Source: a virus
Reading direction: 5' to 3' (one strand)
IMG/VR virus record: IMGVR_UViG_3300037245_000406
Span: 1-27,512 of that record
DNA: 27,512 nucleotides
Shown: in pieces, positions 1 to 27,512 of the stretch
How the letters are laid out: each line of letters opens with the position of its first letter
Position numbering within the stretch: position 1 is the stretch's first letter
The notes under the pieces: generated by a model
What the model was told of the DNA's origin: nothing
Databases searched by the model: none
What the model saw: the letters and a program-made list of their open reading frames with translations, nothing else
Position numbers and translations under genes: made by a program

Positions 1-120
1 CGGTCCTTTGTGTTTCTTTGCTGATTCCTTAGCGTCATCAAGCAACCATGTGAACGGTATGCTCTGGTATAGCGTCTTGCCGCACTTCCACTCTACGAGG
101 CCTTTGCTCCATTTATACAT
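1..120 (-). CDS. N-terminal fragment of an unidentified phage protein (cut by left edge)
   Basis: This frame is open from an ATG to the window edge (40 codons) and encodes MYKWSKGLVEW, then a Cys-Gly-Lys turn and a Lys-rich amphipathic stretch. Its start overlaps the stop of the preceding 41-aa ORF (ATGTATAA), so it is probably translationally coupled; a GGAG lies 10 nt upstream. The N-terminus (WSKGLVEW, then a TLY-x4-FTW segment) recalls, from memory, the start of phage proteins annotated as radical-SAM-like. The diagnostic Cys cluster would lie outside the window, so this is only a suggestion. It is the last visible gene downstream of the pseudoknot leader and the promoter near 297. Confidence 0.55.
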   Translation of the reverse strand, partial: MYKWSKGLVEWKCGKTLYQSIPFTWLLDDAKESAKKHKGP

Positions 121-238
121 TGGTGGGGTACTCCATAACGACACAAACCCGCAGTCCGTTCGAGTTAGCGATAGACAAAGGCACAACCAGGGCGGTCGTG
201 GTATGTCTCTCGAACGGACTTTGGGATTGTGTGTTCAT
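113..238 (-). CDS. Small 41-aa ORF embedded in an RNA pseudoknot
   Basis: The ATG at 238 has an AAAGGA Shine-Dalgarno 10 nt upstream and encodes 41 residues (MNTQSQSPFER to EYPTNV), ending at TAA 8 nt into the next gene. It lies just downstream of the promoter at 271-299. Codons 7-30 include three of the four strands of the pseudoknot at 153-265, so the sequence would serve both coding and RNA structure. No family is recognised. It may be a leader peptide or a translational coupling device for the following gene rather than a functional protein. The coding call rests on RBS, spacing and coupling only. Confidence 0.45.
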   Translation of the reverse strand: MNTQSQSPFERHTTTALVVPLSIANSNGLRVCVVMEYPTNV

Positions 239-265
239 AGTAGTGAGTTCCTTTGTCTATCGCTA
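153..265 (-). promoter_or_regulatory. Perfect H-type RNA pseudoknot in a 5' leader
   Basis: Read as minus-strand RNA, bases 265-250 (TAGCGATAGACAAAGG) are perfectly complementary to 181-166. Bases 220-209 (AGTCCGTTCGAG) are perfectly complementary to 164-153. The strands occur in the crossing order S1-5', S2-5', S1-3', S2-3', which is the topology of an H-type pseudoknot with 16-bp and 12-bp stems. Loops are 29, 27 and 1 nt. The Shine-Dalgarno of the 41-aa ORF is the end of the first S1 strand. The promoter at 271-299 predicts transcription starting at about 264, the base of S1. Role inferred: translational or riboregulatory control. Confidence 0.7.
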
Positions 266-270
266 CGGGT

Positions 271-321
271 AATGTACCCTATGGCTTCTGGTTTGTCAAA
301 TCAAAAAGGAATTATTTTATC
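271..321 (-). promoter_or_regulatory. Sigma70-like promoter with upstream GATAAAATAAT box
   Basis: On the minus strand, TTGACA (299-294), a 17-bp spacer and TACATT (276-271) form a good sigma70-type promoter. An 11-bp A/T box, GATAAAATAAT (321-311), lies upstream and overlaps the TGA stop of the preceding gene. The same box, the GATTTGAC context and the GGTACAYTA -10 region recur at 4410-4460 with identical box-to-(-10) distance. The predicted start, about 264, coincides with the first stem of the pseudoknot. Promoter activity is inferred. Confidence 0.65.
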
Positions 322-514
322 AGTGACCCGTGAACTCTGGCAGGCTGTCGTATTCCTCTTGGGTCATGTCCATGCGTGTGATGGTGAGAATGATTTCATC
401 CCCCTGCTCCATTCCGTCAATCTCCCCATCGATGGCGTTGTGCATGTCCTTGCGCTGTTGCGCGTAGTGGCCACCGCCAAGCAGGTTCACTGTGTATGTT
501 TCAATCTTTCCCAT
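320..514 (-). CDS. Small acidic hypothetical protein (64 aa)
   Basis: The ATG at 514 follows a GGGAG Shine-Dalgarno by 7 nt. The 64-residue product starts MGKIETYTVNLLGGGHYAQQ and continues into an acidic middle (DGEIDGMEQGDEIILTIT). The alternation suggests a small beta-rich fold, and there are no cysteines or membrane segments. Its stop lies inside the GATAAAATAAT box of the next promoter, making it the last gene of the run that starts near 4385. The product is not recognised. Confidence 0.7.
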   Translation of the reverse strand: MGKIETYTVNLLGGGHYAQQRKDMHNAIDGEIDGMEQGDEIILTITRMDMTQEEYDSLPEFTGH

Positions 515-535
515 CGTCTCGCTCCCTGTTAAGTG

Positions 536-564
536 TCAACTATCCGGTAATTCCGGTGAGTTCA
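536..564. repeat. 29-bp direct repeat, copy 1
   Basis: TCAACTATCCGGTAA followed by TTCCGGTGAGTTCA on the plus strand. It matches 859-887 at 28 of 29 positions in the same orientation. The repeat contains CCGG-N5-CCGG and, on the minus strand, ACCGGA repeated every 9 bp. Together the copies bracket the gene at 562-846. Confidence 0.9.
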
Positions 565-846
565 AACCTCTGCCAGTGTGTCGCCGTCGCTACCGCCACC
601 GATAAGCCGTTGGGTGTTGATCGCGTACCGAAGTTCTCGCCTTGCGTCTGCGGTGTCGTGCTTGGCCACCTCTATCAACTTCCGGTTCAACTGACCTATC
701 ATCCAATTATTTAGCTTCACGGTCACCACCTTGTTAGGGCTGTTTCCGCGATATTCTTTGAAGACTATTTCATGCAGGTTCGGCTTTGCGTCTACCCTGC
801 CCGGTTCAATCCGCCGCCTGTCGTCTTTCTTTCCGTCTTGTGACAT
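562..846 (-). CDS. Hypothetical protein between direct repeats (94 aa)
   Basis: The ATG at 846 has an AAAGGAAC ribosome site 5 nt upstream. The product has a highly basic N-terminus (MSQDGKKDDRRR), a central segment NKVVTVKLNNWMIGQLNRKL and a C-terminal helix rich in Arg and Ala. A short basic nucleic-acid-binding protein would fit the charge pattern, but no family is recognised. It is precisely bracketed by the 29-bp direct repeats at 536-564 and 859-887, and its stop codon lies inside the first. It may be an inserted or excisable cassette. Confidence 0.7.
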   Translation of the reverse strand: MSQDGKKDDRRRIEPGRVDAKPNLHEIVFKEYRGNSPNKVVTVKLNNWMIGQLNRKLIEVAKHDTADARRELRYAINTQRLIGGGSDGDTLAEV

Positions 847-858
847 TGTCTGTTCCTT

Positions 859-887
859 TCAACTATCCGGTAACTCCGGTGAGTTCA
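859..887. repeat. 29-bp direct repeat, copy 2
   Basis: Matches 536-564 at 28 of 29 positions in the same orientation, 323 bp apart. This copy spans the last codons and stop of the gene at 863-1102 and the start of the next leader, so it is partly coding, whereas copy 1 is mostly intergenic. Confidence 0.9.
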
Positions 888-1102
888 GTTTGGTGTACCC
901 GTGCGGCCCCGGCCTTGACCGTGACTATCTCGCACCTGATACCAAGTTGTCCCATGACCTGTTTCAGTGTGCGCCGTGCAGCCCATTTTGCCGTGTAGTT
1001 CTGACTGCTGGCAGCGTCCACCTTGGAGTTGAAGCAGGACCAGCACCAGTGATCGCCCCAGTCTTCGAGGTGTGCGCGTGTGACCTTGCGGTGGTATGGC
1101 AT
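863..1102 (-). CDS. Small Cys/Trp-containing protein, possible VRR/HNH-like accessory (79 aa)
   Basis: The start MPYHRKVTRAHLEDWGDH is fixed by a TGATG overlap with the RuvC-like gene and a GGAGG site upstream. Two cysteines sit in a WCWSC motif near residue 20, followed by a basic helix (KWAARRTLKQVMGQLGIR) and a C-terminal strand. A single CxxC gives only half of a zinc site. Coupling to the resolvase suggests a nucleic-acid role. The family is not recognised, and the HNH/VRR idea is only a guess from size and context. Confidence 0.7.
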   Translation of the reverse strand: MPYHRKVTRAHLEDWGDHWCWSCFNSKVDAASSQNYTAKWAARRTLKQVMGQLGIRCEIVTVKAGAARVHQTELTGVTG

Positions 1103-1599
1103 CAGATATCCTCCCCCTTGATGTGGTAGCCGCAATCCTTGAACGTCTCGTATATGGCCATGGCAGACCACATATGCCCGCCATGCCCCTTCACCTTGTA
1201 AAGCGGGCCCGGCGTAGCCTTCTTGCCTATCGCGTCTCCCTTGCCCCCGTAGAGGTCGAGCAGCGCGGTTCTAACCGCCGGGTTACCGCATCGATTTGTG
1301 TGGCACAGGTGTAGTTTGATTTTGGGTCGTAACATCAAGCCCCACTCACCGCCCCACGCCTTGCCAAAGATGCCGATCCAGTAGCAGGTATGGTACACGT
1401 CTCGGCCTACGTTGTTGCCGAAGTTGACCATGCCCTCTATAACAAGGGACGGGTTATGTTTCGGCAACGTTATGTCGGACTCAAGGCGATCTCTTACTAC
1501 CGCGTTTGGCAAGAGTGCGGCGGAAACAATCACACCGTCCACAACTTGTAGGCACGCGCTCTGTCTCGGCCCTGGATCGATTGCGATTATGGTACTCAT
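1102..1599 (-). CDS. RuvC-like RNase H-fold nuclease (putative Holliday junction resolvase)
   Basis: The start at 1599 is chosen because ATGA overlaps the previous stop; upstream codons in this frame are Arg/Gly-rich and unlikely to be coding. The 165-aa protein begins with strand one of a RuvC fold (MSTIIAIDPGPRQS, Asp8). Glu55 lies in LVIEGM, matching the second acidic site, and a GKGDAIGKK loop and the C-terminal HMWSAMAIYE helix follow. RuvC relatives usually carry a catalytic Asp where this helix has Ser (WSA instead of WDA), so the last metal ligand may be a His or the neighbouring Asp. It could resolve branched DNA before packaging. Size is close to classical RuvC (about 170 aa). Confidence 0.75.
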   Translation of the reverse strand: MSTIIAIDPGPRQSACLQVVDGVIVSAALLPNAVVRDRLESDITLPKHNPSLVIEGMVNFGNNVGRDVYHTCYWIGIFGKAWGGEWGLMLRPKIKLHLCHTNRCGNPAVRTALLDLYGGKGDAIGKKATPGPLYKVKGHGGHMWSAMAIYETFKDCGYHIKGEDI

Positions 1600-2027
1600 A
1601 CCGCACCCCCGTTCCGCTTGTCGTCCCACTGAATCAGGGCAGCACAGATTGCGGCCGGCAGCTTGTCGTGGTCCCTGCACTCGACTTCGATGAACCCCAC
1701 CATCAGACCAATCGGTTCGATGGTCACCATGTCGCTGTTGATGTTCCACAGGTCGTGCCGGGCCAGGGTCCGCAACGCTCGGCCGGCCGCATCATGGCTG
1801 TGCTCGTAGTCGGGGGACGGAACAGGTTTTTCATTCCCCTCGTGTTTTTCTGTGTGGCCACAGGTTATACAGCTAAATATAGTCCAGTGCCGATGAAACT
1901 TACTGGGCAATTCCGACTCTTCCCGGTCAAGCGTGTATTGGGATGGCCATTTGGCTATCCCCGCGTAAGCGAAGTCATGGTAATGCTGCCCCAGCATTTC
2001 ATGTATCTGTTGGTTAACACTTTTCAT
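1596..2027 (-). CDS. Hypothetical protein with one CxxC (143 aa)
   Basis: The start MKSVNQQIHEMLGQHYH overlaps the end of the upstream gene by 14 nt, with GGGGG before it. Residues 50-60 carry an FSCITCGHTEKHEG motif resembling half of a zinc ribbon. The C-terminal half has a helix with RALRTLARHDLWNI and a strand-rich end (MVGFIEVECRDHDKL). Coupling through ATGA to the RuvC-like gene suggests co-translation. No family is recognised. Confidence 0.75.
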   Translation of the reverse strand: MKSVNQQIHEMLGQHYHDFAYAGIAKWPSQYTLDREESELPSKFHRHWTIFSCITCGHTEKHEGNEKPVPSPDYEHSHDAAGRALRTLARHDLWNINSDMVTIEPIGLMVGFIEVECRDHDKLPAAICAALIQWDDKRNGGAV

Positions 2028-2187
2028 TATGTGCCCCCGTTTCTGTCAGCAGTTCGGTGATGCACCCGGCGCAGAGCTTGCCCCGTGATGCGTTCTTGCC
2101 GCACACGCACAGATGATACGTGTGGATACCGGGCATACGTTCGTAGCGCAGATCGGATGCGAGTTGTTTACGGCGTTCGGGTGTCAT
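2014..2187 (-). CDS. Small zinc-knuckle-like protein (57 aa)
   Basis: The second Met (MTPERRKQLASDLRYE) is preferred as the start because AAGGA lies 8 nt before it; the first ATG at 2196 is only 1 nt from that site. The chain carries LCVCGKNASRGKLCAGC, a CxC plus CxxC arrangement consistent with one zinc site, after a basic helix. It overlaps the genes on both sides. Probable nucleic-acid or protein adaptor; not identified further. Confidence 0.65.
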   Translation of the reverse strand: MTPERRKQLASDLRYERMPGIHTYHLCVCGKNASRGKLCAGCITELLTETGAHNEKC

Positions 2188-2539
2188 TGGTTTCATCCTT
2201 CACATACTTGAACTCGATGCGGGTGACAAAGTCGCTGTCGGCACACCGCATTTCGCGGCAGAACATGTTGACGAACTCAGACGTGGTCATAGACGGGAAC
2301 CCCTCTCGCTCGCACTCGCCCGAATAGAAGTGGATACAAGTCAGAACTTCCCGGCGTACAGCAACCACCTCGATCACCTTCAGCTTCTGAATCTTGCCAC
2401 CCTTCCCGAGTCCTTGGCACTTGACGCAAGCCTGGATGCGGTCGCCCACCTTCAGGAACTTCCACCCGAGCCGCCGCGTCACTGTCTTGGTCTCGTCTCG
2501 TATCTGCTGAGTTGTCAGCATGAAGCTCATATTGCGCAT
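2168..2539 (-). CDS. ASCH-like phage protein (123 aa)
   Basis: Begins MRNMSFMLTTQQIRDETKTV, followed by TRRLGWKFLKVGDRIQACVK and a KVIEVVAVRREVL strand, then EGFPSMTTSEFVNMFC and a C-terminal VTRIEFKYV strand. This order (TKTVTRR, FLKxGD, EGFP, F-x2-MFC, VTRIEF) matches, from memory, small phage proteins annotated as ASCH-domain (PUA-like beta-barrel, RNA-binding or nucleotide-modifying). The start follows an AAGGGG site and sits 3 nt after the previous stop. The exact substrate is unknown. Confidence 0.7.
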   Translation of the reverse strand: MRNMSFMLTTQQIRDETKTVTRRLGWKFLKVGDRIQACVKCQGLGKGGKIQKLKVIEVVAVRREVLTCIHFYSGECEREGFPSMTTSEFVNMFCREMRCADSDFVTRIEFKYVKDETNDTRTP

Positions 2540-2542
2540 GAT

Positions 2543-2842
2543 CTACCCCTTCCCCTTTTCCAAATGACTGATCTTCATTTCCACATCTTCAAGGTCGGTC
2601 AGTATGATCCGCATCTTTTCGATCATGTCCAGCGCTGACCCCCGGCTTAGTTCCTGCCACCCACCCGTGCCCTTGTGCTTGATGTGGACAACGTGAGTGA
2701 AACAGTGCGACCGCATTGGCGGTGCGCCCCTCACATCGTTTCCAGGTTCCACCGGCATTCCCACGGGTGGGTCTGCCGTTTGCACTGCAACGTAGACGTG
2801 AAGGGCATTCAGGTAATCGTAATCGTAATCATCGGCGTTCAT
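2543..2842 (-). CDS. Hypothetical protein (99 aa)
   Basis: The start MNADDYDYDYLNALHVYVAV is fixed by the ATGA overlap with the membrane-protein gene and a GGAGG site. The N-terminus is Asp/Tyr-rich and the middle has SHCFTHVVHIKHKG, likely beta strands. The C-terminus is a long amphipathic helix (MIEKMRIILTDLEDVEM) ending Lys-rich, possibly a coiled-coil interface. Its start region is the downstream copy of the 23-bp repeat. No family is recognised. Confidence 0.7.
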   Translation of the reverse strand: MNADDYDYDYLNALHVYVAVQTADPPVGMPVEPGNDVRGAPPMRSHCFTHVVHIKHKGTGGWQELSRGSALDMIEKMRIILTDLEDVEMKISHLEKGKG

Positions 2843-2859
2843 GATCCTGCCTCCTTTTT
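2837..2859. repeat. 23-bp direct repeat, copy 1
   Basis: GTTCATGATCCTGCC followed by TCCTTTTT on the plus strand, identical to 3016-3038. On the minus strand it encodes the end of one gene (Lys-Glu-Ala-Gly-Ser-stop), the GGAGG ribosome site and the ATG-Asn of the next, so it is a complete stop/RBS/start junction. Confidence 0.9.
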
Positions 2860-3021
2860 TAGTCTGTCTATGATCCCTGTCAGGCGTGCGCGGTCTGCAC
2901 ATATCAGCCTGTCCTCCCACGACTTGGCCCGGACGAGTGCACAAAACAAAGCGGCCAGCAGAACAAACGTGCAGGATATGCAAATCCAAACACCCAAAAA
3001 GAACAGCTTCAGTTTGTTCAT
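2839..3021 (-). CDS. Single-span membrane protein between repeats (60 aa)
   Basis: The start MNKLKLFFLGVWICI overlaps the preceding stop as ATGA. Residues 4-30 form one hydrophobic segment, followed by a charged tail (RAKSWEDRLICADRAR, ending KKEAGS). Two charged ends and one span suggest an inner-membrane protein; the Lys residues before the segment suggest N-in topology. The gene is delimited by exact 23-bp repeats, and its last five residues equal those of the gene upstream, as if it were inserted by recombination at the junction. A superinfection-exclusion or spanin-like role is possible but unsupported. Confidence 0.7.
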   Translation of the reverse strand: MNKLKLFFLGVWICISCTFVLLAALFCALVRAKSWEDRLICADRARLTGIIDRLKKEAGS

Positions 3022-3038
3022 GATCCTGCCTCCTTTTT
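3016..3038. repeat. 23-bp direct repeat, copy 2
   Basis: Exact match to 2837-2859, offset by 179 bp. It forms the end of the gene at 3018-3464 and the start of the membrane-protein gene. Confidence 0.9.
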
Positions 3039-3464
3039 GATTGCCAGGTACGCGGCGAGTTCTATTTCGTCTGGGGTCTTGAACCTGGTAGGGTTTGGAA
3101 TATTGCGCTCGCCAACTCGCTTCCATTCCCCATCCACCAGGTGGTCTATCTCGCTGTAGTGACCAAGACACCTAATAGCCCAGCCTTCCCCCGAGAATGG
3201 ATTGACTCGTTCAACCCCCGCTGCATCCAGCGCGTCGTGGATGTGGAGCAGGATCAGGGCCAGGGCAATGACAGGTGGAACATGTTTCATTCTTGCGTCA
3301 GGGTTGTTTTCCCAGAGACACCAAAACCAGCCACCACCCGTAGCATAGAGGTAGAACGTGTCGTCACCTTGATCTAGTACAATCGGCTTTGTTTTAACCC
3401 ACTTCATAAACTCAGCGTCCGCCTCGAACATGGCCAGCCGTTCGCGCGTGGTTAGCTCAGACAT
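3018..3464 (-). CDS. Hypothetical protein (148 aa)
   Basis: The start MSELTTRERLAMFEADAEFM has an AAGGAGA site 6-7 nt upstream and overlaps the end of the Cys-rich gene by 8 nt. Features are a Trp/aromatic beta segment (TFYLYATGGGWFWCLW), a hydrophobic helix (PPVIALALILLHIHDALDAA), and a later GEWKRVGE strand and acidic helix (DEIELAAYLAIKKEAGS). The hydrophobic stretch is too polar at the ends to be a clear membrane span. The product is not recognised. Its C-terminal five codons lie in the 23-bp repeat. Confidence 0.75.
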   Translation of the reverse strand: MSELTTRERLAMFEADAEFMKWVKTKPIVLDQGDDTFYLYATGGGWFWCLWENNPDARMKHVPPVIALALILLHIHDALDAAGVERVNPFSGEGWAIRCLGHYSEIDHLVDGEWKRVGERNIPNPTRFKTPDEIELAAYLAIKKEAGS

Positions 3465-3624
3465 CGTCGTCTCCTTCTCCTGAACAGTGGTCACAAAATA
3501 TGTCACCCGTCGCGCGGCTCTCATGCCAACAAGACTCACAGACCTCGCAATAGCAGCCTTTGCAAACGCCGAAGCATTCATCAAACTCCCATGTGGCAGT
3601 ACAGGTTTCGCATGTACGTTCCAT
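3457..3624 (-). CDS. Ten-cysteine putative zinc-binding miniprotein (55 aa)
   Basis: A short gene starting MERTCETCTATWEF with an AGGAG site 7 nt upstream and a TGATG overlap with the preceding stop; it ends 8 nt into the next gene. Ten of 55 residues are Cys (5, 8, 17, 21, 24, 26, 29, 32, 44, 47). They form CxxC pairs at 5/8, 21/24, 26/29, 29/32 and 44/47, and the protein ends in an acidic tail (GEGDDDV). The spacing suggests at least two zinc sites, as in zinc-ribbon or treble-clef miniproteins. Target unknown; coupling on both sides makes the coding call firm. Confidence 0.75.
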   Translation of the reverse strand: MERTCETCTATWEFDECFGVCKGCYCEVCESCWHESRATGDIFCDHCSGEGDDDV

Positions 3625-3953
3625 CAGTCGACTCCTTTCGCTTGGTAGTAGGTGCAGACGGCCTCAGCTAAACCGCCACGGTCTCTGGCGGCCTGGGCCA
3701 GCACATCCCCCGCCTCGACCACCTTCCGCAGCCGGTCACGCTCGGCGGTGAGTTTCTTGTTCTGCTCGAATACGTCGTGCTCTTTAAGCCACTCGAAATA
3801 TGGATTGACACCGCCCGCGATGTCGCGCTGAATCTCGGCACACCCGTAAGCTCCACCGATAATAGTGTTCGCCCACTTTGGAAGTTCATGGCACCTTTCC
3901 ATCAACTCAAACAGGGCGCCGTCTTTGATTTCAAGTTCACGTTGTGGGTTCAT
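3624..3953 (-). CDS. Hypothetical protein with C-terminal coiled coil (109 aa)
   Basis: Start MNPQRELEIKDGALFELMER with a GGAGG site 8 nt upstream; an in-frame Met ten residues earlier lacks a ribosome site. The middle contains GGAYGCAEIQRDIAGGVNPY and the C-terminal half a probable coiled coil (QNKKLTAERDRLRKVVEAGD) followed by an Ala-rich helix. Ends in TGATG coupling to the ten-Cys miniprotein. Family not recognised. Confidence 0.75.
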   Translation of the reverse strand: MNPQRELEIKDGALFELMERCHELPKWANTIIGGAYGCAEIQRDIAGGVNPYFEWLKEHDVFEQNKKLTAERDRLRKVVEAGDVLAQAARDRGGLAEAVCTYYQAKGVD

Positions 3954-4024
3954 CGTTATTGCCTCCAGCTTGTGGGTATGCAATCTGAAACCGATCTGTA
4001 GCCGCGTCGATATCGCAAGGCTTC

Positions 4025-4087
4025 TCAGCCCCTGAAATGGGCAACGTGTTTTTCAACGCCGCGCCGAATGTGTTTAATCTTCGCCAT
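4025..4087 (-). CDS. Possible 20-residue basic micro-ORF
   Basis: The ATG at 4087, preceded by AGGAG at 7 nt, overlaps the end of the membrane-protein gene by 14 nt and encodes MAKIKHIRRGVEKHVAHFRG before TGA. It is strongly basic and His-rich. It partly fills the 120-nt gap between two genes; the remaining 70 nt show nothing else. It could be a genuine micropeptide or the remnant of a longer gene. Evidence is limited to the ribosome site and coupling. Confidence 0.35.
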   Translation of the reverse strand: MAKIKHIRRGVEKHVAHFRG

Positions 4088-4385
4088 CGGTTCGCTCCTG
4101 TTCTTGCTTGTGTTTGGCGGAGCCGCACGATACATCGCAAGCCCAAATCAACACTACCCCTAGAATAGCCCATCCGATCCCCGTTTCGCCGCCACTAAAC
4201 CACATCGAAAATGCGCCAAGTGCGCAGACCGCAACCGTGGAGATTGCCTGGGCAACTACAAACCATATCATGAACCGCATCACATTCCCCTTGCATAGAA
4301 ACGCCGCCAGGGACCGAGGAGGAGGCACAGCAGCGGAGGGATTGCTACTGAACTCGGTGTGGCGGCTTGTTTGGTTGGTGTTCAT
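4074..4385 (-). CDS. Two-span membrane protein with two candidate starts (103 aa)
   Basis: The upstream start MNTNQTSRHTEFSSN follows GGGAGG by 7 nt. A second in-frame start (MRFMIWFVVAQ, at about 4280) follows AAGGGG by 6 nt, so a 35-residue shorter form is possible. Two hydrophobic segments follow (FMIWFVVAQAISTVAVCALG and GIGWAILGVVLIWACDVSCG), then a charged tail with KHKQEQERTDGED. The architecture would suit a small inner-membrane protein; holins often have dual starts, but neither lysis context nor homology supports that here. First gene after the promoter at 4410-4460, with its Shine-Dalgarno in a hairpin loop. Confidence 0.7.
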   Translation of the reverse strand: MNTNQTSRHTEFSSNPSAAVPPPRSLAAFLCKGNVMRFMIWFVVAQAISTVAVCALGAFSMWFSGGETGIGWAILGVVLIWACDVSCGSAKHKQEQERTDGED

Positions 4386-4388
4386 TCG

Positions 4389-4404
4389 TGTGCCTCCCAG
4401 CACA
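4389..4404 (-). promoter_or_regulatory. Hairpin presenting the Shine-Dalgarno in its loop
   Basis: Minus-strand RNA TGTGC (4404-4400), loop TGGGAG, GCACA (4393-4389) forms a 5-bp hairpin. Most of the GGGAGG ribosome site of the gene starting at 4385 lies in the loop or last stem base. The predicted start of the promoter transcript (about 4403) is the first stem base, so this hairpin would be the 5' end of the mRNA. Confidence 0.5.
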
Positions 4405-4409
4405 TATCT

Positions 4410-4460
4410 AGTGTACCCCGGATCTGCCCGGAGTCAAATCGGTTTGCGGATTATTTTATC
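4410..4460 (-). promoter_or_regulatory. Sigma70-like promoter with upstream GATAAAATAAT box (second copy)
   Basis: On the minus strand TTGACT (4437-4432), a 16-bp spacer and TACACT (4415-4410). The box GATAAAATAAT (4460-4450) lies upstream and overlaps the TAA of the preceding gene. GATTTGAC and GGTACAYTA contexts match the promoter at 271-321. The box-to-(-10) distance is the same although the -35 is shifted by one base. It would drive the small-gene run from 4385 leftward. Confidence 0.6.
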
Positions 4461-4713
4461 CAGCCTGACCAATTTCGTCGTGTTCCTCTTCGTCTTTTGC
4501 ACAACAAAGATTGCCAGTCACGGTTTTTGCAGTCCACGGAGATTTACAGTATTCGCACACCGCCAACTTGTCGTCAACCGTGGACACTGCTTCTATGCCG
4601 TCAATGTGCCTTTTTATCGATGCGACAACCTTCAGCGCGTCTATCCAGCGGCCTCTATGTTTTGGATCTAGCGATACTGCTATGTGGTATCCCACCACCT
4701 CTATTCTCTGCAT
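4456..4713 (-). CDS. Hypothetical protein with C-terminal Cys motif (85 aa)
   Basis: The start MQRIEVVGYHIAVSLDPKHR has AGGAG 8 nt upstream; in-frame Mets further upstream lack a site. A strand-helix N-terminus is followed by a helix (WIDALKVVASIKRHIDG). Then comes CEYCKSPWTAKTVTGNLCC, a CxxC...CC arrangement that could bind one zinc, and an acidic end (DEEEHDEIGQAG). Unrecognised. Its stop overlaps the A/T box of the next promoter. Confidence 0.7.
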   Translation of the reverse strand: MQRIEVVGYHIAVSLDPKHRGRWIDALKVVASIKRHIDGIEAVSTVDDKLAVCEYCKSPWTAKTVTGNLCCAKDEEEHDEIGQAG

Positions 4714-4789
4714 GACATAAACTCCTGTTAAGTTCCCCACAGGCCGGGCCGCTTCTGTTGCCGACCCGACCCGCTGCCAAAGCTGTGAA

Positions 4790-5092
4790 TTACTCCCAAC
4801 GTATCATGTTATCAAGCGCATTCAGGGTGAGGGATACGCTAATCCATTCATGCCACCATGCCCGTCTGAGTTTGGGCGTGTCAAGTCCACCGTCGTCGTG
4901 CTTCGCTTGTTCCAGATCAGTAACCGCCATGTTGAACTTGATGCCAGTAGAATGGCCCTCAGTGATAAGCTCTTGATACTCGGCTTCCAAGTTGTCCAGG
5001 CCTTTGCCCAGCTGCTGCTCTATCGTCGGGTCTTCAGGTGGTGGCTCTTCGGTTCGACGCTCTACCGCGAGTCTGGTTTGTTCGCTGTTCAT
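4790..5092 (-). CDS. Hypothetical helical protein coupled to the ATPase (100 aa)
   Basis: ATGA overlap with the ATPase stop fixes the start (MNSEQTRLAVERRTEEPPPE). A Pro/Glu-rich N-terminus is followed by a coiled-coil-like helix (IEQQLGKGLDNLEAEYQELI) and Trp-rich segment (KLRRAWWHEWISVSL). The tight coupling suggests a partner of the Rad50-like ATPase, but no family is recognised. The 76-nt gap after it contains only a weak GGGTC/GGCCC hairpin and the next ribosome site. Confidence 0.7.
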   Translation of the reverse strand: MNSEQTRLAVERRTEEPPPEDPTIEQQLGKGLDNLEAEYQELITEGHSTGIKFNMAVTDLEQAKHDDGGLDTPKLRRAWWHEWISVSLTLNALDNMIRWE

Positions 5093-6375
5093 GATTTCAC
5101 CCGTCCGTCTTCGATCACCAGCGAGGTCCGGTCGTCAACCTGGATGCGTGCGGCGAACACCTGTGCGTCGTACTTCTCGGCAATCTCTTCGATCACGGCC
5201 AACCCCTTGTCGTCTACACCTGACGCCTCGTCGATGAACATCACGTTCAGATCCGGGTGACGTGCTGCACCGATGGCAACCGATACCTCGATCTTCTCGC
5301 GGTTGCTGGCCACGGATAGCGGCTGGCCCTTGTAGAGCACGCACCCGCTTTCGTCGAACGACAGACCGTCAATCGGGAACTTGGCAGCGGCGAGCCGGGT
5401 CTGGCGTTCTGTCTTGACGGCTTCGATTTCTTCCGTCTTGGTGCCCGATGCCTTGTCGAGCGGCGCGAGGTTGGATTTCAGTTCAGCGTGGGCCCGGTTC
5501 GACCGCGCCTTGTCGTTCGTTGCGTCTGCGCTTTCGATGCTGTCTCTGATGGCGTCTTCGTCGATGTTGACGAACTCGCCCATTTTGCCCCCCCACTTGG
5601 CGTAGGCGGCGTCGAGTTCGATCCTGTTTGCCTCGTGCTTTAACAGGCTTGCGGTTGCCTCTCTGATTTCTTGTTGGAGGCGTTCGACGATGGCGATGTT
5701 CTCTTCGACTTCACGCGACACCTCATTAGACCGCATGCAGAGCTGGGTAAGTTCTCCGTTGTGTTCCTGTGCCGCTGTCAGCTTGGACATGAGTTCCGAC
5801 ACGTCGACGGACGCCGTCACCTCGGGATACGTCTGCATCCCCGACAGCCGAGCCTGCCCGTCTTTCAGTCGCCGGTTAATGTCGGCCCGCTCGTTGTAGA
5901 GCTTCAAGTGTTTGGCGCTCAGGTCGGAGAAGTCGAGTTCCGCTGTCCGCATCAGAATGTCGGCCTGAATCTGGTCGCCCTTGGCTGTGCCCTCCATGTT
6001 GAAAAACTCCATCGGGTCGTAGCTACGCGGCCCCACCAAGGCCTTGAGAAACCCACGGGCCGGGGTCTGTGGCTTGCCGTCTTTGTCTTTGACAGTTAGC
6101 TTCTCCGCACCCTCTGGCGACACGCTGAACTTTACGATATAGTCGGTGTCCATGTCCCCTAGTTCAAGCCGCACGTCACCCTGTTTCATGGCGTCATTGA
6201 CGATCTTCTCCGGGAACGCTGTCTTGCCGAACAGGGCGCAGATCATGGCCCTGATAGCAGAAGACTTGCCCGCCTTGTTGTCGCCGCTGATTACTTCCAA
6301 CACGCCCTTGGTGAACTTGGCATCCACTGCCAGCACCCGCATCATCCCGGAAATGTTCGCACTCAGAATCTTCAT
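5089..6375 (-). CDS. Rad50/RecF-like AAA ATPase (SMC-type), recombination-associated
   Basis: The 428-aa protein starts MKILSANISGMMRVLAVDAK after an AAGGGGAG site. It has a Walker A at residues 31-39 (GDNKAGKSS) and a central coiled coil (about 150-330; ERADINRRLKDGQARL and REVEENIAIVERLQQEIREA). An ABC-like signature region (PLSVASNREKIEVSVAIG) and Walker B (LNVMFIDEASG, Asp382/Glu383) follow. The layout is that of short SMC-family ATPases such as RecF or phage gp46/SbcC-type proteins, with a coiled coil far shorter than Rad50. Downstream of the exonuclease and annealase, it likely assists end processing or repair. There is no separate SbcD nuclease in the window. Confidence 0.85.
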   Translation of the reverse strand: MKILSANISGMMRVLAVDAKFTKGVLEVISGDNKAGKSSAIRAMICALFGKTAFPEKIVNDAMKQGDVRLELGDMDTDYIVKFSVSPEGAEKLTVKDKDGKPQTPARGFLKALVGPRSYDPMEFFNMEGTAKGDQIQADILMRTAELDFSDLSAKHLKLYNERADINRRLKDGQARLSGMQTYPEVTASVDVSELMSKLTAAQEHNGELTQLCMRSNEVSREVEENIAIVERLQQEIREATASLLKHEANRIELDAAYAKWGGKMGEFVNIDEDAIRDSIESADATNDKARSNRAHAELKSNLAPLDKASGTKTEEIEAVKTERQTRLAAAKFPIDGLSFDESGCVLYKGQPLSVASNREKIEVSVAIGAARHPDLNVMFIDEASGVDDKGLAVIEEIAEKYDAQVFAARIQVDDRTSLVIEDGRVKS

Positions 6376-6398
6376 GGTCAGTTCTCCCCTTCATGGTT

Positions 6399-6541
6399 AA
6401 AAAATCGTGGCCGGTGGGATTCGAACCCACTTTGCGCAACCAGCGCGATCGGGAATTGAACCCGTGTGCAACCAGCACCTAATCCTGGATCGAACAGGAA
6501 TGACCGGATATCTCCGGTGCGGAACCTTCCGCTACGGCCAC
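6399..6541 (-). ncRNA. tRNA-like RNA with three tandem T-arms
   Basis: Intergenic element between the annealase stop (6552) and the ATPase start (6375). A perfect 7-bp acceptor stem (GTGGCCG 6541-6535 / CGGCCAC 6413-6407) is followed by T-A at tRNA positions 8-9 and a 4-bp D-arm (GCGG...CCGC) with a GG loop. Then come hairpin/T-arm pairs: ACCGG...CCGGT; TCCTG-TTCGATC-CAGGA; GTGC-TGGTT-GCAC; CGGG-TTCAATT-CCCG; GCGC-TGGTT-GCGC; GTGGG-TTCGAAT-CCCAC. All three seven-base loops fit the T-loop consensus TTCRANY and recur every 34-35 nt. About 135 nt is too long for a normal tRNA; no CCA is encoded, and a T6 tract (6404-6399) follows two bases after the acceptor. It could be a novel tRNA-derived RNA, a pseudo-tRNA built by duplication, or a transcription end. 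Confidence 0.65.
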
Positions 6542-6551
6542 ATCGTTTCAG

Positions 6552-7340
6552 TTATGGAATCAATTCGCCGCTTGTTAGATCGTATGCGCCGTTGCGGACG
6601 GCCTGCATGATTGCCGCCAAGTTGTCCCCGGTTGGCCTTGCCCCGCCGCACATCTTCTGCAACAACTTCTTCCCATCCCACGAGTCGTCTGATTGGATGC
6701 TCTGCCCGCTCATGGTAATTGAGAGTTCTCCAATCGCCTTGTTGCATTGCTGATCGGTCGCTAATCCGTCGCCCTGTGGCGTGCTGTTGTCGGACCCCTT
6801 GGGTTTCAGGTCTTGGGTGAACAAGTCGGCCAACCCAGTCACCGTGTTAAGTACCGCCGCCACCAATGCCCGCTTGTCGGCCATCTTGATCGATGCGTTC
6901 ATCTGCATACACTTCTCGCCTATGGTGAACGTGGCCGAACCTTCTCCCAACTTGGCCCCGGTGTCATGGCTGTACAGCGTACATTTTCGGATAAACGAGT
7001 CTTTCGGTTTGCCCATCATTTCCCACGTTGCCAGGTCGCTGTCATACTCAGCCCGTAGTTTCAGCAAGTCGCACACGAGCAACGCGCCGGACTTGTACAG
7101 AGACGGCTTTGCTTGCCACTGTAGCGGGTCGGCTTGTTTCGGACTACACCCAGGAGGGAACCCGAAGTGTATCCCCTCTACCAAGTGGGTTTGCAGCCAC
7201 GCGAGAAACGTGTTCCTTGTTTCGTCGTATGCGGCCAACGCCAACTGTTGTTCTTCAACCGGCAACAAGGCCATGCCTTTTTCATAGGTCATTGGCGATT
7301 GGACGACTGTCGTCGTCGGTGTTTCTTTTTGGTCACTCAC
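6552..7340 (-). CDS. Probable single-strand DNA annealing protein (RecT/Rad52-like role)
   Basis: The start is GTG at 7340: GTGA overlaps the exonuclease stop and AAGGGG precedes it. The 262-aa protein has a long N-terminal helix region (EKGMALLPVEEQQLALAAYD) and a core with KPSLYKSGALLVCDLL, then TGAKLGEGSATFT. The helix KMADKRALVAAVLNTVTGLA ends in DLFTQDL. The MADKRALV...DLFTQD pattern recurs, from memory, in phage proteins encoded beside exonucleases and recalls the helix of Rad52-superfamily annealases. Paired with the RecE-like nuclease it would give a two-component recombinase. The family name is uncertain, as the sequence is not classical RecT. Confidence 0.55.
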   Translation of the reverse strand: MSDQKETPTTTVVQSPMTYEKGMALLPVEEQQLALAAYDETRNTFLAWLQTHLVEGIHFGFPPGCSPKQADPLQWQAKPSLYKSGALLVCDLLKLRAEYDSDLATWEMMGKPKDSFIRKCTLYSHDTGAKLGEGSATFTIGEKCMQMNASIKMADKRALVAAVLNTVTGLADLFTQDLKPKGSDNSTPQGDGLATDQQCNKAIGELSITMSGQSIQSDDSWDGKKLLQKMCGGARPTGDNLAAIMQAVRNGAYDLTSGELIP

Positions 7341-8209
7341 GATTGGTTCCCCTTCATGTAGATTTCGTCTGGCAACGCCCACGCGGGCACGCCGATTTCT
7401 TCGTACTCTTCCGCCCACCCCGGCCACATATCCGTGTCGATACACTGCTTGTAGATAGCCAGTGCAGTCCTGAACCGTTCCCACCCCAGCATCAAGGTCG
7501 ATGGTCGCACCCAGTAAACCCGGAGGTCGTACACTGGCGAACTTTTGACGGCCACGAACACGAAGTTATTGAACACCCTACGTTCCGATTTTGGCACACC
7601 GGACTGTTCTTGTGCCGCGTTCAGCCCGTGCATGTAGATCGTTTGCACGTCGTAACCATAGTCGTAGATGTCACGGCTGAACGACTTCGGTCGTGGGTCA
7701 CGCGACATCTTTAAATCCACCACGTTCAAACCCCACAGGAAATCAGCACGACCTTTGAGCCTGATGCCTGTTTCCTCGTCGTCCCACACAAACGACACCT
7801 CGGTTTCTCCGTGCTTGAAGATGTCGCGCGTGCGCTTCTTGGTGGCCAATGCCGCCGCCATGCCCTCGATGTCGTATAGCTCTGACTGTAAGATGATGTT
7901 GGCGGTTGGGTTCTCCGCCCTGAACACCTTGTACGCCTTTGCTGTTCGGGACTTGGCCCCGTCGAATACGAGAACGTCGTTAAAGTTCTCCGGCTCTAAC
8001 CCCAGCGTGTGAAACCCCCGCCCCTTTTCAAACGCCGCTTTCTCTTTGGGGTGAGCCTTGTCCCACTGATACTGCGCAGGCGAATCGTCGATCAATTGGA
8101 ACAGGCTGGACTTTGACGGATACGGCCACTGTCGGTAGTCGTAGTGGGGTACGCCGTGGTACACACCTGGTCCCGGCTGCGGGTTGGCTGGGTCAAGTTG
8201 CTGGTTCAT
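7337..8209 (-). CDS. RecE/exonuclease VIII-like PD-(D/E)XK nuclease
   Basis: The start at 8209 (MNQQLDPANPQPGPGVYHGV) is set by ATGA overlap with the previous stop. The 290-aa protein shows YPSKSSLFQLIDDSP, then GRGFHTLGLEPENF (His67) and a HGETEVSFVWDDEETGIRLK strand pair. KGRADFLWG (Asp156) and VVDLKMSRD (Asp165-x-Lys167) follow, then a helix with YDVQTIYMHGL. These are the hallmark motifs of the RecE C-terminal nuclease fold, which degrades dsDNA 5'-3' to expose a 3' tail. It is directly followed by the annealase gene, a standard phage pairing. Confidence 0.85.
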   Translation of the reverse strand: MNQQLDPANPQPGPGVYHGVPHYDYRQWPYPSKSSLFQLIDDSPAQYQWDKAHPKEKAAFEKGRGFHTLGLEPENFNDVLVFDGAKSRTAKAYKVFRAENPTANIILQSELYDIEGMAAALATKKRTRDIFKHGETEVSFVWDDEETGIRLKGRADFLWGLNVVDLKMSRDPRPKSFSRDIYDYGYDVQTIYMHGLNAAQEQSGVPKSERRVFNNFVFVAVKSSPVYDLRVYWVRPSTLMLGWERFRTALAIYKQCIDTDMWPGWAEEYEEIGVPAWALPDEIYMKGNQS

Positions 8210-8508
8210 CGGATGACCCCCCCCTTGAAATATGCCGACTCCCAACCCTTCATGGCGGTGTCCACGTTACGGCCGGAAACCCCATCCTCGTGGCGATCTG
8301 TCCACATCCCGATATTATCATATAGGCTTTTAGCCGCGTCAACCACCGCCCCCAACTGTCCCGGCTCAATCCCCGCATCGGCAAGGGCTTTGACACAGGC
8401 GGCGGCGTGGGCCTTTTCTTTCTGTGATTCTAACGCTACCCTGTCAAGCTCCTTGTTTATCAGGGCTATTCGCGGGTCTTTTTTGGGCTTCCTTTTCTCA
8501 CGCGCCAT
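8206..8508 (-). CDS. Hypothetical basic N-terminus protein (100 aa)
   Basis: TGATG coupling to the upstream HTH gene defines the start (MAREKRKPKKDPRIALINKE). After a basic tail comes a helix (NKELDRVALESQKEKAHAAA) and a region with GIEPGQLGAVVDAAKSLYDN, then DTAMKGWESAYFKGG. No family is recognised. Coupled downstream to the exonuclease, it may modulate the recombination proteins. Confidence 0.7.
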   Translation of the reverse strand: MAREKRKPKKDPRIALINKELDRVALESQKEKAHAAACVKALADAGIEPGQLGAVVDAAKSLYDNIGMWTDRHEDGVSGRNVDTAMKGWESAYFKGGVIR

Positions 8509-8753
8509 CACGCACCACCTTCCGGCATAGTCCACGAATCAGATTCCAAGAACTCGACCGTCACGCCCATGGCATCACAACAGGCCTTCAACACTTCGGG
8601 ATCGACGACCTTGCTGTGTTCAATGAAGCCCATCTTCGCACGGGATACGCCGATCTTGATGGCCAACTCGTCCTGGGTCATGCTGGGCTTCACCTCACCC
8701 CGACACCAACTGATGCGCAGTCCGATGGCTGCTTTGGTTCGCTTACTACTCAT
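8508..8753 (-). CDS. XRE/Cro-family helix-turn-helix regulator (81 aa)
   Basis: The 81-residue protein contains a Cro/CI-type HTH: the first helix IGLRISWCRGEVK, then MTQDELAIKIGVSRAKMGFI, a classic MTQxELA-x-KIGVS turn, and the EHSKVVDPEVLKACCDAMGV helices. It binds DNA as a dimer in other family members. No dimerisation or peptidase domain is present. It is coupled by ATGA to the upstream gene and TGATG to the next. With no integrase or opposing repressor promoter in view, it looks like an early regulator rather than a lysogeny switch. Confidence 0.85.
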   Translation of the reverse strand: MSSKRTKAAIGLRISWCRGEVKPSMTQDELAIKIGVSRAKMGFIEHSKVVDPEVLKACCDAMGVTVEFLESDSWTMPEGGA

Positions 8754-8941
8754 TCTGGTACTCCTTCGGTTACTGCTGGTTTCTGTGTCTGTTCCTTAAC
8801 CAATTCGTCTTGCACTGCCAACAAGTGCTCTGTAATGCGTTCGTACTTATCTTGGGCAAGCTGACCTTGGCGCATAGTGTTCCGCGCTCTAAGGGCCAAC
8901 TGACGCGTCCCCATCAATAGCGTGGTTATGTTGTCGGGCAT
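8750..8941 (-). CDS. Small helical hypothetical protein (63 aa)
   Basis: Start MPDNITTLLMGTRQLALRAR with GGGGAG 6 nt before the ATG. Predicted almost entirely helical: a basic N-terminal helix, then QDKYERITEHLLAVQDELVK and an extended C-terminus (TEGVPE). ATGA overlap with the HTH gene suggests coupled translation with the regulator. Unrecognised. Confidence 0.65.
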   Translation of the reverse strand: MPDNITTLLMGTRQLALRARNTMRQGQLAQDKYERITEHLLAVQDELVKEQTQKPAVTEGVPE

Positions 8942-8964
8942 GATCTACTCCCCTTTCGCTTTGG

Positions 8965-9186
8965 CTATTCAAAAACTATTTCAATCTCGTCTTCAATCTC
9001 ACGGTTACAGTCGGCGCATTTGCCGTCTGCGGTTTCAGACTCAGGAACCACCCTAATTTCGGCATCCTGTCTCTGCACAGCAGATAATACGGCGCAGTTA
9101 AAACACAAGTCTTCTGGTGTGAATATTTCTCTGCCACCCTCAAAACTTGGAGTCTGTCTGAGGTAAGCTATCTTTGCTCTTGACAT
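8965..9186 (-). CDS. Small two-CxxC zinc-binding candidate (73 aa)
   Basis: The start MSRAKIAYLRQTPSFEGGRE has GGGAGA 6 nt upstream; an in-frame Met twelve residues earlier has no site. Two Cys pairs, LCFNC and CADC, enclose a 27-residue insertion (VLSAVQRQDAEIRVV and onward). The spacing fits a four-Cys zinc-ribbon of the kind found in small phage adaptor proteins. The C-terminus is acidic (REIEDEIEIVFE). Function unknown. The 73-nt gap upstream contains a GC-rich stem (CCCGGTCCC/GGGGCCGGG) but no T-run. Confidence 0.65.
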   Translation of the reverse strand: MSRAKIAYLRQTPSFEGGREIFTPEDLCFNCAVLSAVQRQDAEIRVVPESETADGKCADCNREIEDEIEIVFE

Positions 9187-9260
9187 GATCGTCTCCCTTA
9201 AGGTATTTGAAAGTTCGCCCAACCCGGCCCCAACACAACATTGCGAGGGACCGGGCCGGA

Positions 9261-9392
9261 TTAACTCCGTTGCGTGACTGCTATAGCGTCCACATATTCC
9301 ATGTCCTTAATAATCAATGAACCCCATTCTGGGTGCAGGGCTACCACCCGTTCACAGCTAGGCAAACCCCCAAGTGGCGAACGCGAATCCAT
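9261..9392 (-). CDS. Short ORF overlapping the end of the 66-aa ORF (43 aa; possible frameshifted tail)
   Basis: A second frame begins at ATG 9392 (MDSRSPLGGLPSCERVV), overlaps the 66-aa ORF by 35 nt and continues as HPEWGSLIIKDMEYVDAIAV before TAA at 9261. The later part looks more protein-like than the N-terminus, and its ATG has no spaced ribosome site. Upstream residues in this frame look random. This suggests either translational reinitiation or that it is the true C-terminus of the preceding ORF, joined by a +1 shift near the run GGGGGTTT. Confidence 0.4.
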   Translation of the reverse strand: MDSRSPLGGLPSCERVVALHPEWGSLIIKDMEYVDAIAVTQRS

Positions 9393-9558
9393 CCTTGAAG
9401 GACGATTGCAGCAATTCAGGTCGCCACCTGGTCCGAGCAATGTTTGCTTGTTTCTGTTGCCAATTGTTCTTGTTCGTCGCACCAAAGCAATGCGTCCAGT
9501 CGAACAAGATTGATACGCCAATCAACCCAGGCCAGCCATATAAAGATCGAATCGACAC
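9358..9558 (-). CDS. Small hypothetical protein with GTG start (66 aa)
   Basis: The GTG at 9558 has AGGAG 8 nt upstream. It encodes a Trp-rich product: VSIRSLYGWPGLIGVSILFD, then THCFGATNKNNWQQKQANIA and DGFAFATWGFA, ending at TAG. Codon and residue make-up look genuine. No family recognised. It may be a truncated or frameshifted gene: a +1 shift in the GGGGGTTT run before the stop would extend it by about 35 residues into the frame of the neighbouring ORF. Confidence 0.55.
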   Translation of the reverse strand: MSIRSLYGWPGLIGVSILFDWTHCFGATNKNNWQQKQANIARTRWRPELLQSSFKDGFAFATWGFA

Positions 9559-9576
9559 AGTTCGTTCTCCTGGAAT

Positions 9577-9777
9577 CTATAGGGTTGGCAGGGCTGCCAG
9601 TCGTGCCTCGGTCTTGCGCTGCTTCTTCGTCCGTGGCCCGCGATGTGCCGCACGCCGCTTCAGCTTCTCGGCACGGCGAATGCGCACAAGGTCATCCTCG
9701 TGGTCACGCACAGACTGAAGGTGGCCCTCGGTTTCGAGTCCGGCATTGATCAAGGCTTGCTGCATTACAGTGGTCAT
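9577..9777 (-). CDS. Small highly basic protein (66 aa)
   Basis: The start MTTVMQQALINAGLETEGHL follows AAAGGG by 6-7 nt, and in-frame codons upstream lack a site. A short N-terminal helix precedes a charged helix (HEDDLVRIRRAEKLKRRAAH) and a basic tail (RGPRTKKQRKTEARLAAL). The charge pattern would suit DNA or RNA binding. The 56-nt gap upstream holds a GC-rich hairpin (CCCC-GGTT-GGGG core) without a T-run. Confidence 0.65.
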   Translation of the reverse strand: MTTVMQQALINAGLETEGHLQSVRDHEDDLVRIRRAEKLKRRAAHRGPRTKKQRKTEARLAALPTL

Positions 9778-9833
9778 GATATCCCTTTCGGTAGATTGTG
9801 AACCCAACCCCAACCGGGGCGGGGGTGGTGTCG

Positions 9834-10508
9834 CTATCCGTCAAGCATAGAGGCAGCGCGTCTCATTAAGATGGCCGCATCTTTGGCCCTGATTTGGTAG
9901 CCGGTGTTGTCCATTTTCATGGCCGTTACCGCCGCGTCCAGTTCGGCCACCTGTGCCTGCAACTCTGTGGCCTTCTTGTCCCATATCGCGTCACACTCTG
10001 CCTGGGTGTAGGTGACGGGGTCGGGGATGATCTCGACCAGCGTGCGGCAAGTCATGCTCAGTGTGCCATCGTCGTAGCGATATGCTACCCACGGATCGAT
10101 GCCCGTATTGGTGAGCGTGGCATAATCGGTTGGGTGTTCCACAGCGTATTCTTCCCATGTTACCACGGTGGCCGCGCCGCACGGGGCTTGCACCCTCGTC
10201 CCCGGCGGGATCAGGCACGGTATCGGGTCCGGCTTCGGCTCGGGTACGTACGGGGTGTAGTGCGGACCGAAGACGGTTTCAGCGTGGGCCTCAGACGCCA
10301 CCTTAAACCCGTACAACGAGGCGTCCACCACCCTGGCTCGTGGGTTGCTGTTGTGGTTGCTCACCAGCACGCAGGTCAACAGGGAGCCGTCTATTGATGC
10401 TATGTGCACCGTGCTGAGGGGGAAAAGCATATCATTCTTTTTGGGGACAGTCAGGACAATCATGTACATCCCACGCTTCATGTCTTCGATCTGAATCTGT
10501 TCGGTCAT
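9834..10508 (-). CDS. Hypothetical protein (224 aa)
   Basis: The ATG at 10508 follows AAGGAG by 8 nt. The N-terminal half (MTEQIQIEDMKRGMYMIVLT) is beta-rich, with Pro-rich linkers (PYVPEPKPDPIPCLIPPGTR), a second beta region (WVAYRYDDGTLSM) and a C-terminal coiled coil (KKATELQAQVAELDAAVTAM). The domain order suggests a modular protein with two small beta domains and an oligomerising tail. No family recognised. It is the second gene of the 10812 operon. The 88-nt gap upstream has a GCGGGG-N8-CCCCGC hairpin. Confidence 0.7.
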   Translation of the reverse strand: MTEQIQIEDMKRGMYMIVLTVPKKNDMLFPLSTVHIASIDGSLLTCVLVSNHNSNPRARVVDASLYGFKVASEAHAETVFGPHYTPYVPEPKPDPIPCLIPPGTRVQAPCGAATVVTWEEYAVEHPTDYATLTNTGIDPWVAYRYDDGTLSMTCRTLVEIIPDPVTYTQAECDAIWDKKATELQAQVAELDAAVTAMKMDNTGYQIRAKDAAILMRRAASMLDG

Positions 10509-10596
10509 TTCATGCTCCTTGGTTTGAGTTGTCGGCTTGTCTGGTTCGAATCCACGTGAAGGCGTGCGGGGTGGCTGTCCCCCGCTTGTGTGGGGT

Positions 10597-10812
10597 CTAG
10601 TTCATGTGTACCAGGGCCATCGGGTGGCCGAACGGACAGTTGACCAAGATAGCGTCGAAGCATGCCATCCGGCGATACCGGCCACAATCTATCATGGTGT
10701 CAACCCATCCCTCGATGGTAGCGTTGTCGGTATCTTCGAGCGTCGATGCCCAGGCGTTGTCGGTCTGTCCTTCGTCGTCCTTGATAAGTTCGATGGTTTG
10801 CGTGGTTTCCAT
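10597..10812 (-). CDS. Small acidic protein, first gene of the accessory operon (71 aa)
   Basis: The ATG at 10812 has GGGAGAG 5-6 nt upstream, about 42 nt after the predicted start of the TTGACT-N17-TATATT promoter. The 71-residue product is acidic at the N-terminus (METTQTIELIKDDEGQTDNA), then has NATIEGWVDTMIDC and a Cys-containing end (CFDAILVNCPFGHP). As the promoter-proximal gene it is likely expressed early and strongly. No family recognised; a host-takeover role is possible by position only. Confidence 0.7.
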   Translation of the reverse strand: METTQTIELIKDDEGQTDNAWASTLEDTDNATIEGWVDTMIDCGRYRRMACFDAILVNCPFGHPMALVHMN

Positions 10813-10860
10813 TTTTTCTCTCCCGTGTTAAGTTGTCTTGCGCGCCAAACGACTACATAT

Positions 10861-10889
10861 AATATATCGCCACATCACCCCACAGTCAA
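10861..10889 (-). promoter_or_regulatory. Strong sigma70-like promoter of the accessory/recombination operon
   Basis: Minus-strand TTGACT (10889-10884), 17-bp spacer, TATATT (10866-10861), with ATATG following. It lies in the 160-bp gap between the structural and accessory gene blocks. Expected start about 10854, followed by a 42-nt leader with GGGAGAG. Confidence 0.7.
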
Positions 10890-10890
10890 C

Positions 10891-10920
10891 ACAATTAATG
10901 ACAATTAATTACAATTGTTT
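10891..10920. repeat. Three 10-bp phased A/T repeats upstream of the promoter
   Basis: Plus strand: ACAATTAATG, ACAATTAATT, ACAATTGTTT in tandem, with exactly 10-bp spacing. The array ends 1 bp from the -35 hexamer. Helically phased A/T tracts at this position typically act as an UP element, a bend or an operator array. Confidence 0.75.
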
Positions 10921-10972
10921 TGCGGGGTGGGTTTGGGCTAGTGTTTATGCGGGTGTGGTGGGCGGCGGGGGT
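10921..10972 (-). terminator. Candidate Rho-dependent termination (C-rich, G-poor) region
   Basis: Directly after the last structural gene, the minus strand is very C-rich with few Gs (runs CCCCC, CCC, CCACCACACCC, CCCACCCCGC). This is the composition of a rut site; no intrinsic hairpin plus T-run is present. On the plus strand the same bases form G-runs that could fold as a G-quadruplex. The neighbouring gene is also C-rich, which weakens the case. Confidence 0.3.
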
Positions 10973-11260
10973 CTAGCTGGAAACCTGTTCGCCGCGCTGC
11001 CAGTACGTGCGGTCACAGTCTGGGCAGTGCATTTGGTCGAATCGGTAGCGGACTTTGGATCGTGTGCAGCAGCTTGTTTTGATGCCGTCTATTTTGGGTG
11101 GGGTGTCTGTGGGGGTGGCGTTGGCGTGGGGGCAGGTTGGTTGCGGGGGTTTGGCTTTGCTGCACTTATCGGGTGCGCCTACTCGTTTACGCCACGCGGG
11201 GTCTAATCGACATGTTTCGCAGTGGACGCCACAGCAGTTTTTTTTGTTGACGAATCCCAT
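10973..11260 (-). CDS. Cys-rich putative zinc-binding protein (95 aa)
   Basis: The start MGFVNKKNCCGVHCETC is fixed by TAATG overlap with the previous stop. Cys clusters are CC-x2-HCETC, DKC, CPH, CC (TSCCTRSK) and CPDC, with a basic segment (RLDPAWRKRVGAP) between. The last pair and the CC pair could form a zinc ribbon. It is the final gene of the structural run, and the residue pattern DPAWR-x2-VGAPDKC recurs in small phage proteins I remember without function. Possibly linked to the Cys-rich gene before it. Confidence 0.65.
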   Translation of the reverse strand: MGFVNKKNCCGVHCETCRLDPAWRKRVGAPDKCSKAKPPQPTCPHANATPTDTPPKIDGIKTSCCTRSKVRYRFDQMHCPDCDRTYWQRGEQVSS

Positions 11261-11946
11261 TAGCACGGCCCCGGTATTACCGTAGCCACGCCACCAGATG
11301 CCAACATTGTCGGCGGTGATGGCCGGGTTCCGTCAGTAAATGAACCAGGGTCCAAGCAGTCTGTTTCGTCTAGCGGCGGGGTTGTCTCGGTTAAACGTGC
11401 TTCAAAAAATGAACCAACCGTTCCAGCAACCCCAAGTCCAGTGTAAAACCGTAGCCTCCACTCGACCGGTACGAAGTCTAGGGCCTGTAGAACAACAACC
11501 GGACCCTGTCGGTATTCTATAGAGTTTGGGGGACCAGAACAGTCAGCAGTCAGCCATTGTGTTATTCTGACATAGAGGGGGGGGGACTGTGTTGTAGATC
11601 CAACACCAAGAAAGGCACCCCATATGCAGTTGTCGCCAGGAGCCACGTCGCCATCGTTGGACAGCGTATACGAACCGTTCGGGTTAACTACGTTTTCTGT
11701 TCCGTTGTTGTTGTCTACTATTTCGCCTTTGATGTACCCCGGCTCGAAGGTTGGATCAACACACGGCAGTATTGTTATCCCAGAAAAAGTCACGCACATT
11801 TCCAAAGGGGTTATGCCGGAACATACGCTACACGCGGCCCCTGGTTCAATGGGGTCTGGTGGAGTATCAACACAGCAGCAGGCAGGGCGAATCCCCAGCT
11901 TGCCACCGCTGATAATCCGCTTACCGTTTGTGATCGGCATACCCAT
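11260..11946 (-). CDS. Cys-rich tail-region protein (228 aa)
   Basis: Start at 11946 is TAATG-coupled; an alternative Met at 11940 is possible. It begins MGMPITNGKRIISGGKLGIR, then PACCCVDTPPDPIEPGAACS, a CCC and C-x2-C cluster. A long Gly/Asn/Ser-rich beta region follows (DNNNGTENVVNPNGSYTLSN and LYVRITQWLTADCSGPP). Beta-rich composition and position downstream of tape measure suggest a minor virion or fibre component stabilised by metal or disulphides. No family recognised. Confidence 0.65.
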   Translation of the reverse strand: MGMPITNGKRIISGGKLGIRPACCCVDTPPDPIEPGAACSVCSGITPLEMCVTFSGITILPCVDPTFEPGYIKGEIVDNNNGTENVVNPNGSYTLSNDGDVAPGDNCIWGAFLGVGSTTQSPPLYVRITQWLTADCSGPPNSIEYRQGPVVVLQALDFVPVEWRLRFYTGLGVAGTVGSFFEARLTETTPPLDETDCLDPGSFTDGTRPSPPTMLASGGVATVIPGPC

Positions 11947-12854
11947 TAGGTCACGCTCAGTTCCAGCAGGTCGATGTTAAACCGGTGTGTGGCTACTCCG
12001 GTGCTGACGTGGATGATCTGCATCAACAGGTCGCCGGACGGGTCAACGTAATCGTCGGGATCCCAGCCGGAGAACACGTAAGTCTCGTTTGATGATGCTG
12101 ACGGGAAGTCGTCATCGTCGCCGGTCAAGTTATCGAACGTCATCGTGTTCCAGTTGAATAGCTGAATCTTTTTGTCGTGGGCTATGTTGCCGAAATAGAA
12201 GCCGACAAGGGTGATGGTGTTGGCAGTATCAAGCACATCGTCGAAACTGAACTGGAACGTCATCGCGGGGGTGCCGGTTACCTCTTTGATAACGAGGTAG
12301 TTCGAGTCGGTGGCATACGTGTTGGCTAAGAAGCCGCCGCCCATTTCGCCAGCCACCACCGCCCACGACTTCGCCCAGAACCACGGGATTTCACAGATGG
12401 TGTAGACCATATATTCGCCGGGTAGTTGGTCAACCACCAGATTGGTTCTGTCCCAAAACGCATGCCCGTATGTGGTGGACTCGACGCCGTCAACATCCTC
12501 ACCGGCAAAGTAATACGCCGCTGGATACCTGGGGTGAATTGGGGTGGCTCCGGTGGCCAGTGTCTTTCCGTAGATGTCCCTCACCGTGTACGTCCACGTA
12601 GCCGGAACCCCCTCACTGCCAGCCGCACCGCCGTCCTTCTCCACAATCACCGGGAACCCCAGCGTCGGGATTTTGGGCAGCAGGTTTGCAACTTCAAACT
12701 TGATCTTGACGCCCTGAGGGTTGGTGCTCACGGTGATTAGTTCGTCGCCTGTGATGTTGCTCACACTGCGAACCGTGGGCATCATCCACGCCAGTATCCT
12801 GCGCAGACTTGCCCAGTTAGGTTTGCCGCCCGGAAGTGTTGGGGGCATACTCAT
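11946..12854 (-). CDS. Tail tip/fibre-like structural protein (302 aa)
   Basis: TAATG coupling fixes the start (MSMPPTLPGGKPNWASLRRI). After a short helix, almost the whole chain is predicted beta: SNITGDELITVSTNPQGVKI, AWTYTVRD-like strands, GEYMVYTICEIPWFW and KKIQLFNWNTMTFDNLTG. Asp/Gly-rich turns (DGVESTTYG, DDDDFPS) recall carbohydrate-binding or fibre domains. Position after the tape measure and two other tail genes suggests a receptor-binding or baseplate-type component, but no motif proves it. Confidence 0.6.
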   Translation of the reverse strand: MSMPPTLPGGKPNWASLRRILAWMMPTVRSVSNITGDELITVSTNPQGVKIKFEVANLLPKIPTLGFPVIVEKDGGAAGSEGVPATWTYTVRDIYGKTLATGATPIHPRYPAAYYFAGEDVDGVESTTYGHAFWDRTNLVVDQLPGEYMVYTICEIPWFWAKSWAVVAGEMGGGFLANTYATDSNYLVIKEVTGTPAMTFQFSFDDVLDTANTITLVGFYFGNIAHDKKIQLFNWNTMTFDNLTGDDDDFPSASSNETYVFSGWDPDDYVDPSGDLLMQIIHVSTGVATHRFNIDLLELSVT

Positions 12855-13342
12855 TATACGGGTTGCTCGTCCCAGATCAGCGTAGCGTAGACGCCCTGTG
12901 CTGGTGTGCCGCCGCCGTCAGTGAAGTCGATAGACACCTCTATCAAGTCACCATCAGCCAATGCCGCCGTGTCGATGGTGGCAACCTGCGGGGTGCGTAT
13001 CACACTGCTGCTGTTCAGGGTGATGGGTGCCGACAGAATCGACGCACCGTTAACCAGCAGGTCCACGTCAACCGCGTCACTGCCAACGGCCACCGCAACA
13101 GAACCAGCTTCAAAGTTACGCAGCGTGCCTGTAGCGAACACGCTGTGCGCTGGCCACACCTCGTCACTTGAACTCGTGCCCGATTCCTGTGATACAGTCA
13201 GCGTGTGCCGCTGGATCATCTTCGTGGGGTCGATGGCCGCACTCGCAGAGATGCCAGCGTTGACAACCGTGCCGGACGGTATCGCCAGGGTGGTGGCTTG
13301 CACTTTCCCGAGGACTGTTAGGTCGCCTTGGATTCTACTCAT
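12854..13342 (-). CDS. Virion-associated beta protein, possible tail fibre/collar (162 aa)
   Basis: Start MSRIQGDLTVLGKVQATTLA at 13342 is a TAATG overlap. The first 60 residues repeat a short strand-turn pattern (GDLTVLGKV..., SGTVVNAGISASAAIDPTKM), typical of fibre shafts or collar proteins. The rest is a beta sandwich-like domain (VDVDLLVNGASILSAPITLN), ending QGVYATLIWDEQPV. Homologues of this N-terminal pattern are familiar from phage tail loci without assigned function. Probably a trimeric structural component. Confidence 0.6.
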   Translation of the reverse strand: MSRIQGDLTVLGKVQATTLAIPSGTVVNAGISASAAIDPTKMIQRHTLTVSQESGTSSSDEVWPAHSVFATGTLRNFEAGSVAVAVGSDAVDVDLLVNGASILSAPITLNSSSVIRTPQVATIDTAALADGDLIEVSIDFTDGGGTPAQGVYATLIWDEQPV

Positions 13343-14142
13343 TACTCGTTCTCCCAATTCTGTGATAATAGTTCCCAGTCAACCGCCGGGTAGTTTTCGA
13401 CAGCCACCACTTCGCTGTCTGGTGTTATGTCAGACGGGTCGGGTGGCTGTCCCGTGGAGGGGTCAAGCCAATACACAAGGGTTTTCCATAGCAGCGGATC
13501 GTGAACAAACTCGTAGTTGACCTGGAATGTAAGCCCGTTATCCTCACTCGTTCCAAGAATCTGGGTACACAGCCACTGTTCTGCAACGGCCGTGTCGCCG
13601 GACGGAAAATTATAGTCTGCGACATTCTTAGTCCCGACAAACTGTTCAGCGTCCGACAACGGACTCACCAGCATATTCTTCTGAAATGTCACAGTTGAAC
13701 GCGGTACGAACTTCGACCACGTCGCCGCCTTCCTTGTGGTGTCGTCCCCGTCCCTCTGCACCGTGACGAGGTTGCCCTCCCGGTCGTTGTTGGTCTGCAC
13801 TTGATCGAGGACCGTACCGACGTTAATGGACACGCTTACTCGTTCCCGGTACACTATCCGAACCTCTGCCGTGTCGTAGTTATTGGCCAGGTTTGGGGTG
13901 ACCTCTTCGACGGTAAACGAATCCAATATCTCGTGAGGCGTCCCCATGATCGGAACACCGGGAGTGTCGGCGGCCAAGAACCCAATCAGCAGCGCATCAT
14001 CGGGTGTGATTGGGCTGCCCTTCGCAGCTTCCCGTGCAGCGCGCAAACCCTTTACAAGGTGGATTTCTACCCACTGCGTGCCCCGGCTGCTGACACTCAG
14101 CGTGCCGCTCTTCTCTTTGATTCCAATATAATCAGCGGCCAT
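13342..14142 (-). CDS. Tail protein downstream of tape measure (266 aa)
   Basis: TAATG overlap with the tape measure stop sets the start (MAADYIGIKEKSGTLSVSSR). Beta-strand content is high (QWVEIHLVKGLR, DTAEVRIVYRERVSVSINVG), with a VQTNNDREGNLVTVQRDGDD region and a C-terminal Trp/Pro-rich end (DPSTGQPPDPSDITPDSEVV). It occupies the place of the distal tail/baseplate protein in siphoviruses but lacks a recognisable Dit signature. Assignment by position only. Confidence 0.6.
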   Translation of the reverse strand: MAADYIGIKEKSGTLSVSSRGTQWVEIHLVKGLRAAREAAKGSPITPDDALLIGFLAADTPGVPIMGTPHEILDSFTVEEVTPNLANNYDTAEVRIVYRERVSVSINVGTVLDQVQTNNDREGNLVTVQRDGDDTTRKAATWSKFVPRSTVTFQKNMLVSPLSDAEQFVGTKNVADYNFPSGDTAVAEQWLCTQILGTSEDNGLTFQVNYEFVHDPLLWKTLVYWLDPSTGQPPDPSDITPDSEVVAVENYPAVDWELLSQNWENE

Positions 14143-15551
14143 TAAATCGCACCTCCAAAGGCTCCGTCTTCCCGCATACCCTGTAGAACTTCAAGCATCA
14201 ACCCGAACACGCTGCCCTTGTTCAAGTCAAACGGTTTCGGTTGAACTACCGGTTGCTTTGTCTGTGGTGCCTGGAACGCCAACCCTGCTATACTGATGGC
14301 CTGTCCCAGAATGCCAAACCCCGCGCCCTGCTTGGTCACAGATCGTGCCCGTTCGAGTGCCCGCGTGTAGGTGTCCAGGTCCAGCGCACCGGACCTCCAC
14401 AGGCCGTTAAGTTCGCGCTGCTGTTCGGCGAACCGTTCCTCTGCTGTTCGGGTCTGCTCGAATATCTTTGTGGCGTCTTTGATCTGAAGCGGTGTTGGGC
14501 CTTGGCGCCCCTGTGCCTTCGGTTCGTTGCGGCTTTTACGTAGGGCGTCCATGTCAATTGCCGGTGACGATGTCTGCTGGCGGGACTCAATGCTGAAATC
14601 TAAAAGTTTACCCCCAAAGCCCTGAGTAGGCCCCCCTGGGAGAAAACTAGCAAACCTCGCCGCGTCGAAGACGGCCAATACTGCCTCTCCAAGTATCTGC
14701 CCGCTGCTGTCAAATATTTTTCCTACATTTTCCACAGTCGGTACCGCGGTCGGTGTGTTGTTCTTGACCCACTCCGCAAACTGTTTGACTGCCGGGGCAA
14801 GCACTTCACCAACGTCCTCTGCAACGTCACCGAGCGAGTTCTGCATCTGTTCCAAGCCGGAACTTGCTGCCGCCGCCGCACGCGCAGCCCCGCCGAACTC
14901 GCCTTCAAGTTCTTTGAGTATGATGTTCTGTGCTTTGAGTATCTGACCCTGATCGATAAACGTGCGGATCATCTTCTTTTGCACGTCGGTGAGTTGGACA
15001 CCCGACCGACCCAGCGCAGTGATACCGGCAATCGGGTCGTTCAATGCCTTGCCGAGTTGGATGGCCGATGACTTCAGGTCGGTTTCCAGGACGGTGGACA
15101 TATCCAGAACGGCAACCGTCGCCCGCTTGAATGCATCGCCGCTGATGTTGCGGAACGTGGCGAGCTTGGCCTGCGCACTGATAATGGTTTCATCACCGAA
15201 CAGCGTCTGACTTTGAAGCACACCCGCACGGGCTTTGAGTTGTTTGGCAGAGAAGCCAGCCGCGTTTCCTGTGGCTTTCAGGACTGCCGCCAGTTTCGCC
15301 TCTGCCTGGATTTGGACATCATAGGCACGGGTGGTGTCGATAACCACGCTCTTCACCGCACGGAAGCCACGGGACAAGACACCAAACGCCGCACGCGCAA
15401 CCGACAGACCGGCCAGAAGCTGTGTGGTCTTGCGCAGCCGTTTCATCTCGCCGCGCAGACTCTTGGACGACTTGCTGGCTTTCTTGGCCCCCTTCACGAA
15501 CGCATCAGTCTTTAGACCAAGGCGAACGAATAGCGATTTAATCAGGGCCAT
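14142..15551 (-). CDS. Tape measure protein (469 aa)
   Basis: The start MALIKSLFVRLGLKTDAFVK at 15551 has GGAGA 6-7 nt upstream and overlaps the chaperone end by 14 nt. N-terminal helices are rich in Lys/Ala/Ser (KGAKKASKSSKSLRGEMKRL), followed by tape-measure-like repeats (NIILKELEGEFGGAARAAAA, GLEQMQNSLGDVAEDVGEVL). The C-terminus has QRELNGLWRSGALDLDTYTR and AISIAGLAFQAPQ. It scaffolds tail-tube polymerisation and sets tail length; at about 1.5 Angstrom per residue it predicts a tail near 70 nm. This is short for the family and no lytic or peptidase domain is visible. Confidence 0.85.
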   Translation of the reverse strand: MALIKSLFVRLGLKTDAFVKGAKKASKSSKSLRGEMKRLRKTTQLLAGLSVARAAFGVLSRGFRAVKSVVIDTTRAYDVQIQAEAKLAAVLKATGNAAGFSAKQLKARAGVLQSQTLFGDETIISAQAKLATFRNISGDAFKRATVAVLDMSTVLETDLKSSAIQLGKALNDPIAGITALGRSGVQLTDVQKKMIRTFIDQGQILKAQNIILKELEGEFGGAARAAAAASSGLEQMQNSLGDVAEDVGEVLAPAVKQFAEWVKNNTPTAVPTVENVGKIFDSSGQILGEAVLAVFDAARFASFLPGGPTQGFGGKLLDFSIESRQQTSSPAIDMDALRKSRNEPKAQGRQGPTPLQIKDATKIFEQTRTAEERFAEQQRELNGLWRSGALDLDTYTRALERARSVTKQGAGFGILGQAISIAGLAFQAPQTKQPVVQPKPFDLNKGSVFGLMLEVLQGMREDGAFGGAI

Positions 15552-16256
15552 CGTGGGTCTCCATATTTGCACTACCGAACATGGACGCTACGTGGTGGCC
15601 CATATCCTTTTGACGCTTCTTTGTCTGCGGCCGCGTCTTTCTTTTGTACATCAACATGTCGCGGGGGTCGAACGGTTGGGGCCGTTTCTTCCTGTCACGG
15701 TGCGGTTCCATAGCCGACGCCCTGATGGACGCCTGCGCATAGTCGATGGCATCAATGATCTCGCTGAACCCGCCCGTGTTGTCGTACGCTATCCACTCTG
15801 CAAACTCAGCGGAGTCTACTTCTGATTGACACCGCTTGACCGACATGCCCAGTGCCAACGCCAACCGGAACCAGAACCGGTGTGTTGGCAGGCGTGCTAG
15901 TTTTTTTCAAGTTCCTCGATGTCTTCTCTATTGAGTTTGTTGATAGCAAACGCCGCCGCATAGACCCGGTCCAACGCAATGCTGGATTTCTTACCCAACT
16001 CTTCGACATCAGCATCAGAGAACAGCCGGACGCCGTCTTCGTCACACGCGGCACGCGATACCATACGCGCCCTGATGTTGTGCCTGTTGGCCAATTCGTC
16101 GTCACCATTGCTTATGAACGTATCGACTTCCCACGAATCGCGGGCAGCCCCGGACATAACCCTTACGAATACCGTGCCGCCCCACTCGGGAACCTCAACG
16201 GTCTGTAGTTTCATGTCGTCCGCATCAAGTATCTGATCTCTCATTAACCCCTTCAT
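15538..16256 (-). CDS. gpGT-type tail assembly chaperone made by -1 frameshift (239 aa)
   Basis: A -1 slip at A AAA AAC (15906-15900), just before the TAG of the short frame, joins the gpG-like ORF to a downstream ORF ending at 15538. Re-read bases give CTA GCA CGC and the peptide LARLPTHRFWFRLALALGMS, then VKRCQSEVDSAEFAEWIAYD. This closely resembles the T domain (LALALGM...EFAEWIAYD) of lambda gpGT relatives. The downstream part has no independent ribosome site. A GCCA/TGGC plus ACCGG/CCGGT hairpin starts about 10 nt after the slip site. Role: coats the tape measure and recruits tail-tube subunits. Confidence 0.85.
15897..16256 (-). CDS. Tail assembly chaperone, gpG-type short form (119 aa)
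   Basis: The start MKGLMRDQILDADDMKLQTV has AGGAG 6 nt upstream. The sequence has VEVPEWGGTVFVRVMSGAAR, RARMVSRAACDEDGVRLFSD and an acidic C-terminus ending NREDIEELEKN immediately before TAG. Position between tail tube and tape measure, the frameshift window at its 3' end and the WGG...RVMSG pattern are those of gpG-family chaperones. This is the major product; about a few percent of ribosomes would make the extended form in relatives. Confidence 0.85.
   Translation of the reverse strand: MKGLMRDQILDADDMKLQTVEVPEWGGTVFVRVMSGAARDSWEVDTFISNGDDELANRHNIRARMVSRAACDEDGVRLFSDADVEELGKKSSIALDRVYAAAFAINKLNREDIEELEKN
15900..15906 (-). other. Programmed -1 ribosomal frameshift slippery site
   Basis: Minus strand A AAA AAC followed by TAG, inside the last codons of the gpG-like ORF. 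This is one of the standard -1 slippery heptamers. Slipping places the ribosome in the T-domain frame, which is open and highly family-like. Confidence 0.85.
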
Positions 16257-16268
16257 GTCTGTCTCCTG

Positions 16269-16670
16269 TTAGCTGTTAAAAGTAATCGCCCCGGTTACCT
16301 TGAACCCGACCGCAGCCGTTAGCTCGTCTTCTACGGCCATGTTCGGCGTAAAGCTCTGAACGAGCATTGACATAGTCCACGCCGTATTGCCGTTCAGGTT
16401 CAACACGTAGGTCTCCGCATTGGACGTGAGGGCACCTATCAGTGCAATGTGTGTGGTGTTGGACGGGATGTAGTTAATCTCAGCGGTGATTTCACCGGAG
16501 TCAATCACGCCACCAATGAACTCACGCGCTTGGTTGTCGCTGGTGAGGTGCGTGACGTCGATCATTTCCCGGTTGACGGACGGACCCGACAGGGACACGA
16601 CCTCTGCAATGACGGTGCCCGCCCTACTCAGTGTAGTCCCAAACGCGATTACTGCTCCTGAAGCTGCCAT
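16269..16670 (-). CDS. Tail tube protein paralogue 2 (133 aa)
   Basis: Start MAASGAVIAFGTTLSRAGTV with AAGGAG 7 nt upstream. It shares the segment GPSVNREMIDVTHLTSDNQA, then REFIGGV, an EINYIPSNTTHI segment and the C-terminal core (FTPNMAVEDEL, FKVTGAI) with the gene just upstream. The pattern resembles lambda gpV/phi13-like tail tube proteins that stack into hexameric rings. It is shorter (133 versus 148 aa) and lacks the N-terminal and mid-loop insertions. Which copy is the main tube subunit cannot be decided. Confidence 0.75.
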   Translation of the reverse strand: MAASGAVIAFGTTLSRAGTVIAEVVSLSGPSVNREMIDVTHLTSDNQAREFIGGVIDSGEITAEINYIPSNTTHIALIGALTSNAETYVLNLNGNTAWTMSMLVQSFTPNMAVEDELTAAVGFKVTGAITFNS

Positions 16671-16681
16671 ATCAAATCTCC

Positions 16682-17128
16682 TTACGTGGCCTTACCGGAC
16701 ACCTTGAAAGTCACTGTTCCTGTTAGTTGGTTCTCAACCGCAACCCCCGGAGTGAACCCGGACACCGCAGCTTTAAACGATAGCTTTGACGACGTGGCGA
16801 CGTGGGTTCCATCGGGCCACACAATGCGCCAGTCACGGAAGACACTCGATACCGTGGTCTGCCCGATGTTGGTCAACAGGTCGATGTGCGTGGCGTTCGC
16901 CGGGATGTAACTGATCTCAATAGGCACTTCGCCGTAGTCAGTGACACCCCCGATAAACTCCCGCGTCATGTCATCACTTGACAGGTGTGTAACGTCGATC
17001 ATTTCCCGATTGATAGTAGGCCCGCCAATCGAGATGACCTCGGCAAGATTAGTGGTCGCTGTGAAGCTGGTGGACTCTCCCAACTGTAGTATCGTTCCAA
17101 ACGCCTTGATAGCCCCTGAAGCTGCCAT
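16682..17128 (-). CDS. Tail tube protein paralogue 1 (148 aa)
   Basis: Start MAASGAIKAFGTILQLGEST with AGGAG 7 nt upstream. The core has GPTINREMIDVTHLSSDDMT, REFIGGV, IEISYIPANATHIDLL and TPGVAVENQLTGTVTFKVSG. It is clearly a duplicate of the following gene, with extra residues near 17-25 (STSFTATTN) and a loop with SVFRDWRIVWPDGTHVATSS. The longer loop may form the surface or interior of the tube. Order tail terminator, tube, tube, chaperone is consistent with a major tail protein. Confidence 0.8.
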   Translation of the reverse strand: MAASGAIKAFGTILQLGESTSFTATTNLAEVISIGGPTINREMIDVTHLSSDDMTREFIGGVTDYGEVPIEISYIPANATHIDLLTNIGQTTVSSVFRDWRIVWPDGTHVATSSKLSFKAAVSGFTPGVAVENQLTGTVTFKVSGKAT

Positions 17129-17138
17129 CGCTTATCTC

Positions 17139-17564
17139 CTAACTGAAATCGGGTACAGTCTCACAGAAATTGATATCCAACCACATGAACACGCCGAACA
17201 TTTCCCGTTCCTTGTTCTCTGGGTGCAGGTCGCTCGTGTCGTTCTCGTGATCGATCTTTGCCATTTGAACAGTGTATGCGCCCATCAGCCCCGCGTATCC
17301 ATCGACAACGAGCCTGACAGCATCAGCAAGCCGCTTCGCCGCCCCGTAGGTGTCAGCCCAGCACCCTATCTGAATCGTCGCTTCTGTCAGCCCACTGAAC
17401 CCGGTCAGGCTGAACACCCGGTCGGTGTCTTCTCTACGGTACACGATGTACGGATTGAGCTTCGACTTCACCTTTGGTTTACGAATCGGGTAGACCCTGG
17501 TGCCGACGATCGCGCTGACCGTTGGCTGTGCCTTCAGGTATGTCTCTAGCCCGTCTTCGATCAT
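17139..17564 (-). CDS. Tail completion protein, DUF3168/gp17-like (141 aa)
   Basis: ATGA coupling with the HK97 gp10-like gene sets the start (MIEDGLETYLKAQPTVSAIV). DUF3168-type features are the N-terminal helix plus Ala-Ile-Val-Gly-x-Arg-Val-Tyr-Pro turn, the PYIVYRREDTDRVFSLTG strands and EATIQIGCWADTYGAAKRLA, then LADAVRLVVDGYAG. A strand with FGVFMWLDINFCE ends the chain. The family caps the tail tube and links it to the neck. Confidence 0.8.
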   Translation of the reverse strand: MIEDGLETYLKAQPTVSAIVGTRVYPIRKPKVKSKLNPYIVYRREDTDRVFSLTGFSGLTEATIQIGCWADTYGAAKRLADAVRLVVDGYAGLMGAYTVQMAKIDHENDTSDLHPENKEREMFGVFMWLDINFCETVPDFS

Positions 17565-17998
17565 TTCTTTGCCTCCGCTTCAATCAGCTTGCCGAGTTCG
17601 TTTTCAAGTATCGTGAGCATCTTGTTCTCGTTGTCTTCGAATGCGTCCTTGATAAAGTGTTCACCTTCAACCTGTGTCCGGCTACCGCCACCCTTGCGAC
17701 TCCCGGTCTTCCACCCAAGTTCCTGAAACCCGGTATAAAACTCGTCACCTTTGAACGCGCCGTCCTTGGTTCCGACGAACATACTGACAAGCCCTTTGCG
17801 TATTCGGCCCGTCACAATCTTGATGGCTTTACGCAGTCGTCCACTTTTCACCGGGGCGTTGTTCCGCGCGCCCTTCAGGACAGGTTTCAGTGCAGCCCGC
17901 ATTGCCTTCTTCGCAATCTTCTTGCCGACCTTGGCCGGTAGCACCTTCAGCATCTTGTCAAGCGCATCAAAACCAATAGCCTCGAACTCACCAGCCAT
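17561..17998 (-). CDS. HK97 gp10-like tail/neck component (145 aa)
   Basis: The start MAGEFEAIGFDALDKMLKVL is TGATG-coupled. Features are an N-terminal helix (LPAKVGKKIAKKAMRAALKP), GARNNAPVKSGRLRKAIKIV (the typical APVxxGxLRxSI-like turn of HK97 gp10), a YTGFQELGW strand and a PFI-equivalent HFIKDAFEDNENKMLTILEN. The family protein sits in the neck/tail completion complex. Lys-rich content is unusual but common in this family. Confidence 0.85.
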   Translation of the reverse strand: MAGEFEAIGFDALDKMLKVLPAKVGKKIAKKAMRAALKPVLKGARNNAPVKSGRLRKAIKIVTGRIRKGLVSMFVGTKDGAFKGDEFYTGFQELGWKTGSRKGGGSRTQVEGEHFIKDAFEDNENKMLTILENELGKLIEAEAKK

Positions 17999-18318
17999 CA
18001 GACGGATTCCTTACAAAGTAGCTCCATGTCCGCGTTCCGCCCTCCACGGTTGTTGATGTGGACGATGGTGAACGCCCGGCCTTTGTGCGTGATCCTGTGG
18101 TTGTCAGTGGTCAACCCAGCGTAGTATCGCAACACAACCTTGTGCGTGACCTCGCCTATCTCGCGTTGCCCGCTGATGACCTGGTTGCCTGTCAGCGATT
18201 CGATACCGCCCCAAACGGTCCGCTCTGATTTCCAGTCGTCAACCTGTTCACCGAAGTCGCTGTCAACCGGCTTGTTGATTTCAACCTTGATCCTATGCCG
18301 TAGTCTTCCGGTCCTCAT
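17998..18318 (-). CDS. Head-tail joining/closure protein (gp16-like) (106 aa)
   Basis: ATGA coupling sets the start (MRTGRLRHRIKVEINKPVDS). The chain shows the typical DFGEQVDDWKSERTVWGGIE, then QREIGEVTHKVVLRYYAGLT, HKGRAFTIVHINNRGGRNAD and MELLCKE. This is the beta-barrel of the phage head-tail joining family (SPP1 gp16, HK97 gp7 type). It seals the connector after packaging. Confidence 0.85.
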   Translation of the reverse strand: MRTGRLRHRIKVEINKPVDSDFGEQVDDWKSERTVWGGIESLTGNQVISGQREIGEVTHKVVLRYYAGLTTDNHRITHKGRAFTIVHINNRGGRNADMELLCKESV

Positions 18319-18902
18319 TTGACACCACCCCCGAACCTGTCAGATGCCAGCAGGGAACGAACCGAGTCGGGAATCTTTGAGACGATGGTTCCGACCACAA
18401 CCGGTTCTCTGTTTTCATAGTAGTGTGCAGTCATCAACATCACGGCATCACTAATGTTCTGTGGTATGTCTTCAACGTCGTCCCACCCGGCAACGTATTC
18501 AACCACCACCGCGTTGATGACGGCCCGCGTTGACGGCCACGACTGACCGAAGGCAAGCACTACACGGCCCGGTTCCCGATTTGTGTCCACGGTGTACACG
18601 CCCGAATCAAGCGTCTGCTCATTACCGCCCGTGTCGATGTACTTGATTGACGTGACCGATGCCAGCGGGGGGCGGGGCAGCGAGAACCACACGGGGAACG
18701 AATCAAAATATAGCTTCCACGTAGTCGTGAACAGCGACCGGCTCGTGTGGTTTTCCACCCACAACCGTGCGGCCCTGATACGTCTTTTGATAAATGAGTT
18801 CTCGTCCTCGTTGTCTATGCGGTGATCTTCCCTGAACTCGTTTACGGACAGCGGTTCTTGTGCTGGTGCTGTGCCTAATACGAGGTTGCCAGTGCCATGC
18901 AT
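18315..18902 (-). CDS. Head-tail connector protein, gp6/gp15-like (195 aa)
   Basis: The start at 18902 (MHGTGNLVLGTAPAQEPLSV) has AAGGA 8 nt upstream, inside the end of the previous gene. Upstream in-frame TTG has no site. The motif SVNEFREDHRIDNEDENSFI and helix KRRIRAARLWVENHTSRSLF, then TTTWKLYFDSFP and a later PQNISDAVMLMTAHYYENRE, are the signature of the gp6-like connector family. It forms the dodecamer under the portal. Confidence 0.85.
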   Translation of the reverse strand: MHGTGNLVLGTAPAQEPLSVNEFREDHRIDNEDENSFIKRRIRAARLWVENHTSRSLFTTTWKLYFDSFPVWFSLPRPPLASVTSIKYIDTGGNEQTLDSGVYTVDTNREPGRVVLAFGQSWPSTRAVINAVVVEYVAGWDDVEDIPQNISDAVMLMTAHYYENREPVVVGTIVSKIPDSVRSLLASDRFGGGVK

Positions 18903-18903
18903 G

Positions 18904-20232
18904 TTATCCGTCCTTAACAATCCCCTGGTCGAATAGTTGCTTCGCTACCACGCTCGGAAGATACATCGTCTCGCCGGGCATGTGTTGCACACCGGCAGAG
19001 TCAAACCAGCTTTTCGTGAACGTCACCTTCTCAACCCCGCGCCACACGGCAGCGGGTGCCCCATCAGAATAGAACTTGTCAATCTGTTGTTGAATCGTGT
19101 TCAGGTCGCAACCCGGCCATGATAGTTTCAGTTCAGCGTGACCGACGACAACCCGCGTTGCAGTAAACAGTCTGCCGCCGCCCTCGCGCAAGGTCTGCCA
19201 GAACATCATGTCATCGTCGATCCGGCCTTCGCCCCACTTGCCATCCGACCCCGGCTTGCTCCAGAACCACGGGTGCGGCATCTTCTTCAGGGCCGACACG
19301 CGAATCAGCGTCAAGCCGAAATGCGCCGTGTGGGTTTCGACAAGTTCCGGTTCGAATGCGGACCACGGCACCTGTTGTTTTATCTTGCCGGTCTCGGGAT
19401 CTGCCAGCGTCAACAGCGGCGTCTCGCTCGACCGCTTCGATTGCAGCGGGGCTATCACGTCTGCCTCTGGATGCTCGTTCATCAAGCGGATCAAGGCTTC
19501 AACATCTGCCCGCGTGAACACTGTGTCGTAGTCAATCGCAAGGATCGCGTCAGCACCCTCGTCAATGCACTCGTCGAACGTCCGCTCAAGGCACTGGCCC
19601 CAAAACGCCCCGGTGCATTTGCGTAGCGGAATGTTCAGCGGCATCAGGGCCTGGAACACGCAGAACATGTTGTCGGTGAACGCGAGTCTCGGCATCGACA
19701 TTGCAGCCGATATTGCTTTGACCGGTGGCTTAGTTTCAACCGGCAACACTTCGGCCCCCGCTATCTTGCGGCCCTGACGTCTCAGGCTGATGGTGTACGA
19801 TTCAGTGCGCCCCGGCCGGCCGTCCCACTCTTGGATGTTGCCCAGCCCTGCACCCTTGAACAACCCCTCAAGGGCATCAGTGGTGAACACCGACTTGTGG
19901 TAATCATCGTCGTCTACCTGTGCCCCCATGATAACCGACTGAAGGTCAAGTTCACCGCCACCCTTCTGGTAGTCGCTCACTATCTGCGCAAAGTCGGGAA
20001 CCGCCACCCGCAGCCGTCCGCCTGGGATCAGTACGCGCACCCAATCAGCCACCACTTCTTTAACTTTCTGGTGGCTGAAGTGTTCCAGGATGTGACTCGC
20101 GAGGATCTCCTGTACGCTGTTGTCTGGGTAGTCAAGCGGGTAGGCTTCCGTGCCCAGCTTGTGGTCGATGCTGATGAATCCGGGGATTGCATCTTCGCCT
20201 GCGCCGAGGTTCAATCTGATTTGGTCTGTCAT
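18904..20232 (-). CDS. Methyltransferase-glycosyltransferase fusion (442 aa)
   Basis: ATGA-coupled to the CmoB-like gene. Residues 1-150 form a class I SAM-dependent methyltransferase (LNLGAGEDAIPGFISIDHK, ILASHILEHF, ADWVRVLIPGGRLRVAVPD). A linker precedes a GT-A-like glycosyltransferase: LAFTDNMFCVFQALMPLNIP, ECIDEGADAILAIDYDTVFT (DxD), EADVIAPLQSKRSSETPLLT, HFGLTLIRVSALKKMPHPWF and FTATRVVVGHAELKLSWPGC. The C-terminal 60 residues form a small extra domain. It could decorate virion or host polymers. Placed inside the head operon between capsid and connector genes, it is an accessory insertion. Substrate unknown. Confidence 0.7.
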   Translation of the reverse strand: MTDQIRLNLGAGEDAIPGFISIDHKLGTEAYPLDYPDNSVQEILASHILEHFSHQKVKEVVADWVRVLIPGGRLRVAVPDFAQIVSDYQKGGGELDLQSVIMGAQVDDDDYHKSVFTTDALEGLFKGAGLGNIQEWDGRPGRTESYTISLRRQGRKIAGAEVLPVETKPPVKAISAAMSMPRLAFTDNMFCVFQALMPLNIPLRKCTGAFWGQCLERTFDECIDEGADAILAIDYDTVFTRADVEALIRLMNEHPEADVIAPLQSKRSSETPLLTLADPETGKIKQQVPWSAFEPELVETHTAHFGLTLIRVSALKKMPHPWFWSKPGSDGKWGEGRIDDDMMFWQTLREGGGRLFTATRVVVGHAELKLSWPGCDLNTIQQQIDKFYSDGAPAAVWRGVEKVTFTKSWFDSAGVQHMPGETMYLPSVVAKQLFDQGIVKDG

Positions 20233-20975
20233 TTCTTTGCCCCCCGAACAAAGCCACGTTCGTATGGCACGCGGGTTTTGCCTTCGTAGTTAAGCCGGGA
20301 TGCCTTTACGTCAACGTCCCACCCAGCGGAACCCACCATATGCACAAGGCATCGAAGCGTAGGTGCCCACCAGTTAGTGAGGTTGCCGCCATACTGGTCG
20401 GACGGATAGAACTCCATAACCATCTTGTCGCCGTGGCCAGCCGGTGCGTCTTTTGGCGAGTACGGGCTGAACCTGTCGCTGATTGCCGACTCGACATAGA
20501 TCGAACCGGTGCACACCGCCGACAACCGGTCAAGGGCAAGCAACGGATACCGGCAGTGGTACAGGACACCAAAGCACAACACCACGTCGAACTGCCCCAA
20601 CTCGGCTACATCGTACAACGAACACTCCAACCGCCGAACTTGTTCGTCTGCATAACCAAAAGCATCTTTGCACAGATCGAACGTCTCCCACTTCTGCCGC
20701 GTCACGTTGTCGTTGCGTCCGAGGTAGTCAGAGAAGTCATCGATGGCTACGACCTGTCGGGCACCGCGCTTCAACGCCTCCCACGTCCAGTACCCATCCC
20801 ATGCACCAACATCAAGCACGCGCATACCGGTCATGTCTTCGGGTAGGCCATACGCCTCGGGACACAGTGGAGCCCACCCCGGCGTAACGATTCCACCCGG
20901 TAGCTCGATCTTGTGATACCAGTTCGGTACCGCATCGACTCGGGTCTGTAGGTCAGATTGAGAAAGAACACACAT
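20229..20975 (-). CDS. CmoB/DUF1698-like SAM-dependent methyltransferase (248 aa)
   Basis: The second ATG (MCVLSQSDLQTRVDAVPNWY) is preferred because AAGGGG lies 8 nt upstream; the first ATG at 20981 is only 2 nt from it. Motif I is GMRVLDVGAWDGYWTWEALK, followed by QVVAIDDFSD (acidic loop) and FDVVLCFGVLYHCRYPLLAL. CmoB homologues have the same GVLYHRRSPL-like motif and a late NWWAPTLRCLVHMVGSAGWD region. CmoB transfers a carboxymethyl group from carboxy-SAM to tRNA, but ligand residues for carboxy-SAM cannot be judged here. Coupled to the fusion enzyme, it likely works with it on sugars rather than tRNA. Confidence 0.75.
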   Translation of the reverse strand: MCVLSQSDLQTRVDAVPNWYHKIELPGGIVTPGWAPLCPEAYGLPEDMTGMRVLDVGAWDGYWTWEALKRGARQVVAIDDFSDYLGRNDNVTRQKWETFDLCKDAFGYADEQVRRLECSLYDVAELGQFDVVLCFGVLYHCRYPLLALDRLSAVCTGSIYVESAISDRFSPYSPKDAPAGHGDKMVMEFYPSDQYGGNLTNWWAPTLRCLVHMVGSAGWDVDVKASRLNYEGKTRVPYERGFVRGAKK

Positions 20976-20997
20976 AATCATAACCCCTTCAAAGGTT

Positions 20998-21048
20998 CCT
21001 CCACCCCCAACCCCGTCGGGCCGAAGCCGTCAGGGGAAGGGGTGAAGG
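20998..21048 (-). other. Long GC-rich hairpin with UUCG tetraloop
   Basis: Minus-strand RNA CCTTCACCCCTTCCCC folds back on GGGGTTGGGG-G-TGGAGG through a GGC-UUCG-GCC apex (tetraloop 21025-21022), with a 4x4 internal loop and a TT/TT step. No T-run follows, so it is not a standard intrinsic terminator. It lies between the capsid-adjacent gene and the methyltransferase, where an mRNA stabiliser or processing site would favour capsid transcripts. Confidence 0.6.
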
Positions 21049-21055
21049 GGAGAAA

Positions 21056-21508
21056 CTACGCACCCTCGACAAACGCGATCGTCTGGGCATCGGTGCTGCT
21101 ATCGGGAACCTGCGGCCCCCTGTAAAGGTTGCACAAACTGAACACAGTGTGAGTCGTCAGCGGGCTGATGATCAGACCCAGGTGACGCTCTTTGCCTCTC
21201 ATGTCCACCCCGAACTTGAACACGTTGTGTCCGTCCGCGTCTTGGGTGTACATCGGGGGAACCGTCCAGCCATCGGAACCATCACCCTCAAGCGAGTCGA
21301 TGGTGGTGCCGTTGCTGGCCACGGTCGTGGTCCCGTGGGTGAATTTGAACACGCTCGGGTTGTTGCTTGCCGCGTCTGTAGACGACATGTAAACAATAAC
21401 ATCAGCGTAGTCATAGTCGAGAGTATCGAACGAGACTGCCGCCGTCCCCGCGTTGGACACGGTAGCGCCAATCGAGCCGATACGAATTGAACCTGCCGGA
21501 AAAGCCAT
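21056..21508 (-). CDS. Capsid-adjacent structural protein, possible decoration protein (150 aa)
   Basis: The start MAFPAGSIRIGSIGATVSNA follows AAAGGAG by 6 nt. The protein is beta-rich (AAVSFDTLDYDYADVIVYMS, NNPSVFKFTHGTTTVASNGT) and Gly/Asp-rich, with no helices expected. Location right after the major capsid gene and composition match head decoration or fibre proteins of HK97-like phages, but no family is recognised. RNA after it carries the UUCG hairpin, so it may be co-expressed at capsid levels. Confidence 0.6.
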   Translation of the reverse strand: MAFPAGSIRIGSIGATVSNAGTAAVSFDTLDYDYADVIVYMSSTDAASNNPSVFKFTHGTTTVASNGTTIDSLEGDGSDGWTVPPMYTQDADGHNVFKFGVDMRGKERHLGLIISPLTTHTVFSLCNLYRGPQVPDSSTDAQTIAFVEGA

Positions 21509-21533
21509 TAGTGGCTCCTTTCATCTGTTAAGA

Positions 21534-22910
21534 TCAGCTAGTGTTACCACGAATGCCAACCAGCGGGCCAGCGCTGGAGCCGTCGCCGATGTCATGCACG
21601 TTGATGTCAAACCGCTCGGTAGCCCGGAACCCGGTCTGGTCGTATTCGAAGTACCGTTCCGATGTCTGGCCAATCGTGAACACGTCACGCGAACCAAAAG
21701 CCACGGCCTGCTTCATGTCGCCGTACAGGAACGCAACCAACTCATTCAGAGCCGTGGTTACTATGGGCATCTTCTGTGACAACTGCACCGGGTCACCGAT
21801 GAAAACGTTCCCAAACCCAGTTCTCAGTTCCTGACCGTTGCTACCGCCCTGTGCAAATGACAGGCGATCCATGTCAAGCATGGAACCTTGGCGTGAGCAG
21901 TACCACGACGGAGTGTAGCCAGCCGACATCAACGGACGCGGGCGGGCAACCAGGAAATCACCGATGTCGTATTCGCCAAACTGATCGTTGCCAGCCACAG
22001 CATCTGTGTAAGATGCCGCGTGGTTGCCGTCAACCATCTTGGTACGGATTCCGACGATGCCACCAAAGGCAGCAGAGCCGGTGCCGTTCAAGAGGCAGTC
22101 ATCCTCTTTCGATGCGAACGCCTGTGCTGCCTTACGCACGAACCAGTCACCCCAGTTGATGACCGAGTCCCGAATCAAGTCGTTCGGGATGAGTCCCAAC
22201 GCACCCAGCTTCTTTGCCGACAGTTGCACCAGGTCGCCGGTCCCGGCGGATGCAGTGATGGCTTCCGTGTCATTGATGAAGTAGGTGGTCAGCCCGGTCT
22301 GGTTTCTGGGCACGAACATCGTGTCGCTTTGCATGGGCCACACTGCGCACCACTGCCGGGCGATACCGTCCTCTTCAACCAGGTCGATGAACATGTTCGA
22401 GAACTCGGGGGGGATGCTGTAACCACCGCCTGCATTCGTGGTGCCAGTCTGCTGGGCACGCATGTTGTAACCATGTTCCTTACACCACGCCCGCGCTTCG
22501 ATGGCCATGTCAGCCATATCGCCATCCATGGGCAGAATGGCAGCACGCGCAAACATACCGAAGCGGTACGCATCGCGGGGGCCATTGGTGCCGGTGAAGG
22601 TCTTGAGTCTGCGGTGGGGAATCGACAGGGCAATGCGACCGTCGCGCACTTCCAGCCCATCGTCGCCGCCGGGCGGGTCGGGTGTGGTCTGGCGGGCTTG
22701 GGGGACGTTCGCAACAGCCGTAATCGATGCAACCTTTTCAAGTCGTTCGATGTCGGCGGTGTGTGCGTCGGCCTGTGCCGTCAGCGCATCAAACTGTGTG
22801 CGCTGCTCGTCGGTGAGGTCGCCATCGTCGCCAGTGGGTGCAGCGAGAATAGCCTTAGCATCAGCCAAGGCTTTCACGCGGAGTTCTTTAAACTCCAGAA
22901 TGGTTTTCAT
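21534..22910 (-). CDS. Major capsid protein, HK97 fold with N-terminal scaffolding region (458 aa)
   Basis: Start MKTILEFKELRVKALADAKA at 22910 with an AAAGGAAC site; in-frame Met codons upstream lie in the leader. Residues 1-75 form the delta-like helical scaffold (DEQRTQFDALTAQADAHTAD, IERLEKVASI), removed by the protease in relatives. The mature domain includes YSIPPEFSNMFIDLVEEDGI, RQWCAVWPMQSDTMFVPRNQ, GDWFVRKAAQAFASKEDDCL and GTGSAAFGGIVGIR. The C-terminal part has KQAVAFGSRDVFTIGQTSER and FDINVHDIGDGSSAGPLVGI, as in HK97 family capsids. It has its own promoter and leader. Confidence 0.9.
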   Translation of the reverse strand: MKTILEFKELRVKALADAKAILAAPTGDDGDLTDEQRTQFDALTAQADAHTADIERLEKVASITAVANVPQARQTTPDPPGGDDGLEVRDGRIALSIPHRRLKTFTGTNGPRDAYRFGMFARAAILPMDGDMADMAIEARAWCKEHGYNMRAQQTGTTNAGGGYSIPPEFSNMFIDLVEEDGIARQWCAVWPMQSDTMFVPRNQTGLTTYFINDTEAITASAGTGDLVQLSAKKLGALGLIPNDLIRDSVINWGDWFVRKAAQAFASKEDDCLLNGTGSAAFGGIVGIRTKMVDGNHAASYTDAVAGNDQFGEYDIGDFLVARPRPLMSAGYTPSWYCSRQGSMLDMDRLSFAQGGSNGQELRTGFGNVFIGDPVQLSQKMPIVTTALNELVAFLYGDMKQAVAFGSRDVFTIGQTSERYFEYDQTGFRATERFDINVHDIGDGSSAGPLVGIRGNTS

Positions 22911-22941
22911 AGTGTTCCTTTCAAGTAGGTCGGAACCCATG

Positions 22942-22996
22942 AAAAAGGGCACGGGTTGCCGACGTGACAAAGTAATCACGAAAGTAACCCGTGCCC
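22942..22996 (-). terminator. Intrinsic-terminator-like hairpin in the capsid leader
   Basis: Minus strand GGGCACGGGTT (22996-22986) pairs perfectly with AACCCGTGCCC (22957-22947) and is followed at once by T5 (22946-22942). The loop contains a second CGTGA/TCACG stem. It lies between the protease and capsid genes and downstream of the capsid promoter, so it can act as attenuator, antitermination target or leaky terminator. Confidence 0.75.
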
Positions 22997-23086
22997 GACT
23001 AGCGTGGTACGTGGCTGCTGTTGTTCGCCGTCAGCATGGAAGACTTGCTGCCCATGTCCAGCGGTGAACCGTATTCAATTGTGCGG

Positions 23087-23115
23087 ACCATACTACATCG
23101 CGGGTCTGATGTCAA
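23087..23115 (-). promoter_or_regulatory. Sigma70-like promoter for the major capsid gene
   Basis: Minus-strand TTGACA (23115-23110), 17-bp spacer, TATGGT (23092-23087), straddling the end of the protease gene. Expected start about 23080; leader to the capsid ATG about 170 nt, including the terminator-like hairpin and a possible 18-codon ORF (ATG about 23049) with a weak site. Confidence 0.6.
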
Positions 23116-23741
23116 GAGAAATCTTCCATCCGCTTCGAACATTCATCCAGCTTCGGCGTGGGCTGCGGTTCGAGGCTGGACTTCCATGTGTCGTATTCGG
23201 CGCGTATGTCGGTATTGTCGCCAGCCGAACGGGTGCCCGCCGTGGTCGCCCCGTATGCCGGGAACGTCACGGGGCCAACGTCGTACAAGACAACATCGTC
23301 AAGCCACCTGATATCCGGCCCGTCTTCTCTCATTTCCCAGTGTACCCCACCGGCTGGTATTGTGAAAGAGAAGCTCGACCCGTCAAGGTCGCCACGTTCA
23401 ATTTTGCGTGCAAACCTGACATGGTCGGGGTCTGCTACGTCAAGGGGTACGTCGTATATGAGTCCCACACTATCCTGGGTTAACTCTGCGGTCTTGCTAC
23501 CAGTGCGCCCAAGCAGGTTATCTGGCTCGTGGTTGACGAGGACTCTCACATCGTCGCGCTCAGACAAAGGACGATCAAACACCCTTGGGGACAGGCGTTC
23601 TACAGCGCCGTCCCACAGAACATATTGTGTGCCCGGTTCACCTTCACGGTAGAACACGGCCCCGTATCCGGTGATTGACTTAGTGCCGTCTGTTCTGGTC
23701 TTGATCTGTGCCGGTGAATTGCTGAATCGTCTTTCGACCAT
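23112..23741 (-). CDS. Prohead protease, U35/HK97 family (209 aa)
   Basis: The ATG at 23741 begins MVERRFSNSPAQIKTRTDGT, followed by ITGYGAVFYREGEPGTQYVL, then VNHEPDNLLGRTGSKT with catalytic His71. The conserved Ser is in LDGSSFSFTIPAGG (residues about 122-125), followed by DVVLYDVGPVTFPAYGATTA. These are the His, Ser and YDVGPVTFPAY landmarks of the HK97 prohead protease, which cleaves the capsid scaffold. Size is typical. Confidence 0.9.
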   Translation of the reverse strand: MVERRFSNSPAQIKTRTDGTKSITGYGAVFYREGEPGTQYVLWDGAVERLSPRVFDRPLSERDDVRVLVNHEPDNLLGRTGSKTAELTQDSVGLIYDVPLDVADPDHVRFARKIERGDLDGSSFSFTIPAGGVHWEMREDGPDIRWLDDVVLYDVGPVTFPAYGATTAGTRSAGDNTDIRAEYDTWKSSLEPQPTPKLDECSKRMEDFS

Positions 23742-23754
23742 CTTCTATTCCTCT

Positions 23755-25374
23755 CTATGCTGACAGTGATTCAAGTATCGTTTCGGTTAGCTCCCCTGCT
23801 GTCGGCTGTTCACCGGGTAGCGCACGGCACATCCGGTTGACGATCCCACGCAGGAGTAGTACGTTTGTGTCTGCCGAGTCCGGGGCATACGCCCGCACAA
23901 CCGGCTCGAATTGTTCCATCAGGTATGTTTCATGTGAAACAATGAAGGTGGCCAGCCACCTATCGTGCGCCTCTTGGTCCCCGGACTTGGCCAGCTTCTT
24001 ATCCGACCGCTCGATTTCCTTGCGGGTCCGTGCCTCGACACGCGCTGACACGGAGTCGAACAGGGGTTTGAACCGCTGCGGATCGGCTTCCGGTTCGTCA
24101 TCCTCTTCGGGTTCAGGCACAGGGATCATGACCGGTGGCGGGGTCGGTTCTGGTTCCGGCTCGGGCTCGATGATCTTGTCAAGGTTCATGAAGTTAGCCG
24201 GGACCGTAAACGCCTTGCCAGCCCCACCCGGCACCGGCGGCATGTTCTCTTTCGCCCGCACATCGTCACGGTTCATCCAGCCGCCACCGATTGCCAGGTT
24301 GTAGGCCTCGCCACGAGTCTTGATGTCACCACGCAGAAGCCCTTCGAAGTTGTGACGAATGAACAGCTTGCCCCGCTCCGATGGCTTGAACAGCTTGCGG
24401 TCGATCTCTTTTTCAAGCCTGATCGCCCGTGGTTGCAGACAGTACGTTGCGTGTTCCTTGCTGAGTTGTTCGATGTTGGCGAACGTGGCGTGCGTCAGAT
24501 CCTGCAAAAAGTGTGGGGCCAGTCGCAGAACCCGACACCAGTCGATGACCTGGAACTGTCGCGTCTCAATGAACTGCGCCTCGTTTGGGGGGATGCTTGT
24601 AGGTTTCCACTCTCCGCCCTCTTCAAGGATCATAATGTTGCCTACGTTTTCACTGCCTGAGTTCTGTTCATTGATGGACTTCTTTAGTCTTTTGTATGCC
24701 TCGTCGCTAAAGGCACTTGCGAACTGCGCCACACCAGACGGACGTGTCCCGTTGCCAAAGAATGACGCGCCGTATTCCTGTGCCCCCATCGACAACCCAA
24801 GGTTCTGAGTAAGTGACTTGACGGCAGAGATGCCCACCAACCCGTCATAGGAAAGTTCTGGAACCTGTAGCACGTCGGCATCTTGAAGGGTCACCGTCTT
24901 CCCGTTCGCCTGTGTCACAATATAAATCTTCGCGCCGCCCGAGTCGAGCTTGACCTCTACCCGCGACGGGTGGATGGGTAGAAGCTCGACCACGTCAAGG
25001 TTGTTGTCCCTGATGATCTCGCTGTAGGAGTTGCCCCACCCGATGGCCTTGGCCTGGTCACTCTCACGGAACACGAACGACGACATATTAGCGTTGGCCT
25101 GGATGTTGTAGATCGTCTCCAGGGGGTGACCTTGCCGCCGTTCCATTTCCCCATTCGGCAACCGCTCGAACACCTGCATCGGTAGCCCGGCCATGTCCTG
25201 ACCGATGACGGCCATGCCGCCGAACACAGCCGGTAGTGTGAGTGCGGTGTTCTCGTTGACGGTCTGCCCGCTGGTGTTGCCGCGACCGACCGGCCACTTG
25301 ATGCCCATGTGTTCAACCCACATCGACCGCCGAAGCCAAGCACCGAAGCGTTGCCGTATAGTTTTCTTGCTCAT
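23755..25374 (-). CDS. Portal protein, HK97 family (539 aa)
   Basis: The start MSKKTIRQRFGAWLRRSMWV at 25374 is set by ATGA overlap with the terminase stop; extension upstream lies in another frame's gene. HK97 portal landmarks are ENTALTLPAVFGGMAVIGQD and MAGLPMQVFERL, then WGNSYSEIIRDNN, ELLPIHPSRVEVK, DVLQVPELSYDGLVGISAVK and QFQVIDWCRVLRLAPHFLQD. A Pro/Glu-rich linker (EPEPEPEPTPPPVMIPVPEP) and C-terminal helical tail follow, longer than typical. It forms the dodecameric DNA gateway at the head vertex. Confidence 0.9.
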   Translation of the reverse strand: MSKKTIRQRFGAWLRRSMWVEHMGIKWPVGRGNTSGQTVNENTALTLPAVFGGMAVIGQDMAGLPMQVFERLPNGEMERRQGHPLETIYNIQANANMSSFVFRESDQAKAIGWGNSYSEIIRDNNLDVVELLPIHPSRVEVKLDSGGAKIYIVTQANGKTVTLQDADVLQVPELSYDGLVGISAVKSLTQNLGLSMGAQEYGASFFGNGTRPSGVAQFASAFSDEAYKRLKKSINEQNSGSENVGNIMILEEGGEWKPTSIPPNEAQFIETRQFQVIDWCRVLRLAPHFLQDLTHATFANIEQLSKEHATYCLQPRAIRLEKEIDRKLFKPSERGKLFIRHNFEGLLRGDIKTRGEAYNLAIGGGWMNRDDVRAKENMPPVPGGAGKAFTVPANFMNLDKIIEPEPEPEPTPPPVMIPVPEPEEDDEPEADPQRFKPLFDSVSARVEARTRKEIERSDKKLAKSGDQEAHDRWLATFIVSHETYLMEQFEPVVRAYAPDSADTNVLLLRGIVNRMCRALPGEQPTAGELTETILESLSA

Positions 25375-27008
25375 CCGACTGTCCTTATTCCGCGTGTCTC
25401 GTAGACTGATTTCACTACTGGTTCTGCCAGCATACCGACCGCCACCGCGATAACCGCCGCCACGATGCCGTCGATCTTGTATGGGTTGCGACCGTTCGGC
25501 TTCAGTGGCTTGATGTTGCCCGCCGGGTCTTCGCCGATCGACACGTTGCGGGCCATCCAACTCAGCACGGGATGGTTACCGTGCCGCATCTTTCCGTCGA
25601 GCAGTTTTGATTCAAATATTTTGGACGGTTCATTAAGCGACACGAACCCCTGTCTGACTTGTGTAAGTTCGAGACCGTCGTCCCCCAGTTGCTTCGCAAG
25701 GTTCGTCGCGTTCCATGGATCATATCCCAAGTTCAGGATATCAAACTTCCCGTTCAACTCATTAACCTCGTGGCGTATGAAATCCTGATCGATGGTGTTA
25801 CCTGGTATCATCGTAACGAATCCATCACGCTCCCACGCGCTGTACGGTACGCGGTCTCTCGCCTCTCGCTTGTGAGCTGCATCCTTGGGTATCCAGAACC
25901 GGCACAGTAAATCATAACCCTCGATGTCGTTCGGGAACGCCAACACCAAGGCCGTGATATCTTTGGTGCTGGATATGTCAAGGCCCGCATAGCACGGCTT
26001 GCCCAACAGCGACAACTCAGAAACCACATCACCACACTTCGCCCAGTCCTCAATCGTGAACCACGCCGTCTCTGACTCGGTCCACATGTCCAACCGCCGC
26101 CGCTTCCATGCATTCAGCTTTGATGGAACCGCGTGCGCCTGTCTCGCCTGTTCCGCAAACTGCTCAAGGTCTATCGTCACCCCCAACGACGGGTTAGCTT
26201 TGTACCACGTCGCCTCTGACATCGTGTCGTCGTCCGGTTCGGCAGCGAATACCACGGGCAGAAACTCCAGCGTGTGGTCATCTGTCCCGTCCAGAATGCG
26301 CTCGGCTATCTGTCTCTGTTCATAACAGATCGACTCCCGGTCCACGCCCGCCGTCGTAATGCTCACGAGCAGGGGCTGCTCCCGTGCAGCCCCTGCAAAC
26401 TCCAAGCACTCCCACAGTGCCCGTGTCTTCTGTGAGTGCAACTCGTCAAAGAATATAGCCGATGCGTTCAAGCCTTCTTGCGACTCCACGTCCGCCGACA
26501 GTGCCTGGTAGATGCTGTCGGTCTCGACAAACGCCATTCGCTTCTTGCTATCGGTCAGCATCACCCGCCCAAACAGCGACGGGGACTTGCGCACCATGCT
26601 TGCGGCCTCGTTGTAGATGATGCTTGCTTGCTTCCGGTCCTTGGCTGCGGTGTAAACCTCGGCCCCAGCCTCGCCATCTGCTATCAAATGGTACAAGGAA
26701 AGGCCAGAGAGTAGCGTGGATTTCCCGTTCTTCTTGGCCACTTCGATGTACGCCATCCGAAATCGTCGCGAACCGTCCGGCCGCTTCCACCCGTAGAGTG
26801 GCAACACTATCCGTTCCCACTGCCACGCCAGTAATTCAAACGGCTGCCCAGCCCACCGACCCTTGGAGTGATGCAGAAACTTGACAAAGAAGTCTCGCAC
26901 ATATTCCGCATCGGAGGTGTCAACATAGTATCCCTCGGCCACCGCACGCCGGTCGGCAGCAGTCACAACCCATTCAGCCCAGCCCTCTTGTACAGGATCA
27001 TGCACCAC
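25371..27008 (-). CDS. Terminase large subunit (Terminase_1 family), 545 aa
   Basis: The GTG at 27008 is chosen: no ATG occurs near the true N-terminus, and the upstream portion of the frame lies within the small-terminase gene. It overlaps that gene by 11 nt. Its nearest GGAGG lies 14 nt upstream, so the start is not certain (GTG at 27005 is an alternative). ATPase motifs: FRMAYIEVAKKNGKSTLLSG (Walker A about 91-98) and ASAIFFDELHSQ (Walker B about 184-189), then LVSITTAGVDRES. The nuclease domain shows GLDISSTKD (Asp344), LNLGYDPWNATN and a C-terminal IDGIVAAVIAV segment. Confidence 0.9.
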   Translation of the reverse strand: MVHDPVQEGWAEWVVTAADRRAVAEGYYVDTSDAEYVRDFFVKFLHHSKGRWAGQPFELLAWQWERIVLPLYGWKRPDGSRRFRMAYIEVAKKNGKSTLLSGLSLYHLIADGEAGAEVYTAAKDRKQASIIYNEAASMVRKSPSLFGRVMLTDSKKRMAFVETDSIYQALSADVESQEGLNASAIFFDELHSQKTRALWECLEFAGAAREQPLLVSITTAGVDRESICYEQRQIAERILDGTDDHTLEFLPVVFAAEPDDDTMSEATWYKANPSLGVTIDLEQFAEQARQAHAVPSKLNAWKRRRLDMWTESETAWFTIEDWAKCGDVVSELSLLGKPCYAGLDISSTKDITALVLAFPNDIEGYDLLCRFWIPKDAAHKREARDRVPYSAWERDGFVTMIPGNTIDQDFIRHEVNELNGKFDILNLGYDPWNATNLAKQLGDDGLELTQVRQGFVSLNEPSKIFESKLLDGKMRHGNHPVLSWMARNVSIGEDPAGNIKPLKPNGRNPYKIDGIVAAVIAVAVGMLAEPVVKSVYETRGIRTVG

Positions 27009-27471
27009 TCGGCTTCTTTTTGCCTCCAAGGAAGTTTGCCAACGGGTCTTCAGGTGGCTTGACCACCGACAATCTTGACCTACTCGACGGGTCCATACCG
27101 AACAGCGCACCGAATAGAGCTATCCTACGGGCCGCATCGTTCCTCATTGTAATGCAAGGGTGCGCCTTTAGCCCACCCATCGCAGTAGAAACCGTCATCC
27201 CGTCGGCCCGAATCTCCTCAACAGCCGCCCGGAAGTCGGCCACGGCCTGACACAAACTGGCCATGCTTGGTTCGTCCACGAATGTCAGCACCCCCATGCG
27301 CCGAAGCTCCGGTGCGTAACGGGTCCACACCTCTTTCGCTCGGTCGTCAATCCAGTCCGGACAAACCGCCACGCCCTCGGGTTGGGGTTCGTCAACAGGC
27401 AACGGTCGCTTGCCCGGGTTCCCCCTTAGTTTCTTGATCGACGTTGGTAATGGCTTCCGTCCTTTGGTCAT
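26998..27471 (-). CDS. Terminase small subunit, P27 family (157 aa)
   Basis: Start MTKGRKPLPTSIKKLRGNPG at 27471 with GGAGAG upstream; an in-frame TTG lies six codons earlier. P27-family features are the KGRKPLPTxIKxLRGNPGKR opening, PDWIDDRAKEVWTRYAPELR, LTFVDEPSMASLCQAVADFR and HPCITMRNDAARRIALFGA, then GMDPSSRSRL. It binds pac/cos DNA and loads the large subunit. It runs from near the window's right edge, so this is probably the first gene of the packaging module. Confidence 0.85.
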   Translation of the reverse strand: MTKGRKPLPTSIKKLRGNPGKRPLPVDEPQPEGVAVCPDWIDDRAKEVWTRYAPELRRMGVLTFVDEPSMASLCQAVADFRAAVEEIRADGMTVSTAMGGLKAHPCITMRNDAARRIALFGALFGMDPSSRSRLSVVKPPEDPLANFLGGKKKPSGA

Positions 27472-27512
27472 CTTGGATTGACTCTCCAATTTCGCGAAAA
27501 AACACGCATCTG

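Follow-up and report, generated by a model that had tools for sequence, protein, structure and literature searches.

The window analysed here, a 27,512-base stretch of viral DNA (IMG/VR record IMGVR_UViG_3300037245_000406), encodes on its minus strand a structured RNA of 135 nt (6407–6541) in which a single tRNA-type acceptor stem encloses three T-arms, and this RNA belongs to a class that recurs in unrelated phages. We hold with very high confidence that the structured RNA and its class are real, and consider it probable that this and a tRNA-like maturation are true together. The boldest reading, to which we assign a probability of about 0.45, is that of a new class of viral RNA that repeats the tRNA elbow, would be matured by host tRNA enzymes while unable to decode, and would be used by many phages to divert or hijack tRNA-gripping host factors in a multivalent manner.

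The three-T-arm element, first noticed in a preliminary description, is confirmed. Read 5′ to 3′ on the minus strand, the RNA opens with the acceptor strand GTGGCCG (6535–6541), which pairs at 7 of 7 positions with the closing strand CGGCCAC (6407–6413), and continues with TA at the place of tRNA U8-A9 (6533–6534), a resemblance only, as relatives do not conserve it. Inside the acceptor follow D1, a D-like GG-loop hairpin (GCGG-AAGGTT-CCGC, 6519–6532); H, a closed hairpin that resembles a type II tRNA variable arm and sits at the place of the anticodon arm (ACCGGA-GATA-TCCGGT, core GGAGATATCC, 6503–6518); T1 (TCCTG-TTCGATC-CAGGA, 6483–6499); D2 (GTGC-TGGTT-GCAC, 6466–6478); T2 (ACGGG-TTCAATT-CCCGA, 6449–6465); D3 (GCGC-TGGTT-GCGC, 6434–6446); and T3 (GTGGG-TTCGAAT-CCCAC, 6414–6430), which abuts the acceptor in a 12-bp stack as in tRNA. 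The 7-bp acceptor, the three T-loops 34 and 35 nt apart, the two exact TGGTT hairpins and the lack of an encoded CCA had all been described, and direct reading bears them out: D2 and D3 pair at 4 of 4 positions, T1 and T3 at 5 of 5, and T2, rightly singled out as the sole partial stem, at 4 of 5 (an outer A-A), with the loops of T1 and T2 fitting the T-loop consensus. The enclosed hairpins, however, number seven and not six. The extent first given, 6399–6541, does contain the RNA, but the RNA proper ends at 6407; the T6 tract reported past the acceptor is present (6400–6405, minus strand) but forms no part of the layout, as the 3′ ends of relatives have no conserved T6, and together with the acceptor stem it was not scored as a terminator.

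The fold predicted for 6541–6399 is the one set out above, with a minimum free energy of −65.5 kcal/mol against −47.1 ± 4.3 for shuffled sequences (z −4.3, 0 of 200 as low) and a mean probability of 0.97 for the named pairs (lowest 0.86). The plus strand of the element also folds well (z −5.7), because the reverse complement must fold too; the RNA strand is the minus one, which carries the T-loop consensus, the covariance-model match described below and all the flanking genes. Within the acceptor, the RNA can be divided into three modules of a GG hairpin and a T-arm, the first of which adds the variable-arm-like hairpin. The second and third share 24 identities over 37 columns, which indicates that the window modules are not recent copies of one another. 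When the core of H was searched together with the T-loop that follows it, GGGAGATATCCC turned up in several phage tRNAs, where it forms the variable arm immediately 5′ of the T-arm, and also in five two-T-arm relatives (L382, L411, L483, L494 and L500), as the hairpin preceding T1. This suggests that the first module, with its GG-arm, variable arm and T-arm, reads as a type II tRNA without an anticodon arm.

The RNA was compared with known RNAs that share some of these parts. Like a tRNA, it stacks a 7-bp acceptor on a 5-bp T-arm (T3); unlike one, it has three T-arms, and an anticodon arm with a 7-nt loop and U33 was not found in the element, the hairpin after D1 having a tetraloop. The likeness to type II tRNAs (RF00005; tRNA-Ser, -Leu and -Tyr) thus covers the acceptor, the stacked T-arm, a GG-loop arm and the variable-arm-like hairpin, whereas the three T-arms, the three short-loop GG arms and the missing anticodon arm set it apart. 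The window gave nothing against RF00005 at the gathering score, nor any match at E up to 10, and no gathering-score match to any Rfam 15 family, GOLLD and ROOL included; over the elements of its relatives, the same collection matched nothing except tRNA. ARAGORN sees no tRNA at the element and no tmRNA, and the tmRNA model (RF00023) matched only a 15-nt T-arm, below threshold at 9.4 bits. As in tmRNA, a tRNA acceptor and T-arm are joined to a modified body, but there is no tag reading frame. The original judgement that the order fits neither an ordinary tRNA nor a terminator alone is borne out by these negative searches and by a T6 without terminator support.

The nearest precedent is the species 1 RNA of phage T4 (rnaC), which is stable and has a 3′ end like that of a tRNA. 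T4 rnaC and rnaD (species 1 and 2 RNA) are stable, tRNA-sized small RNAs of a phage, encoded beside tRNA genes, but rnaC has a single T-arm and rnaD lacks one, and our covariance model, which finds only tRNA pairs at that locus, matches neither, so both were rejected as members. We also observed that rnaC (L200 1909–2047) ends in a perfect T-arm, CCGGG-TTCGAAT-CCCGG. GOLLD and ROOL likewise come from phages and prophages, where they lie close to tRNA islands (PMC12286853), but they are hundreds of nucleotides long and have other folds. No description of an RNA such as ours was found in the open-access literature, subscription papers being outside the scope of the search. The class is absent from Rfam and probably new in architecture, its parts being themselves tRNA parts.

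One trap had to be considered: with its sequence TTCGAAN, the tRNA-Ser(CGA) anticodon loop looks like a T-loop, and T1 and T2 could on this account be misread anticodon arms. Such misreading does occur: two two-T-arm matches (L061 and L174) were read as tRNA-Ser(CGA) and left out of the class count, ARAGORN labels parts of two further elements (L102 and L181) tRNA-Ser, and in Streptomyces phage Comrade a tRNA-Ser annotation overlies the element; if the class is what we take it to be, a number of "tRNA-Ser" labels in phages would be mistaken. Position 37 of a tRNA anticodon loop is a purine, however, and T is avoided there, whereas T1 (TTCGATC) and T2 (TTCAATT) would each carry a T at this place, like the majority of the class; T1 and T2 are therefore T-arms. 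With ARAGORN negative in the window and the only 7/7 acceptor enclosing all three arms, we regard the misreading as scarcely credible for the window RNA.

To find relatives, 2.9 million viral contigs were scanned for three T-loops (GTTCRANYC) at similar spacing, stems not being required. A tighter viral scan, run to completion, yielded 111 stretches, many of which are coding repeats with unpaired flanks. A separate group forms 12–15 of the 15 possible T-stem pairs, with the arms set apart by GG-loop hairpins and all three enclosed by an acceptor, and about ten further sequence families from unrelated phages share this layout (L136; L102/L129; L002; L181; L045/L130/L195; L154; L070/L110; L072/L155/L176; L166/L199; and L047, whose third hairpin is longer). 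The window RNA fits this layout, here called class A, with three T-arms, a GG-loop hairpin before each and all of them inside the acceptor, and it has H in addition. L154 is the cultured cyanophage Synechococcus phage S-CRM01, in which the element is unannotated and lies ~8 nt ahead of an annotated tRNA-Ser. Many copies belong to a tRNA array or adjoin one, in the same orientation as the tRNAs and often within tens of nucleotides of one, sometimes within a few, while several, the window copy included, have no tRNA gene nearby. A pattern of the same kind returned at least 119 stretches from bacterial genomes, with no convincing member except L310, an 85-kb Xylanimicrobium pachnodae contig with a tRNA array, which is perhaps a phage or prophage. 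No DNA similar to the window region was found in named phages, nor did the concatenated class A elements match any; a close relative of the window phage with the same element was not found.

A covariance model was built from ten other elements aligned by their parts, with the window left out. It recovered the held-out window at 6541–6407 on the minus strand with 43.6 bits (E 1.5e-10; next match E 0.22), treating H as an insertion, which excludes chance and answers the original suggestion of a layout-based model search. Other held-out elements scored 56.5 (L199) and 45.3 bits (L047), and the bacterial contig L310 was matched at 3785–3927 (41.4 bits) and 3554–3666 (32.5 bits). Tandem ordinary tRNAs mostly reach ~20–36 bits and class members 42–68. 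In the underlying alignment, which was padded by hand since MAFFT on class A alone misaligned the acceptor, 92.6% of cells are paired, compared to 54.9% after shuffling and 38–48% with the partners slid; this figure is an upper bound, the alignment being arranged by structure and its members partly picked by stem pairing. Both sides have changed in 31 of its 34 pairs. A simple acceptor test with offsets was weak, owing to a high background of 6/7 pairs and to some stems that start 1 nt later. The segments before each T-arm in eleven families contain GG in 33 of 33 cases (shuffle expectation 26.4), TGG in 26 (13.4) and TGGT in 16 (4.2), and a GG-loop hairpin is possible in 29 of the 33 (15.2 expected).

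The held-out match and an unguided alignment of a sister class are fairer tests than this structure-arranged alignment. The sister layout (acceptor, T1, T2, variable-like hairpin, T3) was found in 26 Streptomyces phage records of the NootNoot/Faust/Comrade/Moab type, for instance at L458 409–538 (NootNoot) and in L459, L460, L461, L009 and L432, with a conserved AAATAGGGTAGCTCCCGCC. These RNAs are unannotated or partly labelled tRNA-Ser, and lie near tRNAs and some near a tmRNA. On their MAFFT alignment, made without structural guidance, RNAalifold recovered part of the acceptor, the three T-arms and the variable-like hairpin, with compensatory changes in 17 of 21 pairs; the acceptor reads TGAATA/TATTCA in NootNoot, AGAGAG/CTCTCT in Faust and CAGAGT/ACTCTG in Comrade. 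Between the class A families, stems differ completely while the pairing is kept. A second sister type, the two-T-arm elements mentioned above, has D1-H-T1 in common with the window. The parts list of both sister layouts is that of the window RNA, the number and order of the modules being what differs; overall, the modules number two to three, and hairpin order varies between subclasses.

This recurrence bears on the two origins that had been put forward for the element. A new tRNA-derived phage RNA is what the same layout, found in unrelated phages with re-paired stems, now supports, the bases of relatives varying with compensatory changes; the docking scaffold and the tRNA mimic that were offered as examples would be possible forms of it. 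A tandem-duplicated pseudo-tRNA, degraded and without function, has in its favour that every part is a tRNA part, that D2-T2 resembles D3-T3, and that rearranged tRNAs abound in phage tRNA arrays. It is nonetheless disfavoured and very improbable: about ten families re-pair the stems at nearly every position and keep the GG and T-loop motifs in every module, the modules are not recent copies, compensatory changes are seen even among the closely related acceptor stems of the Streptomyces phages, and the window copy is nearly perfect in a fragment of 27,512 bases where ARAGORN finds no tRNA gene.

Several other tRNA-like arrangements were observed during the scans. Streptococcus phages Javan52 (L463 380–860) and JX01 (L462) carry rows of T-arm-bearing tRNA-like RNAs, unannotated in the records viewed and matched in 34 Streptococcus phage records; the Javan52 row ends in an apparent terminator, and the covariance model scores 41.3 bits within it (624–773). 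In L120 (508–632), a stem TAAGAGAG/CTCTCTTA surrounds three back-to-back T-arms with no GG hairpins between them. Ten further loci (L014, L022, L028, L044, L046, L078, L092, L104, L105 and L109) share an element directly 3′ of a phage tRNA; it consists of two T-arms around a TCGYTNNYCGA hairpin, and Rfam gave no match there beyond tRNA.

The genes around the RNA were then considered. The window has phage-type terminase, portal and capsid genes (profile search), and all its clear genes (open reading frames) are on the minus strand. The stop codon of the upstream gene (6552–7484, minus), called an annealase in the preliminary description and matched only by phrog_10048, of unknown function, lies 10 nt before the RNA, and the start codon of an AAA_23/SbcC-like ATPase gene (5089–6375, minus; Pfam AAA_23 E 8.5e-08, phrog_1499 E 2.2e-62) lies 31 nt beyond it. 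An Exonuclease VIII-like gene (phrog_412) occupies 7337–8245, and with the SbcC-like ATPase it flanks the annealase-like gene in what is probably a phage recombination module. Elsewhere, two adjoining methyltransferase-like genes lie inside the structural gene block (18904–20981).

This position, between two co-directional genes, would suit an operon processing signal or stabiliser, cut by tRNA enzymes so that the annealase and ATPase messages become separate, and another copy (L002) begins 4 nt past a gene. A single T-arm with an acceptor would suffice for that purpose, however, leaving three modules unexplained, and the flanking genes vary by family: an exonuclease in L002, a helicase-like ATPase in L102, amidotransferases in L181, a gamma-glutamyl cyclotransferase and an endonuclease in L070, and in L136 a portal and a terminase gene lying on the opposite strand to the element. 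We consider a processing signal distinctly unlikely. Relatives of the window annealase were found at 25 loci (two at ~50% identity), all of which lack the three-T-arm RNA, so the RNA does not go with that gene as a constant leader; a search for relatives of the ATPase gave none. Since the flanking genes differ in every family and annealase relatives occur without the RNA, it quite likely acts in trans and not as the leader of one gene.

For such a trans-acting RNA, we propose the following path. It would be co-transcribed with the flanking phage genes or, in relatives, with phage tRNAs, then probably excised by RNase P and 3′ processing, with CCA added; the tRNA-type acceptor/T-arm end, a 12-bp stack, makes a tRNA-like maturation of the three-T-arm RNA probable. 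In the tRNA elbow, two adjacent D-loop Gs dock on the T-loop. Each GG loop of our RNA would probably dock on a T-loop in the same manner, and the recurrence of this pair of parts suggests as many elbows as there are modules, although the GG loops, mostly of 4–6 nt, are below the length of a real D-loop. As the RNA is unable to decode, we propose that it works through its elbows and its acceptor, several elbows and a single acceptor end being offered to host proteins that recognise tRNA.

Which proteins these would be can be stated less firmly. EF-Tu, the ribosomal A, P and E sites and the L1 stalk all touch the tRNA elbow, and elbow and acceptor are the surfaces they use, so the RNA might bind the translation machinery, favouring phage or slowing host translation. 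Many copies sit in tRNA arrays, as would fit this alternative, and GOLLD, also found near tRNA islands, is reported to bind ribosomes in pull-down experiments (PMC12286853). Several copies, among them that of the window, nevertheless lie in stretches without a tRNA gene, and we judge translation binding rather unlikely. The regular repetition of docking partners could also serve an RNA-only scaffold, in which intra- or intermolecular docking of T-loops and GG loops would give a compact or oligomeric particle; ROOL and GOLLD, which lie near tRNA islands, assemble into cages of RNA (PMC12286853). Two to three modules in an order that varies between subclasses are unlike a precise cage, and we regard a scaffold as unlikely.

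The mechanism we favour, tentatively and at less than even odds, is that of an elbow decoy, most likely one that by its multivalency would soak up defence enzymes aimed at tRNA or factors that handle tRNA. Among the factors that hold both elbow and acceptor, immune enzymes that cut tRNA would be plausible targets: one such antiviral nuclease, Cas12a3, touches the backbone of the T-arm and clamps the acceptor/CCA end (PMC12851939). If the wider reading of an RNA class that repeats the tRNA elbow is correct, phages would have evolved RNAs that multiply the feature common to all tRNAs and drop the decoding one. This would open a way into the question of why tRNA arrays are carried by phages, point to new counter-moves against immunity that cuts tRNA, and provide RNA structural biology with a natural scaffold of several elbows.
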